Of a DNA stretch of 64,000 nt, positions 1 to 64,000 are shown piece by piece (position 1 is the first letter of the stretch; each line of letters opens with the position of its first letter). The DNA is from Thalassorhabdomicrobium marinisediminis (GTDB lineage: Bacteria; Pseudomonadota; Alphaproteobacteria; Rhodobacterales; Rhodobacteraceae). Where the stretch lies: positions 62,001 to 126,000 of the forward strand of contig NZ_QCYG01000002.1 of the NCBI RefSeq assembly GCF_003072065.1, in the 5' to 3' direction. Both the position numbers and the translations under genes were made by a program. The notes under the pieces are model-generated. The model made no database searches, was not told where the DNA came from, and saw only the letters and a program-made list of their open reading frames with translations.

Positions 1-356
1 CCCGCGCGCTGTTCATCTCCGACTTTCTGGGCGACATAGAGACCACCGAAGCCGCCTTGACCCGCGCCGCCGACCGCGACGTGCGCGGCGCGCTGGTGCA
101 GGTGCTTGACCCCGCGGAAGAGGCGTTCCCCTACGACGGACGCACCATCTTCGAGAGCATGTCGGGCAGCGTCACCCATGAGACGTTGAAGGCCCGCGAC
201 CTGCGCGACCGCTATCTTGAGCGCCTCGCCGAGCGCAAGGACCGCCTTGCCACCCTAGCCCGCGCCACCGGATGGCAGGTCCACACCCATCACACCGATG
301 CGCCGGCCTCCGCCGCCCTGCTCTGGATCTATGCGGCCCTGGAGCGCCGCCCATGA
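1..356 (+). CDS. DUF58 domain protein, C-terminal fragment
   Basis: The reading frame is open from the left edge and ends in TGA at 354-356, so this is the last ~118 residues of a gene that starts outside the window. The visible part includes the stretch RALFISDFLGD and a conserved-looking tail (GWQVHTHHTDAPASAALL). This matches the C-terminal half of DUF58 proteins, which adopt a von Willebrand factor A-like fold and normally follow a MoxR AAA+ ATPase gene. The two membrane-protein genes that follow fit that cluster. The biochemical function of DUF58 proteins is not settled; they are thought to act with MoxR in envelope protein maturation. Family assignment is fairly sure. Confidence 0.75.
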   Translation, partial: RALFISDFLGDIETTEAALTRAADRDVRGALVQVLDPAEEAFPYDGRTIFESMSGSVTHETLKARDLRDRYLERLAERKDRLATLARATGWQVHTHHTDAPASAALLWIYAALERRP

Positions 357-372
357 CCCGCCCCCGCCCGCA

Positions 373-433
373 TCATCTTTGCTTTACAAATATCCCGGGG
401 GAGTCGCGCCCGCGCGACGGGGGCTGGCCCCCC
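373..433 (+). repeat. Intergenic repeat copy 1 (CTTTGCTT...ATATCCCGGGGG type)
   Basis: It begins TCTTTGCTTTACAAATATCC, continues with a CGGGGGAGTCGCGCC core and ends in an imperfect hairpin of G and C runs (GGGGGCTGGCCCCC). It lies 17 bases after the stop of the DUF58 gene. Three more copies occur at 7082-7140 (inverted), 10549-10606 and 16044-16102. Elements of this look are common between genes in Rhodobacteraceae. They resemble REP-type palindromic elements or 3'-end stem-loops. Confidence 0.8.
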
Positions 434-485
434 TTTGGCGGCATCGATGGTCAAAGCCTCGCTTTCAAGCCGGGCGATCAGGGCA

Positions 486-553
486 GCGCCGGCACGCCGG
501 GGGGGCGGCAACGCCGCCCCGGAGGGGCGGGACGGCGTTGCCCGGCGTGCCGC
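486..553. repeat. Long GC-rich imperfect inverted repeat
   Basis: CGGCACGCCGGG near 488 is matched by CCCGGCGTGCCG near 540, and GCAACGCCG by CGGCGTTGC just inside. The segment can therefore fold into a long cruciform or hairpin around a GGAG-containing loop. It lies directly behind repeat copy 1 and before the DUF4159 gene. Together the two elements fill most of the 238-base gap at 357-594. No open frame here looks genuine. Confidence 0.6.
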
Positions 554-594
554 CGGGCAGACCGACATGACCGCATCCCCCACCCGAGGCGCCC

Positions 595-3366
595 ATGCTG
601 ACGCTCGGCCCCCTGGGTTTCACCGCCCCCTGGCTGCTGCTCGGCCTTCTGGTGCTGCCGATCCTCTGGCTGCTGCTGCGCGCCGTGCCGCCCGCGCCCA
701 CCCGCCGCCGTTTCCCCGGCGTCGCGCTGCTGCTGGGGCTGACCGACAGCGACAGCCAGACTGACCGCACGCCGTGGTGGCTGCTGCTGTTGCGCCTGCT
801 GGCCGTGGCCGCGATCATCACCGCCTTCGCCGGCCCCGTTCTGAACCCGCAAAAACAGACCGCCGGCACCGGTCCGCTGCTGATTCTGGCCGATGGCACC
901 TGGGCCGACGCGGGCGACTGGGCGCGGCGCATCGACCGGATGGACGCGGCGCTGGCCGATGCGGCCCGCGACGGGCGCACGGCTGCGCTCGTCACGCTCA
1001 CCGATCTGCCGCCCGAGCCGCCGGTGTTTCAGGATGCGCAGGCGGTGCGGCAACGCCTCGCCTCGCTCACGCCTGCGCCCTACGCGCCCGACGCCGAAGC
1101 CCTTGCCGCTTGGGCTGCGCAGCTGGACGGCGACTTCGACACCTTCTGGCTGTCCGACGGGCTGGCCCGCGACAGCCGGGCGGACCTACTCGCAGCTCTT
1201 GAAAGGCACGGCACCGTCACCGCCTTCGAAAGCCCGCAACCGGTGCGCGCCCTGCGGCCCGCCACCTTTGAGGACGGCGCAGTCTCTGTCACCGTGCTGC
1301 GCTCGGCCCCCGGCCGCGCCACGCAGACCGCCGTCACCGCCATCGGCCTTGACCCTGCGGGGGTGGAACGCCGCCTTGCCAGCGCCCCCGCCGCCTTCGA
1401 CGCCGAGGCCACAAGCGCCACCGCGACTTTCGATCTGCCGCCCGAGTTGCGCAACCGCGTCACCCGGTTCGAGATCGCGGGCCTGCGGTCGGCGGGGGCG
1501 GTCAGCCTCACCGACGACGGGCTGAAACGGCGCGAGGTGGCGCTGCTGGCCGGTGCGACCCCGCGCGAAGCGCTCGATCTGCTCTCGCCGCTGCACTACC
1601 TGCGGCAAGCGCTGTCCCCCACGGCGGACCTGATCGACGGCCCGCTTGCGGACGTGCTGCTGGCCAACCCCGACGTAATCATTCTTTCCGATGTGGCAAC
1701 GCTGACCGACATCGAGGCCGAGGCCATGCTCGACTGGGTCGAGGCGGGCGGCCTGCTGGTGCGCTTCGCCGGACCGCGGCTTGCGGCCTCGGACGTCAGC
1801 CGCAGCGACGAAGACCCGCTGATGCCCGTGCGTCTGCGCGTGGGTGGGCGCTCCATCGGCGGGGCCATGTCCTGGGGCGAACCCAAGGCGCTGGCCCCCT
1901 TCGCCGACACCTCGCCCTTTGCAGGCCTGCCAATCCCCGAGGACGTGACCGTCTCGGCGCAGGTCATGGCGCAGCCGGACCCGACGCTGGCGTCGCGGGT
2001 GATCGCGCAACTGGCCGACGGCACGCCGCTGGTGACGCGCAAAAGCGCGGGCGACGGGGCGGTCGTGCTGTTCCACGTCACCGCCAACGCCGAATGGTCC
2101 ACCCTGCCGCTGTCGGGCCTGTTCGTGCAGATGCTCGAACGGCTCGCAGTCTCGACCCGGCCCAGCGCGCCCGACGCGGACGAGCTTACCGGCACCACAT
2201 GGCAGATCGAAGAGGTGCTGGACGCCTTCGGCACGCTGGACCGCGCCGACACGCTGCCCGGTGTGGCGGGCGAGGACCTCGCCTCTGCCCGCCCCTCGGC
2301 CACTCTGCCGCCGGGGCTTTATGCTGGTGAGGATCGCCGAATTGCTCTGAACGTCACCGACCGCGACACCGAGCTTGCCGCCGCCGTCTGGCCCGCGCGG
2401 ATCACCGTCGAAGGGCTCGATGTGCAGCGCGAGACGCTGTTGAAAGGCTGGCTGCTGGCGGCAGCGCTGGTGCTGCTGACGCTCGACATCCTCGCCTCGC
2501 TGGCGCTTTCGGGCCGGTTGCGCGGGCCGCGGGCGGGGTCCGGGGCGGCGGCGGGCGTCCTCCTCACCCTCGCGCTGGGGATGACGCCGGGGGATGCGCA
2601 GGCGCAGGACGACACCTTCGCCATCACCGCCACCTCGGACGTCGTGCTGGCCTATGTCATCACCGGCGACACCCGCGTGGACGAGATATCGGACGCGGGG
2701 CTTTACGGGCTGTCCAACATCCTGTTCCAACGTACCTCGATCGAGCCATCCTTCCCCGTGGGGATCGACATCGAAACCGACGATCTGGCGCTGTTTCCCT
2801 TCCTCTATTGGCCGATCACCGCCGACCAGCAGCTTCCCACGCGGGAAGCCTACGGCAAGCTGAACCGCTATCTGCGCACCGGCGGCATGATCCTGTTCGA
2901 CACCCGCGACGCGGACCTTGCGCGCTTCGGCTCGGCCAGCCCCGAGGGGCGCAAGCTGCAGGCCATCGCCCGCGGGCTGGACATTCCACCGCTTGAGCCG
3001 ATCCCGGAAGATCACGTGCTCACCCGCACCTTCTATCTGTTGCAGGATTTCCCCGGCCGTCACCCGGGCCGCGATGTCTGGGTCGAGGCTGCACCCGCCG
3101 GGGCCGAGCGGGCCGAGGGCATGCCGTTCCGCGACCTCAACGACGGGGTGACGCCAGTGGTGATCGGCGGCAACGATTGGGCGGCGGCCTGGGCCACGGA
3201 CCAGTTGGGCAACCCGCTGGTGCCCGTGGGCCGCGGTCAGGCCGGACAGCGCCAGCGCGAGATCGCGTTGCGGTTCGGGGTGAACCTGATCATGCATGTG
3301 CTGACCGGAAATTATAAATCCGATCAAGTGCATGTGCCCGCATTGCTGGACCGTTTGGGGCAATGA
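595..3366 (+). CDS. BatA/DUF4159 membrane protein
   Basis: This 923-residue membrane protein starts with a BatA-like N-terminus: two hydrophobic segments at ~10-32 and ~60-82 around the motif RRRFPGVALLLGL. A long periplasmic-type middle follows, then further hydrophobic segments at ~618-640 and ~655-670. The C-terminal third (~675-905, DDTFAITATSDVVLAYVITG... RYLRTGGMILFDTRD) matches DUF4159. Such proteins sit beside MoxR, DUF58 and GATase-like membrane proteins, as here. Their role is unknown, with envelope protein quality control or metalloprotein maturation proposed. The start is the first ATG that gives the BatA N-terminus; its ribosome site is weak. Confidence 0.85.
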   Translation: MLTLGPLGFTAPWLLLGLLVLPILWLLLRAVPPAPTRRRFPGVALLLGLTDSDSQTDRTPWWLLLLRLLAVAAIITAFAGPVLNPQKQTAGTGPLLILADGTWADAGDWARRIDRMDAALADAARDGRTAALVTLTDLPPEPPVFQDAQAVRQRLASLTPAPYAPDAEALAAWAAQLDGDFDTFWLSDGLARDSRADLLAALERHGTVTAFESPQPVRALRPATFEDGAVSVTVLRSAPGRATQTAVTAIGLDPAGVERRLASAPAAFDAEATSATATFDLPPELRNRVTRFEIAGLRSAGAVSLTDDGLKRREVALLAGATPREALDLLSPLHYLRQALSPTADLIDGPLADVLLANPDVIILSDVATLTDIEAEAMLDWVEAGGLLVRFAGPRLAASDVSRSDEDPLMPVRLRVGGRSIGGAMSWGEPKALAPFADTSPFAGLPIPEDVTVSAQVMAQPDPTLASRVIAQLADGTPLVTRKSAGDGAVVLFHVTANAEWSTLPLSGLFVQMLERLAVSTRPSAPDADELTGTTWQIEEVLDAFGTLDRADTLPGVAGEDLASARPSATLPPGLYAGEDRRIALNVTDRDTELAAAVWPARITVEGLDVQRETLLKGWLLAAALVLLTLDILASLALSGRLRGPRAGSGAAAGVLLTLALGMTPGDAQAQDDTFAITATSDVVLAYVITGDTRVDEISDAGLYGLSNILFQRTSIEPSFPVGIDIETDDLALFPFLYWPITADQQLPTREAYGKLNRYLRTGGMILFDTRDADLARFGSASPEGRKLQAIARGLDIPPLEPIPEDHVLTRTFYLLQDFPGRHPGRDVWVEAAPAGAERAEGMPFRDLNDGVTPVVIGGNDWAAAWATDQLGNPLVPVGRGQAGQRQREIALRFGVNLIMHVLTGNYKSDQVHVPALLDRLGQ

Positions 3367-3442
3367 ATATGGGGGATCGACTTGACGCAATGTGCGCCTC
3401 CGGCGGGAGTTTTCCCGGTCAGATGAAACAGGGGCGGTGGCG

Positions 3443-5560
3443 ATGATCGGACAGGTTATTCTTGATCCGCTGGTGCCGTGGATGGTGCTTTACGGACTGG
3501 CGGCGCTGGCCTTGGTCGGGCTGGTCGTGGCGGTCTGGCGGCGGTTGTCGGGCTGGGCGCTGCGGGCGCTGGCGGCGCTGGTGATCCTCGGCGCCATGGC
3601 CAACCCGTCGCTGCAGCGGGATGAGCGCGACCGGTTGTCGGATATCGTGATCGCCGTGGTCGATGAAAGCGCCAGCCAGCGTCTGTCGGATCGTGGCGCG
3701 CAATCGGCGGCGGCGCTGGAGCATCTGCGGGCCGAGGTCGCCGCGCGCCCGGATACGGAGCTGCGCGAGGTGATGTTGGGCGACGGTGCGGACAACGCCG
3801 GAACCGAACTGATGACCGCCCTGTCGGGGGCGCTGGCCGAAGAGCCGCAGGCGCGGATCGCGGGTATGGTGCTGATCACCGACGGGCGCGTCCATGACAT
3901 GAGCGCCGCCCCCGCCCGCCTGCCCGCGCCGCTGCACGTCCTGCTCAGCGGCCGCGACGGCGATTGGGACCGCCGGCTGGTGGTCAAGAACGCCCCCGCT
4001 TTCGCCATTCTGGGTGAGCCGGTGTCCCTGACCCTGCGGATCGAGGATCAGGGCGCCGCCCCCGAGACGCGCTTCGTCGATCTGGGCATCGCCATCGACG
4101 GCGGCCCGCCGCTGGCGTTCCAGATGCCGGTGAACCGGGATGTGGAGCTGCCCATCGACCTGCCCCACGGCGGGCTGAACGTGTTGCAGTTCAGCACGCC
4201 TGCGCAAGTAGGCGAATTGACCGACCGCAACAACGACGCGGTGATCCAGATCAACGGGGTGCGCGACCGGCTGCGGGTGCTTCTGGTCAGCGGCGAACCC
4301 CACGCAGGTGAGCGCACATGGCGCAATCTGCTCAAGTCCGACCGGGCGGTGGACCTGGTCCACTTCACAATCCTGCGCCCGCCGGAAAAGCAGGACGGGG
4401 TGCCGGTGAACGAATTGTCGCTCATCGCTTTCCCCACGCGCGAGCTGTTTTTGGAGAAGGTGGACGAGTTCGATTTGATCATCTTCGACCGCTACAAACG
4501 GCGCGGCATTCTGCCGTCGCTCTATCTTGAAAGCGTGGCGGATTATGTGCGCGCGGGCGGGGCTGTGCTGGTCTCGGCCGGGCCGGATTATGCCAGCGCC
4601 GACAGTCTCTATCGCTCGCCCCTCGGGGCGGTCCTGCCCGGCGCGCCCACCGCGCGGGTCTATGAGGAAGGGTTCACGCCGCAGATCACCGAGCTGGGCC
4701 AGCGGCATCCGGTGACCGAAGGGTTGGACCAGGTCAGCGGACGCACTGTGGACGAGGACGGCGAAGGCCCCGGCTGGGGCCGCTGGTTGCGCCAGATCGA
4801 CGTGGAGCCCTCGGCTGGCTCCGATGTCGTCATGTCCGGGATCGACGCCCAGCCACTGCTGATGCTCGAGAGGGTGGACGAGGGGCGCGTGGCGCTGCTG
4901 GCCTCGGACCATGCCTGGCTTTGGGATCGCGGGTTCGAGGGGGGCGGCCCGCAGCTCGAACTGCTGCGCCGGCTGGCCCACTGGATGATGAAAGAACCGG
5001 AGCTTGAGGAAGAGACGCTGACGGTCGAGCCCACTGGCCTGACCATGCGCATCCTGCGTCGCACCTTGCAAGACAGCGTCGGCGCGGTGACGATCACCCA
5101 CCCGGACGGGACCGAAAGCAGCGTCACGCTGGACGAGGTGGCACCGGGGCGGCACGCCTTGACCTGGGAGGCACCGGAGGTCGGCCTCTACCGGTTGCGC
5201 GAAGGCGAGGTCGAGACGGTGATCGCCCTTGGCCCCGCCGCCCCGCGCGAGTTCGAGCAGACCATTGCCACCGGCGAGACTTTGGACGCTGTGGTGGCGC
5301 AAACCAATGGCGCCGTGGTGCGGATCGAAGAGGGTCTGCCAAGTCTGCGCGCGGTGCGGGCGGGCCGCCCCGCCGCCGGGCGCGGCTGGATCGGCCTCAC
5401 CCCGCGCGACGCCTATCGCACGGTGGACGTGCGCGTTCTGCCACTGCTGCCCGAATGGCTCGCGCTGCTGCTGGCGGGTGCGCTGGTGATCGGGGCGTGG
5501 TTGTTCGAGGGCCGCCGCTCCCCCCGCTTGCGCGATGCGGGCGCGACCCGGGGTCGATAG
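3443..5560 (+). CDS. Membrane protein with glutamine amidotransferase-like domain
   Basis: The product has about 705 residues. Two membrane helices at the N-terminus (LVPWMVLYGLAALALVGLVV and the next ~20 residues) are followed by a large exported region with a VWA-like stretch (IVIAVVDESASQRL) and a class I GATase-like fold (VADYVRAGGAVLVSAGPDYA), then one C-terminal helix (LPEWLALLLAGALVIGAWLF). No obvious GATase Cys-His-Glu triad is visible, so it is probably not catalytic. I chose the ATG at 3443 because AGGGGC lies nine bases upstream; an ATG at 3392 would add 17 unconvincing residues. It closes the MoxR/DUF58/DUF4159 cluster and probably works with those proteins. Confidence 0.8.
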   Translation: MIGQVILDPLVPWMVLYGLAALALVGLVVAVWRRLSGWALRALAALVILGAMANPSLQRDERDRLSDIVIAVVDESASQRLSDRGAQSAAALEHLRAEVAARPDTELREVMLGDGADNAGTELMTALSGALAEEPQARIAGMVLITDGRVHDMSAAPARLPAPLHVLLSGRDGDWDRRLVVKNAPAFAILGEPVSLTLRIEDQGAAPETRFVDLGIAIDGGPPLAFQMPVNRDVELPIDLPHGGLNVLQFSTPAQVGELTDRNNDAVIQINGVRDRLRVLLVSGEPHAGERTWRNLLKSDRAVDLVHFTILRPPEKQDGVPVNELSLIAFPTRELFLEKVDEFDLIIFDRYKRRGILPSLYLESVADYVRAGGAVLVSAGPDYASADSLYRSPLGAVLPGAPTARVYEEGFTPQITELGQRHPVTEGLDQVSGRTVDEDGEGPGWGRWLRQIDVEPSAGSDVVMSGIDAQPLLMLERVDEGRVALLASDHAWLWDRGFEGGGPQLELLRRLAHWMMKEPELEEETLTVEPTGLTMRILRRTLQDSVGAVTITHPDGTESSVTLDEVAPGRHALTWEAPEVGLYRLREGEVETVIALGPAAPREFEQTIATGETLDAVVAQTNGAVVRIEEGLPSLRAVRAGRPAAGRGWIGLTPRDAYRTVDVRVLPLLPEWLALLLAGALVIGAWLFEGRRSPRLRDAGATRGR

Positions 5561-5611
5561 ACTTCGCGCGGCAGAGGTTCTATTGCTGTCGCAAGCTGAG
5601 GGAGGCGCAAC

Positions 5612-7051
5612 ATGGAGATGCCGGAACCGGATACCACGGTGCTGTCGCGCAAGGCGCAGATCGTGGCCCGTCTGCAGTCGGTGCTGCCCACGGGCGCGGT
5701 GATCCATACGCCCGCCGAGGTGCGCGCCTATGAGTGTGACGCGCTCACCGCTTACCGGTGCCCGCCGCTCTGTGCGGTGCTTCCGGCCTCCACCGATGAG
5801 GTCGCGGCGGTGCTGAAAATCTGTCACGAGTTGGGCGTGCCGGTGGTGCCGCGCGGAGCGGGCACCTCGCTTGCGGGCGGGTCGCTGCCCACGGCGGATT
5901 GCGTGATCTTGGGCACCGCGCGGCTGACGGCGGTGATCGAAACAAACTACGCCGACCGCTACATTCGCGTCGGCGCCGGGCGCACCAACCTGAGCGTCAC
6001 CGGCGCGGTTGAGGCGGCGGGGTATTTCTACGCCCCCGATCCGTCGAGCCAGCTGGCCTGTGCCATCGCGGGCAACATCGCGATGAACTCCGGCGGGGCG
6101 CATTGCCTGAAATACGGGGTGACGACGAACAACCTTCTGGGCGTCACGATGGTGCTGATGGATGGCACCGTGACCGAGATCGGCGGCGCGCATCTGGACG
6201 CGGGCGGGCTGGACCTTCTGGGGGTGATCTGTGGCTCCGAAGGGCAGTTGGGCGTGGTGACCGAAGCCACCCTGCGCATCCTGCACAAGCCCGAAGGCGC
6301 GCGCCCGGTGCTCATGGGGTTCAACGACAACGCCGTGGCCGGGGCCTGCGTGGCTGACATCATCAAGGCGGGGGTTCTGCCCGTGGCGATCGAGTTCATG
6401 GACCGGCTGTGCATCGAGACGACGGACCGGTTTTCCGGCGCGGGCTATCCCGATTGCGAGGCTTTGCTCATCGTCGAGGTCGAAGGCTCACCAGCCGAGA
6501 TCGACGCGCAGCTTGCGCTGATCCTCGATATTGCCCGGCGGCACGATCCGGTCGAGCTGCGCGAGGCCCGGACCGAGGCAGAGGCCGCGCGCATCTGGCT
6601 GGGGCGCAAGTCCGCCTTCGGGGCTTTGGGGCAAATTGCCGATTACATGTGTCTGGACGGCACGATCCCCGTATCGTCGCTGCCGATGGTGCTGCGCCGG
6701 ATCGGCGAGCTGTCCGAGCACTACGGGTTGCAGGTGGGCAACGTCTTCCACGCGGGCGACGGCAACATGCACCCGCTGATCTGCTACGACGCGAACAAAC
6801 CCGGCGATCTGGACCGGTGCGAGGCGATGGGCGCGGACATCCTCAAGCTCTGCGTCGATGCGGGGGGCTGCCTGACCGGAGAACATGGGGTCGGCGTCGA
6901 GAAGCGCGATCTGATGCTGCATCAATATGCGCCTGAAGATCTGGAGGCACAGATGGCGGTGAAGGACGTTTTCGACCCGGCCTGGCTGCTGAACCCGGCG
7001 AAAGTGTTTCCGCTGGCCTGCAGCGCCGGGCGCCGGATGGCGGCAGAGTGA
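5612..7051 (+). CDS. glcD: Glycolate oxidase, FAD-linked subunit GlcD
   Basis: GlcD oxidises glycolate to glyoxylate within the GlcDEF complex, passing electrons via GlcF to the quinone pool. The 479-residue product has the PCMH-type FAD-binding domain at ~50-230, with VVPRGAGTSLAGG and the SSQLACAIAGNIAMNSGGAH stretch. The FAD-oxidase C-terminal domain follows, with HAGDGNMHP at ~380 and GCLTGEHGVG near 430. A clear ribosome site (GGGAGGCGCAAC) precedes the ATG. glcE and glcF follow in order, which separates it from the D-lactate dehydrogenase homologues that stand alone. Confidence 0.95.
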   Translation: MEMPEPDTTVLSRKAQIVARLQSVLPTGAVIHTPAEVRAYECDALTAYRCPPLCAVLPASTDEVAAVLKICHELGVPVVPRGAGTSLAGGSLPTADCVILGTARLTAVIETNYADRYIRVGAGRTNLSVTGAVEAAGYFYAPDPSSQLACAIAGNIAMNSGGAHCLKYGVTTNNLLGVTMVLMDGTVTEIGGAHLDAGGLDLLGVICGSEGQLGVVTEATLRILHKPEGARPVLMGFNDNAVAGACVADIIKAGVLPVAIEFMDRLCIETTDRFSGAGYPDCEALLIVEVEGSPAEIDAQLALILDIARRHDPVELREARTEAEAARIWLGRKSAFGALGQIADYMCLDGTIPVSSLPMVLRRIGELSEHYGLQVGNVFHAGDGNMHPLICYDANKPGDLDRCEAMGADILKLCVDAGGCLTGEHGVGVEKRDLMLHQYAPEDLEAQMAVKDVFDPAWLLNPAKVFPLACSAGRRMAAE

Positions 7052-7081
7052 GGCGGGCGGCGCATGGTCGCAAGCGCCGCA

Positions 7082-7140
7082 GGGGGCCAGCCCCCGTCGC
7101 GCAGGCGCGACTCCCCCGGGATATTTATGAAGCAAAGATG
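7082..7140 (-). repeat. Intergenic repeat copy 2 (inverted), between glcD and glcE
   Basis: This is the reverse complement of the repeat at 373-433. The G/C-run hairpin (GGGGGCCAGCCCCC) comes first and the sequence ends in CCCCCGGGATATTTATGAAGC. It fills nearly all of the glcD-glcE gap and stops six bases before the glcE start, so it must be transcribed if the genes form one operon. It may influence the relative amounts of GlcD and GlcE. Confidence 0.8.
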
Positions 7141-7145
7141 AGCGG

Positions 7146-8294
7146 ATGAGACCCGAGAGCGAAACAGATCTGGCCGAGGTTATCCGGGCCGCGCCGGGGC
7201 CGTTGCGGATCACCGGCGGCGGCACCCGTCCGATCGGCGCGCCGGTCGAGGGGGCTGTGCTGGAGACGGGCGGCCTCAGCGGCATCACGCTTTATGAACC
7301 CGCCGCCCTGACGCTGGTGGTGCGCGCGGGCACGCCGCTGGCCGAGATCGAGGCCGCCTTGGCCGAGCAAAATCAACGACTGGCGTTCGAGCCGATGGAT
7401 CATCGCAAGCTGTTGGGCACCCGCGGCGCGCCCACCATCGGCGGCGTTGTCGCGGGCAATGTCAGCGGGCCACGGCGCATCTGGGTCGGGGCCTGCCGGG
7501 ATCACATGCTGGGGGTGCGTTTCGTGGACGGCAACGGCACGATCCTCAAGAACGGCGGGCGGGTGATGAAGAACGTTACCGGCTACGATCTGGTGAAACT
7601 GATGACCGGTGCCTACGGGACGTTGGGGGTGCTGACCGAGGTTTCGTTCAAGGTTTTGCCGCGCCCGGAGACCTGCGCGACGCTGGTGCTGCGCGGGCTG
7701 GACCCGACGCGTGCGGTGGCGGCAATGGCGGCAGCACTCGGCTCGCCCTACGAGGTGACGGGCGCGGCAACGCAGGTCAGCGGCGCGGTCTGCCTGCGCC
7801 TTGAAGGGTTCGCAGACTCGGTCGCCTACCGTGTGGATGCTTTGCAGCGCGTGCTGGCGGACTTCGGCGCTGCGGAGGTTTTGGATGCGGCGGCTTCGGC
7901 GGCGCTCTGGACCGAGCTGCAGGATGTGGTGGCGCTGGCGTCGCACGACACTGTCCTGCGGGTCTCGGTGAAACCTTCGGACGGACCGGGGGTGCAGGCG
8001 GTCGTGGAGGCCGCACGCACGGACGGTGCGGCGGTGCAGACCGACTGGGGCGGCGGCTTGCTCTGGATCGGCACGTCGGCCCCGGACAGGGATTGCGTTG
8101 GGCTGATTGATGATCTGCGCGCCCATTGCGCCAGCGTCGGTGGCCATGTGACGGTGATCAAAGCGTCCGCTCATCTGCGCCGCGCGGTGCCGGTGTTCCA
8201 GCCCGAACCGGCCACGCTGGCGACGCTTTCGTCGGGTCTGCGCGCACGCTTCGATCCGCGCGGTATCCTGAACCCCGGCCTGATGGGGGCCTGA
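7146..8294 (+). CDS. glcE: Glycolate oxidase subunit GlcE
   Basis: GlcE is the second flavin-domain subunit of glycolate oxidase. The 382-residue product has a PCMH-type FAD-binding domain in its first half: RITGGGTRPIGAP, TLVVRAGTPLAEIEA, GTRGAPTIGGVVAGN and GGRVMKNVTGYDLVKLMTGA. The C-terminus ends ARFDPRGILNPG, typical of this family. The glcF start follows immediately. No strong ribosome site is visible because repeat copy 2 abuts the start, so translation may depend on coupling or be modest. Confidence 0.93.
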   Translation: MRPESETDLAEVIRAAPGPLRITGGGTRPIGAPVEGAVLETGGLSGITLYEPAALTLVVRAGTPLAEIEAALAEQNQRLAFEPMDHRKLLGTRGAPTIGGVVAGNVSGPRRIWVGACRDHMLGVRFVDGNGTILKNGGRVMKNVTGYDLVKLMTGAYGTLGVLTEVSFKVLPRPETCATLVLRGLDPTRAVAAMAAALGSPYEVTGAATQVSGAVCLRLEGFADSVAYRVDALQRVLADFGAAEVLDAAASAALWTELQDVVALASHDTVLRVSVKPSDGPGVQAVVEAARTDGAAVQTDWGGGLLWIGTSAPDRDCVGLIDDLRAHCASVGGHVTVIKASAHLRRAVPVFQPEPATLATLSSGLRARFDPRGILNPGLMGA

Positions 8295-8295
8295 C

Positions 8296-9726
8296 ATGCA
8301 GACAGATTTTACCGACGCCCAATTGCAAGATCCCGCCACCGCCCGCGCGAACGAAATCCTGCGCGCCTGCGTCCATTGTGGCTTTTGCACCGCCACCTGC
8401 CCGACCTATCAGGTGCTGGGCGACGAATTGGACAGCCCGCGGGGGCGGATTTACCTGATCAAGGACATGCTCGAGAACGAGCGCGTGCCCGACGCCAAGA
8501 CCGTGCAGCACATCGACCGCTGCCTGTCCTGCCTTGCTTGCATGACGACCTGCCCTTCGGGCGTGCATTACATGCATCTGGTCGACCACGCCCGCGCCTA
8601 TATTGAAGCGACCTACACACGCCCCGCAGGGGAGCGTGCGCTGCGGTGGATGTTGGCGAAGATTCTGCCCTATCCGATGCGGTTCCGTGTGGCGCTGCTG
8701 GCGGCAAAGATCGGGCGGCCCTTTGCGCCGCTGATCCCCGACGCACGACTGCGGGCAATGCTGCGGATGGCGCCAAAACGCATCCCGCCGGTGTCGCGCA
8801 ACGATGATCCGCAGGTATTCACGGCGCGCAACAGAAAGCTGCGGGTGGCGCTGATGACCGGCTGCGCGCAGAAAGCGCTCAACACCGATATCAACGATGC
8901 GACGATCCGGCTGCTGACTCGGCTGGGGGCCGAGGTGGTGGTGGCCGACGGTGCGGGCTGCTGCGGGGCGCTGACCCATCACATGGGCAAGACCGAGGAA
9001 AGCCACGCCGCCGCTGCCCGAAACATCCGCGCCTGGACGCGCGAGATTGCGGGCGGCGGGCTGGACGCCATCGTCATCAACACCAGCGGCTGCGGCACGA
9101 CGGTGAAGGACTATGGCCACATATTCCGCGACACCGATCTGGCCGAGGAGGCCGCGCAGGTCGCAGCGCGGGCCAAGGACGTGAGCGAAGTGCTCCTTGA
9201 GCTGCTGCCCGAGGGCGCTGCGGCCTTCACCGCCAACACGGCCCGCTCCGATCTGGCAGGCACCGATGCGGTGGCCATTCCGCCCACGGGCACCGGCCCG
9301 CTCACCGTGGCCTATCACGCGGCCTGTTCGCTGCAGCACGGTCAACAGATCAAGGCCGCCCCGAAAGAGCTGCTGACCCGCGCCGGGTTCCGGGTGGTGG
9401 AGCCCGCCGACAGCCACCTGTGCTGCGGCTCGGCCGGAACCTACAACCTGTTGCAGCCTGAGATTTCCGCGCAGTTGCAGGACCGCAAGGTGCAGACCCT
9501 TGAAGCGGTCCGGCCAGACGTGATCGCGGCAGGCAACATCGGCTGCATGATGCAGATCGGCCAGGCGACGCAGGTTCCCATTGTCCACACGGTCGAACTG
9601 CTGGACTGGGCCACCGGCGGCCCGCGCCCGCCTGCGTTGGACGCACCGCCGGGGGTGCCGAATTTACGCGCGCGTGCCACAATTGCGCCCGATGCCGCTG
9701 GTAGCCTGCGCGAAACAAGCCGGTAA
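8296..9726 (+). CDS. glcF: Glycolate oxidase iron-sulfur subunit GlcF
   Basis: GlcF carries electrons from the flavin subunits to the membrane. The 476-residue product has two 4Fe-4S ferredoxin motifs, CVHCGFCTATCP (~28-39) and CLSCLACMTTCP (~76-87). Two CCG-type cysteine-rich domains follow, with GAGCCGALTHHMG near 218 and HLCCGSAGTYN near 375. These bind a further cluster or quinone-proximal site, as in the HdrB/GlpC family. It starts one base after the glcE stop, so the two are translationally linked. Confidence 0.95.
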   Translation: MQTDFTDAQLQDPATARANEILRACVHCGFCTATCPTYQVLGDELDSPRGRIYLIKDMLENERVPDAKTVQHIDRCLSCLACMTTCPSGVHYMHLVDHARAYIEATYTRPAGERALRWMLAKILPYPMRFRVALLAAKIGRPFAPLIPDARLRAMLRMAPKRIPPVSRNDDPQVFTARNRKLRVALMTGCAQKALNTDINDATIRLLTRLGAEVVVADGAGCCGALTHHMGKTEESHAAAARNIRAWTREIAGGGLDAIVINTSGCGTTVKDYGHIFRDTDLAEEAAQVAARAKDVSEVLLELLPEGAAAFTANTARSDLAGTDAVAIPPTGTGPLTVAYHAACSLQHGQQIKAAPKELLTRAGFRVVEPADSHLCCGSAGTYNLLQPEISAQLQDRKVQTLEAVRPDVIAAGNIGCMMQIGQATQVPIVHTVELLDWATGGPRPPALDAPPGVPNLRARATIAPDAAGSLRETSR

Positions 9727-9729
9727 ACC

Positions 9730-10536
9730 ATGCGCAAATTTCTTGCCTTTCTCATCGTCTGGGCCGCATCGACCCTCTCTGCCCAGACCACGGACCTGCA
9801 AACGCTGGCCACGGGCCATGACGCCCGCGGGTGGGAGGGCGTGGGCCGGCTCGACATCGACGGCAAAGGCTTTTGCACCGGCGCGCTGATCGCCCCCGAT
9901 CTGGTGCTGACGGCGGCCCATTGCATGTATGACCGGATGGGCGGCGACGCGGTCGATCCCGCGCGCATCGCCTTTCTGGCGGGCCTGCGCGATGGCCGGG
10001 CCGAGGCGACGCGGCGCGTGCGCGCGGCGGTGGTGCATCCCTCCTATGGCAACACAGGCGCCGCGACCGCCGATCAGGTGCGCTTTGACGTGGCGCTGCT
10101 GCAACTGGACCATCCGATCCGCACCGGCCGCGTACGCCCTTTCGAGGTCTCGAGCGCTTTGCGGCGCGGTTCGGAAATCTCGGTCGTGTCCTACGCCAAG
10201 GACCGCGAAAGCGCGCCGTCCCTGCAAGAGGTCTGCAACGTGATCGGTGAGCAGCAGGGCGTGCTCATCATGGATTGCGACGTGGATTTCGGCGCCTCCG
10301 GCTCTCCGGTGTTCCGCGACGAGGCCGGCGTGCCACGACTTGTGTCCGTGATCTCGGCCATGGCCGATATCGACGGCGAACCGATGGCGCTGGGGATGAA
10401 CCTTGCCGCGCCCATCGCGACCCTGCGGCTGGCGCTGGAACAGGGGCGCGGGTTTTTCGCCACCCCCCCCGCCACCGCGCGCATCATCCGTCAGGGCGAG
10501 CGCGCCGACACCGGAGCCCGCTTCGTCCGCCCCTGA
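9730..10536 (+). CDS. Exported trypsin-like (S1/V8-type) serine protease
   Basis: The 268-residue product starts with a short signal peptide (MRKFLAFLIVWAASTLSAQ). The catalytic triad is readable: His64 in LTAAHC, Asp120 in DVALLQL and Ser190 in FGASGSPVF. The usual GDSGGP is GASGSP here, closer to V8-like or glutamyl-type bacterial members. Cysteines at 49 and 65 flank the His loop, as in chymotrypsin-fold enzymes. It probably acts in the periplasm; the substrate is unknown. It begins three bases after glcF, so it is probably co-transcribed with glcDEF, with no obvious metabolic link. Confidence 0.85.
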   Translation: MRKFLAFLIVWAASTLSAQTTDLQTLATGHDARGWEGVGRLDIDGKGFCTGALIAPDLVLTAAHCMYDRMGGDAVDPARIAFLAGLRDGRAEATRRVRAAVVHPSYGNTGAATADQVRFDVALLQLDHPIRTGRVRPFEVSSALRRGSEISVVSYAKDRESAPSLQEVCNVIGEQQGVLIMDCDVDFGASGSPVFRDEAGVPRLVSVISAMADIDGEPMALGMNLAAPIATLRLALEQGRGFFATPPATARIIRQGERADTGARFVRP

Positions 10537-10548
10537 CCGACTCCCGTT

Positions 10549-10606
10549 CCTCTTTGCTTCACAAATATCCAGGGGGAGTCGCGCCAGCGACGGGGGCAGC
10601 GCCCCC
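10549..10606 (+). repeat. Intergenic repeat copy 3
   Basis: It starts TCTCTTTGCTTC-like (10551 on), continues ACAAATATCCAGGGGGAGTC and ends in GGGGGCAGCGCCCCC. It lies 12 bases after the protease stop, in the same orientation relative to the upstream gene as copies 1 and 4. Compared with copy 1 there is one change (CCAGGGGG for CCCGGGGG) and a shorter hairpin. Confidence 0.8.
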
Positions 10607-10614
10607 ATTCCCCC

Positions 10615-10643
10615 CTTGAAACCACAAAACCCGCACCCCAGAT
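10615..10643 (+). promoter_or_regulatory. Candidate sigma-32 (RpoH) promoter of hsp20
   Basis: CTTGAAA at 10615-10621 and CCCCAGAT at 10636-10643 are separated by 14 bases. This is close to the heat-shock consensus CTTGAAA-N11-16-CCCCATNT. It lies ~100 bases before the Hsp20 start, where heat-shock control is expected. The match is by eye only. Confidence 0.6.
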
Positions 10644-10646
10644 ATC

Positions 10647-10704
10647 TGTCATCGGGATGCCTGACTGGGGCCCGATGACACCCGCCTTGCCCGTTCGGGA
10701 AGGC
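10647..10704 (+). promoter_or_regulatory. Two stem-loops in the hsp20 leader
   Basis: TGTCATCGGG (10647-10656) pairs perfectly with CCCGATGACA (10671-10680). A second stem pairs GCCTT (10684-10688) with AAGGC (10700-10704), with an inner CCG/CGG. Both lie between the candidate heat-shock promoter and the ribosome site GGAGG at 10729. They could be an operator, a mRNA stabiliser or part of an RNA thermometer. A direct block of the ribosome site is not evident. Confidence 0.5.
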
Positions 10705-10739
10705 TTAACATACGTATGATCGCTCAATGGAGGATACCC

Positions 10740-11210
10740 ATGCGAACCTTTGATCTTGCACCCTTGCATCGTGCAACCGTTGGCTTTGACCAGTTGACCG
10801 ACCTGATGGACCGCATCATGGCGAACGACACCAACACGCAAAGCTACCCGCCTTACAACATCGAAAAGACCGATGACGACAGCTGGCGCATTTCCATCGC
10901 CGTTGCCGGATTCTCGCCCGAGGATCTTCAGGTCGAAGTGCGGGAACATGCGCTGTTCGTCAGCGCCAACAAAGCCGAAACCGATGATGGTGAGCGCACC
11001 TATCTGCACCGTGGCATCGCCACCCGCGCGTTCAATCGCCGGTTCCATCTGGCCGACCACGTGAAGGTGACGGGCGCGGCCCACGAAAACGGCATGTTGC
11101 ACATTGACCTTGTCCGCGAGGTGCCCGAGGCGCTCAAGCCCCGCACCATCGAAATCGCGACCGCTCCGAAGATCGAGCAGGACGTGATCGAGGCCGAGAA
11201 GGTCAACTAA
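10740..11210 (+). CDS. Small heat-shock protein, Hsp20/alpha-crystallin family
   Basis: This is an ATP-independent holdase chaperone that keeps unfolding proteins soluble. The 156-residue product has the alpha-crystallin domain at ~35-130, from YPPYNIEKTDDDSWRISIAV through VEVREHALFVSANK to GAAHENGMLHIDLVREVPE. The last contains the A-x-x-x-N-G-x-L signature. It most resembles the IbpA/HspA class. The start at 10740 has GGAGG six bases upstream; an in-frame ATG at 10716 lacks one. Heat-shock control is suggested by the upstream promoter match, and a terminator follows. Confidence 0.93.
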   Translation: MRTFDLAPLHRATVGFDQLTDLMDRIMANDTNTQSYPPYNIEKTDDDSWRISIAVAGFSPEDLQVEVREHALFVSANKAETDDGERTYLHRGIATRAFNRRFHLADHVKVTGAAHENGMLHIDLVREVPEALKPRTIEIATAPKIEQDVIEAEKVN

Positions 11211-11235
11211 CGGACCCCGGGTCCGAACGACGCAT

Positions 11236-11261
11236 GGGCGCCCGGTTGGGCGCCCTTTTTT
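11236..11261 (+). terminator. Rho-independent terminator of hsp20
   Basis: An 8-bp GC stem (GGGCGCCC, GGTT loop, GGGCGCCC) is followed by six T residues, 25 bases after the hsp20 stop. It ends the + strand transcript before the opposing gene at 11322. Confidence 0.9.
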
Positions 11262-11321
11262 GTTTGCACGTAGGGTTGTAAGGGCGGCGCGCGCGTCAGG
11301 CGCTGCGCCACCATGCGTTCG

Positions 11322-11804
11322 CTAGAACGTGATCTTGCCCTGCCAGCCGACGTTGTCGGGCGTGTCGCCGGTAATCTTGGCCTTGGCGATCTTGTAGAAG
11401 AACTCCAACGCGTTGTCGTCGCTGATCGTGGCTTCGGCCTCGCTGGGGGTGAAGGACATCAGGCGCACGTCGTCGTCGCGCTTGCCATCCTCGAACCACG
11501 CGCCGGTCATCGCGCTCCAAACGTCGTCGACGACGTCCTGACTGGTGATCTGTGCCAGCGTGCCCTTGATGTCGGCCCACAGCCCTTCGCCTCGGTCCGA
11601 GACGACCAGCCGCGCGGCTTTCGGCCCGGCGGCGACGGCTTTTTGCAGGTCGGTGCCCTCGGCGGTGATGAACCAGATGGTGCCGTCCTTCACATCGTCG
11701 CGCACCTTCGGCGTCATCGGGATGAGGAATTCGCCCTCAAGCCCGAGCATCCCTTCCGAGATGTCTTCCATGGCGTCCCAGAATTCTGATTTAGCGTCTT
11801 TCAC
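11322..11804 (-). CDS. Pyridoxamine 5'-phosphate oxidase-fold stress protein
   Basis: The ~160-residue product belongs to the split-barrel flavin-binding family of general stress protein 26. Visible features are DGTIWFITAEGTDLQKAV, ARLVVSDRGEGLWADIKGTL, the tail EFFYKIAKAKITG and the tryptophan-rich MTGAWFEDG. Family members bind FMN or F420 and often reduce small molecules; the substrate is not predictable. I chose a GTG start at 11804 because GAGGAAAGG lies just upstream; the open frame extends further but the extra residues are not protein-like. It is convergent with hsp20 and shares strand with polA, whose start lies upstream. Confidence 0.8.
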   Translation of the reverse strand: MKDAKSEFWDAMEDISEGMLGLEGEFLIPMTPKVRDDVKDGTIWFITAEGTDLQKAVAAGPKAARLVVSDRGEGLWADIKGTLAQITSQDVVDDVWSAMTGAWFEDGKRDDDVRLMSFTPSEAEATISDDNALEFFYKIAKAKITGDTPDNVGWQGKITF

Positions 11805-11877
11805 GGCTGTTTTCCTTTCCTCATTGGTCAGCAAGCCAACGTGTGAGGACAGGGGCAGGTTCCGTGCACAGCGCCGA

Positions 11878-14670
11878 TCAGTGGGCCTCGGCCCAGGTGT
11901 CGCCGATGCCCGCGTCCACCACCAGCGGCACGTCAAAGCGCACCGCCGGATGGGCGGCCCCCTCCATCACCTCACGCGCGACGCCGATCAGGTCGTCGGC
12001 CGCGGCCTTGTCGACCTCGAACACCAGTTCATCGTGCACCTGCAACAGCATCCGCGCGGGAAGATCGCGGATCGCGTCGTCCATGCGGATCATCGCCCGG
12101 CGGATCACATCCGCCGCGGTGCCCTGGATCGGCGCGTTGATCGCCGCGCGCTTGGCAAATCCCGCACCCGGCCCCTTGGCGTTGATCTCGGGCGTGTTGA
12201 TGCGCCGCCCGAACAGGGTTTCGACGCGGCCGTGTTCCTTGGCGAAGGCGATGGTCTCGTCCATGTATTTGCGAATGCCGGGGAAGCGCTCGAAATAGCG
12301 GTCGATGAAGCCTTGCGCCTCGTCCCGCGGGATCCGCAGGTTGCGGGCGAGCCCGAAGCCGGAAATGCCGTAGATCACCCCGAAGTTGATCGCCTTGGCC
12401 TGCCGGCGCACCTCGGGCGTCATCTCGTCCAGCGGCACGTTGAACATCTCGGACGCGGTCATCGCGTGAATGTCCAGCCCGTCGCGGAAGGCCTGTTTCA
12501 GCGCGTCGATCTGCGCGATATGCGCCAGAATGCGCAGCTCGATCTGGGAATAATCCAGCGCGACCAACACCTTGCCCTCTTCGGCGATGAACGCCTCGCG
12601 GATGCGGCGGCCCTCTTCGGTGCGGATCGGGATGTTTTGCAGGTTCGGCTCGGTCGAGGACAGGCGGCCCGTGTTCGCGCCGGTGATCGAATAGCAGGTG
12701 TGCACGCGGCCCGTCTCTGCGTTGATGTGGGTCTGTAGCGCGTCGGTATAGGTCGATTTCAGCTTGCTGAGCTGCCGCCAGTCCAGCACGCGACCGGGGA
12801 AGTCGTGCAGGGTGGCAAGGTCTTCGAGGATATCCGCGCCGGTGGAATACTTCCCCGTCTTGCCCTTCTTGCCGCCTTCAAGCCCCATCTTGTCGAACAG
12901 GATCTCACCCACCTGCGCGGGCGAGCCCACGTTGAATTTGCCGCCCGCAAGTTCGTAGAGTTCATCTTCCAACGCCGCCATCTTCTGGCTGAAGGCGTTC
13001 GACATGCGCGAGAGCGTATCCCGGTCGACCTTGATGCCCGACATTTCCATTTTCGCCAGCACCGGCACCAAGGGCCGTTCCAGCGTTTCATAGACCGTCG
13101 TCACCCGCTTGCGATGCAGTTGCGGCTTGAAGGTCTGCCAGAGCCGTAGGGTGATGTCCGCATCCTCAGAGGCATATTTCACCGCATCCTCAACGGGCAC
13201 GCGGTCAAAGGTCTTGGCGCTTTTGCCCGTGCCCAAGAGGGATTTGATCTCGATCGGGTTGTGACCCAGATAGCGCTCGGACAGCTGGTCCATCCCGTGA
13301 TTGTGCAGGCCCGCGTTCATCGCGTAGCTCATCAACATGGTGTCGTCGATCGGGGCCAGCGCGATGCCGTTGCGGGCGAATATCTTGGCGTCGTATTTCA
13401 TGTTCTGCCCGATCTTGAGGATGCTGGGATCCTCGAGCATGGGCCTGAGCAGATCGAGCGCGGCGTTCAGCGGCATCTGCCCCTCGGCCAGACTGTCGTC
13501 GCCGAACAGATCATCCGCCGCGCCCCCCTTGTGGGTCAGTGGAATGTAGCAGGCTTGCCCCGGTTCGACACAAAGCGACACGCCCACCAGATCGGCGCGC
13601 ATTTCGTTAAGGCCCGTGGTTTCCGTGTCCACGGCCACGTAGCCGCGCTCGTAGATCCGGTCGAGCCAGACCTGCAACGCGGCGGCGTCCTTGACCCATT
13701 CGTATCGCTCCGCATCGAAGGGCGGCATCTCGGGCGCAGGGTCGGCTGCGGCCGGCGCGGCCGCCTCGATCGCCGGCGGCTCGACGCCCAGCTTGTCGGA
13801 GATGCGCTTGACGATGGTGCGGAATTCCATCTCCGTCAGAAAGGCGAGCAATTCCTCCGGATCGGGGTCCTTCGCCTCAAGATCGTCCAGCGTGAAGGGC
13901 AGCTCCATGTTCTCGTCCAGCGTCACGAGCTTTTTGGACAGCTCGATCTGTTCGCGATGCTCGATCAACGTCTGGCGGCGCCTGGGCTGCTTGATCTCCT
14001 CGGCGCGGTCCAGAAGCTCTTCCAGCGTGCCGTATTCATTGATCAGCAACGCCGCTGTCTTGATCCCGATGCCGGGCGCGCCGGGCACGTTGTCCACCGA
14101 GTCGCCCGCCAGCGCCTGCACATCGACCACCTGTTTCGGGCCGACGCCGAATTTCTCTTCCACGCCCTCGCTGTCGATGACGCGGTTGCCCTTCATGGCG
14201 TCCATCATCACCACACCGTCGCCCACGAGCTGCATCAGGTCCTTGTCCGAAGAGATGATCGTGCAAGCGCCGCCCGCCTCCCGCGCCTGGCGCGCAAGGG
14301 TGGCGATGATGTCGTCGGCCTCGAAACCCTCGATCTCTTCACAAGCGATGTTGAAGGCGCGGGTCGCCTCCCGCGTGAGGGGGATCTGCGGGCGCAGATC
14401 CTCGGGCATGGCGTCGCGGTTGGCCTTGTATTGATCGTAAAGCTCGTTGCGGAAGGTGTGGCTGCCCTTGTCGAAGATCACCGCCACATGGGTCACGTCG
14501 CTGCCGACGTTGCCTTCGACATAGCGTTGCAGCATGTTGCAGAACCCCGAAACCGCGCCGATGGGCAAGCCATCCGACTTGCGCGTCAGCGGCGGCAGTG
14601 CGTGATAGGCGCGAAAGATGAACGCCGATCCGTCGATCAGGTGAAGGTGACAACCTTTGCCGAATGCCAT
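11878..14670 (-). CDS. polA: DNA polymerase I
   Basis: PolA removes RNA primers and fills gaps in replication and excision repair. The 930-residue product has all three domains: the 5'-3' exonuclease (~1-290, LIDGSAFIFRAYHALPP, APGIGIKTA helix-hairpin-helix), the 3'-5' exonuclease (~320-510, YVAVDTETTG with intact acidic residues) and the polymerase domain (VALDYSQIELRILAHIAQID, RRQAKAINFGVIYGISGFGL, LLQVHDELVFEV). An intact proofreading motif is not universal, so it is worth recording. The gene is single-copy and normal in length. Confidence 0.98.
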   Translation of the reverse strand: MAFGKGCHLHLIDGSAFIFRAYHALPPLTRKSDGLPIGAVSGFCNMLQRYVEGNVGSDVTHVAVIFDKGSHTFRNELYDQYKANRDAMPEDLRPQIPLTREATRAFNIACEEIEGFEADDIIATLARQAREAGGACTIISSDKDLMQLVGDGVVMMDAMKGNRVIDSEGVEEKFGVGPKQVVDVQALAGDSVDNVPGAPGIGIKTAALLINEYGTLEELLDRAEEIKQPRRRQTLIEHREQIELSKKLVTLDENMELPFTLDDLEAKDPDPEELLAFLTEMEFRTIVKRISDKLGVEPPAIEAAAPAAADPAPEMPPFDAERYEWVKDAAALQVWLDRIYERGYVAVDTETTGLNEMRADLVGVSLCVEPGQACYIPLTHKGGAADDLFGDDSLAEGQMPLNAALDLLRPMLEDPSILKIGQNMKYDAKIFARNGIALAPIDDTMLMSYAMNAGLHNHGMDQLSERYLGHNPIEIKSLLGTGKSAKTFDRVPVEDAVKYASEDADITLRLWQTFKPQLHRKRVTTVYETLERPLVPVLAKMEMSGIKVDRDTLSRMSNAFSQKMAALEDELYELAGGKFNVGSPAQVGEILFDKMGLEGGKKGKTGKYSTGADILEDLATLHDFPGRVLDWRQLSKLKSTYTDALQTHINAETGRVHTCYSITGANTGRLSSTEPNLQNIPIRTEEGRRIREAFIAEEGKVLVALDYSQIELRILAHIAQIDALKQAFRDGLDIHAMTASEMFNVPLDEMTPEVRRQAKAINFGVIYGISGFGLARNLRIPRDEAQGFIDRYFERFPGIRKYMDETIAFAKEHGRVETLFGRRINTPEINAKGPGAGFAKRAAINAPIQGTAADVIRRAMIRMDDAIRDLPARMLLQVHDELVFEVDKAAADDLIGVAREVMEGAAHPAVRFDVPLVVDAGIGDTWAEAH

Positions 14671-14782
14671 GTGGATACCCCGCTTACAGACCCGTCAGAT
14701 GTGCCACGATTGGCGGCGATAGAAAAGGTGCAGGCAGGTCAATTGGCCGTGCGGCGGCACAGCTACGTCACGGCAAGGCGCG

Positions 14783-14980
14783 CTAGACCTCGTCCTCGGC
14801 CACCGCTTCGGGCAGGCCGGTGTCGAGCACATAGCGCGCGTCGCAGTAGGAGCATTCGACCCAGCCCTGTTCCAGCGGGATCTGAAGCCAGACGCGGGGA
14901 TGACCCAACGCGCCCTCGCCCCCGTCGCAGGCCACGCGAAGCTGGCGGACGGTCTTGGTTTCTGGCGCCGGAAGGGTCAT
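14783..14980 (-). CDS. Small zinc-finger protein (NDUFS6-like CHCC)
   Basis: The 65-residue protein has a Cys-His-Cys-Cys zinc site: C in [10 protein letters not shown] in LGHPRVWL, and the pair [10 protein letters not shown]. This is the fold of the mitochondrial complex I accessory subunit NDUFS6, and alphaproteobacterial homologues are stand-alone small proteins, some found with complex I. The start at 14980 gives MTLPAPETK. Upstream in-frame residues look non-coding. It lies 112 bases before polA on the same strand; a functional link is not evident. Confidence 0.85.
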
Positions 14981-15074
14981 AAATTTGCCTCTGCTCTGGG
15001 GACACGCTAGGTGCCTGTTACGGGGTCGCATTCTAGCGATTGCCGCCAGACGAACAAGACGGGAAACACAGCGC

Positions 15075-16013
15075 GTGACACAAACGGACCAAGCCAACGC
15101 CCTTGAGATCACGGGCCTGCGCAAAACCTATGCGGCCAGCAAACGCAGCCCCGCGAAAGAGGCGCTGAAAGGCGTCGATCTGGCGGTGCCCCGCGGATCG
15201 ATCTTCGGGCTTCTGGGGCCGAACGGCGCGGGCAAATCGACTCTGATCAACATCCTTGCGGGTCTGGTGAACAAATCCGCCGGACAGGTGCGCATCTGGG
15301 GCTTCGATCAGGACGAGAACCCGCGCCAGTCCCGCGCGGCCATCGGCATCATGCCGCAAGAGCCCAACCTTGATCCCTTCTTCACGCCGCGCGGGTCGCT
15401 CGACGTGCAGGCGGGGCTGTACGGGGTGCCGAAATCCCAGCGCCGCACCGAAGAGCTGTTGGAGCTTACAGGGCTCAGCGACAAGGCCGAAGCCTATGCC
15501 CGCTCGCTCTCGGGCGGGATGCGGCGGCGGCTGCTGCTGGGCAAGGCGCTGGTCCACAGCCCGCAGATTCTGGTGCTGGACGAGCCCACCGCCGGCGTTG
15601 ACATCGAGTTGCGCAACCAGCTTTGGGACAACGTGCGCCGCCTCAACGAAGAGGGGATGACCATTATCCTCACGACCCACTACCTCGAAGAGGCCGAGCA
15701 GATGTGCGACCAGATCGCCATCATCAACCACGGCACGGTGATCGCCAATGACACCACCGCCAACCTGCTGGGCCAGCTTGAGACCAAGACCATGGTGATC
15801 ACCCCCGACGGAGGCGCCGCCCTGCCCGCCCTGCCCGCAGGCATCGACGGGGTGCAACGGCCCGACGGCACGCTGGCCTTCACCTACAAGACCTCGCAGA
15901 CCCGCGCGGACGAAGTGCTCAACCTCGTCTCGGCGGCGGGGCTGACGATCAAGGACGTGCGCACGGAAGAACCCGATCTTGAGGACGTCTTCCTCGACCT
16001 CACCCGCGCCTGA
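15075..16013 (+). CDS. ABC-2 type transporter ATP-binding protein
   Basis: The 312-residue ATPase carries Walker [13 protein letters not shown] (~50), signature [16 protein letters not shown] (~140), Walker [15 protein letters not shown] and the H-loop [12 protein letters not shown]. The C-terminal ~80 residues are the extension of multidrug/polysaccharide ABC-2 ATPases (DrrA/CcmA-like). The GTG start at 15075 is preferred because the residues before it are unlike this family. No permease gene is next to it on either side. Downstream is repeat copy 4 and an opposing gene, so the membrane partner must be encoded elsewhere. Confidence 0.9.
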
Positions 16014-16043
16014 CGCAGCCCACGATCAAGCGCACCGCCCCCC

Positions 16044-16102
16044 TTATCTTTGCTTCAGAAATATCCCGGGGGGCGGCCGCAGGCCGGGGGGCAGCGCCCC
16101 CC
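16044..16102 (+). repeat. Intergenic repeat copy 4
   Basis: It begins TTATCTTTGCTTCAGAAATA, continues with TCCCGGGGGGCGGCCGC and ends in a GGGGGGCAGCGCCCCCC hairpin. It lies 31 bases after the ABC ATPase stop, between convergent genes. The outer part matches copies 1-3; the middle differs (GGCCGCAGGCC replaces GTCGCGCC...GCGAC). Confidence 0.8.
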
Positions 16103-16135
16103 TTCCTAAGGCCGGTTCACGCTCGCCCTTCGCCC

Positions 16136-16504
16136 TCAGGTCGCCGGTTCGAGCATCCGCCCCATGTTGCGCCCGCCCAGAATGTGCAGGTGGAAATGCG
16201 GCACCTCTTGCACGCCATCGGCGCGGGCGTTGGCGATGGCGCGGAAGCCGGTGTCGACCTGTTCGATCCGGCAGACTTCGGCCACCGCATCGAAGAACGC
16301 GATCTGCTCGGCGGCGGTGGCGTCGCGGGCGAAGTGGTCCAGGCTCACATAGGGGCCCTTGGGGATCACCAGCACATGCACGGGCGCCTGTTCGTTGATG
16401 TCGCGGAACGCCAGGGCGTGATCGTTCTCGAACACGGTCTGGTTGGGGATCTCCCCCCGCAGGATCTTGGCGAAGATATTCTGGTCGTCGTAGTCGAACT
16501 GCAC
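16136..16504 (-). CDS. hinT: HIT family hydrolase (HinT-like)
   Basis: HIT proteins hydrolyse purine nucleoside phosphoramidates and AMP conjugates. The 122-residue product shows the histidine triad PHFHLHILGG near the C-terminus, and the upstream IFAKILRGEIPNQTVFENDHALAFRDI block is typical of the HinT/HITA branch. The GTG start at 16504 is supported by AAGGAG eight bases upstream; there is no good ATG. It follows the DUF5928 gene by ten bases and probably shares its transcript. Such pairings are usually incidental. Confidence 0.9.
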   Translation of the reverse strand: MQFDYDDQNIFAKILRGEIPNQTVFENDHALAFRDINEQAPVHVLVIPKGPYVSLDHFARDATAAEQIAFFDAVAEVCRIEQVDTGFRAIANARADGVQEVPHFHLHILGGRNMGRMLEPAT

Positions 16505-16514
16505 GGGCGGCTCC

Positions 16515-18092
16515 TTAGTCTGCGAACAAATAGGGGGTCTGGGCGATGCTGCGGGCCACATCTTCGGTCACGCTGAGGAATTGCGCAATAGGCGGCGTGT
16601 TCTCATCGGGGCTGTTGCTTTCGTGCAGCCGCCCGTGATGGGCGAAGCCCGCGTCGCGGATGCGGTCGGATTCGTAGATCACGTCATAGCGGATCGTGGG
16701 CAAGAGCTGCTGCATCGTCTCGTCGCCCGTTTGTTCCCCGGCAAGACCCACCCGCTTGGCGTGGCCGATCAGGTAGTCGTCGGAAAATTCACACTCCAGC
16801 TCAAGCAGGCGCGTCGTGGATCGGTCCGAGAAGAAATCCTGCATCAGGTCGAAGTTCGCCGTGTCCAGACAGATGATCAGCCGGTCGGTGTCGTAGTAGT
16901 CGAACAGCATCCGCATCAGCGCGCGCCGGTGGCGGGTGCGTTTTTCAAGCGTGGTCTGGATGCCGCCCAGATCGGGCAGGTCGGTGTCCTCTTCGTTGAA
17001 CAGATAGTCGATCGCCGGAATGTTCGTGTGGTGCTTGATCGAACCGACCAGCCGCTTGGCCACGTGCCATTTCTTGCAAGCGACGATCAGCAGCTCACGC
17101 TCGCGCCCCAGCGTGGCCTCGGATTCCCAGAAGCGGGGGGCGAAGCGGCGGCCGATCCGGCCCCGCCCGGTAAGAAAGGTGAACAACCGGCGGCCTTCGT
17201 TCGAGATCTTGAAATCCGAACGGCCCGAAGCCCAGAGCTGGCCCAGACGCTCTTTCAGGCTCGACGCCTCGGGGGAGATCTTGCGCGCGAAGAGGAAATC
17301 CTGACTGAGCAGCAGATCGTAGTGATCGTTGTAGAAGGTCACCGGCATGCCGTAGTCGGTGAACATCAGGAAGGTCAGCGTGCGGGTGCGGATTTCCTCC
17401 TCTGGCACAAGATGGCGCACCAGCGTCTGGAAGAACGTCTCGTCCGGGATCCAGGTGGTGCGGAAGAACCGCATCACGTCTTTGCGGCTGCGCGTCATGT
17501 CGAGGATCCATTCGATGGTGCGCCGCCGCAGACACCACCATTGCGACCCGATCATGATCTGCAGATCGGCCGGGATCTTGCGTTCGAGCTTGAGCTTCCG
17601 CTGCAGCCACCACGCATTGTAGAACAACGTCTTCTGCGTCCGTTCATTGAAGAAATGGCGGTAGATCAGCCGCTCTTCCTTCATGCCGGTCTTGATCCAG
17701 TCGGACTCGAAGAAATCGAAGCTTTCGATGTAGTCGCAATCGTCGCTGTCGAGCAGGGTCTTGGCATACTCCGCCGACTTGATCGCCATGCAATCGCCCG
17801 AGACCATGTAGAAATGCGTGGCGCGGGGGAAGGCGTCCACCGCAGCCTCAACCGCGTGCAACGTCGCCTGCACTAGCGACCATTCCCCCCAGCCGCATTT
17901 GATGCGCTTCTTGGCGAAGGTGACGTTGGGGTTGTCGTCCAGATGCTCACGAATATGGGCGAAGGCCGCTTGCGGGGCGCGGGCGTCGAAGTGGATGGCG
18001 ATATAGTCGCCCATCGCCGTCAACTGCTGCGCTTGCTGGACGATCGCTTCGGGGTCTTTGTGACACAGCAGGATAAAGGCGATTTTTGCCAT
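16515..18092 (-). CDS. GT14-type glycosyltransferase with DUF5928 domain
   Basis: The first ~270 residues resemble the core-2/I-branching beta-1,6-N-acetylglucosaminyltransferase family (GT14): MAKIAFILLCHKDPEAIVQQ, THFYMVSGDCMAIKS, SDDCDYIESFDFFESDWIKTG and GSQWWCLRRRTIEWIL. The C-terminal ~250 residues (AIDYLFNEEDTDLPDLGGIQ, YYDTDRLIICLDTANFDLMQ, YDVIYESDRI) match DUF5928, found in Rhodobacteraceae. No signal peptide or membrane segment is visible. It likely adds a sugar branch to a surface glycan in the cytoplasm. The neighbouring divergent sulfotransferase supports a role in exopolysaccharide modification. Confidence 0.85.
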   Translation of the reverse strand: MAKIAFILLCHKDPEAIVQQAQQLTAMGDYIAIHFDARAPQAAFAHIREHLDDNPNVTFAKKRIKCGWGEWSLVQATLHAVEAAVDAFPRATHFYMVSGDCMAIKSAEYAKTLLDSDDCDYIESFDFFESDWIKTGMKEERLIYRHFFNERTQKTLFYNAWWLQRKLKLERKIPADLQIMIGSQWWCLRRRTIEWILDMTRSRKDVMRFFRTTWIPDETFFQTLVRHLVPEEEIRTRTLTFLMFTDYGMPVTFYNDHYDLLLSQDFLFARKISPEASSLKERLGQLWASGRSDFKISNEGRRLFTFLTGRGRIGRRFAPRFWESEATLGRERELLIVACKKWHVAKRLVGSIKHHTNIPAIDYLFNEEDTDLPDLGGIQTTLEKRTRHRRALMRMLFDYYDTDRLIICLDTANFDLMQDFFSDRSTTRLLELECEFSDDYLIGHAKRVGLAGEQTGDETMQQLLPTIRYDVIYESDRIRDAGFAHHGRLHESNSPDENTPPIAQFLSVTEDVARSIAQTPYLFAD

Positions 18093-18243
18093 ACCGGAAA
18101 CAGTCTTCCCCCAGGGACGCGATTGTCATCATTTGGTTTTTCCTGTGTAAACGTGAAGACACATTGAATAAACACGAATTCTTTGCTTTTTTAGCGAAAA
18201 GCCGTGTCGCAACCTGTGGCCAGCGCACCAAGAGGACGAGCAT

Positions 18244-19062
18244 ATGGGGTTTCCCGGCACCTGGATGACCGAGAGTGAGAGCGTAGTCTATCGCGTGGTG
18301 CCGAAGTGCGCCTGCTCGACCATCGGTCAGATCATGTATTATTCCGATCACGGCGAATTTTTCGACGGTGACATCCATGACGCGCAAGGCGGGATGCACA
18401 AATGGGCGATGGAAGACAGCCAGCCGCTGATCAGCGCCAATGTGAAGGGCCATCAGAGCTTTGCCTTCACCTGTGTGCGCAACCCCTACACCCGCATCCT
18501 GAGTTCGTTCTTCGACAAGATCTGCGGCATCCAGCGCAACGGCAAACGCTACCGCGGCAACCTTGTGCCGCTGCTGATCCAGAAATACGGGATCGAGGTG
18601 GGCGACCCCGAGACGGGGTTCGAGTTCGACCAGATCAAATCCTTCCGCCGCTTCCTGCTGTTCGCCCGCGACACCATCAAGTTCCGTCGCCCCATGGACC
18701 CCGACATCCATTGGTCGGCCCAGTCCGGCCACATCAGCACCTTCATCGTCAACGGCGGGCGCTACGACAAGATTTTCTGGACCGAAGCGTTCAACGACGG
18801 GATGCAGCAGGTGCTTGACGGGATCGAGACGCCGCACAAGGTCGATCTGGCCAAAATCCCGCGCTTTAACGAAAGCGAGGGCCACGGCCCGAAACGCGCC
18901 CACCCGGTCGAGGATTACTTCGACGATCTGTCGAAACATCTGGTCTATGAAATCTACAAGAAGGATTTCGTGCTGTTCAAATACGACTTCGAGAATCCGG
19001 GCAACAAGATGCCCGTGGGCGAGATTGATCTGGATGAGGTTCATGCGAAACTGGGCGCATAG
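18244..19062 (+). CDS. Sulfotransferase family protein
   Basis: The 272-residue product has a P-loop-like PAPS-binding motif, VVPKCACSTIGQI (~19-31), and the 3'-phosphate loop FTCVRNPYTRILSSFFDK (~79-96). Both are typical of the sulfotransferase family 2/carbohydrate sulfotransferase group. It should move sulfate from PAPS to a hydroxyl, probably of a glycan. A GAGGACGAGC site precedes the ATG. It is divergent from the DUF5928 glycosyltransferase and overlaps the next gene, so the three may form one surface-glycan locus. The acceptor is unknown. Confidence 0.88.
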   Translation: MGFPGTWMTESESVVYRVVPKCACSTIGQIMYYSDHGEFFDGDIHDAQGGMHKWAMEDSQPLISANVKGHQSFAFTCVRNPYTRILSSFFDKICGIQRNGKRYRGNLVPLLIQKYGIEVGDPETGFEFDQIKSFRRFLLFARDTIKFRRPMDPDIHWSAQSGHISTFIVNGGRYDKIFWTEAFNDGMQQVLDGIETPHKVDLAKIPRFNESEGHGPKRAHPVEDYFDDLSKHLVYEIYKKDFVLFKYDFENPGNKMPVGEIDLDEVHAKLGA

Positions 19063-19747
19063 CTTAATTCTGACGCTGGGGCTGCTGGCTGCCCCTGCCG
19101 TTGCCACGCCGCCGCAGGTGGTCTGGATCACCGACGCGCTGTTTGCCCAAAATGACGAGGTGGTGCTGGTGCTGCGCACCATCGGCGACAACCACGGCTC
19201 TCACTTCACGACGCAGACGGACACATTCCTTCTGACCGTGGACCGCGCCGACGGAGGCCTGCGCGCGGTGGCGCCGGTTGAGCGCGTGGTCGATCACCAT
19301 CTGGGCGAGCCGGAGATCGACAAGACGACCTTCACCCCGATCGACGGCGCGGTGAACCCCTATGCGGTGCGGGCCGAGCTGAACGCCGCGCCGCTCGCTG
19401 ATCCGGTGGTGACCGACTGGCAATTAGCCCGCATCGCCCCAGACAGCCTGCAGGTGGTCGAGGGCGAAGAGGTGACCCATCGCATCGGGTTTGACGCCCT
19501 GCGCGCCCAGCTTGCTGCTTCGGTCCGGCAAACCCGCGACCTGTTGCCGGTGCTGCACGGCCCGATTCCGGGGGCGGAGCCGGACCCGGAAAGCATCGAC
19601 TTCGCCCGCGAATGCGCGACCGACGCCGTTTATGCCCGCTTCGAAATGGACCAGACCCCGCCCGCCATGGCGCGCATGATCTGTGAGGATCGCGAGGCCG
19701 GCGGCGTCTCCACCTACTGGGTCACGGTGCCGGCGGTGGGCGGCTAG
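19043..19747 (+). CDS. Secreted protein of unknown function
   Basis: The 234-residue product has a clear signal peptide (MRNWAHSLILTLGLLAAPAVA) and no recognised domain. Two cysteines near the C-terminus (ARECATDAV and MICEDREAG) could form a disulfide. The start overlaps the sulfotransferase gene by 20 bases and has GAGG upstream, so translational coupling is likely and the product may be involved in the same process. Its stop codon shares the tetranucleotide CTAG with the stop of the opposing gene. Confidence 0.75.
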   Translation: MRNWAHSLILTLGLLAAPAVATPPQVVWITDALFAQNDEVVLVLRTIGDNHGSHFTTQTDTFLLTVDRADGGLRAVAPVERVVDHHLGEPEIDKTTFTPIDGAVNPYAVRAELNAAPLADPVVTDWQLARIAPDSLQVVEGEEVTHRIGFDALRAQLAASVRQTRDLLPVLHGPIPGAEPDPESIDFARECATDAVYARFEMDQTPPAMARMICEDREAGGVSTYWVTVPAVGG

Positions 19748-20721
19748 ACCAGACCGGCTTCCTTGAAGGCGCGCAGCATGTTCGCTTCGGGGCGCGGGCC
19801 GATGTGGCCGATCACCTCGGCCGCGCACATCACGCCCATCTGCGCCGCCACGTCGAGCGCCGCGCCGGTCTGGATGCCGTACAGGAACCCCGCCGCGAAC
19901 TGGTCGCCCGCGCCTGTGGCGTCCACGGGGGTCACGGTTTGCACCTCCGCCGTGAACCGCTGCGATCCGTTCTGGATCCAGACGGAGTCGCCCGAACGGG
20001 TGCAGGCGACAACCTCGCAGACTTCGGCGGCCTTGCGCACGGCGGCGTCGAGATCGTCGGTCTCGTACAGGGTGAGCCACTCTTCCGCGTTGCCGATGGC
20101 GATGTCCATGTCGTTGTCGATCAAGCGCTTGAAATCCGCGCGGTGCCGTTCGGCGCAAAACGGGTCCGAGATCGTGATGACCGAGCGCCCGCCCGCCGCC
20201 TTCATCTTGCTGGCGGCTTCGGAAAAGGCGGTTTTGCCCTCGTCCTTGTCGAACAGATACCCCTCAAGCAACAGCAAGCCGGGGCCGAAGACGTCGGGCA
20301 CATCGGCCGAGGAAATATCGGCGCCCGCGCCCAGATAGGTGTTCATCGAGCGTTCGCCGTCGGGGCTGACGAAGATCATCGAGCGCGAGGTGGGCAGGTC
20401 CACGTCCTGCGGCGGAAAGGGAAAGGCGGTGCCGGCCTTTTCCAGTGCATCGGCATAGAACTGCCCCAGCGCGTCGTCCTTCACCTTGCCGATGAAGGCG
20501 GTCTGCAGGCCCAGCTCTCCGATGCCGGCGATGGTGTTGCCGACCGAGCCGCCCGGTGCCTCGGTCCGGTCGGACATGGCGGCATAGAGCAGCTCGGCGC
20601 GGTCGCGCTCGATCAGTTGCATGATGCCCTTGGTGATACCCATCTGGTCGAGAAACGTGTCACTCCCGTGCGAGATCACGTCCACCACCGCGTTGCCGAT
20701 GCCGATTACGTCGTAGGTCAT
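19744..20721 (-). CDS. PfkB-family carbohydrate/adenosine kinase
   Basis: The 325-residue product belongs to the ribokinase/PfkB superfamily. It starts MTYDVIGIGNAVVDVI and carries GGSVGNTIAGIGELG. The catalytic and anion-hole motif is TPVDATGAGDQFAAGFLYG (~250). Alphaproteobacterial relatives are usually annotated as adenosine kinase, which is the best guess. The start codon overlaps the nth stop in an ATGA, so the two are translationally coupled. The unrelated functions suggest only shared transcription. Confidence 0.88.
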   Translation of the reverse strand: MTYDVIGIGNAVVDVISHGSDTFLDQMGITKGIMQLIERDRAELLYAAMSDRTEAPGGSVGNTIAGIGELGLQTAFIGKVKDDALGQFYADALEKAGTAFPFPPQDVDLPTSRSMIFVSPDGERSMNTYLGAGADISSADVPDVFGPGLLLLEGYLFDKDEGKTAFSEAASKMKAAGGRSVITISDPFCAERHRADFKRLIDNDMDIAIGNAEEWLTLYETDDLDAAVRKAAEVCEVVACTRSGDSVWIQNGSQRFTAEVQTVTPVDATGAGDQFAAGFLYGIQTGAALDVAAQMGVMCAAEVIGHIGPRPEANMLRAFKEAGLV

Positions 20722-21371
20722 TCTGTCTTGTCCTCGTACAGACACAGGTCGCGGATCTGGCAGGCCTGACATTTGGGTTTGCGCGCGACGCAGATATACC
20801 GCCCGTGCAGGATCATCCAGTGGTGCGCGTGCAGTTGGAAATCGGCGGGGACGTTGTCTTCGATCGCGCGTTCGACGGCGTCCACGTCGCGGCCCGGCGC
20901 GATGCCGCTGCGGTTGCCCAGCCGGAAGATATGGGTGTCCACCGCCTGCGCGGGCTGACCCCACCACATGTTGAGCACGACATTCGCCGTCTTGCGCCCC
21001 ACGCCGGGCAGGGACTGGAGCGCGGCGCGGGAATTGGGCACCTCACCGCCGTAGTCGTCCACAAGGATCTGCGCCATCTTGATGACGTTCTTGGCCTTGT
21101 TGCGATACAGCCCGATGGTCTTGATGTGCTCGATCAGACCCTCTTCCCCCAGCTCAAGCATCAGCTGCGGCGTATAGGCGATTTTGAACAGCTCGGCCGT
21201 GGCCTTGTTCACGCCCTTGTCCGTGGCCTGCGCCGAGAGCGCGACCGCCACGACCAGCGTATAGGCGTTGACGTGGTCCAACTCCCCCAAGGGTTCGGGA
21301 TCGGTGGCGTGGAAGCGGGTGAACACTTCACGCATGGCGTGATAATCCAACTGTCGGGTGAGTTTGGCCAT
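20718..21371 (-). CDS. nth: Endonuclease III
   Basis: Nth is a bifunctional DNA glycosylase/AP lyase that removes oxidised pyrimidines. The 217-residue product has the helix-hairpin-helix LPGVGRKTANVVLNMWWG with its lysine, the catalytic aspartate in AVDTHIFRLGNR, and the 4Fe-4S cluster C-x6-C-x2-C-x5-C in CVARKPKCQACQIRDLC. Length is normal. It precedes the PfkB-type kinase in an overlapping pair. Confidence 0.97.
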   Translation of the reverse strand: MAKLTRQLDYHAMREVFTRFHATDPEPLGELDHVNAYTLVVAVALSAQATDKGVNKATAELFKIAYTPQLMLELGEEGLIEHIKTIGLYRNKAKNVIKMAQILVDDYGGEVPNSRAALQSLPGVGRKTANVVLNMWWGQPAQAVDTHIFRLGNRSGIAPGRDVDAVERAIEDNVPADFQLHAHHWMILHGRYICVARKPKCQACQIRDLCLYEDKTE

Positions 21372-21461
21372 GGCGCCCTTTTGCCCCGCACGGGGCCGCC
21401 CGGCAAGGGGATGCGCAACATTCGGGTCGCGCCGTGGCTGACGCGCCGCTAGGTTTACCCC

Positions 21462-22304
21462 ATGGAGCCGTCAGACCGATATCATTACCACGTCATCCGC
21501 CGCGCGCTGGACCACATCGACGCAGCACCTGCGCCGCTTTCGCTTGAGGCATTGGCCCGCGAGATGGAGATGTCGCCCGCGCATTTCCAGCGGGTGTTTT
21601 CGCGCTGGGTGGGCGTGTCGCCGAAGCGGTATCAGCAATATCTGCGCCTCGAACATGCGCGCGCCCTGTTGGCGGACCGGTTCACGACGCTGGCGACAGC
21701 GGATGCGGTGGGCCTGTCGGGATCGGGGCGGCTGCACGATCTGTTCCTCACGTGGGAGGCGATGTCGCCCGGCACCTATGCCAAGGGCGGCGCGGGGCTG
21801 GAGATCTTCTGGGGCTGGTTCGACAGCCCCTTTGGTGAGGCTTTGGTTATGGGGACCGCGCGCGGCATTTGCGGGCTGGCTTTCGCCGCTGAGACCGGAC
21901 GGGCGGCGGCGATGGAGGATCTGGTGCGGCGCTGGCCCAAGGCCACGTTCAAGGAGGCGCCCGAGCGGCTGCGGAGCTGGGTCGAGACCGCCTTTGGCGC
22001 GCGCCAGACCGGAGAGAAAGCGCCGCTCTACCTCATCGGAGCGCCGCTACAGCTCAAGGTGTGGGAGGCCTTGCTGGCGATCCCGTCGGGCCATGTCACC
22101 ACCTATAGCGAGATTGCGCAGGCCATCGGCAACCCCAAGGCGGTGCGGGCCGTGGGGACCGCCGTGGGCCGCAACCCTGTGTCGTGGCTGATTCCCTGCC
22201 ATCGGGCATTGCGCAAATCCGGCGCGCTGGGGGGCTATCACTGGGGGCTTCCGGTGAAACGCGCCATGCTCGCTTGGGAAAGCGCGCGGGAAGATGCGGG
22301 CTAG
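21462..22304 (+). CDS. AraC-type HTH fused to O6-methylguanine-DNA methyltransferase (Ada-like)
   Basis: The 280-residue product has an AraC-type helix-turn-helix at ~15-105 (ALAREMEMSPAHFQRVFSRW, GVSPKRYQQYLR). It is fused to a C-terminal alkyl-transferase domain with the suicide cysteine C246 in SWLIPCHRALR. The N-terminal Ada metal domain that accepts methyl groups from phosphotriesters is absent. It therefore probably repairs O6-methylguanine and may regulate genes without the usual Ada activation step. It lies downstream of the divergent nth gene, so two repair genes sit side by side. Confidence 0.93.
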   Translation: MEPSDRYHYHVIRRALDHIDAAPAPLSLEALAREMEMSPAHFQRVFSRWVGVSPKRYQQYLRLEHARALLADRFTTLATADAVGLSGSGRLHDLFLTWEAMSPGTYAKGGAGLEIFWGWFDSPFGEALVMGTARGICGLAFAAETGRAAAMEDLVRRWPKATFKEAPERLRSWVETAFGARQTGEKAPLYLIGAPLQLKVWEALLAIPSGHVTTYSEIAQAIGNPKAVRAVGTAVGRNPVSWLIPCHRALRKSGALGGYHWGLPVKRAMLAWESAREDAG

Positions 22305-22449
22305 CTTTCGAAAATTAAACCAATAAAATCAGCGCAGGTCGGCGGAACCAAGCCGAATGCGCCTGCGTTATTGGATAGCAGGGCGGTATGTTCGATATAA
22401 GCCGCACCAAGTGCACCTGTGACGGGTGCCCAACAATGGAATGAGAATT

Positions 22450-23112
22450 ATGAACCTGTCCAAACTTTCCCTCGCTGGCGCAATGTCCGGTGTCCTCGTC
22501 CTTTCGGCCTGTGCCGACATGCAAGACCCCAACAACCCCAACCGTAACACGCAGACCGGCGCCGCCATCGGCGCTGCCGCCGGTGCCGTGCTGGGTGCGG
22601 CCACCAACAACGACAACGTGCGCGACCGCAACCGCGGTGCCGTCGTCGGTGCCCTGCTGGGTGCGACCGGTGGTGGCCTGATCGGTGCACAGCTTGACCG
22701 TCAGGAAGCGGAACTGCGCGCGCAGCTCGGCTCGAACGCACAGATCGTCAACACCGGCAGCCAGCTGATCGTGACGCTGCCGCAGGACATCCTGTTCGCC
22801 ACCGACAGCGCGAACCTCACCGGTGCGCTGCGCAACGACCTGACCGCGCTGGCCCGCTCGATCAACAACTATCCGAACACCACAGTGAACGTGATCGGCC
22901 ACGCCGACAGCACCGGTTCTGCCGCCTATAACCAGGACCTGTCCACACGCCGTGCGCAGGCCGTGTCTTCGGTGCTGATCCAGTCCGGCGTCTCCTCTGC
23001 CCGTGTTCGTGCCATCGGCCGTGGCGAATCCGCGCCGATCGCATCGAACCTGACCGCCGAGGGCCGCGCCCAGAACCGTCGGGTCGAGATCACGATCACG
23101 CCGAACGGCTAA
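22450..23112 (+). CDS. OmpA-family outer membrane lipoprotein
   Basis: This ~220-residue lipoprotein starts MNLSKLSLAGAMSGVL and has the lipobox LSAC at ~18-21. A glycine-rich segment (AAIGAAAGAVLGAA... ALLGATGGGLIGAQL) follows, which looks like a glycine-zipper membrane-associated part. The C-terminal OmpA domain (~105-220) has NVIGHADSTGSAAYNQDLS and RRVEITITPNG, the peptidoglycan-binding motif. It resembles YiaD/Pal-type proteins. An ATG nine bases earlier (22441) is also possible; I prefer 22450. A perfect terminator follows. Confidence 0.93.
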   Translation: MNLSKLSLAGAMSGVLVLSACADMQDPNNPNRNTQTGAAIGAAAGAVLGAATNNDNVRDRNRGAVVGALLGATGGGLIGAQLDRQEAELRAQLGSNAQIVNTGSQLIVTLPQDILFATDSANLTGALRNDLTALARSINNYPNTTVNVIGHADSTGSAAYNQDLSTRRAQAVSSVLIQSGVSSARVRAIGRGESAPIASNLTAEGRAQNRRVEITITPNG

Positions 23113-23138
23113 GCCCGCAGCGGAATAGCATACAGCGG

Positions 23139-23172
23139 AAAGGCCGCGCTCACGGTGAGCGCGGCCTTTTTT
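23139..23172 (+). terminator. Terminator after the OmpA lipoprotein gene
   Basis: AAAGGCCGCGCTCAC pairs with GTGAGCGCGGCCTTT around a very short loop, followed by a run of T. It lies about 30 bases after the OmpA stop and just before the convergent ATP synthase genes. Confidence 0.92.
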
Positions 23173-23207
23173 GTGGGTAGGGGGAGAGCGCTTTGGGCCC
23201 CGCAATG

Positions 23208-23239
23208 AAAAAGACCCGACGCAGGTGCATCGGGCCTTT
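23208..23239 (-). terminator. Terminator of the ATP synthase F0 operon
   Basis: Read on the minus strand, AAAGGCCCGATGCA pairs with TGCGTCGGGTCTTT, with two G-T pairs, and is followed by further T. It lies 25 bases after the atpF stop and ends the F0 operon. Confidence 0.88.
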
Positions 23240-23264
23240 GGTCATTCGGTAATGGCGCGACGCG

Positions 23265-23837
23265 TCAGTGCAGCTTGGCACCGACTTCGGCGATCGACTC
23301 GTCGATCATCCGGTCCGCGTCTTCCGCCGTGGTCTGCTTGGCGATCACGTCGCGGGCAGCGGCCACAGCCACAGCCACGGCCTGATTGCGCACGTCACGG
23401 ATCGCAGCGGCCTTGGCGCTTTCGATCTGGTCGGTGGCCGAGGCCAGACGACGCTCAACCGATGTGGCGATGTCTTCTTTTGCCTGCTCGGCCGAGCGGG
23501 CGGCTTCGGCCTTGGCGTCATCCACGATGCGCTTGGCCTGTTCCTGCACGTCGCGCTGCTTGCGCTCATAAGAGGCGAGCAGTGTCTGCGCCTCTTCGCG
23601 CAGCGCCTTGGCTTCGTCGAGGTCCGAGCGGATGCCCGTGGCGCGGTTGTCCAGCAGGCCCATCAACATGGACGGTACCTTGAAGTAGAGCAACACGCCG
23701 ACGAAGATCAGGAACGAGACGAGCACGATCATGTCGGTGTTGTCGAGGTGCCAGAAATCGCCCGAGAACGGGTTCTTGCTGGCGGCCAGCGCGGGCGACG
23801 CCGCGAGGGTCAGAAGGGTGGCAACGGTATATTTCAT
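23265..23837 (-). CDS. atpF: ATP synthase F0 subunit b
   Basis: Subunit b forms the peripheral stalk joining F1 to the membrane. The 190-residue product has one N-terminal membrane helix (TDMIVLVSFLIFVGVLLYF) and a long charged helix rich in alanine, glutamate and lysine. A preceding hydrophobic segment (MKYTVATLLTLAASPALAAS) looks like a signal peptide, as in other Rhodobacteraceae b subunits. It lies three bases after the b' subunit. The b/b' pair is typical of photosynthetic bacteria and their relatives. Confidence 0.95.
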   Translation of the reverse strand: MKYTVATLLTLAASPALAASKNPFSGDFWHLDNTDMIVLVSFLIFVGVLLYFKVPSMLMGLLDNRATGIRSDLDEAKALREEAQTLLASYERKQRDVQEQAKRIVDDAKAEAARSAEQAKEDIATSVERRLASATDQIESAKAAAIRDVRNQAVAVAVAAARDVIAKQTTAEDADRMIDESIAEVGAKLH

Positions 23838-23840
23838 GGC

Positions 23841-24371
23841 TTACCCTTTCATCCGCGCGTTGACGGCTGCGGTCACGGAGCGCGCATCGGCCTTGCCACC
23901 CAGAGCGGCGACGATTTCCTTGGCGGTGTCTTTGGCGACCGCTTTGATCGCTTCGGAGGCACCGGCCTCGATCTCGGCGATGGCGGCCTGACTCTCGGCG
24001 GTTTGCGCGGCGATTTCGGCTTCGGCCTTCTGCATCTGCGCATCAAGCTCGGCCTGCATTTCGGCCTTGGCCTCATCGACGATCTTGCCGGCTTCGGCGC
24101 GGGCGTCGACCAGCGCCTTGTCGTAGGCGGCCTCGGCCTCTTTCGCGCGGGCCTTGAGTTCTTCGGCGGCGGCGATGTCGTTGGTGATGGTCCCCTGACG
24201 TTCGGCCAGAACCGCGCCAATGCGGGGCAGCGCCACGCGGGACAGAATGAGATAGATCACGACCAGCGTGACCACGAGCCAGAAAATCTGGTTCGGGAAG
24301 GTCGAGAGATCCAGCTGCGGCATGCCCGCGCCGCTGGCCTCGGCTCCTGTTTCGACTGCTGTGTCAGCCAT
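23841..24371 (-). CDS. atpX: ATP synthase F0 subunit b'
   Basis: The b' subunit pairs with b in a heterodimeric peripheral stalk. The 176-residue product has one membrane helix ([19 protein letters not shown]) and a coiled-coil tail. I chose the ATG at 24371 because GAGGG lies nine bases upstream; an ATG at 24380 sits too close to it. The 124-base gap after atpE contains a stem-loop. Confidence 0.95.
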
Positions 24372-24448
24372 GGGTCGCATCCCTCTTAGATGTTCTGTGA
24401 GGACGGGCCGGAACGGGCCGCGTCGAAGGTTTGGGCTTGGCCCTACTC

Positions 24449-24477
24449 AGGTGGAACGCCGCGCGGGCGCCCCACCT
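24449..24477 (-). promoter_or_regulatory. Stem-loop between atpE and the b' gene
   Basis: On the minus strand AGGTGG pairs with CCACCT, with inner GCGCC/GGCG pairing. No T run follows, so it is more likely a processing or 3'-stabilising element than a terminator. Stabilising the atpE message would fit the need for many c subunits per complex. This role is an inference. Confidence 0.45.
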
Positions 24478-24501
24478 TTCGTAAGGAATGTCCGTCGTGT
24501 C

Positions 24502-24726
24502 TTAGACTGCGAACATCAGCAGCAGAGCGACGAGGAACGAGAAGATCCCCAGTGCTTCTGCGAACGCGATGCCGATGAACAGGGTCGCGGTCTGACCGGC
24601 CGCAGCCGATGGGTTGCGCAGGGCCCCTGCGAGGAAGTTGCCAGCAACGTTGCCGACACCCAGTGCCGCGATGCCGGTGCCCAGGCCTGCAATGCCTGCG
24701 CCGATGTGTGCGAGTTCGCCTTCCAT
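24502..24726 (-). CDS. atpE: ATP synthase F0 subunit c
   Basis: Subunit c forms the proton-translocating ring. The 74-residue product is two membrane helices joined by a polar loop ([12 protein letters not shown]). The glycine-rich first helix ([18 protein letters not shown]) and the essential carboxylate E in [17 protein letters not shown] are visible. The motif is of the standard H+ type, with no obvious Na+-binding pattern. Confidence 0.97.
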
Positions 24727-24826
24727 GATGTATCTCCTTACGATTGGAAGTTTGTGCTTTGGCGGAGAAGTCCGCGTTTGCCTGTGGGGGCGGACCGTGG
24801 CCCGCCGTGTGGGTTGGGCTGCGGCG

Positions 24827-25585
24827 TCAGTGCGACGGATGCAGCGCGTCCTTGAGGTAGACGCATGTGAGGATGGTGAAGACGTAGGCCTGAATGGCCG
24901 CGACCAGCACTTCGAGGGCGTAGATCGCGATGACGCCGAAGATCGCGAAAGGCGCGATCAGCAGACCGACCTGCGCGAAGCCCGCGAACACCTTGAGAAC
25001 CGCGTGACCCGCCATGACGTTGCCGGCCAGACGAATGGAGTGGCTGACGGGGCGCACGAAATAGGAAATGCCTTCGATGACGGCGAGGATCGGGCGCAGC
25101 GCCAGTGGCGCGGAGGAAACCCAGAACAGGCCCAGGAAGGATACGCCATTCTTGACGAAGCCGATCACCGTCACGGCGATGAAAACCGCCAGCGCCAGAA
25201 CCGCCGTCACCGCGATGTGCGACGTGGTGGTGAAGGCCATCGGCAGCAGGCCGAGGAAGTTGGACATCAGGATGAAGATGAACAGCGTGAAAATATAGGG
25301 GAAATACTTGACCCCGTCCTTGCCGGTCACATCCTCGACCATGGTGTAGATGAAGCCGTAGAGCGTCTCGGCGATCGACTGGGTGCGATTGGGCACCACG
25401 GCGCGCTTGCGGGTGCCCATGACCAGCAGCAGCACGATGCACAGCACGGCGATTGCCATCCACAGGGTCACGTTGGTGATCGTGTACCAGTGGACCGGAC
25501 CCTCACCAAACAGACGGTAAACCTCGAACTGGTCGAGGGGGTGGAACGAAAGGCCGCCTTCTGCGCTTTGCGTCGTCTCTGCCAC
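24827..25585 (-). CDS. atpB: ATP synthase F0 subunit a
   Basis: Subunit a carries the proton half-channels. The 252-residue product is very hydrophobic and has the essential arginine in [15 protein letters not shown]. The segment [20 protein letters not shown] is also conserved. It starts one base before the atpI stop boundary, so it is tightly packed in the operon. Confidence 0.96.
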
Positions 25586-25586
25586 G

Positions 25587-25925
25587 TCAGTCTTCCTTTT
25601 GTTCGTCAGCCTCTTTGGCCAACCGTTCGTTTTGCATCTCAGCCGCGGACCGCATCATGGTTTTCACACCGGCCGCGAGCCCGAAGAATATAAACAGCAC
25701 CATAAAGATGGGCACGGTGCCGAACAGAAGGTCCAACCCATACCCGATGCCGAAACCGATCCCCAGACCGGCCACAAGTTCGATCACCATCCGCCAGGCC
25801 ATCTGCGCCTGTGAATAATGCTCCTCGGAGCGGGGCTTGCGATCTTCGCCCTTGGCCTTGGCGATCCGCTCTTCCAGCGCCTTGAGGCGGGCGGCGTGAT
25901 CGTCTTGGGTTTCGGGATCGGACAT
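25587..25925 (-). CDS. atpI: ATP synthase protein I (AtpI/AtpZ family)
   Basis: AtpI assists c-ring assembly. The 112-residue product has a charged N-terminus ([17 protein letters not shown]) and two membrane helices with a conserved glycine pattern ([38 protein letters not shown]). It is the first gene of the operon. Confidence 0.9.
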
Positions 25926-26083
25926 GCAGGCGCCCCTTCCTTGGTTGCCGAGGGTCTAAGGTTGCGCGGGGCCGGAGTCAACTGCGACGAGGGCGCGGCC
26001 AGTCTGTTGTTATGATTGAGTTTATTTGGTCAGATGAAGGGGGAACGGGGGTGCCGGACCGGTGGCGGTGCGCATTTCGATAT

Positions 26084-26099
26084 TCAACCGAACGGTTGA
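26084..26099. promoter_or_regulatory. Perfect palindrome before the ArsR gene, likely its operator
   Basis: TCAACCG, AA, CGGTTGA is a perfect 7-2-7 inverted repeat ending 31 bases before the ATG of the ArsR-type gene. Its size and place suit a winged-helix dimer operator, so autoregulation is likely. Confidence 0.6.
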
Positions 26100-26130
26100 C
26101 GTTTGACGCGGTGCAGGCTCAATAGCCGCT

Positions 26131-26487
26131 ATGGTTGCGCGTGACACACCCTCTTTGGATACCGTCTTTGCGGCGCTCGGCGACCCGACCCGCCGAGCGA
26201 TCCTGGCCATGTTGCTTGAGGATGACATGGCGGTGACCGATGTGGCCGAGCCGTTCGAGATGTCGCTGGCGGCGATTTCCAAACATCTGCAGGTGCTCAC
26301 GGCGGCGGGGCTGATCTCGCAAGAGAAACGCGGGCGGGTGAAGTGGTGCAAGCTGGAGCCCGATGCCTTGCGCGAGGCCTCGGTCTGGATGCAGGGGTTC
26401 GGCCAGTTCGAGCCGGTGAACCTTGACGCTTTCGAGCGGTTTTTGGCGGCGGAGTTGCCGGAAACGCCGCCCGAGGGCGCGGGCTAG
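26131..26487 (+). CDS. ArsR-family transcriptional regulator
   Basis: The 118-residue product is a winged-helix repressor: ALGDPTRRAILAMLLEDD leads, the recognition helix is SLAAISKHLQVLTAAGLIS, and the wing is KRGRVKWCKLEPDALREA. No cysteine-rich metal site is visible (the single C is in VKWCKLE), so it is probably of the metal-independent ArsR subgroup, often found with SRPBCC or ATPase-related genes. No such partner is adjacent; it ends ten bases before the convergent LysR gene. Confidence 0.88.
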   Translation: MVARDTPSLDTVFAALGDPTRRAILAMLLEDDMAVTDVAEPFEMSLAAISKHLQVLTAAGLISQEKRGRVKWCKLEPDALREASVWMQGFGQFEPVNLDAFERFLAAELPETPPEGAG

Positions 26488-26497
26488 ACGCGCAGGG

Positions 26498-27373
26498 TCA
26501 GGCGTTCCAGCCCTCGGCCTCTTTCTTGAGGAAGGTCAGGAAACTTTGCACCTTGGTCGAGCGGTGCAGGTCCACATGGGTCACCAGCCAGAGCGGCACC
26601 GACCATTCGGGCAGGCTTGGCATGACTTCGACCAGATCGGGGTTTTCCTGCAGGGCGTGGCGGGCGACGAAGCCGATGCCCGCGCCTGCGCGCACGGCGC
26701 CCAGCGTGGCGCGGTTGTCGGTGGTGCGGAAGTTGATGCGGTCGGCGGGCACATGATCGACCAGCCACAGATTGAACGGCGCGCGGTTGCTGCCGTCGTG
26801 ACCCACGAACCAGTGGTTGCGGAAATCGTCCATGTCCTTCGGCAGCCCGTGTTTTTCCACATAGGCCGGCGCGGCGACAAGGTGCATGGTATATTGTACG
26901 AAGGATTGCACCACGTTGTCGGGCTGGTCCGGCGCCTCACCGGCGCGGATCGCAACGTGGGCTTCGCCGTATTCCAGCCGGAACAGACGCTCACCCGTCA
27001 GGAAGCGCACCGTCAGGTCGGGGTTCTCGGTCTGGAAACGGGTCAGCGTCGGGATCAGCAGGGGCGCGATCATGATCAGCGAGGTGACGACGAGCTCACC
27101 GCTGACACCATCGCCGCTGCCCCTGATCCGGCCTGCAAGCTGGGTGAACTGGTCTTCGGTGGCACCGGCCACCTGCATCAGGTCCTGCCCCGCCTCGGTC
27201 GGGGTGTAGCCGCGGGCGTGGCGCTGGAACAGTTTCGCGCCCAGCCGCTGTTCAAGCGCGTCGATGTGGCGGATGACCGTGGCGTGATGCACACCCAGCG
27301 CGGCCGCCGCACCACTGACCGTGCCGATCTTGGCCACCTGATAGGCGGTGCGCACCTCATCCCAGTTTTCCAT
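26498..27373 (-). CDS. LysR-family transcriptional regulator
   Basis: The 291-residue product has an N-terminal HTH (AAAALGVHHATVIRHIDALE) and a C-terminal substrate-binding-like domain (LVVTSLIMIAPLLIPTLTRFQ... VRAGAGIGFVARHA). The ATG at 27373 is preferred over an upstream TTG at 27388 because AGGGGCGTC directly precedes it. The effector and targets are not evident; LysR genes commonly regulate a divergent neighbour, and here that neighbour is the small membrane protein at 27507. Confidence 0.9.
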   Translation of the reverse strand: MENWDEVRTAYQVAKIGTVSGAAAALGVHHATVIRHIDALEQRLGAKLFQRHARGYTPTEAGQDLMQVAGATEDQFTQLAGRIRGSGDGVSGELVVTSLIMIAPLLIPTLTRFQTENPDLTVRFLTGERLFRLEYGEAHVAIRAGEAPDQPDNVVQSFVQYTMHLVAAPAYVEKHGLPKDMDDFRNHWFVGHDGSNRAPFNLWLVDHVPADRINFRTTDNRATLGAVRAGAGIGFVARHALQENPDLVEVMPSLPEWSVPLWLVTHVDLHRSTKVQSFLTFLKKEAEGWNA

Positions 27374-27506
27374 GACGCCCCTGTGCAAAATCGAACATAT
27401 CCGGCAACAGTTCGTCTATAACGCGCTTTTTTGTCGCGACAAACCGGAATATGCGCTTTAGAATATGGTGCATGGCCAGTGCGGCCCCCTGTTCTCGGGT
27501 GCATTC

Positions 27507-28031
27507 TTGAAAATCGTCAGCCAAACGCCGGACCTGCTTATCCTCGAAAACCAGCCCTGGCTGATCGCGGTGATCCTCGGGGGGATGAGCCTTGGCTTCG
27601 TGGCGCTCGGGGTTGGTTTGATGGCCTCCGGCGAGGTGGTGGCGGGGCTGGTCGTGATCCTTATCGTTGGGGCGTTCTTCGGGCTGTTCCTGTGGGCCTT
27701 TGTGCGCCGCAACCAGTTGATCCTGGACCGGACCGCCGGCACGCTGACCCATCGGCGGCGGACGCTGCGCGGTTATCGCGAGACGGTGCACGCGCTGGCC
27801 CATCTGCAAGAGGCTGTGATCCAGTCGTCTTCGGGGAGCGGCAGCAACACCCACCGCATGGCCTATGTGCTCAGCGGCGGGATGGACGTGGGCACCCACC
27901 CGTTCACCGAAGTCTATACCAGCGGACGTGGCGCGCAGACGGCGGTGCAAGCGGTAAACGGCTGGCTGGCGGCGGCCCCCTCGTCCAGCGGCGGTGCAAG
28001 ATCGCTTGACTCAGACGCCATAGCCCCCTAA
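27507..28031 (+). CDS. Small membrane protein of unknown function
   Basis: The ~175-residue product has two membrane helices (~14-38, WLIAVILGGMSLGFVALGVG, and ~40-65, VVAGLVVILIVGAFFGLFLW). A cytoplasmic domain with NQLILDRTAGTLTHRRRT follows. No family is recognised. I prefer the TTG at 27507 because GGGTG lies about ten bases upstream and the residues before it are not protein-like. An ATG at 27465 in the same frame is possible. Confidence 0.65.
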   Translation: MKIVSQTPDLLILENQPWLIAVILGGMSLGFVALGVGLMASGEVVAGLVVILIVGAFFGLFLWAFVRRNQLILDRTAGTLTHRRRTLRGYRETVHALAHLQEAVIQSSSGSGSNTHRMAYVLSGGMDVGTHPFTEVYTSGRGAQTAVQAVNGWLAAAPSSSGGARSLDSDAIAP

Positions 28032-28045
28032 ACGCAGCCGGAAAT

Positions 28046-28150
28046 CCGGAGTGTCAAACCTCCGGTCCTTGCTGTCGCAAGGATCGCCCCCTGTCAGCGC
28101 GTTGCGCCCACAGGGGTCAAACTGCTTTAAATCGTTCCCGTTTTTTCGGG
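28046..28150 (+). ncRNA. Structured leader of ffh or small RNA
   Basis: Four adjacent stems are visible: CCGGAG (28046-28051) with CTCCGG (28060-28065), TCCTTGC (28066-28072) with GCAAGGA (28077-28083), CCCCTG (28088-28093) with CAGGGG (28111-28116), and CCCG (28137-28140) with CGGG (28147-28150). It fills the gap before ffh, so it could be a cis-regulatory leader. It does not match the small SRP RNA, because no GGAA tetraloop region is present. Confidence 0.5.
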
Positions 28151-28182
28151 GGCTGCCTGTGACGACGTAAAGGAAGTGCTGC

Positions 28183-29685
<1,503 letters not shown>

Positions 29686-29699
29686 TGATGGCAACACCG

Positions 29700-29812
29700 C
29701 AACTTGTGCGCCTTGCTGCGCCCGGCCCGCACGGGAAGAGCGCGAAGCGGCCGCCCCGTGGGGGGGCGGGACGGGCGCTGCCTGATGCTGTGCATCAGGC
29801 GGGGGGACGCGC
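29700..29812. repeat. GC-rich hairpin-containing gap between ffh and GNAT genes
   Basis: It contains GCCGCCCCGTGGGGGGGCGGGAC and a perfect hairpin, GCCTGATGC (29780-29788), TGT, GCATCAGGC (29792-29800). The GGGGCGGGACGG segment is shared with the inverted-repeat block near 520. The element separates ffh from the following genes and could belong to a second repeat family. Confidence 0.45.
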
Positions 29813-30382
29813 ATGAGCGTGACCACCACGATCCCCGTGCTTGAAACCGAACGGTTGATCCTGCGCGCGCCAAAGGTGTCGGACGCCGATGTCTTCATGG
29901 CGTTCCTCACCTCCGAGCGGGCGCAATTCGTCGGCGGCCCGGTCAGCCGGTCGCACGCAGCGCGCAGCTTCAGCAGTTTCGCGGGCCAATGGGTGCTGCG
30001 CGGCTACGGCCTTTTCATCGGTGCGCTGAAGTCGGACCCCGATACCCCGCTGGGCGGGTTCGGCGTATTCCACCCGGTCATTCACGAAGAGCCCGAATTC
30101 GGCTGGACGCTGTATGACGCGTCGCACGAGGGCAAGGGCTACGTCACCGAAGCCATGCGCCGGATCATTCCGTGGGCCTGGGACGTCATGGGCGTCGATA
30201 CCGCGCAAAGCCACATCGACGAGGGCAATGAGGCGTCGGTCGCCGTCGCCCGCGCGCTGGGGGCCACGTTCGACGCCAAACAGACCGAGATCGCCAACGC
30301 ACCGGGCGGTGAATTCCACGACGACGCCGAGGGCGGCCCACGGGTCAACATCTGGCGCCACCACAAGGGAGCCCTGAGATGA
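29813..30382 (+). CDS. GNAT-family acetyltransferase (RimJ/RimL type)
   Basis: The 189-residue product has the GNAT fold: LETERLILRAPKVSDADVFM, EFGWTLYDASHEGKGYVTEAM for acetyl-CoA binding, and HIDEGNEASVAVARALGA. Relatives of this kind acetylate protein N-termini, ribosomal proteins or small molecules; the substrate is unknown. It overlaps the chorismate mutase gene in an ATGA, so it is translationally coupled. Confidence 0.88.
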   Translation: MSVTTTIPVLETERLILRAPKVSDADVFMAFLTSERAQFVGGPVSRSHAARSFSSFAGQWVLRGYGLFIGALKSDPDTPLGGFGVFHPVIHEEPEFGWTLYDASHEGKGYVTEAMRRIIPWAWDVMGVDTAQSHIDEGNEASVAVARALGATFDAKQTEIANAPGGEFHDDAEGGPRVNIWRHHKGALR

Positions 30383-30678
30383 GCGATCAACGCCGCGCGG
30401 CCGAGCTTTTGCAAGACCACCGGATGAGCATCGACCGGCTTGATGCGATCCTCGTCTATACCTTGGGCGAGCGGTTCAAACACACGCAGGCTGTGGGGAA
30501 ACTCAAAGCCGAGCACGACCTTCCCCCGTCCGATCCGGCCCGCGAAGCGGAACAGATCGCACGGCTCGAAGATTTGGCGGACAAGGCCCAACTGGACCCC
30601 GAGTTCGCCAAGAAGTTCCTTAACTTCATCATCGCTGAAGTCATTCAGCATCATCAGCACCACAAAGACAAATCTTAA
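30379..30678 (+). CDS. Chorismate mutase (AroQ type)
   Basis: Chorismate mutase converts chorismate to prephenate for phenylalanine and tyrosine synthesis. The 99-residue product matches the monofunctional AroQ helical fold, with RMSIDRLDAILVYTLGERFK and KLKAEHDLPPSDPAREAEQI carrying the basic and acidic residues of the active site. It overlaps the GNAT gene and lies 12 bases before rpsP. Confidence 0.88.
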   Translation: MSDQRRAAELLQDHRMSIDRLDAILVYTLGERFKHTQAVGKLKAEHDLPPSDPAREAEQIARLEDLADKAQLDPEFAKKFLNFIIAEVIQHHQHHKDKS

Positions 30679-30690
30679 AGGATCACTATC

Positions 30691-31086
30691 ATGGCTATGA
30701 AACTTCGCCTTGCCCGCGGTGGCTCGAAAAAGCGCCCCTTCTACCGGATCGTTGCAGCCGACAGCCGCATGCCCCGCGACGGCCGCTATGTCGAAAAGCT
30801 CGGCACCTACAACCCGCTGCTGGCGAAAGACGACGAAAACCGCGTCCGCATGGACATGGACCGCGTGAACTACTGGCTGGGCGAAGGCGCGCAGCCGTCT
30901 GACCGCGTGTCCCGTTTCCTCGAAGCCGCTGGCGTGCTCGAGAAGAAAGAGCGCAAGAACCTCAAGAAGGGTGAGCCGGGCAAGGCTGCCAAGGACCGCG
31001 CCGAGGAGAAAGAGGCCAAGAAGGCCGCTGCCGCCGAAGCTGCTGCAGAAGCGGATGCCGCCCCGGCAGACGAGTCCGCAGAATAA
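30691..31086 (+). CDS. rpsP: 30S ribosomal protein S16
   Basis: S16 is a primary 30S assembly protein. The 131-residue product begins [20 protein letters not shown] and has the conserved [14 protein letters not shown]. It ends with an Ala/Glu/Lys-rich tail typical of alphaproteobacterial S16. rimM and trmD follow, the usual order. A GGGCGGT/ACCGCCC hairpin at 31102-31121 lies in the gap to rimM. Confidence 0.97.
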
Positions 31087-31146
31087 TCAAGACCCGTGGC
31101 GGGGCGGTTTGCGGACCGCCCTGCCCGCCCCCCGAAAGGAATGCCC

Positions 31147-31659
31147 ATGTCGGATGATACGATCGTTGTCGGTGTCTTGTCAGGGTCCTTCGGGGTCCAG
31201 GGCGACGTGCGGCTGAAATCCTTTTGCGCCGAGCCGGAGGCGATTGCCGACTACACCCCGCTGACCCGTGCCGATGGCCGCGAGATTGCGACGATCGTGA
31301 TCAAGGGGCAGACCAAGGGCTCGCTGATTGCGCGGGTCGACGGGATCGCCACCAAGGAAGAGGCCGACGCCCTGCGCGGGATGGAGGTGTTCGCCCGCCG
31401 CGACCAGTTGCCGTCGCTTCCTGACGACGAATTCTATCATGCCGATCTGGTCGGCTGCATGACCTATGACACCGGCGGCGCCGAACTGGGCCGTGTTAAA
31501 GCCGTGCAAAGCAACGGGGCCGACGACCTTCTTGAGGTTGTCAGCCCACGCCACAGCGACACCGTGCTGGTGCCCTTTACCAAGGCCATCGTGCCGACGG
31601 TCGATCTGGCCTCGGGCCGGATCGTGATCGACCCGCCGCAGGGCCTGTTCGACGACTGA
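31147..31659 (+). CDS. rimM: Ribosome maturation factor RimM
   Basis: RimM binds S19 and assists 30S maturation. The 170-residue product has the N-terminal RimM domain ([20 protein letters not shown]) and the C-terminal PRC-barrel ([21 protein letters not shown]). The ATG at 31147 has AAGGA at good spacing; an ATG at 31141 sits too close to the ribosome site. Confidence 0.95.
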
Positions 31660-31719
31660 TCTGCGCGGCGCCGCAACCTTTGAATTGGCGCGCGGACGAC
31701 CTTGCGTTATGTGCGTGCC

Positions 31720-32559
31720 ATGAGCAACACACCCAAGACGCCGCCCAAACCCGATCCGGAGACCCCGACGAAACCCGCCCCTAGCCGCTCGGCCGGGCGC
31801 AAGTCCGTTCAGGTCAGCGCCAAGCCGCAAGAGCTTATGACGGACGAGGTGTCGCTGGCGCGCGCGTGGACCGCGCAGGTGATTACCCTGTTCCCGGACG
31901 CGTTCCCCGGCTTGTTGGGCACCAGCCTGACCGGCAAGGCGCTGAAGGACGGGATCTGGCAGTTGCAGACGACGGACCTGCGCCGCTTCGGAGAGGGGCG
32001 CCACCGCAACGTGGACGACACGCCCGCAGGCGGCGGCGCGGGCATGGTGTTGCGCGCCGACGTGGTGGGCAACGCGATTGCGGCGACGCGGCGGCGGGCC
32101 AAGGGCCGGATGCCGCTGATCTACCTCAGCCCGCGGGGGCTGCCCTTCACGCAGGCCATGGCGCAGCAATTCGCGGCGCAGGACGGGGTGACGCTGCTGT
32201 GCGGCCGGTTCGAGGGCGTGGACGAACGGGTGCTGGAACACTTCGAGGTGATCGAGGTCTCGATGGGGGATTACGTGCTGACCGGAGGTGAGCTGCCCGC
32301 GATGACGCTGATCGACGCCTGCGTGCGGCTGCTGCCCGGGGTGCTGGGTAACGCCGACAGCGCGGTTGAGGAAAGCCATTCCAACGGTCTGCTGGAGCAT
32401 CCGCAATACACCCGCCCTGCCGAATGGGAAGGGCGCAGCATTCCGGCGGTGCTGACCTCGGGCGATCACAAGAAGGTGGCAGAGTGGCGGCGCGAACAGT
32501 CCGAGAAGCTGACGCAGGACCGGCGGCCGGACCTGTGGCAGAAGCACGAAGACAGCTAG
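31720..32559 (+). CDS. trmD: tRNA (guanine-N1)-methyltransferase
   Basis: TrmD makes m1G37 in tRNA. The 279-residue product has a long N-terminal extension rich in proline and lysine (MSNTPKTPPKPDPETPTKPA) before the SPOUT knot domain (QVITLFPDAFPGLLGTSLTG, LIYLSPRGLPFTQAMAQQF, SMGDYVLTGGELPAMTLID). The extension is unusual compared with the family. The gene closes the rpsP-rimM-trmD block; rplS, commonly next, is absent. Confidence 0.95.
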   Translation: MSNTPKTPPKPDPETPTKPAPSRSAGRKSVQVSAKPQELMTDEVSLARAWTAQVITLFPDAFPGLLGTSLTGKALKDGIWQLQTTDLRRFGEGRHRNVDDTPAGGGAGMVLRADVVGNAIAATRRRAKGRMPLIYLSPRGLPFTQAMAQQFAAQDGVTLLCGRFEGVDERVLEHFEVIEVSMGDYVLTGGELPAMTLIDACVRLLPGVLGNADSAVEESHSNGLLEHPQYTRPAEWEGRSIPAVLTSGDHKKVAEWRREQSEKLTQDRRPDLWQKHEDS

Positions 32560-32823
32560 GCCCGGCCGGGCGCGCCGCCTGCCGAAGGGTCGAGACAGGA
32601 CCGCCATAGATCCGGGACATTTCGGACAGGATCGCAATGGATTGTCGGGTCCGAAGCGACAATCTTTGCGCTTCGGGCAAAACTGTGTCCTTCATACCTC
32701 AGGTGTCATTAACACTTTCGCGGTGATATACCTGTCCCCGTTTCGCCCGTAGAAGAGAGTGTCGAATACTCCGCAACACCTGCCCGCCGGCACGGCAGGT
32801 TTCAGCGACGGGATAGAGTTGAA

Positions 32824-35800
32824 GTGATCTCAACCAGACGGGCGCAAATCATAGTTTTCCTGATCGGAGCGCTCGCTTCGATCGTGACCGTTTGGATGAT
32901 CCATCGGGCCGAGCAGGCCCAGAGCCATGCGCGGTTCGAACAGCTGGCCGATGACAATCTTGAGGTGTTGCAGGACCGGCTTGAGGGGTTCGACCGTGTG
33001 TTGGACGCGGGCGCGGGCCTGTTCGTGGCCTCGGACTTCGTGACGGCGGCGGATTTCCGCAACTTCACGCAAACGCTGAACCTGCAGGCGGAGCTGCCGG
33101 GTATTTTGGGGTTCGGCCATGTGGGCGTCGTCCGTCTGGGCGAGCTTGACGTGCTGGAAGAGCGGACCCAGCGACGCGGGTTGCCGCTTCCGCCGATCCA
33201 TCCGCCGAGCGGGCGGGCGGAACGTTTCGTCATTGAGATGATCGAACCGCGCGCGGGCAACGAAACCGCGCTGGGGCTGGACGTCGGGTTCGAGGCCGGA
33301 CGCCGTGCGGCACTGTTCGAGAGCCGGCGGAGCAATACGACGCGGATGACACCGCCCATCGTGCTGGTGCAGGACGAGGACGAGCGGGTCAGCTATGTGC
33401 TGTTCCGTCCGATCTTTGCCGAAGGCACGGACCTGAGCACCCGCCGCGGCCGCACCGCGGGTTTTCGCGGCTGGGTCCACATGCCATTTGTCGGAGAGAT
33501 GCTGTTCAACACGTTGTCGCGGACGGACACGGAATACGCCATGTTGACCGCGCTGGATGCGGACGCCACCGGCGAGGCGGTGACGGTCTATAGCGACGCA
33601 GCGGTAACGCAGCCCGAACGCTCGGCGTTTGCCACCAGCCGCGCGGCCGAGATCTTCGGGCGAAACTGGACGCTGAACTGGCACAGCACACCGGCCTTTG
33701 AAGCGGCCTATGGCAGCTGGACCAAATGGCTGATCGGGGCGCTGGGGCTGGCGCTGTCGGTGATGATCGCTCGCCTGCTGGGGATCGTCGCCCAGCGCGA
33801 GCGGCGCATCGAGAGCGAAGTGAAACGCAAAACGCGCGAGTTGCAGGCGAAGACGGATGAGACGCAGTCGGTGTTGCAAAACGCCGTGGTCGCCATTTTT
33901 GTGCTGGACCAGAACCAGCGCATCCTGTCGGCCAACCAGACCGCGCATGAACTGTTCCGGCTGGAGCATATCGCGGTGGGCACGCCGCTGCGGGATCTGC
34001 TGAACCTCGACCCCTGCGACGGCACCTCGGACGAAGAGGCCACGTCCGCACGCTCGCCCCTGCGGCCATCGCTGCGTCTGCTGGTGCAAAAGAACCTGTG
34101 GGAAACCGCCCGCGGTGAGCCGCGGGCCACGGTTCTGGTGCAGGATGTCGGCGAACGCGAGGCCGCCGCCCGCCGCATCAAGGCCAATGAAGCGCGCTGG
34201 AATCTGGCGCTTGAGGGGGCGCAGATCGGCGTGTTCGACGTGGATCTGATGACCAACACCTCGGTCGTTTCGGACACCTGGCGCGAGCTGATGCGGATTT
34301 CGCCCGATGAAGAGGACCCGCAAGCGGTCTTCTTCTCGCGCATCCACCCCGAAGATATCGAGATCGTGCGTCAGGCGGACAGAGCTTGTCGGGACGGGCT
34401 GACGCGGCGGTCGCGGGCGGAATATCGGGTGATCGACGAAGACGGGTCGGTGCGCTGGATGAAGGCGGACGCGGTGGTTGTGTCCCGCGACGCGGCGGGC
34501 ACCGCGCTGCGGCTGATCGGGGCGCAGATGGACATCACCGACCTGCGCGCCACGCAGGACGCCTTGCAGGCCAGCCGCGAACGATTCGAACTGGTGCTCA
34601 AACATGCGCCGGTCGGCACCGCCTTGCTGTCCAGCGACGGGCGGCTGATCAACATGAACGAGGCTCTGTGCAGCCTGACCGGCTATTCGGAAGAGACGTT
34701 GCGCAAGCGGATGACCTTTGCTGACCTGATCACCGAGGAGGACCTGCAAACGATGCTGGAGGCGATTGCCGACCTGCGGGCGCAGGGGCAGTCGTCCTAT
34801 GAGGGCGAACACCAGATCCTGCCGCGCGTCGGTGCGCCGATCTGGGGGCTGCTGTCGGTCGCCTGGGCGTTCGACCCGATCGAGCAGGGCGAGATCTATA
34901 TCGTCCAGATCAACGACATCACCGAAAAGAAGATGGTCGATACGCTCAAGTCCGAGTTCGTCGCCACCGTGAGCCACGAACTGCGCACGCCGCTGACCTC
35001 GGTCAAGGGGGCGTTGGGGCTGCTGCGGGGGCCGATGCTGCCGGCGATGCCTGACGGCTCTGACCGGCTGCTGGAAATCGCGGCGAGCAATACCGACCGG
35101 CTGACGGCGCTGGTGAACGACATCCTCGATCTTGAGAAGATCAGCTCGGGCCAGAGCCAGTTCCAGATCGAGCCGACGGACATGGCCCCTGTGCTCTCGG
35201 CCAGTGTCGAGCAGATGCTGCCCTTTGCCGTGCAGCATCATGTCACCGTTGAGCTGGACGTGCCCAACGATCCCGTCTTTGCGCTGGTGGACGCGCCGCG
35301 CACGCAGCAATTGATCGCCAACCTTGTGTCGAATGCGTGCAAATATTCCGACAACGACACGGTCGTGCATGTGCGGCTTGAGGCGGTGGACGGCAAGGCG
35401 CTGGTCTGCGTCCTCAACACCGGGCCTGCGATCACCAACGAGTTCAAGACCCGCATTTTCGAACCCTTCTCGCAAGAGGATGCCTCGGACACGCGGGCGA
35501 AGGGGGGCACCGGGTTGGGTCTCAACATCTCGCGCCAGATTGTCGAACGGATGGGCGGCGAGATCGGCTTTTCCAGCGTCGAGGGGCAGCCGACCGCCTT
35601 CTGGTTCACCGTGCCGCTGACCGATGAGGACACGAGCCAACCGGTGCCTGCCAACACAGACAAGGCGGACGGGCCGCATTTCAAGGTGTTGCATCTTGAG
35701 GATGACCGCGACTTTGCCGAGATCGTCCGAAAGGGGCTGGGCGATCGGGCGCAGATGACCTCGGTCATGACGATTGCGGCCGCGCGGATCGCGATGCAGG

Positions 35801-36024
35801 CGGACACTTTCGATCTGGTGGTGATCGACTGGGACCTGCCCGACGGGCACGGGGGCGAACTTCTGGACGATGTGGGGCGGCTGCAACCGCAGGCGCGGAT
35901 CATCTCTCTCTCGGCCACGGAATCGAGCGTGCGCGACCTGCGGGTGGATCAGGAGATCATCAAGTCCCGCGCCAATCTGGACGACATTGTTAGTCGCATG
36001 GTCAGATATGCCCGGACCGGTTAA
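32824..36024 (+). CDS. CHASE/PAS hybrid sensor histidine kinase with receiver
   Basis: The 1066-residue product has a membrane helix at ~9-27, an extracellular CHASE-type region to ~300 and a second helix at ~301-322. Three PAS-like domains follow (~345-420, ~455-570, ~585-700). The HisKA domain has H near 717 in VSHELRTPLTSVKG. The ATPase has NLVSNACKYS and GGTGLGLNIS. A C-terminal receiver (~955-1060) has VVIDWDLPDGHGG with the phospho-acceptor Asp near 1001. It probably senses an extracytoplasmic small molecule. GTG is the start, with GTTGAA upstream. It is the first gene of a phosphorelay cluster. Confidence 0.9.
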   Translation: MISTRRAQIIVFLIGALASIVTVWMIHRAEQAQSHARFEQLADDNLEVLQDRLEGFDRVLDAGAGLFVASDFVTAADFRNFTQTLNLQAELPGILGFGHVGVVRLGELDVLEERTQRRGLPLPPIHPPSGRAERFVIEMIEPRAGNETALGLDVGFEAGRRAALFESRRSNTTRMTPPIVLVQDEDERVSYVLFRPIFAEGTDLSTRRGRTAGFRGWVHMPFVGEMLFNTLSRTDTEYAMLTALDADATGEAVTVYSDAAVTQPERSAFATSRAAEIFGRNWTLNWHSTPAFEAAYGSWTKWLIGALGLALSVMIARLLGIVAQRERRIESEVKRKTRELQAKTDETQSVLQNAVVAIFVLDQNQRILSANQTAHELFRLEHIAVGTPLRDLLNLDPCDGTSDEEATSARSPLRPSLRLLVQKNLWETARGEPRATVLVQDVGEREAAARRIKANEARWNLALEGAQIGVFDVDLMTNTSVVSDTWRELMRISPDEEDPQAVFFSRIHPEDIEIVRQADRACRDGLTRRSRAEYRVIDEDGSVRWMKADAVVVSRDAAGTALRLIGAQMDITDLRATQDALQASRERFELVLKHAPVGTALLSSDGRLINMNEALCSLTGYSEETLRKRMTFADLITEEDLQTMLEAIADLRAQGQSSYEGEHQILPRVGAPIWGLLSVAWAFDPIEQGEIYIVQINDITEKKMVDTLKSEFVATVSHELRTPLTSVKGALGLLRGPMLPAMPDGSDRLLEIAASNTDRLTALVNDILDLEKISSGQSQFQIEPTDMAPVLSASVEQMLPFAVQHHVTVELDVPNDPVFALVDAPRTQQLIANLVSNACKYSDNDTVVHVRLEAVDGKALVCVLNTGPAITNEFKTRIFEPFSQEDASDTRAKGGTGLGLNISRQIVERMGGEIGFSSVEGQPTAFWFTVPLTDEDTSQPVPANTDKADGPHFKVLHLEDDRDFAEIVRKGLGDRAQMTSVMTIAAARIAMQADTFDLVVIDWDLPDGHGGELLDDVGRLQPQARIISLSATESSVRDLRVDQEIIKSRANLDDIVSRMVRYARTG

Positions 36025-36154
36025 CCAAAATGGCCTATTCCTTCCCGAATAAGAACACATTTGGCTTCTAGCTTTCATAGCACGGCCCATATCGGGGCCG
36101 CTTGGACCGACAGGTTTTTTCCTGTTCCGAGTGAATTGTTTTTGAGGTGTTACA

Positions 36155-37255
36155 TTGGCAAACGAGGCAGAAAACGCATTACCGCTGCCAATGCAGGAGG
36201 CCTGGACGATCCTGGATCGGCAGCCCGACCCTGTGTTGGTGTTCGATGGACAGACCCACGCCGTAAGGTTTCAGAATCGGGCCGCCGCGCGGCTGGCCGG
36301 ACAGTCGGCCGCAGCAGGCGTGCCGCTCGCGGACTTGTGCGGCTGGTTGAGGATGTCCGCCGCGAAAGTGGCAACGTTGCTTGAGACGATGGACGCCGAG
36401 TCGGCGCCGAAACACCTTGAGGTCAGCCATTGTGACGCGCATTTCGACGTCACCGTGCAACTGCCCGGGCTTTCGGGCTTTCCCGACCAGATTGTTGCCG
36501 CCTTCCATGACATCACCGAACGGCGCAACGCCGAACGCCAGAAACAAGAGCTGGTCTCAACCGTGAGCCATGAGCTGCGCTCCCCTCTGACGGCGATCAA
36601 GGGGGCCATGGGGCTGGTGCTGGCGGGCTCTGCCGGGGCCCTGCCCGAACGGGCACGGGATATGGTGCAGATCGCCCATCGCAACGCCAACCGGCTGATC
36701 CTGATCATCAACGACATCCTGGATCTGGACAAGATCGCCGACGGCGCGATGGTTTTCGACAATGCCCACACCCCGCTGGTGGAGGTGATCGACGCCGCGG
36801 TTGAAGCCGTGGCGGGCTATCGCCAGCGCTTCGACGTGAAGGCAGATCTGGTGATCGAGGCCCGCGACGCCGTGGCCTTCATCGACCCCAACCGGCTGGT
36901 GCAGGTGCTTGTGAACCTGCTGTCCAACGCCATCAAATTCTCCCCCGCCGGGGCTGCCGTGACCGTGCGCCTGCAAGACAACGGCGCGTTCAACCGGATC
37001 AGTGTCACCGACCGGGGCGAAGGCATTCCCGCCTCCGAGCAGCGTTTCTTGTTCGACCGCTTCGTGCAGATCGGAACCCGCAACCGCGCGGCCACCGGCG
37101 GCACCGGTCTGGGTCTGAGCATCGTTCAAGCGATTCTTGACAAGCAGAACGGTCATATCACCTTCACCAGTCAGGTGGGGGTCGGCACGACATTCCACGT
37201 TGACCTTCCCAAACCAGACGCTGTCCCCGACAGCGATATTCCCAAAGCAGGATAG
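36155..37255 (+). CDS. PAS-domain sensor histidine kinase
   Basis: The 366-residue product is soluble, with no membrane helix. It has a PAS domain at ~20-130 and then HisKA with H139 in VSTVSHELRSPLTAIKG. The ATPase domain has NLLSNAIKFS, GEGIPASEQRFLFDRF and GGTGLGLSIV. A TTG start at 36155 is supported by TGAGGTG just upstream. It lies five bases before the single-domain receiver gene, which suggests that receiver is its direct partner. Confidence 0.9.
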   Translation: MANEAENALPLPMQEAWTILDRQPDPVLVFDGQTHAVRFQNRAAARLAGQSAAAGVPLADLCGWLRMSAAKVATLLETMDAESAPKHLEVSHCDAHFDVTVQLPGLSGFPDQIVAAFHDITERRNAERQKQELVSTVSHELRSPLTAIKGAMGLVLAGSAGALPERARDMVQIAHRNANRLILIINDILDLDKIADGAMVFDNAHTPLVEVIDAAVEAVAGYRQRFDVKADLVIEARDAVAFIDPNRLVQVLVNLLSNAIKFSPAGAAVTVRLQDNGAFNRISVTDRGEGIPASEQRFLFDRFVQIGTRNRAATGGTGLGLSIVQAILDKQNGHITFTSQVGVGTTFHVDLPKPDAVPDSDIPKAG

Positions 37256-37260
37256 GCCCC

Positions 37261-37635
37261 ATGAAGATTTTTCACGTCGAAGATGATGCAGACATCCGCG
37301 AAATTGCCCGCATGTCCCTTGAGATGGTCGGCGGGTTCCACGTCGATCAATACGAACACGCGGATGCCGCCCTTGCGGTGGCGGCAGAGGCCCGGCCGGA
37401 TGTGCTTTTGCTTGACGTGATGATGCCCGGCATGACCGGGCCACAGCTTCTGGCCGAGCTGCGCAAGATGGATCACATGGCCCACGTGCCCGCGATCTAT
37501 ATGACCGCGCGGGTCCAGCCGCAAGAGATCGAGGCGTTCAAGAAGACCGGCGCCGTGGGCGTTATCCTCAAGCCGTTCGATCCGGTGACGCTGGGGCAGG
37601 AGATCACCGAGATGCTGCAAAGCAAGGCCGCCTGA
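37261..37635 (+). CDS. Single-domain response regulator (receiver only)
   Basis: The 124-residue product is a CheY-like receiver: acidic pair in FHVEDDADIREIA, phospho-acceptor D52 in LLLDVMMPGMTG, Thr/Tyr switch in IYMTARV and K104 in ILKPFDP. It has no output domain, so it acts in phosphotransfer or by protein contact. It is co-transcribed with the upstream kinase and followed by a terminator. Confidence 0.93.
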   Translation: MKIFHVEDDADIREIARMSLEMVGGFHVDQYEHADAALAVAAEARPDVLLLDVMMPGMTGPQLLAELRKMDHMAHVPAIYMTARVQPQEIEAFKKTGAVGVILKPFDPVTLGQEITEMLQSKAA

Positions 37636-37665
37636 GGCCGCCGCGCAGCGACAGACCGATTGGAC

Positions 37666-37689
37666 AGGGGCCCCTTGCGGGGCCCTTTT
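37666..37689 (+). terminator. Terminator after the receiver gene
   Basis: AGGGGCCCC pairs with GGGGCCCTT around TTGC, followed by a T run. It ends the kinase-receiver transcript. Confidence 0.85.
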
Positions 37690-37856
37690 GGTGTGTGGAG
37701 GGGGTGGGCGTGAGGGTTCGGTCCGCAACGATTTGCGTGGCGCGCCAAGGCTAGCGGTGCAGCAAAGGGGTGAGAGCCGTGCCGCCGAGGTCGCGGAAGG
37801 GCTGGAACACGTCCACGGGGCTGAAGGGAGGTTGTCCGGGGGACGGCAAACACGAA

Positions 37857-37884
37857 AACACCGCTGCCGGGGGGGCAGCGGTGC
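37857..37884 (-). terminator. Terminator of the Hpt operon
   Basis: On the minus strand ACACCGCTGCC pairs with GGCAGCGGTGT around a C-rich loop, followed by TTTT. It lies about 20 bases after the Hpt stop. The 271-base gap at 37636-37906 holds this and the opposing terminator. A short open frame at 37688-37900 has no support. Confidence 0.85.
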
Positions 37885-37906
37885 TGTCTGTCTGATGTGA
37901 CCTGGC

Positions 37907-38245
37907 TCAGGTGGCGGGGTCGAGGATGTCCAGCGCGGCTTCCAGCACGTCGATGATCAGCATGTAAACCGGCGTAGCGGGGCCGCTGGGGGCGTCGAGC
38001 AAGTCGGCAATGGCGTATTCGGCGCGGCGCGCGCGGTCGCCAAGGTCGGCAAAGCCCAGCGTGCCCGAGGTGCCGGCGATCTTGTGCAGATCGGCCATGA
38101 TCCGCTCGAGCGCGGGGCCGGCGCGTTCGGGGTGGGCAAAGACGAATTCCAGATCGGCGTGGATCGCGGTCTGGCGCGCGTCCAGCAAGTCGAGAAACCG
38201 GCTGCGGATCGGGGCGAGACCGTCAGAGATGGCGAGCGCGCTCAT
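37907..38245 (-). CDS. Histidine phosphotransfer (Hpt) domain protein
   Basis: The 112-residue product is a stand-alone Hpt domain, with the phosphorylated His at H54 in LHKIAGTSGTLGFADLGDRA. Hpt proteins relay phosphate between receivers. It overlaps the upstream receiver gene in an ATGA, so the two are produced together. It could link the hybrid kinase's receiver to a downstream regulator. Confidence 0.88.
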   Translation of the reverse strand: MSALAISDGLAPIRSRFLDLLDARQTAIHADLEFVFAHPERAGPALERIMADLHKIAGTSGTLGFADLGDRARRAEYAIADLLDAPSGPATPVYMLIIDVLEAALDILDPAT

Positions 38246-39234
38246 GCGACGCTGTGCGAGACGGTCCAGATGCTGCCCATGTCACGGGTCAGACGATCTG
38301 CGGCCTCTTCCGCGCTGATATGAGCCTGATGCAGGGCGTCGATGGCACTGTCGCCCTTGCGCCAGATCAGGCGCGCCGGACGACCGGCACAGACGCGGAT
38401 GTTCAGCGCCGTGCCATCGCTGGCAGAAAGCTCCATCGCGTTGATGTAAAGGTTGATGTGGTCGACCAACCGCTCCATGTCGATCTGCGCCGCCCCTTCG
38501 ACGACACAGACAAAGGTGCCGTTGCCCGCGTATGAGACGAGACGATGCGTCGGCAGCAGGCAGTCGGCGATGGCTTCGCTGACATCGGTGACGACGCAGG
38601 TGAAATCATAGGGCGACAGGCAGGCATGCAGGTCGGCGATGTGGCGGATGGTGAAGGCCATCACGACCGAGCCGCACAGCGACTTGCGCGACAGTTGGGT
38701 GACGTAGTTCTCCATCGCGGAGTTCTCGATCACGCCCTCGACGTCGTAGATCGGCAGCGGCTGGTGCAGGTCGATCGTCATCTCGTCAGCGAGATCGTCC
38801 GGCGACATGCCCAGAAGCGCCTGCGTGGCGTAGGTCTGGCTGGTTGGTTCGCGCTGCTCGCGGGCGATCTGTTCGACGAGGCTCAGACGGCCCTTGAGGC
38901 TGTTGAGCTCGAACGGCTTGGTGATGTAATCGCTGGCCCCGGCGGCGAAGGCGCTGTCGATGTGGCCCTTGTCGGCCATCGCCGTGAGCATCAGGATCGG
39001 CGTCGTGCGGTAGCGGTCGGTGCCGCGCAGGATCTTGCACAATTCGATGCCGTCGGTGCCGGGCATGACGATGTCGAGCAGGAAACAGTCGAAGGGCTGT
39101 TCGGGCTTGACCATCAGCCCCAGCGCATCGGTGACCGAGAGGGCCGTAGTCACGGTATGCTCGGGCATGTCCTCGATGAAATGGGTCAACAGATCCAGAA
39201 TGATCGGGTCGTCGTCTACCGCCAGAATATGCAT
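38242..39234 (-). CDS. Response regulator with degenerate GGDEF-like output
   Basis: The 330-residue product has a receiver at ~1-120: VDDDPIILDLL, phospho-acceptor D54 in FLLDIVMPGTDG and K106 in ITKPFEL. The C-terminal ~200 residues look like a degenerate GGDEF fold, with AGNGTF in place of GGEEF. It is unlikely to make cyclic-di-GMP, though it might bind a nucleotide. The ATG at 39234 has AAGGACGGC upstream. It overlaps the Hpt gene and has a CtrA-type site ~100 bases upstream. Confidence 0.82.
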   Translation of the reverse strand: MHILAVDDDPIILDLLTHFIEDMPEHTVTTALSVTDALGLMVKPEQPFDCFLLDIVMPGTDGIELCKILRGTDRYRTTPILMLTAMADKGHIDSAFAAGASDYITKPFELNSLKGRLSLVEQIAREQREPTSQTYATQALLGMSPDDLADEMTIDLHQPLPIYDVEGVIENSAMENYVTQLSRKSLCGSVVMAFTIRHIADLHACLSPYDFTCVVTDVSEAIADCLLPTHRLVSYAGNGTFVCVVEGAAQIDMERLVDHINLYINAMELSASDGTALNIRVCAGRPARLIWRKGDSAIDALHQAHISAEEAADRLTRDMGSIWTVSHSVA

Positions 39235-39312
39235 TTTCGCCGTCCTTGAAACGTTACGCTCACATCGCAATCCGCCCGCACCGTGGGGAACTACAGGTTG
39301 CAATCTCTAGGT

Positions 39313-39352
39313 GAATCAAGACGGAAATGAGGCGCGTTAACGCACTTTTAAC
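39313..39352. promoter_or_regulatory. CtrA-type box with adjacent GANTC site
   Basis: TTAA at 39337-39340, seven bases, TTAA at 39348-39351 then C forms a perfect full CtrA-type site (TTAA-N7-TTAAC). GAATC at 39313-39317 is a GANTC methylation site. Both lie ~80-118 bases upstream of the minus-strand start at 39234. The spacing suits activation of the Hpt operon. Confidence 0.6.
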
Positions 39353-39462
39353 GACGTTTCGCAGGTGCTTTCGGGGCCGCTGGCATGGAGCAAAGGCCAG
39401 AACAGGCGAAGGGGCCTTAAAAGGCAGGCTCTCGCGCAGGTTGTGCGGTGTAAGGAGCGGGG

Positions 39463-40614
39463 TCAGCCCCCCTGCCCGCCGGACACAAGGCTTCGGCTGA
39501 CGATCAGGCGCATGATCTCGTTGGTGCCTTCAAGGATCTCGTGCACGCGCAGATCGCGCAGCCGTTTTTCGATGCCGTAGTCCGCCAGATAGCCATAGCC
39601 GCCATGCAGTTGCAGGCAATCGTTGACGATGGTCGAGCCCGCTTCGGTGACAAAGGCCTTGGCCATGGCGCAGAACGTCGTGGCATCGGGCGCGCCGGTG
39701 TCGAGCTTCCACGCCGCCTGCCGCAGCATCACCCGCGCGGCCTGCAACCGGATTTCCATATCCGCAAGGCGGAATTGCAGCGCCTGAAACCGGTCGAGCG
39801 ATTGGCCGAAGGCCTGCCGCTCGGCCATGTAGGCCAGCGTCTGGGTCAAGGCGGCCTGTGCGGCCCCCAGCGAGCAGGCGGAGATGTTCAGCCGCCCGCC
39901 GTCCAGCCCGGCCATGGCGTAGGAAAAGCCCTGCCCCTCGTCCCCGATCAGGTTGTCCAATGGCACCTTGCACGCGTCCATCTGCACCTGCCGCGTCGGC
40001 TGCGAGCGCCAGCCCATCTTGTCTTCCAGCGCGCCGAAGGACAGCCCCTCGGCCCCCGCTTCCACAAGGATCGAACTGATGCCCTTCGGCCCGTCGCCGC
40101 CCGTGCGGCACATGACGATATAGGCATCGGCATAGCCCCCGCCCGAGATGAACGCCTTGGTGCCGGTGATCTCATACCCCCCACCCGTGCGCCGCGCGCG
40201 GGTTTTCAGCGCCGCCGCGTCCGAGCCGGAGCCCGGTTCGGTCAGGCAATAGGCCACGAACCGCTGCATCGTCACCATCTGCGGCAGCAGGCGGGCTTTC
40301 AGGGCGTCGCTGGCGAAACGGTCGACCAGCCCGCCGCACATGTTGTGGATCGACAGCAGCGCCGCAACCGAGGGGCAGGCCATGCTGAGCGCCTCGAACA
40401 CCAGCGTGCCGTCAAGGCGGGACAATGCGGTGCCGCCGTGCGCTTCCGAGACGAACAGCCCGCCGAAGCCGAGCTCTGCCAGCTTCGGCCAAAGGCTTTT
40501 TGGGATCTCGCCTGCGGCGTCCCAGTCGCGCGCGTGGGGGGCGATGTGATCCTCGCCAAAGGCGCGGGCCATGTCGAAAATAGCCTGCTGTTCAACGGTG
40601 AGTGCGAAGTCCAT
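39463..40614 (-). CDS. Acyl-CoA dehydrogenase (isobutyryl-CoA type likely)
   Basis: The 383-residue flavoprotein oxidises acyl-CoA thioesters, probably short or branched chain. The FAD and substrate motifs are YCLTEPGSGSDAAALKTRA and GTKAFISGGGYADAYIV. LHGGYGYLADYGIEKRLRD and the catalytic Glu (E362 in ILEGTNEIMR) are readable. The start at 40614 gives MDFALTVEQQAIFD, with GGGGGGATC directly before it. It resembles isobutyryl-CoA dehydrogenase of valine breakdown. No valine pathway gene is adjacent, apart from the aldehyde dehydrogenase at 41575. Confidence 0.9.
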   Translation of the reverse strand: MDFALTVEQQAIFDMARAFGEDHIAPHARDWDAAGEIPKSLWPKLAELGFGGLFVSEAHGGTALSRLDGTLVFEALSMACPSVAALLSIHNMCGGLVDRFASDALKARLLPQMVTMQRFVAYCLTEPGSGSDAAALKTRARRTGGGYEITGTKAFISGGGYADAYIVMCRTGGDGPKGISSILVEAGAEGLSFGALEDKMGWRSQPTRQVQMDACKVPLDNLIGDEGQGFSYAMAGLDGGRLNISACSLGAAQAALTQTLAYMAERQAFGQSLDRFQALQFRLADMEIRLQAARVMLRQAAWKLDTGAPDATTFCAMAKAFVTEAGSTIVNDCLQLHGGYGYLADYGIEKRLRDLRVHEILEGTNEIMRLIVSRSLVSGGQGG

Positions 40615-40746
40615 GATCCCCCCTTCAGACAACCCTGCGGGGACAGTGTGGCGGATTTTGCGCGATTGCCAAGGTGGCAAAGGTCGGAACCGCACCGGAT
40701 GGCGGGCGTTGAGGTCGGGCGAGCAACATCGCAAGGGACATTTGCC

Positions 40747-41565
40747 ATGGCATTCACGATCGGCGGCGCGGTTCTTCTTGTAGTGGTCATGCTCGACATC
40801 CTTCTGACCATGGTCGGCGCGAACCAGAGCAGCCCGATTGCCATGCGCGTGGGCAAGGCGGCCTTTGATCTGTTCAAGTTGCTGCCGCTGGGCGCGTTCA
40901 AGCACCGGCTGATGGGGCCGGCGGTGATGACGGTCGTGGCGTCCTATTGGGTGGCGGCGCTCGCGCTGGCGTGGAGCCTGATCTTTTTCGGCTCGGACGC
41001 GGCGATCGACTTCCAGATGGAAGAGCGCGGGTCGGGGCCGCTGGATATTCTCGCCCATGTGGGCCACTTGCTTTCCACCGTGGGCGGCGGCGTTTCCCGC
41101 CCCGAATCCACCTCGGCCGCATTGATGGGCGTGTTGATCGGGGTCAACGGTATGGTGGTGCTGACCCTGTCGGTCAGTTTCGTTTTGGGCACGACGAACA
41201 CGGTGGTGACGGGGCGGCAGTTGTTCGTCAGCCTTGATATCGCCGACGACGCGAACCGGATCGGGGATCGCGCCTTTCTCGATAAGCTCATCGGGTTTCT
41301 GGTGGCGCTCAATGCGTCGCCCATGGCGCTGTATTTCAGCCACGAGGATGAGGAGTTCCGCATTCCCAAGCGGTTGGCCACGCTGTTGCAGATGATCGCG
41401 GAGGACTCGCCGGAAACGGCCCGAACCCTTGCCGGATTGTTGCCCGGATTGAAAGCGGGACCCGCGGCGAGCCTTCGTGCGCGGCTGGACGATTGGGCGC
41501 GACGGTATGCCCCCGCCCCCGGCCTGTTGCGCGGGGCCGCGTCGCCTGAGCGTGACGGGGGGTGA
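40747..41565 (+). CDS. K+ channel-like membrane protein
   Basis: The 272-residue product has three hydrophobic segments (~6-24, ~60-82, ~124-147). Between the last two is HLLSTVGGGVSRPES (~108-122), which matches the pore loop and filter T-V-G-Y-G-D-x-x-P with Tyr replaced by Gly and Asp by Val. The layout is like a 2TM+P ion channel with a leading helix. A cytoplasmic tail of ~120 residues follows. AAGGGAC precedes the ATG at 40747. It could be an ion channel or a pore-related sensor. Confidence 0.72.
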   Translation: MAFTIGGAVLLVVVMLDILLTMVGANQSSPIAMRVGKAAFDLFKLLPLGAFKHRLMGPAVMTVVASYWVAALALAWSLIFFGSDAAIDFQMEERGSGPLDILAHVGHLLSTVGGGVSRPESTSAALMGVLIGVNGMVVLTLSVSFVLGTTNTVVTGRQLFVSLDIADDANRIGDRAFLDKLIGFLVALNASPMALYFSHEDEEFRIPKRLATLLQMIAEDSPETARTLAGLLPGLKAGPAASLRARLDDWARRYAPAPGLLRGAASPERDGG

Positions 41566-41574
41566 GGTCGGCGT

Positions 41575-43281
41575 TCAGCCCCGCAACGCTTCCAGGGCCA
41601 TCCGGGGCAATTTGCGCCAGCTCGGGCTGTGCTGGAACCGGGTCAGCAATCGACCCAGAACGTGCTGTCTCCGGTGCGTCACGAACCACGGCGGGCGGGC
41701 CAGCAGGGTCGGCTTGCCCGTGGTGAGGCTGCGGGGGAAGGGACGCCACGGCGCATGCACCACCACGCGCTGGGGGCGGTCGAACATGAAGGTGTTGTGC
41801 GTGACACCGATCCCGCTGCCCACATCGTCGAGGGTGTGCCCGGGAAAGGCACCCCAAGGGCAGGCCGCGGTGAGGAAGGCCACGCCGGTCCAGGCGTTGA
41901 TCGCAATGGCGCCGTAGCGCAGGGTCGCGACAATCTCTTCAAAACGGGCGGCGCCGATCTGGTCGATGGTGCCGGGGTGGATCAGGATGTTCGCCCCGAG
42001 GGTGCCGTGAAGGGCGTCGTTCGCATAGCGGATCGCGGCGATCAGATAGGCCTCGGAGTCGGTGCCGCCGATCTCATGGGTGGAGAGCGCGGGCGCAAAG
42101 ACTTCGGTCTGCGTGAAATAGGCCGGGTCGTCTTCGGCCGGGGCGACCACCAGCGCAGGGGCATTGCCGCGTGAGAGGCGGCGCGCGTCGGGGGTGTGGC
42201 GTTCGAAAGACGCCAACCGGTCCGACGCGCCGGGGTAGTAGGCGGGTCGCGGGTCGAGCTTCTGCACCACCTTTCCGACGCGGGCGAGCAGATCGGCTTT
42301 TTGCGGCCAGTCGGCGGGCAATATCAGCATCTGGCAGGCGATGCAGTTGAAGCCGGAATTGTGCAGCTTCTGCGTGGCGATATGTTCGGCCTGAAATTGC
42401 AGATCGGCTTGGGACCACGGGCCGGGGACGACAATTGTGGGGCAGACCGCGCCCAGCTCGGAGGTGATCGGCGTGTCCAGTTTGGGCGTGCCTGCGGCCT
42501 TGTTGCGCGCGCCTTCGTCCCCTGTGCCCCAGACGATGGCATCGTGCGACGCGGCGGCGCCGGTGATGTGGATGTCGTCAACCAGCGCGTGGCCGCACAG
42601 ATAGCCGCCCACATCGGCGCCGCCCTTGACGATGCGCAAGGCGTCGCGGTCGATCAGCGGCTGCAACGCGGCCTGAAGATAAGGCGTGAGGTAGTCGTTC
42701 ACCGGGTTCATTTTGAGCAGGACGACGCGGTGCTGCGAGAACAGCCGCTCGAACACGTCCAGCGGCGCAATCGAGGCGATGTTGCCCGCGCCCAGCACCA
42801 GCGAGACGCCGCCGCTCCGCGCCTGCGGCGGGATGTCGTAGGCGGTGGCTGTATGGTCGGCGAGGGTGTCGGCGGTGACGTCCGGCTCCATCCAGACCTC
42901 GGCCCTCACCCCCGAGAGCAGAATAGGGTCCCAGCGGGTATGGGGCAGCACCTGCACGGCAAGTTGGCCGTTGGCGGTGGTGCGGGCGGGAAGTCCGTCA
43001 AGAAAGGTCTTCCCCTCCATCCCGCGCAGGGTCTCGGTCAGGGCGTTGCAGGCTGACATGACGGCGTAGGGGCCGGAGAGCCATTCTTCGCCCACCAGCG
43101 GTGAGTCGGGCGGGATCTGCTTGTGGCGGGCGGCGGTGGTGGCCCAGTCTTCGGCCACCTCGAGCAGACGGTCCTTGATTTCGGCCAGCAGGGCGATGCG
43201 GTCGGCGGTGGGGGTGCGGGCCCATGCGGTCTTGGCGGCGGTGAGCGCCCCGAGGTCCGCATCAAGGGCGGTGCGGTCCAT
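41575..43281 (-). CDS. Atypical aldehyde dehydrogenase family protein
   Basis: The 568-residue product belongs to the ALDH superfamily. The nucleophile is C313 in HNSGFNCIACQ, where the usual motif is N-x-GQ-x-C. The general base is E275 in ITSELGAVCP, 38 residues before the Cys. It is longer than typical ALDH (~490), with an N-terminal helical stretch (TADRIALLAEIKDRLLEVA). The ATG at 43281 has AGGGAAATAACC upstream; an ATG at 43308 is the alternative. It resembles uncharacterised ALDHs rather than the methylmalonate-semialdehyde or betaine types. Confidence 0.82.
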   Translation of the reverse strand: MDRTALDADLGALTAAKTAWARTPTADRIALLAEIKDRLLEVAEDWATTAARHKQIPPDSPLVGEEWLSGPYAVMSACNALTETLRGMEGKTFLDGLPARTTANGQLAVQVLPHTRWDPILLSGVRAEVWMEPDVTADTLADHTATAYDIPPQARSGGVSLVLGAGNIASIAPLDVFERLFSQHRVVLLKMNPVNDYLTPYLQAALQPLIDRDALRIVKGGADVGGYLCGHALVDDIHITGAAASHDAIVWGTGDEGARNKAAGTPKLDTPITSELGAVCPTIVVPGPWSQADLQFQAEHIATQKLHNSGFNCIACQMLILPADWPQKADLLARVGKVVQKLDPRPAYYPGASDRLASFERHTPDARRLSRGNAPALVVAPAEDDPAYFTQTEVFAPALSTHEIGGTDSEAYLIAAIRYANDALHGTLGANILIHPGTIDQIGAARFEEIVATLRYGAIAINAWTGVAFLTAACPWGAFPGHTLDDVGSGIGVTHNTFMFDRPQRVVVHAPWRPFPRSLTTGKPTLLARPPWFVTHRRQHVLGRLLTRFQHSPSWRKLPRMALEALRG

Positions 43282-43534
43282 GGTTATTTCCCTGCTCACC
43301 TTGTTCATTGCGTCCCCCAACCTTGGCCCTTGCGTCTTGCGGACTGAACAGGGACCGCGCGAAGCTGTCCAGAGCAATCGCTGCGTGATCCTGCGGCACT
43401 TTCGCGATTATTTCGCCGCGCGGGGCTGACTTTTCGGGGGCCTGTCCGCCTATGGTGTGGGGATGCGCCACGCGATATGGCGCAAGAACGGGGCGCGCCC
43501 TGCCCCGCGCCGCCTGTCTGGAAAGGTCTGTGAG

Positions 43535-44860
43535 ATGTCGTCAAACCCCACCTGCCCCACCGATGAAAGCGCCCGCGCGATCCGGACCTTCACCGCCTCG
43601 GCCCGGCCCGTCGATCTGGCGTTCTGGCTGGACCGGCTCGAGACTGAGAAGGCCGGCGCGGAGTTCGCGAAGCTGGACCGGGCGCGGCAGGCCGAGGTGT
43701 TCGGCTGCCTGCCCCTTGATCTGCAGGCGGAGCTGGCGCGGCGTGTGCCGCACCAAGATCTGGTGCGCATCGTTGCCGGGTTGAACGCGGATGACCGTGT
43801 GGATCTGTTCAACCGTCTGACCCCCGAGGCGCAGGTCCGGCTGGCGCAGGATCTGGAACCGAAGGCGCAGGCGGATATCCGACGTCTTGCGGGCTATGCC
43901 GAGGAAAGCGCCGGCGCGATCATGACATCGGACTACGCGGTGCTGGACGCGGATATGACCGCGCGGGCCGCGCTGGACGCCCTGCGGCAACAGGCGACCG
44001 GGTCCGAGACGATCTATCGTTCATACGTGGTGGATGCCGATCACCGGCTGATCGGGTCGGTGCGGCTGCATGCCTTGGTTCTGGCGGCCGAGGAGACACC
44101 GTTGACCGAGATCATGGAAACCGAGCCGGTGTCCGTCACCTCGGACACCGATCAGGAGATCGTGGGCCAGATGGTGGCGCGCTACGACCTGTTGGCGATT
44201 CCGGTGGTGGATGGCGGCGGGCGATTGGTCGGGATCGTGACCCATGACGACGCGACTGACGTGATGGAGGCCGAGGCCACGGAAGACTTCCAGAAGATGT
44301 CCCACGTGTTGCCCTTCAAGCAGACCATGCGCCGCGCGGCGATCGGCACGCTGTATTCCCGGCGGATCGTCTGGCTGGCGCTGCTGGTGTTCGGCAACCT
44401 CTTTTCCGGCGCGGGGATCGCCTATTTCGAGGACATGATCCTTGCCTATGTGTCGCTGGTCTTCTTCCTGCCCCTGTTGATCGACAGCAGTGGCAACGCG
44501 GGGGCGCAGTCGGCCACGTTGATGGTGCGGGCGTTGGCGACGGGCGATGTGGAAATGAAGGACTGGCGCGACCTGATCCTGCGCGAAGTGGCCGTCGCGG
44601 CGGCGTTGGGCGCGACGATGGCGGCGGTGGTCTTTCCGCTGGGCGCATGGCGGGGCGGGGTCGATGTGGCGATCACGGTAGGGCTGACGATGTTCGTCGT
44701 GGTGCTGATCGGCAGTCTGGTGGGCATGTCGCTGCCGTTCCTGCTCAGCCGGTTGCGGCTGGACCCGGCGACGGCCAGCGGGCCGCTGGTGACGACGATT
44801 TCCGACGCGATGGGCGTGCTGATCTATTTCTCCATCGCGACGCTGGTGCTGAGTTTGTGA
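43535..44860 (+). CDS. mgtE: Magnesium transporter MgtE
   Basis: MgtE is a Mg2+ channel gated by cytoplasmic Mg2+. The 441-residue product has the N domain (~15-130), paired CBS domains (~130-250, IMTSDYAVLDADM and YDLLAIPVVDGGGRLVGIVT) and five C-terminal helices with the conserved PLLIDSSGNAGAQSATL. The ATG at 43535 is chosen because the residues before it are not family-like. A terminator for the opposing gene lies 40 bases downstream. Confidence 0.94.
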   Translation: MSSNPTCPTDESARAIRTFTASARPVDLAFWLDRLETEKAGAEFAKLDRARQAEVFGCLPLDLQAELARRVPHQDLVRIVAGLNADDRVDLFNRLTPEAQVRLAQDLEPKAQADIRRLAGYAEESAGAIMTSDYAVLDADMTARAALDALRQQATGSETIYRSYVVDADHRLIGSVRLHALVLAAEETPLTEIMETEPVSVTSDTDQEIVGQMVARYDLLAIPVVDGGGRLVGIVTHDDATDVMEAEATEDFQKMSHVLPFKQTMRRAAIGTLYSRRIVWLALLVFGNLFSGAGIAYFEDMILAYVSLVFFLPLLIDSSGNAGAQSATLMVRALATGDVEMKDWRDLILREVAVAAALGATMAAVVFPLGAWRGGVDVAITVGLTMFVVVLIGSLVGMSLPFLLSRLRLDPATASGPLVTTISDAMGVLIYFSIATLVLSL

Positions 44861-44898
44861 GCGCCATCCCGCCCGATGAAACCGGTGGCGCACTCACG

Positions 44899-44924
44899 CA
44901 AAAGCCCCGGTCAAGACCGGGGCT
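44899..44924 (-). terminator. Terminator of the DUF1127 gene
   Basis: On the minus strand AGCCCCGGTC pairs perfectly with GACCGGGGCT around TT and is followed by TTTTGC. It lies 23 bases after the DUF1127 stop. It may also serve the convergent mgtE. Confidence 0.85.
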
Positions 44925-44946
44925 GGCGCAAGAGGCTAGGTCCGCG

Positions 44947-45243
44947 TCAGGCTGCGAGGCCGCCTGTGGTCCCGTGCGGGGCTGTGCTGCGCTGTTCGTC
45001 CGCACGGGGCAGACCCAGATCGCGGTCGGTGAAACCGCTCACCGCCTGCCGGATCTGCGAGCGTTCGATGCCGATGTCGCGCAACTGGTCATCGTCCATC
45101 GCGCGAAGCTGGGCTATGGCGCGGCGACGCTGCACTTGCCGCACAACCATCCGCGCCAGTCGACGGGTGAGGGTCGCGACCGACTCGCCCCTTGCTGCGC
45201 TGGCGGCATCGCGGATCATTTCACGGGTGATATAGACAGACAT
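44947..45243 (-). CDS. DUF1127 small protein
   Basis: The 98-residue product has the DUF1127 motif: RAIAQLRAMDDDQLRDIGIE and SQIRQAV. Such small arginine-rich proteins are widespread in Alphaproteobacteria and some affect RNA or phosphate-related regulation. GGAGGATG lies just before the ATG at 45243; a longer frame from 45303 lacks support. The function here is not clear. Confidence 0.85.
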   Translation of the reverse strand: MSVYITREMIRDAASAARGESVATLTRRLARMVVRQVQRRRAIAQLRAMDDDQLRDIGIERSQIRQAVSGFTDRDLGLPRADEQRSTAPHGTTGGLAA

Positions 45244-45615
45244 TTCATCCTCCAGTTCAAAGCTGACAAATCCCGACGCAGCGAAGGCCCGAGACCCGGC
45301 CAAAGGCTGCGTCGTCCTGTTCGAGTGATCCTGACGGGATCGGCCACCCCGAGGCGTGGACAGGCAATGCGCCCGCCCGCCCGGGGGCTACCGGCGGTTC
45401 AGAAGACTTCCTGCGGCGTGCAGGAACCTCTTGTGAAAGCTGAACGTCATCATGCCTGTGATATGGCCATCACGACGGGGGCATTCAAGCCTGCGCGCCG
45501 GGGCTGCGACCTTTCGCGCATCGCCTTGGCAAAGCCCGGTCGTCGGTCGCGCAAATGAGCCGCGAAAGGGCGTGCGGGGCGGCGGTTCGATATTCTCAGG
45601 CCGTGCTTTTCTGCT
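45244..45615. other. Intergenic stretch, no gene seen
   Basis: This 372-base divergent gap lies between DUF1127 (minus) and the Na+/H+ antiporter (plus). The open frames here are low-complexity shadows with no ribosome site. I see no tRNA, no CtrA-type or palindromic operator and no repeat. It should hold the promoters of both flanking genes. Confidence 0.5.
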
Positions 45616-48111
45616 ATGTCGGAGCCCATGGACATCATTCTGATCACCACCATCATCGCGTCGCTGTTTTTGCTCATCGCCGCGGCGGAACCGCTGGCGA
45701 GCTATCTGCGGCTGCCCTTTGCGGTGATCATCGCCTGTCTGGGCATCCTGATCGGCCTCGGGGCCGCGTTTTTCCTGTACACCGACCTGACCGATGCGCT
45801 GAACCCGGTGGCGGCGGCGATCCTCGCGCTGCCGATCCGGTCGAACGTGTTTTTGTATGTGTTCCTGCCGACGCTGGTGTTTCAGGTCACGCTGGGGCTG
45901 AACCTGCGGCGCATGGCGGACGACTGGGTGCCGATCCTTGTGCTGGCGGTCGTGGCGGTCTTCGTGGCGACCTTCGTGGTGGGCTATTCGCTGGCGCTTG
46001 TCAGCTCACTGTCGCTGGCGGCGGCGCTGCTGGTGGGGGCCATCGTCTCGACCACCGACCCGTCGGCGGTGGTGAGCATCTTCCGCTCGATCTCGGCCCC
46101 GCGGCGGCTGGCACGGATCATCGAGGGCGAGAGCCTGCTGAACGACGCCGCCGCGATCGCGCTGGCGGCGCTGTTTCTCGATTACGTCAAGGCGGGCGTG
46201 CCGGACCCGTCCGTGCAAAGCGCGCTGGCGCGGCTACCGGTGCTGCTGCTGGGCGGGGCCGTCACCGGCTGGGTCGCGGCGCGGATCGCGATCTGGATCA
46301 TGGCGCTGTTCGCGCGCTACGAATTGGCGGTGATCTCGGTCTCTATCGCCCTGCCCTATCTGGCCTATATCACCGCCGAGCAAAGCATCGGCGCTTCGGG
46401 CGTGATCGCGGTGGTGGTCGCGGCGATGACGCTGCAACTGACCGGCCCGCGCAGGCTGCCGCCCACCACATGGGCCAACCTGCGTGACGTCTGGGACCTG
46501 CTGGCCCATTGGGCCGGGGCGCTGATCTTCGTGCTGGCCGCGCTGCTGATCCCACGCATGCTGGAAACCGTGGGTCTGTCCGATCTGGCGCTGATTTTCG
46601 TGGTGGTGGCGGCGGCCATCGCGGCGCGGGCGGTGATCCTGTATTTGCTGTTGCCGCTGCTGACCCGGATGGGCCTGTCGCCGGTGGTCGAACGCCCCTA
46701 CCGGGTGGCGATCCTGTGGGGGGGCCTGCGCGGCGCGGTCACGCTGTCGCTGGCGCTGGCGGTGACCGAAAGCGCGCTGGTGCCGGCCGAGATCAAGCGG
46801 CAGGTGGCGATCCTTGCGACCGGCTTCACGCTGTTCACGCTGCTGGTGCAGGGCACGACCCTGCGTTCGGTGATCGGCTGGCTGGGGCTCGACAGGCTCT
46901 CCCCGCTGGACAACGCGCTGTATCGGCAGGTGATCGCAGTGGCGCTGCAGACCGTGCGTGCGGACATCGCGCGGGTGACCGAGAACTACGACCTGTCGCA
47001 AGAGACGGTCCGCTCGGAGGCGAAGCGCTTCGGCGAGCGGTTGGACATCGTGGTGAAGGCGGCGGATGAGGCGACGGACATTCCCGACCGCGACCGGATC
47101 ACGCTGGGTCTGATCGCGCTGGCCAGCGCCGAGCGCGACCTGATCGTGGACCGCTTCCGCGACCGGACGATTTCGTCGGCGCTGTCGGAACAGCTTTTGG
47201 CCAATGCGGACGCGCTGATCGAAGCGTCGCGCTTCAACGGGCGCAGCGGATACAAGGCCGCCGCGCGGCGCAGTCTGGGCTTCGACCGCTGGCTGCGCGG
47301 CGCGGTGTTCCTGCACAACCGGCTGCGGATTTCCAAGCCGCTGGCGCATCTGATGGCGACCCGCTTCGGCATCCTGCTGTCGCAACGGCTGATCCTGCGC
47401 GATCTGCACGGCTTCATCGACGGGCGCATCCGGCGGATCCACGGCCGGCGCGTGGCCGAACTGCTGCACACGATGCTGGACCGGCGGATCGAGATGGTGG
47501 AACAGGCGCTGGAGGGGCTGCAATTGCAGTTTCCGGGCTACGCCGAAGAAATGGAGCGCCGGATCATCCGTCGCACCGCCCTGCGGCTGGAGGAACGCGA
47601 ATACGACACATTGCTTGAGGACGGGCTGATCGGGGAGGAGGTGCACAGCGCCCTGACCCAAGACATCGGCGCGCGACGCGACCGGGCGGAACGGGCCCCG
47701 CGGCTGGATCTGGCGTTGCAAAAGGTCGAACTGGTGCGCCGCTTCCCGCTGTTCACCGATATGGATGACGCCGTGCTGACGCGCCTGTCGCGCACGCTCA
47801 AGACGCGATACGTCAACCCCGGTGAGGTGATCCTGACCCGCGAGAGCGTGATCAAACGGGTCTATTTCGTGGCCTCGGGCGCGGTCGAACTGGCGGCGGC
47901 GGGTCAGACTTGGCGTTTGGGCCGCGGCGAGATGTTCGGGCAGGTGGGGCTTTTGATGCGCCGGCCGCAACGGATCGAGGTGCGGGCCATTGCGCCGACG
48001 ACGCTGCTGGTGCTGGAGGAGGAGCGGTTCCTGCGGCTGATGAAGCGCAGCGAGGTGATCCAGAACGCCGTGCGCGCAGGCGCCGAGAAACGCGGGATCA
48101 CGCTGCAGTAG
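45616..48111 (+). CDS. Na+/H+ antiporter with cyclic-nucleotide-binding domain
   Basis: The 831-residue product is a CPA1/NhaP-type antiporter. About 12 membrane helices fill the first ~410 residues, with TTDPSAVVSIF and GESLLNDAAAIALAA holding the conserved acidic residues. A cytoplasmic helical region follows (~420-680). A cyclic-nucleotide-binding domain lies at ~690-800 (LFTDMDDAVLTRLSRTLKTR, VNPGEVILTRES, GRGEMFGQVGLLMRRPQRIE). It resembles plant SOS1 and sperm NHE in layout. Start 45616 or the in-frame ATG at 45628 (MDIILITT) is uncertain; neither has an ideal ribosome site. Confidence 0.88.
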   Translation: MSEPMDIILITTIIASLFLLIAAAEPLASYLRLPFAVIIACLGILIGLGAAFFLYTDLTDALNPVAAAILALPIRSNVFLYVFLPTLVFQVTLGLNLRRMADDWVPILVLAVVAVFVATFVVGYSLALVSSLSLAAALLVGAIVSTTDPSAVVSIFRSISAPRRLARIIEGESLLNDAAAIALAALFLDYVKAGVPDPSVQSALARLPVLLLGGAVTGWVAARIAIWIMALFARYELAVISVSIALPYLAYITAEQSIGASGVIAVVVAAMTLQLTGPRRLPPTTWANLRDVWDLLAHWAGALIFVLAALLIPRMLETVGLSDLALIFVVVAAAIAARAVILYLLLPLLTRMGLSPVVERPYRVAILWGGLRGAVTLSLALAVTESALVPAEIKRQVAILATGFTLFTLLVQGTTLRSVIGWLGLDRLSPLDNALYRQVIAVALQTVRADIARVTENYDLSQETVRSEAKRFGERLDIVVKAADEATDIPDRDRITLGLIALASAERDLIVDRFRDRTISSALSEQLLANADALIEASRFNGRSGYKAAARRSLGFDRWLRGAVFLHNRLRISKPLAHLMATRFGILLSQRLILRDLHGFIDGRIRRIHGRRVAELLHTMLDRRIEMVEQALEGLQLQFPGYAEEMERRIIRRTALRLEEREYDTLLEDGLIGEEVHSALTQDIGARRDRAERAPRLDLALQKVELVRRFPLFTDMDDAVLTRLSRTLKTRYVNPGEVILTRESVIKRVYFVASGAVELAAAGQTWRLGRGEMFGQVGLLMRRPQRIEVRAIAPTTLLVLEEERFLRLMKRSEVIQNAVRAGAEKRGITLQ

Positions 48112-48351
48112 GCCCAAGGCGCACAGGCGGGGCCGATGCAAGTGCACCGGCCCCTCCGGTCAGTTCGTCGTGTCGGAGACCGGTCTGCGTTTTGACACAC
48201 GCCATAATTGCGGTTCTGATTCGAAAAAGTCGAAAAAGTGATTGGCGAAACTTTGTTAACGCAATTGGCGGCAATTAGGCGATGTCGGAGACATTGCTTC
48301 CGGAAGCGCAAACAAGGGGCGGGGAATGGGGCAAAGGTGGGGCGCTTGCGG

Positions 48352-50607
48352 TCAGGGTGCAGAGACCCCCTTGGCCTTCGCGGTCTGTGCGGCTTGACCG
48401 GCGGGGCGGTAGAACAGCAGCCGGAGGGCGTTCATCGTGACCAGCACCGTGGCGCCGGTGTCCGCAAGGATTGCGATCCAGAGGCCGGTGATCCCCAGCA
48501 GGGTCGTGACCAGAAAGACCGCCTTCAACCCCAGCGCGATGGCGATGTTCTGGCGGATGTTCGACATTGCGGCGCGGGCCAGCCGGATGGTGCCCGCAAC
48601 GTCGACAACACGGTTGCGCAGGATCGCGGCGTCGGCGGTCTCGAGCGCCACATCGGTGCCCGAGCCCATGGCAACGCCCACATGGGCGGCGGCCAGCGCG
48701 GGCGCGTCGTTGATGCCGTCGCCGATCATCATCACCAGCGCGTCGCCGGTCAGGTCGCGGATCGCGGTGACCTTGTCTTCGGGCATGAGTTCGGCCCGTT
48801 GGTCGATCCCCAGCCCGGTGGCGATGGCGCGGGCGGTGCGGGCGTTGTCGCCGGTCAACATCAGCGGCGTAATGCCCAGCCCGCGCAGTTGCGCCACCGC
48901 AGCGGGCGCGTCGGCGCGCGGTTCATCACGCAGCGCGATCAGGCCTTGGGGGCGGTTGGCACGCAGGATTAGCACGACGGTCTTGCCTTGGGCCTCGAGC
49001 GTTTGCACCCGGGTCTGAAGATCGGGCGACAGTGCGCCACGCTCTGCTGCCAAGCGCGGCGAGCCGACGCAGATCATGGCCCCGCTGATCTGCGCCTCCG
49101 CCCCTTTTCCGGGCAGCGCGCGCCCCTCGGTGGCAACGGCGGCGTTGATGCCCTGCTGCTCGGCCAAAGCGCAGATCGCTTGCCCGAGGGGGTGGCTGGT
49201 GCCGCTTTCGACCCCGGCGGCAAGGGCCAGAAGCTCGGCTTCGGTGCCGGTCAACGGGGTCACATCGGTCACGCGGGGGCGCCCATGGGTGAGCGTGCCG
49301 GTCTTGTCGAAGGCCACGTGGGTGGTGCGGGCCGCGGCCTCGATCACCGCGCCGCCCTTCATCAGCAACCCGTTGCGGGCGCCCGTGGACAGGGCCGAGG
49401 TGATGGACGCCGGGACCGAGATGACAAGCGCGCAGGGACAGCCGATCAGCAGCAGGGCAAGCGCGCGGTAGATCCAGTCGCCCCACGCCAGACCGAAGGC
49501 CAGCGGCGGGACCAGTGCGACCAGCAGCGCCGCCCCGACCACGGCGGGCATATAGACCCGGCTGAAGCGGTCAATGAACCGCTCGGTGGGGGCGCGGGCG
49601 CTTTCGGCCTCTTCCACGAGGCGCACGATGCGGGCGATGGTGTTGTCTGCGGCGGCCTTGGTGACCCACACCCGCAGCACCGCTTCGGCGTTGATCGAGC
49701 CCGCGAAAACCTGCGCGCCCGGCTCCTTGAGGATCGGCACGCTTTCACCGGTCACCGGGCTTTCGTCCACGCCCGAGGTGCCGCTGAGCACCTCGCCGTC
49801 GCAGGGCACCCGGTCGCCGGGGCGCACCTGCACCACCTGCCCCACCTGCAACCGGTCGGCCGCAACCTCGCGCGGGCCGGCGTCCGTTTCCAGCCGCGCG
49901 GTCTTCGGCACGAGCTTCGACAGGGCGCGGATGCTGTCACGCGCCTTGCCCGCCGAGACTCCTTCAAGCAGCTCACCCACGGCAAAGAGGAAGACGACCA
50001 GCGCGGCCTCTTCCGCCTCACCGATCACCAGTGCGCCGGTGGCGGCAATGGTCATCAACATCTCGATCGTGAAGGGCATGCCCGCGCGCGTCATGGCAAC
50101 GGCCCGCCGCGCCACAGGGAGCAGACCGATCAGGGTGGCCAGCGCAAAAACCCAATGGGAAAGGTCCGCCGGCACCACAAGGCGCGAAGCCCAGGCGAGG
50201 GCGAGCAAGGCACCGTTGCCGATCACCAACCGGCCCTTGGCGGTTGCGAACCACGACGGGCCGGGCGCTTCGGGGGGCGCGGCGGGACTGTCTTGAGCCT
50301 CTTCGACCGGGGACGCATCCGCAGCCGGAAACGCGCCGTCGGGCAGGATGAAACTGCCCTTGGGTTTCTCGGGCGCTGCCCCCTTGGGCGCGATGCCGAA
50401 GCCGACCCCGCGCACCGCCTTTTCGACCTTCGCCGCGGTGGTGCGGCTTTCGTCCAAGGTCAGGCGCAGCCGTTCGGCCATGAGCGCAACATCGACATCG
50501 GCGACGCCGGGCAGGCGCTGGACGGCCCCGCGCACCTTCGACGCGCAGGCCCCGCAGTCCATGCCTGTCACCCGCCATTCGCGCTGTGCTGCTTCGCCGT
50601 TTGCCAT
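48352..50607 (-). CDS. zntA: Zn/Cd/Pb-exporting P-type ATPase
   Basis: The 751-residue product has one HMA domain at ~10-75 with GMDCGACASKV. It has eight membrane helices, the CPC motif in IGCPCALVISVPASI, the phosphorylation site DKTGTLTHGRP, SHPLGQAI and the hinge GDGINDAPAL. The last helix has ADTGATVLVTMNALRLL, the form with an acidic residue seen in zinc/cadmium/lead pumps rather than copper. The start at 50607 gives MANGEAAQ with GGAGACTC upstream. A divergent MerR regulator and its promoter lie immediately before it. Confidence 0.95.
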   Translation of the reverse strand: MANGEAAQREWRVTGMDCGACASKVRGAVQRLPGVADVDVALMAERLRLTLDESRTTAAKVEKAVRGVGFGIAPKGAAPEKPKGSFILPDGAFPAADASPVEEAQDSPAAPPEAPGPSWFATAKGRLVIGNGALLALAWASRLVVPADLSHWVFALATLIGLLPVARRAVAMTRAGMPFTIEMLMTIAATGALVIGEAEEAALVVFLFAVGELLEGVSAGKARDSIRALSKLVPKTARLETDAGPREVAADRLQVGQVVQVRPGDRVPCDGEVLSGTSGVDESPVTGESVPILKEPGAQVFAGSINAEAVLRVWVTKAAADNTIARIVRLVEEAESARAPTERFIDRFSRVYMPAVVGAALLVALVPPLAFGLAWGDWIYRALALLLIGCPCALVISVPASITSALSTGARNGLLMKGGAVIEAAARTTHVAFDKTGTLTHGRPRVTDVTPLTGTEAELLALAAGVESGTSHPLGQAICALAEQQGINAAVATEGRALPGKGAEAQISGAMICVGSPRLAAERGALSPDLQTRVQTLEAQGKTVVLILRANRPQGLIALRDEPRADAPAAVAQLRGLGITPLMLTGDNARTARAIATGLGIDQRAELMPEDKVTAIRDLTGDALVMMIGDGINDAPALAAAHVGVAMGSGTDVALETADAAILRNRVVDVAGTIRLARAAMSNIRQNIAIALGLKAVFLVTTLLGITGLWIAILADTGATVLVTMNALRLLFYRPAGQAAQTAKAKGVSAP

Positions 50608-50642
50608 GCTGAGTCTCCGCCTGTGGGTCGTGTTCAGCACTG

Positions 50643-50673
50643 GATATAGGACCTCGAGCCGCTAGAGGTTCAA
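50643..50673 (-). promoter_or_regulatory. MerR-type promoter of the zinc ATPase
   Basis: On the minus strand -35 TTGAAC (50668-50673) and -10 TATATC (50643-50648) are separated by 19 bases. The spacer holds the dyad ACCTCTAGCGGCTCGAGGT, which matches its own reverse complement at 16 of 19 positions. A 19-bp spacer is the hallmark of MerR-family promoters, where the regulator untwists DNA to activate. It lies ~36 bases before the ATPase start. Confidence 0.8.
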
Positions 50674-50766
50674 GGGCTTTGTTAAGAGTTTTCACCGCCC
50701 GTGGGGGCAGCGGCTTGTGCCGCGACGATGGTAAACCTATGAAGACTAGAGGTAAGGGGATGCCCT

Positions 50767-51195
50767 ATGTTTTCCATCGGCACTTTGGCAAAGCGGACCG
50801 GCACCAAGGTGCCGACGATCCGCTATTACGAGCAGATCGGCCTGATGCCCGAACCGGGACGAACCGAAGGGGGGCAGCGCCGCTATGACGCGGCAGCGCT
50901 CGACCGGCTGGCGTTCATCCGGCATTCCCGACAGCTCGGCTTTTCGCTCGACGCGATCCGCGAACTTCTGGATCTCTCTGACAGCCCCGACCGGTCCTGC
51001 GCGCAGATTGACGCGGTGGCGCAGAGACAACTCTCAGACGTTGAGGCGCGCATCGCCCGGCTTGAGGCGCTGCGGGGTGAGCTGCGGCGGATGATCCGCG
51101 ACTGCAACGCCGACCGCGTGAGCGAGTGCCGCGTTCTGGAAGTGCTGCGCGACCACGACGAATGCCTTGCCAGCCACGACGAACCGGGCGGCTGA
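50767..51195 (+). CDS. MerR-family metal-responsive regulator
   Basis: The 142-residue product has the MerR HTH (MFSIGTLAKRTGTKVPTIRY, GQRRYDAAALDRLAFIRHSR) and a long dimer helix. The C-terminal cysteines CAQID, DCNADRVSECRVLE and HDECLASHDE are those of the Zn/Cd/Pb group. It is divergent from zntA and probably activates it in response to metal. A palindromic hairpin at 51242-51272 marks its 3' end. Confidence 0.93.
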   Translation: MFSIGTLAKRTGTKVPTIRYYEQIGLMPEPGRTEGGQRRYDAAALDRLAFIRHSRQLGFSLDAIRELLDLSDSPDRSCAQIDAVAQRQLSDVEARIARLEALRGELRRMIRDCNADRVSECRVLEVLRDHDECLASHDEPGG

Positions 51196-51241
51196 GATCG
51201 GGCAATGGGCGCCACGCAGACGGTGGTCGGGTTGCGCAGTT

Positions 51242-51272
51242 TTTCGCGGCGCAAAATTTCCGCGCTGCGAAA
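51242..51272. terminator. Possible bidirectional hairpin between merR and gyrB
   Basis: TTTCGCGGCGC pairs with GCGCTGCGAAA around AAAATTTCC with one mismatch. It sits between convergent genes. There is no U tract on either strand, so its termination strength is uncertain. Confidence 0.4.
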
Positions 51273-51296
51273 GACTATGCGCGATCCTACACCCGT

Positions 51297-53834
<2,538 letters not shown>

Positions 53835-54947
53835 TCAGCCCACCGTCCGCACGTCCGACTGCTGGTCGGTTTCGGTGACTTCGACGTATTGCGCGCGGGC
53901 GCCCAGCGCGTCGAACAGATCGCGTTCGGTGCCCGTCATGAAGGCCTGCGCCCCCAGCGCCGAAATCTCGTCATAAAGCGCGGCGCGGCGGGCGGCGTCG
54001 AGATGGGCGGCCACCTCATCGAGCAGAAGCACCGGCGGCGCGCCGAAGTCGGCCGCAAGGGCGCGGGCGTTGGCGAGGATCAGCGAGATCAGCAGCGCCT
54101 TCTGCTCTCCGGTGGAGCAGTCTTTCGCCGCGACGTCTTTGGCCGCATAGATCGCCCCCAGATCGGCCCGGTGCGGCCCCACGAGCGTGCGCCCCGCCGC
54201 CATGTCGCGCGGTCGGCTGGCGGCGAGGGCTTCAGCCAGCGCGCCAGCCTCCTGCGGTGTCTCACAGGCAGGCTCGGCGTGGGTCAACGACAGGCTGGCC
54301 ACGGGAAAGGCGGTCTCGGCCTCGGCCTGCGCCTGCTCCAGCAGCGACAGCGCCCGGGTGCGGTTGCGGTGGATCTGCGCGCCGGCGTCCGCCATCTGCT
54401 TCTCGAGCGCGCCGTACCAATGGGCATCGCGCACCATGTCTTTCAGCAGCCGGTTGCGTTCGCGCATGGCCTTTTCATAGGTCAGCACAGTGTCCCCGTG
54501 GCTTGGTTCGAATGACAGGGTAGCGCGGTCCAGAAACCGCCGCCGCCCTTCGGCCCCCTCGATCCACAGCCGGTCCATTGAGGGGATCAGCCAGAGCACG
54601 CGGGCGATCCGGCCCAGCGCGGCCTGCGCTGCAGCCTTGCCGTCGATCCGGGTCTGGCGCGCGGCACCGCCTTGGGACCAGGTCTCGATCTCGTGCGCCC
54701 GCCCCAGCGAGGTCACATCCGCGCGCACTTTCCAGCCCACCGCCTCGGGCCGCCGCGTCATCTCTTCCGAGCTGGCCCGCCGCAAGCCGCGCCCGGGCGA
54801 CAGGATCGACACGGCCTCAAGCACGTTGGTCTTGCCCGCCCCATTGGGTCCGAAAATCGCCACCGGCCGCCCGTCCAGCTCAAGCGCCGCACGCCGGTGC
54901 GAGCGGAAATGCGACAGGGTCAGCGAAGATAGAAAAAGGGCCGACAT
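53835..54947 (-). CDS. recF: DNA replication and repair protein RecF
   Basis: RecF binds DNA gaps and helps load RecA. The 370-residue product has Walker A FGPNGAGKTNVLEAVSIL, the ABC-like signature CSTGEQKALLISLILANA and Walker B PPVLLLDEVAAHLD. It lies between dnaN and gyrB in the usual order. Confidence 0.95.
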   Translation of the reverse strand: MSALFLSSLTLSHFRSHRRAALELDGRPVAIFGPNGAGKTNVLEAVSILSPGRGLRRASSEEMTRRPEAVGWKVRADVTSLGRAHEIETWSQGGAARQTRIDGKAAAQAALGRIARVLWLIPSMDRLWIEGAEGRRRFLDRATLSFEPSHGDTVLTYEKAMRERNRLLKDMVRDAHWYGALEKQMADAGAQIHRNRTRALSLLEQAQAEAETAFPVASLSLTHAEPACETPQEAGALAEALAASRPRDMAAGRTLVGPHRADLGAIYAAKDVAAKDCSTGEQKALLISLILANARALAADFGAPPVLLLDEVAAHLDAARRAALYDEISALGAQAFMTGTERDLFDALGARAQYVEVTETDQQSDVRTVG

Positions 54948-55001
54948 TATGCGCGGCCCTCCTTCTTCATCTGACTGAATAAACTCAAATCCGACAGCGG
55001 A

Positions 55002-56120
55002 TCACACCCGCATCGGCATGACGACGTAAACCGCGCTGGTGTCATTGCCTTCGCGCATCAACGTGGGATCGCCGGAAGAATTGAACATGAACACGGCATT
55101 CTCGCGGTCCACCTGACTTGCGATTTCCAGCAGGTATTTCGCGTTGAAGCCGATCTCGAGCCGCTCATCGCCATAGGCCACGGCGAGTTCTTCTTCCGCC
55201 GCACCGGTGTCTGGCGCGTTGACCGACAGGATCAGGCGATCTTCGTCCAACTGCAGCTTCACCGCGCGGGACCGGTCCGAGGCGACGGTGGCCACGCGGT
55301 CCACGGCCTTGGCGAATTCGGCGGCGTCCACTTCCATCTTGCGGGTGTTGCCTTGGGGAATCACGCGGGTGTAGTCAGGGAAGGTGCCGTCGATCACCTT
55401 GGACGTCAGGGTGATGTCGGGGGTGGCGAACCGGATCTTGGTCTCGGACACCGAAACCGCGATCTGCATCTCGTCATCATCGAGCAGCTTGCGCAGCTCG
55501 CCCACGGTCTTGCGCGGCACGATGACGCCCGCCATGGCTTCTGCCCCTTCGGGCAGATCGGCATCGACGCGGGCCAGCCGGTGCCCGTCAGTCGCCACGC
55601 AGCGCAGCACCTTGCCGCCATCGGCGTCGGCCACATGCATGTAAACGCCGTTGAGGTAATAGCGCGTCTCTTCGGTCGAGATGGCGAACTTGGATTTGTC
55701 GAACAGGCGGCGCAGCACCGGTGCGGGGGCCGAGAAGTTGGCCGCGTAATCAGACGTCGCCATCACCGGAAAATCTTCTTTCGGAAGGGTGGCGAGCGAA
55801 AAGTTCGAGCGCCCCGCCTCGATCGTCAGCCGGCCCGACGCGCCGTCCTCGGTCAGGGACACCAGCGCGCCGTCGGGCAGCTTGCGGACAATTTCGTTCA
55901 GGGTGACGGCGGAAACGGTGGTGGCTCCCGCCCGTTCCACCTGCGCCGGGGCGGTGTCGACCACTTCGATATCAAGGTCGGTGGCGCGGAAGGTGGCGGT
56001 CGACCCCTCGGCCTCGATCAACACGTTGGCGAGGATCGGGATGGTGTTGCGCCGCTCCACAACCGACTGGGCTTGCGCCACGGCCTTGAGCAGTGTTGCG
56101 CGTTCGATGCTGAGTTTCAT
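55002..56120 (-). CDS. dnaN: DNA polymerase III beta sliding clamp
   Basis: DnaN is the sliding clamp. The 372-residue product has the three-fold repeated fold and starts MKLSIERATLLKAVAQAQSV. It has YYLNGVYMHVADADGGKVLR and the C-terminal TSAVYVVMPMRV. It follows dnaA by about 130 bases. Confidence 0.97.
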   Translation of the reverse strand: MKLSIERATLLKAVAQAQSVVERRNTIPILANVLIEAEGSTATFRATDLDIEVVDTAPAQVERAGATTVSAVTLNEIVRKLPDGALVSLTEDGASGRLTIEAGRSNFSLATLPKEDFPVMATSDYAANFSAPAPVLRRLFDKSKFAISTEETRYYLNGVYMHVADADGGKVLRCVATDGHRLARVDADLPEGAEAMAGVIVPRKTVGELRKLLDDDEMQIAVSVSETKIRFATPDITLTSKVIDGTFPDYTRVIPQGNTRKMEVDAAEFAKAVDRVATVASDRSRAVKLQLDEDRLILSVNAPDTGAAEEELAVAYGDERLEIGFNAKYLLEIASQVDRENAVFMFNSSGDPTLMREGNDTSAVYVVMPMRV

Positions 56121-56251
56121 GGCCGTGATCTCCGATTGTCTTGCCCGCAGTGTGTCGGGAAGGCGAAACTACCCGTTTCGCCCGCGTTCACAAGCATTTT
56201 GTGGAGGGTTGCGGCCCCCGTGGCAAGGGGCCGGGCATCCGGGCCGCCGCT

Positions 56252-57571
56252 TTAGTCTTCCAGCGCGCGGCGCAGCAGTTCCAGATCGTCGGCAATCTGG
56301 CTGTCGGACTGGCGCAATTCGTCGATCTTGCGCACCCCGTGCATGATGGTCGTGTGATCGCGCTTGCCAAATTTGCGGCCGATCTCGGGCAGGCTGCGGG
56401 TGGTCATCTGCTTGCACAGCCACATGGCCACTTGCCGCGGCCGGGCCAGCGTGCGCGTGCGCTTGGGGCCCAGCATATCGGACAGGCGGATGTCGTAGTG
56501 CTCGGACACCTTGCGCTGGATTTCTTCGATGGTGAGCTTGCGATCCGAGGCGCGCAGGATGTCGCTGAGGCAATCCTGCGCCATCTCGACCGTGACCGTG
56601 CGCCCGACGAGAGAGGCGAGCGCATAGAGGCGGTTCAACGCCCCTTCCAGCACGCGCACGTTGCTTGAGATGCGGTGCGCAAGGAATTCCAGCACGCCGG
56701 GGGCGATGTCCACGCCGGGATAGACGTTCAGATAGGTTTCCTGCTTGGCGTGCAACACGCCAAGGCGCAGTTCGTAATCGGTGGGGTGCAGATCGACGAC
56801 AAGGCCGCACTGCAGGCGCGACTTGATCCGCTCGCTCAGATCGCGGATTTCACCGGGCGCACGGTCGGCCGAGATGATGAGCTGTTTGTTCTGGTCCACA
56901 AGCGCGTTGAACGTGTGGAAGAATTCCTCTTGCGTGGATTCCTTGCCTTCAAGGAACTGGATGTCATCGACCATCAGGATGTCGACCGACCGGAAGTGCT
57001 GCTTGAAGTCCATCATCTTGCGGTCGCGCAGGGCCGAAATGAAGCGATAGATGAACTGGTCAGCCGAGATGTAGAGCACGTTGAGGTCCGGGCGACGCTG
57101 GCCCAGCTCATGGGCGATGGCGTGCATCAGGTGCGTCTTGCCCAAGCCGACGCCGCCGTACAGGAACAGCGGGTTGAAGGTGACGGGGCCGCCTTCGGCC
57201 ACGCGCTTGGCGGCGGCGTGGGCCAGCTCGTTCGGTTTGCCGACGACGAAATTGTCGAAGGTGAACCGCTGGTCGGGGCGGGCATCGGCGGCGGGGGTCA
57301 CGGCCTTGGGGGCGGCGGGCTTCTCAGGGGTGTTCGCGGCGCTTTCAACCTTGAAAGCCAGCCGCTGCACCGACAGCCCGTGCCGGTTGAGGTGATAGAT
57401 GATCTGGTCGCCATAGGTCTTGCTGACGTAATCACCGACAAAGGGGTTGGGCGCGGCCAGATGGGCGACGCCTTCATCGGTGGTGACAAGCGACAAAGGC
57501 TCGATCCAGCTTTTGAAATTGCCAGCGCCAATGGCGGACCGCATATCCGTTTTGACCTGTTCCCACTGCAT
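56252..57571 (-). CDS. dnaA: Chromosomal replication initiator DnaA
   Basis: DnaA opens the origin. The 439-residue product has the N-terminal helicase-interaction domain, a proline/alanine-rich linker, the AAA+ domain with LYGGVGLGKTHLMHAIAHEL and DVDILMVDDIQFLEGKEST-like Walker B, and the DnaA-box binding domain LPEIGRKFGKRDHTTIMHG. I chose ATG 57571 (MQWEQVK), with AAGGA eight bases before it. An ATG at 57580 sits directly on that site. Longer frames upstream are not family-like. Confidence 0.95.
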   Translation of the reverse strand: MQWEQVKTDMRSAIGAGNFKSWIEPLSLVTTDEGVAHLAAPNPFVGDYVSKTYGDQIIYHLNRHGLSVQRLAFKVESAANTPEKPAAPKAVTPAADARPDQRFTFDNFVVGKPNELAHAAAKRVAEGGPVTFNPLFLYGGVGLGKTHLMHAIAHELGQRRPDLNVLYISADQFIYRFISALRDRKMMDFKQHFRSVDILMVDDIQFLEGKESTQEEFFHTFNALVDQNKQLIISADRAPGEIRDLSERIKSRLQCGLVVDLHPTDYELRLGVLHAKQETYLNVYPGVDIAPGVLEFLAHRISSNVRVLEGALNRLYALASLVGRTVTVEMAQDCLSDILRASDRKLTIEEIQRKVSEHYDIRLSDMLGPKRTRTLARPRQVAMWLCKQMTTRSLPEIGRKFGKRDHTTIMHGVRKIDELRQSDSQIADDLELLRRALED

Positions 57572-58139
57572 CTTGCTCATCCTTGACCCCGATTGTCCCA
57601 GTCTGTGTTGTTCCAAACGGCGGAGTGATCCGCCCCTCGCACGAAACATCCGGTTCCACAGGACAGCAGGAGGCCACGCCGCAAAAGACATTGCGACCGC
57701 ACCACACACACTACTGTTTGCGCCAGCCGATAATCGGGTGAGGCCAAGGCCCACTCGAGGATCGGATACCGCAGATCCGTAGGATCACTTACGATCGACA
57801 GGTCCCACCCCGTCGATGTGTCATAAGCCTGACGCAGCTTTGCAGCCCTTGCCCAACGGTCTGGATTTCCCCAAGAAATCCTGTGTCGGGCCCGTTCGTC
57901 AGGTTCCCACGTCCCCCCAGGAACGAAATGAATCGATGGCTGAAACTAGCCCTGTGTCGCGCCTCTTTTCAACATCATTGGCACCCTTGACAGGACGGAA
58001 GATGAAACGAATCTGACGCCGCATTGAATCTCAACGAAAAGTCTTTTGCGGGCCTCGGAAAATGAGACCGGCACGAAAAAAGGCGCCGCCGAAGCGCCGC
58101 CTTTTTACCACAGAGTCGCGGGAATCGGTGAAGTCCGGC
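57572..58139. promoter_or_regulatory. dnaA upstream region with GANTC cluster
   Basis: This 568-base stretch between rpsT and dnaA holds no convincing gene. Three GANTC sites (GAATC) lie at 57930-57934, 58009-58013 and 58026-58030. They suggest CcrM-dependent control, known for dnaA in Caulobacter. Several GATC motifs occur near 57760-57800. I see no run of TTATCCACA-type DnaA boxes, so oriC is not evident here. A short open frame at 57816-58016 has no support. Confidence 0.5.
58076..58106 (-). terminator. Terminator of rpsT
   Basis: On the minus strand AAAAAGGCG pairs with CGCCTTTTT, with an inner CGC-TTCG-GCG tetraloop and one G-G mismatch, and T tracts on both ends. It lies 33 bases after the rpsT stop and could work in both directions. 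Confidence 0.9.
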
Positions 58140-58403
58140 TCAGCCGATCGCTTTGACGCGGGCCACCAGCCGCGACATTTTGCGCGCAGCGGTGTTCTTG
58201 TGGAAAACGCCTTTGGTCACGCCGCGCATCAGTTCGGGCTGGAGGGCGCGAACGGCTGCGGTTGCGGCGTCCTTGTCGCCGGATGCGATGGCTTCTTCGG
58301 CGCGACGGATGAAGGTCCGGATGCGCGAACGGCGGGCTTTGTTGACCTGGAAGCGGGCTTCGTTCTGGCGCGCGCGCTTTTTGGCCTGTCGTGTGTTTGC
58401 CAT
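58140..58403 (-). CDS. rpsT: 30S ribosomal protein S20
   Basis: S20 binds 16S rRNA early in assembly. The 87-residue lysine/arginine-rich product begins [20 protein letters not shown] and ends with [19 protein letters not shown]. It sits upstream of dnaA, an arrangement seen in other Rhodobacteraceae, and ends in its own terminator. Confidence 0.97.
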
Positions 58404-58604
58404 GATATCAGTCTCTTTCGGTTGTCGTGTTCAAATAGGGCAACGCACGCAAACCGCCGGGTTCACTGAACCGGTTTGATTCGAGCCTGAGCGGGCATCA
58501 CGCGCATTTCAGCGCCGCGTATAGAGCCCGAGGGCCGCATTTGCAAACATCCTTTTGCATTCCGTGGGGCTGCGCGGCAGGGTGGCCGAAACGGAGGGTT
58601 TGCG

Positions 58605-59921
58605 ATGACGTTGGAACGGCGGAGCTGGGTTGCGGCCCGGTGCGAGGATCGGGTGCAAGAGATCGCGCAGGACACGCGTGCGCAAGGGGCGGAGGCCATC
58701 GCCGCGCGGCTTGAGGCATTGGTCGAAGAGAATCGCGAGATTCATGAGCGCGCGTGCTTCAACCTCAACCCCGCGACCAATGTGATGAACCCGCGCGCCG
58801 AAGCGATGCTGGCCAGCGGTCTGGGATCGCGGCCCTCGCTCGGGTATCCGGGCGACAAGTACGAGATGGGGCTTGAGGCCATCGAAGAGATCGAGGTGAT
58901 CGCGGCGGAGTTGTGCGCCGAAGTCTTCAGCGCGCGCTTTGCCGAAATCCGCGTGCCCTCGGGCGCCATTGCCAACCTTTACGGCTTCATGGCGACCTGC
59001 CAGCCGGGCGACACCATCATCGCCCCACCCGCCTCGGTCGGCGGGCACGTCACGCACCAACTTGCCGGCTGCGCGGGGCTTTACGGGTTGCGCACGATTG
59101 AGGCGCCGGTTCGGGCGGATGGCTATACGATTGACGCCGAGGCGTTGATGGCGGTGGCCAAGGCCGAGCGGCCCAAGCTGATCACCGTGGGGGCCAGCCT
59201 GAACCTGTTCGAGCATCCCGTCTCGGAAGTGCGCGCGGTGGCCGATGCGGTGGGGGCCAAGGTGATGTTCGACGCGGCGCACCAGTGCGGCATCATCGCA
59301 GGCAAGGCCTGGCGCGATCCGCTGGCCGAGGGCGCGCATTTCATGACCATGAGCACCTATAAAAGCCTTGGCGGGCCTGCGGGCGGCTTGATCGTGACCA
59401 ACGAGGCCGATCTGGCAGAGCGCTTCGACGCCATCGCCTTCCCCGGCATGACCGCGAACTTCGACGCGGCAAAATCGGCCGCGCTTGCGGTGACGATGCT
59501 GGATTGGAAAGCGCACGGGCAGGCCTATGCGGCCAAGATGATCGAGGTGGCGCAGGCATTGGCGGATGCCCTGAAGGCCCGCGGCGTGCCCGTGTTCGAG
59601 ACGGCCAAGGGCGCCACTGCCAGCCACCAGTTCGCCATCAGAGCGGCGCGCTACGGTGGCGGGCAGGCCGCGTCGAAACACCTGCGCCAAGCGGGGTTTC
59701 TGGCCTGTGGCATCGGGCTGCCGATTGATCCGGTCGAGGGTGACATGAACGGGCTGCGCATCGGCACGCCGGAGTTGGTGCGCTGGGGCGTGGATGTGGC
59801 GCACGTGGACCGCATGGCGCAGCTGATCACGCAGGCGCTGGACAGCACCGAGCCCGCGCAGATGGCCCCACAGGTGCGCGACTGGCGGCAGACGTTCGAC
59901 CGGCTGCACTATCTGCGGTGA
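58605..59921 (+). CDS. SHMT-like fold-type I PLP enzyme
   Basis: The 438-residue product resembles serine hydroxymethyltransferase but is divergent. The PLP lysine is K253 in MSTYKSLGGPAGGLIV, where SHMT has a T-H-K-T-L-R-G-P-R-G-G motif. Residues NVMNPRAEAMLASGLG and LGYPGDKYEMGLEAIEEIEV resemble the SHMT start. DAAHQCGIIAG matches the PLP Asp-His segment. It may cleave or form a beta-hydroxy amino acid (aldolase or alpha-methylserine type). The next gene, enoyl-CoA hydratase, is convergent and starts right at its stop. Confidence 0.8.
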   Translation: MTLERRSWVAARCEDRVQEIAQDTRAQGAEAIAARLEALVEENREIHERACFNLNPATNVMNPRAEAMLASGLGSRPSLGYPGDKYEMGLEAIEEIEVIAAELCAEVFSARFAEIRVPSGAIANLYGFMATCQPGDTIIAPPASVGGHVTHQLAGCAGLYGLRTIEAPVRADGYTIDAEALMAVAKAERPKLITVGASLNLFEHPVSEVRAVADAVGAKVMFDAAHQCGIIAGKAWRDPLAEGAHFMTMSTYKSLGGPAGGLIVTNEADLAERFDAIAFPGMTANFDAAKSAALAVTMLDWKAHGQAYAAKMIEVAQALADALKARGVPVFETAKGATASHQFAIRAARYGGGQAASKHLRQAGFLACGIGLPIDPVEGDMNGLRIGTPELVRWGVDVAHVDRMAQLITQALDSTEPAQMAPQVRDWRQTFDRLHYLR

Positions 59922-60698
59922 TCACTTGTCGCGGAACTGCGGTTCGCGTTTGTCGATGTAAGAGGCCATGCCCTCGGCCTGATCCTCGGTCGCGAAGAGT
60001 GACTGGAACATGCGGCGTTCGTAATTGATGCCCTCGGCCAGCGTCGTCTCATAGGCGCGGTTGACGGTGTCCTTGACGGCCATGGTGGCCAGCAACGATT
60101 TCTCGGCAATCTTGCCCGCCGCGCTCATGGCTTCGTCGCGCAGCTTCTTGGCGGGGACGACGCGGCTGACCAGACCGCAGCTTTCGGCTTCTTCGGCGTT
60201 CATGAAGCGGCCGGTCAGGTGCATGTCCATGGATTTGGACTTGCCAACAAAGCGCGTCATGCGTTGAGTGCCACCGATGCCCGCGATGACGCCAAGGTTG
60301 ATTTCCGGTTGGCCGAATTTGGCGGTGTCGGCGGCGATGATGAAATCGCACATCATCGCCAATTCGCACCCGCCGCCCAGCGCGTAGCCTGCGACGGCCG
60401 CGATGATCGGCTTGCGCACCCGCAGGAAGCGGTCGGATTCAGCCCCGAAAAAGTTGCTGCGATACATCTCGACGAAGGATTTGTCGGCCATCTCCTTGAT
60501 ATCGGCGCCCGCCGCAAAGGCCTTTTCGCTGCCGGTGAGGACGATGCAGCGGATCTTGTCGGAGCGGTCCGCCTCTTCCACCGCGTCGGCGAGTTCGCCC
60601 AGCAGTTGCGAGTTCAGGGCGTTGAGCGCATCGGGCCGGTTCAGCGTGATAAGGGCGATGCCGTCGCTGTTCTCGACGATGATGGTTTCATAGGCCAT
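59922..60698 (-). CDS. Enoyl-CoA hydratase
   Basis: The 258-residue crotonase-family enzyme hydrates trans-2-enoyl-CoA in fatty acid or amino acid breakdown. The oxyanion motif is [11 protein letters not shown] and [19 protein letters not shown]. The catalytic glutamates are in [19 protein letters not shown]. Both FadB-like glutamates are present, so it should be a true hydratase. The stop abuts the stop of the preceding + strand gene (TGATCA). Confidence 0.93.
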
Positions 60699-60760
60699 TT
60701 GGAGGTGCTCCTGCTGGTGTCCGAGAAGGAAGGGTTATCAAAGCTGCACCGGCAATCAAG

Positions 60761-61612
60761 CTATCTTTGGCACTTGGGGCAGTAGAAGGTCGACCGGCCC
60801 GACTGGGGGATGCGGGCGATGGTGCCGGTGCAGCCCTCGGTCCGGCAGGGCGCGCCTTCGCGGTCGTAGACCTGAAAGCCGTGCTGGAAATAGCCCAGCT
60901 CGCCATCGGCCTGCCGGTAGTCCCGCAAGGACGAGCCGCCCGCCGCGATGGCCTCGGACAGCACCTCGCGCACGATGGGCACGAGAGAGGCGACGCGCGC
61001 TTTGGAAAGGCTCCGCGCCTTGCGTTTGGGGTTGATGCGCGCGCGGTAGAGCGCTTCGCAAACGTAGATATTCCCCAGACCCGCGACGATGCGCTGATCC
61101 AGAAGCGCGGCCTTGATCGGCGTGTTGCGGGTGGCGAGAGCGCCGACGAGATAATCTTCGTTGAACGCATTGCCCAAGGGCTCCGGTCCGATGGGTTTGA
61201 TCAGCCAATGGGCGTCAAGCTGGTCCGTGGGGGCCAGATCCATCGCGCCGAACCGCCGCGCATCGTTGAAGGTGACGCGGGCGCCGTTCTCCATGTGCAG
61301 GACAACGTGGTCGTGTTTGGCGGGTGCCGGATGGTCGTGGTGGAACTGTCCCAGAGGATCGCCCGAAACGGTCATCCGGCCGGACATGCCCAGATGGATG
61401 ATCAACGTCTCACCGGTGGACAGATCCGCCAGCAGGTATTTCGACCGCCGCCGCAGGGCCAGGACCCGCGCGCAGGTCAGCCGGTCCGCCATCCGCTCGG
61501 GGAACGGCCAGCGCAGGTCGGGGCGGTTGACCTCGGCGCGGGCGATGACCTGCCCCTCCAGCGAGGGGGCAAGGCCACGGCGGACGGTTTCAACCTCGGG
61601 CAATTCGGGCAT
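60761..61612 (-). CDS. mutM: Formamidopyrimidine-DNA glycosylase
   Basis: MutM removes 8-oxoguanine. The 283-residue product starts [14 protein letters not shown], where Pro2 and Glu3 are catalytic after Met removal. It has [16 protein letters not shown] and the C-terminal zinc finger [10 protein letters not shown] ... [18 protein letters not shown] precedes the ATG. The divergent ubiE lies 83 bases away. Confidence 0.97.
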
Positions 61613-61695
61613 TGGCAGCCTCCGCGCGCTTTTGGCCATTTGTATCTGAGCATTGGACGCTATATCTGCCCCATAGGCGACGCAAGGTGCGGAAT

Positions 61696-62442
61696 ATGAC
61701 GGACGACCAAACGACTCACTTCGGGTTTGAAACAGTGCCCGAGACGGAAAAGGCGGGCCGTGTGCGCGGCGTGTTTTCCAGCGTGGCCAGCAAGTATGAC
61801 GTGATGAACGACGCCATGAGCCTTGGCATCCACCGGCTGTGGAAAGACGCGATGATGGATTGGCTGGCGCCGCGTCCGGGGCAGCGGTTGCTGGATGTGG
61901 CCGGCGGCACGGGCGACATTTCGTTCCGGTTCCTGAAACGGGCCGGCGCGGGGCAGGCGACGGTGCTGGACCTGACCGAGCCGATGCTGGTCGAGGGGCG
62001 CAAACGGGCCGAGGCCGCGCGACTTGAGGACCAGCTTGATTGGGTGATGGGGGACGCCATGGCGCTGCCCTTCGAGGACAACACCTTCGACGTCTATACA
62101 ATCAGCTTCGGCATCCGCAACGTGACCCGCCCGCAAGCGGCATTGAACGAGGCGTATCGCGTCCTCAAACCCGGGGGGCGGCTGATGGTGCTGGAATTCA
62201 GCCAGATCCCCAACGACATGATGCAGCGGCTGTATGATTTCTATTCCTTCAACGCGATTCCGGTGATGGGCAAAGTGATCACCGGCGACCGCGACAGCTA
62301 TCAATATCTCGTCGAATCGATCCGCAAGTTCCCCGATCAAGAGACGTTCCTCGAGATGGTGAAAACCGCCGGGTTCGAGAACGCGAAGTATCGCAACCTG
62401 AGCCTTGGCATCGCCTGTCTGCACTCCGGCTGGAAGGTCTAG
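61696..62442 (+). CDS. ubiE: Ubiquinone/menaquinone methyltransferase UbiE
   Basis: UbiE is the SAM-dependent C-methyltransferase of ubiquinone synthesis. The 248-residue product has the SAM motif [16 protein letters not shown], the family signature [17 protein letters not shown], and the C-terminal [20 protein letters not shown]. The ATG at 61696 has AAGGTG upstream; an earlier in-frame ATG lies within the mutM start. It is followed one base later by ubiB. Confidence 0.96.
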
Positions 62443-62443
62443 G

Positions 62444-63976
62444 ATGCGCGGACCACACAACATCTGGCGTCTGATCCGGACGGGCGCCACGCTGGAACGC
62501 ACGGGTGCGATGCCGGTCCTGCTGGACGCGGTCGAGGCGCCACGCTTGACGCGTATGGCGATACGGGGGCTGGTCTGGCCGTTCCAATGGCTCGGGCTGA
62601 AAGGGGACGAAACGCTCCCCCCCGTGCCGCGCGCGCTGCAGGCGATGGGTCCGGCCTACATCAAGTTCGGGCAGGTGCTGTCCACCCGCCCCGATGTGGT
62701 GGGCTCCGGCCTTGCGGTTGAGTTGCGCGTTCTGCAGGACAAGCTGCCCCCTTTCCCGGTCGAGGTCGCCAAGGCCGAGGTCGAGAAAGAGCTGGGCCGC
62801 CCCGTCGATGCGCTGTTTTCCATGTTCTCCGAACCCGTGGCGGCGGCGTCGATCGCGCAGGTCCATCAGGCGCAACTGCGCGAGAGCGGTGATTTCGTCG
62901 CCGTGAAGGTCCTGCGTCCGGGGATCGAACGGGCGTTTCAGCGCGACATTGACACCTTCTACCTGATCGCTTCGTTCCTCGATGCGGTCTCGCCCTCGTC
63001 CCGGCGTCTGAAGCCGCTGGACGTGATCGAACATTTCGAAGGGGTCGTGCTGGGCGAGCTGGACCTTCGGCTGGAAAGCGCGTCGGCGTCGGAATTCGCG
63101 GCCAACACGGAGACGGATAAGGGCTTCACCCTGCCCCGCGTGCGCTGGGCGTTGTCGGCGCGCCGGGTGATGACGCTGGACTGGGCCGAGGGGATCAACG
63201 CCGCCGAGGTCGAGGCGATCGCCGCCGCCGGGCACGACATGACGCAACTGGCGCAACGGGTGCTGCAACTGTTCCTGAAGCACGCCCTGCGCGACGGGTT
63301 CTTTCATGCGGATATGCACCACGGGAACCTCAAGATCGCGCCGAACGGGGATATCATCGCCCTTGATTTCGGCATCATGGGGCATCTGGATGAATACACC
63401 CGTCGGGTCTATGCGGAGATCCTGTTCGGCTTCATCCAGCGCGACTACATGCGCGTGGCGGAAGTGCATTTCGAAGCAGGCTATGTGCCCGCTGACCGGG
63501 ATGTGAACGCATTCGCCCGCGCCCTGCGCGCCGTGGGGGAGCCGATTTTCGGCATGAACGCGGAACAGATTTCCATGGCGCGGTTGCTGTCCTATCTGTT
63601 CGAGGTCACCGAACGTTTCGGGATGGAAACCCGCACCGAGCTGATCCTGTTGCAGCGGACTATGGTTGTGGTTGAGGGCGTGGCGCGGACCTTTGATCCG
63701 CGGATGAACATCTGGGACGCCGCCAAACCCGTGGTCGAGACCTATATCGCCGACAGCATCGGGCCACGTGCGATGATTGCGGACCTTCAGCGGACGGCGC
63801 GGGTGCTCGGGCGGTTCGGGCCACGTTTGCCGGCCTTGGCCGAATCGGCCCTGATCCGGCTGAGCGAAGAGCGTGACCCCGCCCCCCGCGCCCGCCCCTG
63901 GCCCGCAGTCGGCTGGATGGCGGTGGGGGCCGGATTGGCAACCGCCGTCGCTGCCGTGATCGCAGGGATCGCCTGA
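62444..63976 (+). CDS. ubiB: Ubiquinone biosynthesis kinase-like protein UbiB
   Basis: UbiB is an atypical protein-kinase-like ATPase needed for ubiquinone synthesis. The 510-residue product has the KxGQ motif YIKFGQVLSTRPDVVG, the AQVHQAQLRESGDFVAVKVL region, the catalytic HADMHHGN and DFGIMGHLDE, and two C-terminal membrane segments (WMAVGAGLATAVAAVIAGIA). It starts one base after the ubiE stop, so the two are translated together. Confidence 0.96.
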   Translation: MRGPHNIWRLIRTGATLERTGAMPVLLDAVEAPRLTRMAIRGLVWPFQWLGLKGDETLPPVPRALQAMGPAYIKFGQVLSTRPDVVGSGLAVELRVLQDKLPPFPVEVAKAEVEKELGRPVDALFSMFSEPVAAASIAQVHQAQLRESGDFVAVKVLRPGIERAFQRDIDTFYLIASFLDAVSPSSRRLKPLDVIEHFEGVVLGELDLRLESASASEFAANTETDKGFTLPRVRWALSARRVMTLDWAEGINAAEVEAIAAAGHDMTQLAQRVLQLFLKHALRDGFFHADMHHGNLKIAPNGDIIALDFGIMGHLDEYTRRVYAEILFGFIQRDYMRVAEVHFEAGYVPADRDVNAFARALRAVGEPIFGMNAEQISMARLLSYLFEVTERFGMETRTELILLQRTMVVVEGVARTFDPRMNIWDAAKPVVETYIADSIGPRAMIADLQRTARVLGRFGPRLPALAESALIRLSEERDPAPRARPWPAVGWMAVGAGLATAVAAVIAGIA

Positions 63977-64000
63977 TCAGCCTTCGCGCAGGGCGCTGAC
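63977..64000 (-). CDS. Possible end of a minus-strand gene
   Basis: The last 24 bases, read in reverse, give VSALREG and then a stop (TGA) that abuts the ubiB stop, as seen for other convergent pairs here. It is too short to identify. Confidence 0.2.
   Translation of the reverse strand, partial: VSALREG

Follow-up and report, generated by a model that had tools for sequence, protein, structure and literature searches.

Five neighbouring genes of Thalassorhabdomicrobium marinisediminis, HK1, HK2, REC, HPT and RRG, belong to a signalling module that recurs in related genomes, and which we propose with moderate confidence to be a phosphorelay running from HK1 and HK2 through the lone receiver REC and the phosphotransfer protein HPT to RRG, with a pseudo-cyclase domain of RRG as the output. 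The window analysed is a stretch of 64,000 nucleotides of contig NZ_QCYG01000002.1. The first-pass annotation had placed two kinases, two receiver genes and an Hpt at 32824-39303, and all five ORFs are present there, but the RRG start given as 39303 is better replaced by an ATG at 39234, which by eye has AAGGA just upstream (Table 1). HK1, HK2 and REC are convergent with a two-gene receiver-Hpt operon in which the HPT start and the RRG stop overlap by 4 nt. In HK1, Pfam searches identified CHASE (E 3.9e-35), PAS, HisKA and HATPase_c domains, followed at the C-terminus by a receiver that scored weakly (32.5 bits, cut-off 30.2); in HK2 HisKA and HATPase_c were above threshold and PAS was sub-threshold. 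HPT has an Hpt domain by its match to PF01627 (28.6 bits, cut-off 24.6), and its model is a predicted four-helix bundle (pLDDT 88) for which the top Foldseek match was CheA P1 (1tqg, E 0.01), ranks 2-5 being designed helix bundles and no match reaching E <= 0.001. REC carries Lys104, with Val101 at the position which is Tyr or Phe in output receivers, while the receiver of RRG has the switch residue Tyr103 and Lys106. With HisKA and HATPase_c in both kinases, an acceptor Asp in both REC and RRG, and an Hpt with a conserved His, every component of a His-Asp-His-Asp relay appears from its domains to be encoded, as had been claimed, and the reported lack of a DNA-binding output holds in that RRG has no DNA-binding Pfam match.

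Table 1. Features of the five-gene locus (positions in the window unless given as residues).
Feature	Position	Strand	Description
HK1	32824..36024	+	membrane CHASE / PAS x3 / HisKA / HATPase kinase, C-terminal receiver
HK1 hydrophobic segments (n = 2)	residues 5-29, 301-324		flanking CHASE domain
HK1 phospho-His 718	34975-34977	+	
HK1 receiver Asp 1002	35827-35829	+	
HK2	36155..37255	+	PAS-HisKA-HATPase kinase, without hydrophobic segment
HK2 phospho-His 139	36569-36571	+	
REC	37261..37635	+	lone receiver; proposed relay intermediate
REC Asp52	37414-37416	+	
Terminator-like hairpin + TTTT after REC	37668..37689	+	by eye only; not listed by hairpin scan
Terminator-like hairpin after HPT	37857..37885	-	12 pairs; hairpin scan
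HPT	37907..38245	-	112-aa Hpt protein
HPT phospho-His54	38084-38086	-	
RRG	38242..39234	-	receiver + degenerate GGDEF domain, 330 aa
RRG hairpin YAGNGTF	38512..38532	-	at site of GGDEF/GGEEF in diguanylate cyclases
RRG Asp54	39073-39075	-	

The recurrence of the module was addressed in 85 fetched loci, picked by match strength, in which 102 RRG genes were found; all counts were made from ORFs and HMM matches, since codon-bias gene calls contained antisense miscalls in some loci and were set aside. An HPT gene lies within 6 kb of 63 of the 102 RRG genes, and in 40 of these 63 it is directly downstream on the same strand with a gap of -25 to +56 nt. A lone REC was present within 9 kb for 58 of the 63 RRG genes with HPT, leaving five with none, versus 5 of the 39 without HPT (Fisher p 1.7e-16), and when the first RRG per locus was counted the figures were 51/55 and 3/30. 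HPT, lone REC and a kinase occur together in 51/85 loci. The five-gene arrangement is more than chance, with the tail-to-tail layout REC> <HPT-RRG in 22/85 loci, including the window, and with HPT as the sole PF01627 match of this genome at E <= 0.001. Distances between the components of 46 modules agree (r 0.29-0.64, species kinship left in), each correlation being above 500 permutations.

Whole-genome searches found the RRG output domain in 94 of 394 genomes sampled from its own family and in three genomes of a class-wide sample of 337, all three again of that family; these searches succeeded where a search of a genome collection with RRG had returned only two distant receiver matches. As far as sampled, this phosphorelay family does not extend beyond a single bacterial family; presumably that is the Rhodobacteraceae, and the carriers known by name belong to the Roseobacteraceae. 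Cultured marine strains also have module genes on plasmids: all five, generically labelled, are present on two named Pseudosulfitobacter plasmids, and on a Sulfitobacter plasmid there is an RRG-HPT pair around which neither a kinase nor a lone receiver is annotated within 8 kb. Among the non-signalling neighbours none convincingly named a function, such families being common to at most 17/85 loci; the commonest recurrent one looks by eye like an ABC transporter ATPase. Motility is not supported as an output in this organism, since a search for flagellin genes found none in its genome, yet in four relatives the module lies near MotB-type genes.

The phospho-acceptors are invariant in all three proteins: the His of HPT in 55/55 (two long ORFs of 57 were excluded), the Asp of lone REC in 56/56 and the Asp of RRG in 102/102. 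The two receivers differ at the switch position (Lys-3), which is aromatic in RRG in 102/102 cases versus 5/56 in lone REC, the remaining 51 having a non-aromatic residue. According to PMC9981736, terminal receivers are activated through Ser/Thr-Tyr/Phe coupling, and our control for this residue rests on that source because the loci held just one other multi-domain regulator. It should be noted that the argument is not absolute, given the five aromatic lone RECs, the Phe at this position in the intermediate receiver of CckA, and the resemblance of ShkA-type hybrid-kinase receivers to output receivers (PMC9981736). The FATGUY motif, which that text places at the end of beta 4 in the single-domain receivers MrrA, SdrG and Sma0114, was not found in the REC of the window, which reads YMTAR; the residue after the Thr is Ala in 52/56 lone RECs.

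The invariant acceptors together with the aromatic switch of RRG lead us to favour a flow from the kinases through REC and HPT to RRG. HK1, as a periplasmic CHASE sensor, and HK2, as a cytoplasmic PAS sensor, would each autophosphorylate and pass the phosphoryl group to lone REC, a passive Spo0F-like intermediate, from which HPT would take it to the RRG receiver. Once phosphorylated, RRG would alter, via the conserved Tyr switch, the state of its C-terminal GGDEF-derived domain, and this pseudo-cyclase, without cyclase motif or usual I-site, would act as the output, most likely through a protein partner (e.g., a true diguanylate cyclase) or a ligand.

The intermediate receiver could instead be the one attached to HK1, the phosphoryl group going from the HK1 DHp to this receiver and on to HPT and RRG, while lone REC, receiving phosphate from HK2 or HPT, would serve separately as an output or a sink. 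We regard this route as unlikely. It is favoured by the intact-looking receiver of HK1 in the window, by the attached receivers found by HMM, which keep the Asp in 21/21 and the Lys in 15/21, by both Pseudosulfitobacter plasmids, where the receiver of HK1 is kept with its Asp, and by the co-presence of lone REC and a hybrid kinase at 17 of the 63 HPT-linked RRG genes. Against these stand the 40/63 which in a first screen had a lone REC and a kinase but no hybrid kinase within 9 kb; upon a second look the kinase had a tail of >80 aa in 14 of the 40, nine of them weakly receiver-like, and 31/63 remained without. Moreover, of 15 CHASE-type kinases seven have no attached receiver and three more have one without its Asp (tails judged by eye), and for this reason the attached receiver looks dispensable. 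The description of HK1 as a hybrid kinase fits the protein of the window, with its weak receiver, but is not constant in the family, where the HK1 of the same-genus relative L093 has no receiver and others do. A rule by which lone REC occurs only where the kinase has no receiver was also considered and rejected, as 17 RRG genes have a lone REC and a hybrid kinase together and nine more have a kinase with a weak receiver-like tail; lone REC is therefore no simple replacement for the attached receiver. As judged from these sequences, lone REC is more likely the intermediate than the receiver of HK1.

Reversing the flow, so that the kinases phosphorylate RRG directly and HPT drains RRG~P to lone REC as a sink or as the true output, appears still less probable: the aromatic output switch is a feature of RRG and rarely of lone REC, and only RRG has an output domain, although 19 RRG genes with neither HPT nor lone REC nearby lie near a kinase without a detected receiver, which suggests that kinases may serve RRG receivers directly. 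Least probable of all, to the point of being improbable, would be two separate neighbouring systems, HK1/HK2-REC and an HPT-RRG pair fed by unlinked kinases. The convergent gene groups each followed by a terminator-like site (one seen by eye), the RRG-HPT pair of the Sulfitobacter plasmid and the related but unlinked kinases elsewhere in this genome are consistent with such a division, but the strong co-occurrence of lone REC and HPT across many genomes and plasmids argues against it.

In the favoured relay from HK1 and HK2 through REC to RRG, the convergence of both kinases on REC is what we infer; their DHp recognition stretches have 9 of 13 residues in common. Two unlinked kinases of this genome, L150 and L155 (contig C31), match HK1 in this stretch at 11/13 and 10/13 residues; in other genomes RRG genes have relatives of L150 nearby, and in a same-genus genome the module has a relative of L155 beside it. 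Further kinase inputs into the relay are for these reasons likely, and to call the locus a self-contained island is too strong.

Beyond its receiver RRG comprises some 200 aa for which Pfam gave nothing at E <= 1. A profile of 52 RRG C-terminal domains searched against the PDB gave DosC as the best match (E 4.8e-5); the ten best of 23 matches were GGDEF proteins, two of them below E 0.001 and the tenth at 0.17, and WspR appears in the output. Profile-profile comparison with the six true GGDEFs of this genome gave E 3.1e-6 and a probability of 88%. The fold assignment rests on these profiles because the AlphaFold (AF2) model of RRG alone was uninformative (pLDDT 35) and single-sequence Pfam GGDEF matches were weak (2/52 members, best E 0.056). 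The active-site motif G[GS][DE][EDQ][FY] was found after residue 130 in 0/102 RRG proteins, and the I-site pattern RxxD, which is absent from some true cyclases too, within 12 residues upstream in just 2/100 versus 3/6 true GGDEFs of this genome. The corresponding hairpin reads [YH]xGxGx[FY] and is one residue longer than that of GGDEF domains. The earlier suggestion of a degenerate GGDEF-like protein is thereby borne out as to descent and loss of the catalytic motif, and in the proposed relay it would be the final output. On this evidence RRG cannot be a canonical cyclase, and having an enzyme-like build without the active site it probably produces no messenger but acts through contact. We suggest only tentatively, and with some doubt, that its C-terminal domain may be a new lineage-restricted output class, a lengthened-hairpin pseudo-cyclase ending an open, partly plasmid-borne relay with linked and unlinked kinases, and having a ligand or partner novel for GGDEF proteins.

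The Spo0F-Spo0B-Spo0A relay of Bacillus sporulation combines several kinases, a lone receiver intermediate, a dimeric phosphotransfer protein (Spo0B) and a terminal receiver with output. The module of the window has the same parts at the level of genes, but HPT is a predicted single-chain four-helix bundle rather than a Spo0B-type dimer, and the output of RRG is a degenerate GGDEF and not a DNA-binding domain. Spo0F is listed as a single-domain intermediate in PMC9981736, and a Spo0B-type dimer is mentioned in PMC11481889. The alphaproteobacterial CckA-ChpT-CtrA/CpdR system, whose intermediate receiver is on CckA and whose DNA-binding regulator is CtrA (PMC9981736), has the same four-step His-Asp-His-Asp design. 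The module is not of that type, as HPT matches PF01627 and the output would be a pseudo-cyclase. ChpT, by comparison, is a kinase-like dimer. The receiver-GGDEF diguanylate cyclases PleD and WspR resemble RRG in the fusion of a receiver to a GGDEF-descended domain, and differ in possessing the motifs which RRG has lost. Closer in build is PopA of Caulobacter, with receiver(s) and a GGDEF-derived domain without cyclase function, but PopA keeps an I-site binding c-di-GMP, whereas RRG has lost this pattern and has a lengthened hairpin. HmrABCX of Caulobacter, made up of a hybrid kinase, a membrane protein and two putative Hpts of which one is atypical, is tied to c-di-GMP and not to a DNA-binding regulator (PMC11481889); it shares with the module a kinase, a small phosphotransfer protein and the lack of such a regulator, but neither a lone receiver nor a receiver-pseudo-GGDEF protein is named for it in the available text. 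Within the literature searched, the claim of an undescribed signalling system is supported.

Five generically annotated genes can now be treated as a defined signalling family, with the RRG domain in 94 of the 394 genomes of its own family and adjoining relay genes in part of these. The module lends itself to tests of a relay in which a free protein would be the intermediate receiver, and it suggests that a kinase-attached receiver can decay or vanish while the relay parts persist. Since the putative output combines a GGDEF fold with the loss of both the cyclase motif and the I-site, the module also bears on the purpose of degenerate GGDEF domains.

The first-pass annotation had claimed two kinases, two receivers and an Hpt protein at 32824-39303, and all five ORFs are indeed present with the domains it named. 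HPT is the only match to PF01627 at E <= 0.001 in the 3.43 Mb genome. Its predicted structure is a four-helix bundle (pLDDT 88), for which the top Foldseek match, weak at E 0.01, was the CheA phosphotransfer domain 1tqg; the next matches are designed helix bundles. The gap between the convergent groups has a terminator-like site on the HPT side, detected by a scan, and another on the REC side, recognised by eye. Judging from the gyrB/recF/dnaN/dnaA-like ORFs, the replication origin is apparently not far from the window. In the same-genus genomes read (loci L084-L092) trmD and rplS are on one contig, approximately 1 to 9 kb apart, with variable genes between them.

Coordinates and properties of the module genes and of related features
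Feature	Position	Length	Description
trmD side of module	31702-32824		module comes after trmD; rplS on separate contig C19
Module	32824-39234		taken up by five ORFs
HK1		1066 aa	two hydrophobic segments flanking CHASE; PAS domains, HisKA, HATPase_c, weak C-terminal receiver
HK2		366 aa	lacks a hydrophobic segment
REC		124 aa	lone receiver, starts 5 nt past HK2
RRG		330 aa	strand opposite to HK1/HK2/REC; 4-nt overlap with HPT
HPT		112 aa	same strand as RRG
Replication-type ORFs	51297-57754		resembling gyrB, recF, dnaN, dnaA (by eye)
RRG paralogue	L034:8876-9790		second, divergent RRG of this genome (G000:C32), 31% identity; no Hpt, lone REC or kinase nearby
7TM-type kinase gene	L093:2-667		adjoins module in a same-genus genome; cut by contig end

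The recurrence of the module was addressed by running RRG as a query against 149 genomes of its own family and a profile of its C-terminal domain against 394. Besides the window, 84 loci were fetched (85 in total): 40 from the RRG search, including the genome's own RRG paralogue, four from a genus search and 40 from the profile search. Since the loci taken from the RRG and profile searches were the strongest among the matches listed, the sample leans to close relatives. RRG was present in 85/85 loci, with 102 RRG genes altogether, 63 of which have an HPT within 6 kb. Of these 63, 58 have a lone REC no more than 9 kb away, versus 5 of the 39 RRGs that lack an HPT (Fisher p 1.7e-16); because adjacent RRGs of the same locus have partners in common, one RRG per locus was also counted, giving a lone REC near 51/55 with HPT and 3/30 without. 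HPT is directly downstream of RRG on the same strand (gap -25 to +56 nt) in 40/63 cases, and 22 of the 85 loci show the window's tail-to-tail gene order. The named relatives carrying module genes are Rhodobacterales, and the window's genome is presumably that of an alphaproteobacterium of the Rhodobacteraceae. Six loci (L043, L106, L098, L112, L168 and L170) hold two or three RRG-type genes per module, as if the output proteins had been duplicated. Among RRGs without HPT, those of loci L051, L066, L069, L104 and L111 are often near one kinase of about 460 aa; the surroundings of L051 include a PP2C phosphatase and genes that, by eye, are GTPase-like.

The acceptor residue is invariant in HPT (55/55, two of 57 ORFs, each over 240 aa, having been excluded), in lone REC (56/56) and in RRG (102/102). 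According to PMC9981736, output receivers switch via a Ser/Thr and an aromatic residue three positions before the conserved Lys; all CtrA-type receivers of its set carry Tyr at this switch position, which is variable in CckA-type intermediate receivers, yet Phe in CckA itself. RRG has Tyr or Phe there in 102/102 sequences versus an aromatic residue in 5/56 lone RECs (Val in 41/56), a contrast whose reading takes the receivers of PMC9981736 as its control. By this pattern, the lone REC is likely the relay intermediate and RRG the end point. At HPT loci, 1/36 lone RECs beside kinases without a detected receiver has the aromatic residue, and 3/18 beside hybrid kinases. The receiver attached to HK1 seems not to be required, because seven of the 15 CHASE-type kinases in the loci lack one and three of the 15, by visual reading of their tails, have Asn or Glu at the position of the acceptor Asp. 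On the other side, a hybrid kinase and a lone REC are both present for 17 of the 63 HPT-linked RRGs, and the acceptor Asp is kept in 21/21 attached receivers found by HMM; some relays may use both receivers. Among the 40 rows without a detected hybrid kinase the kinase tail exceeds 80 aa in 14, and nine of these 14 are weakly receiver-like, leaving 31/63 with a lone REC and a kinase in which no receiver-like tail was found.

The full window RRG protein gave no Pfam match at E <= 1 over its C-terminal domain; its NCBIfam matches (25 of 97 listed) are regulator and kinase families, fitting the receiver, and members of the RRG family taken singly give weak Pfam matches. A profile of 52 C-terminal domains matched DosC in the PDB (E 4.8e-5), the best 10 of 23 PDB matches being GGDEF proteins and two falling below E 0.001. 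Against the true GGDEFs of this genome the profile reached E 3.1e-6 (probability 88%), with the YAGNGTF hairpin aligned on the GGEEF region. A GGDEF-type motif was found in 0/102 RRGs; the hairpin fits xxGxGx[FY] in 99/102 aligned rows, [YHC]xGxGx[FY] is present in 100/102, and RxxD precedes the hairpin in 2/100 RRGs versus 3/6 true GGDEFs. Judged by sequence, the domain thus descends from GGDEF domains but does not have the motif of a cyclase. It was found in at least 94/394 own-family genomes, and in a class-level sample in 3/337, all three of this family. As the genome encodes six true GGDEF proteins, an interplay of RRG with c-di-GMP signalling is possible. MotB-type genes occur near the module in four relatives (loci L063, L064, L070 and L125; string match); in L063 MotA and MotB were confirmed by Pfam, and its module kinase has a phosphonate-binding-type domain. 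No flagellin was found in the window's genome.

HK1 and HK2 are identical at 9/13 recognition residues. Two unlinked kinases of the genome share 11/13 (L150) and 10/13 (L155, on G000:C31) with HK1, and the remaining 16 share eight or fewer. Relatives of L150 are located near RRG genes in other genomes, and L155 is related (57% identity over 214 aa) to the 7TM-type kinase gene tabulated from L093. This likeness, together with the placement of the relatives, makes inputs beyond HK1 and HK2 likely.

Within the genus, the RRG C-terminal domain was matched in 3/19 genomes (some of them incomplete): that of the window, L093, with the same five genes, and L094, where the kinase is truncated and surrounded by transposase-like genes (by eye). 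PLSDB holds 90 records matching the domain (76 Pseudosulfitobacter, 10 Sulfitobacter, 2 Loktanella and 2 Roseivivax). Gene context was examined for three of the 90: two Pseudosulfitobacter plasmids carry all five genes and, in addition, another regulator whose hairpin is of the same type, and one Sulfitobacter plasmid carries the RRG-HPT pair, with neither a kinase nor a lone receiver annotated within 8 kb of it. The module is therefore patchy in distribution and partly plasmid-borne. No description of it was found among the literature matches listed, whose coverage is mostly outside subscription papers, nor is it mentioned in the passages of PMC9756655 and PMC6473078 consulted. The Dinoroseobacter system in the latter is a different one, with the Hpt protein Dshi_3484 adjoining a receiver-SpoIIE type protein. 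The proposal of an undescribed signalling system thus stands for the module within that literature, but not for the phosphorelay as such, which is of a known kind; what would be new in the module is its output domain, its free receiver as the probable intermediate and its presence on plasmids.
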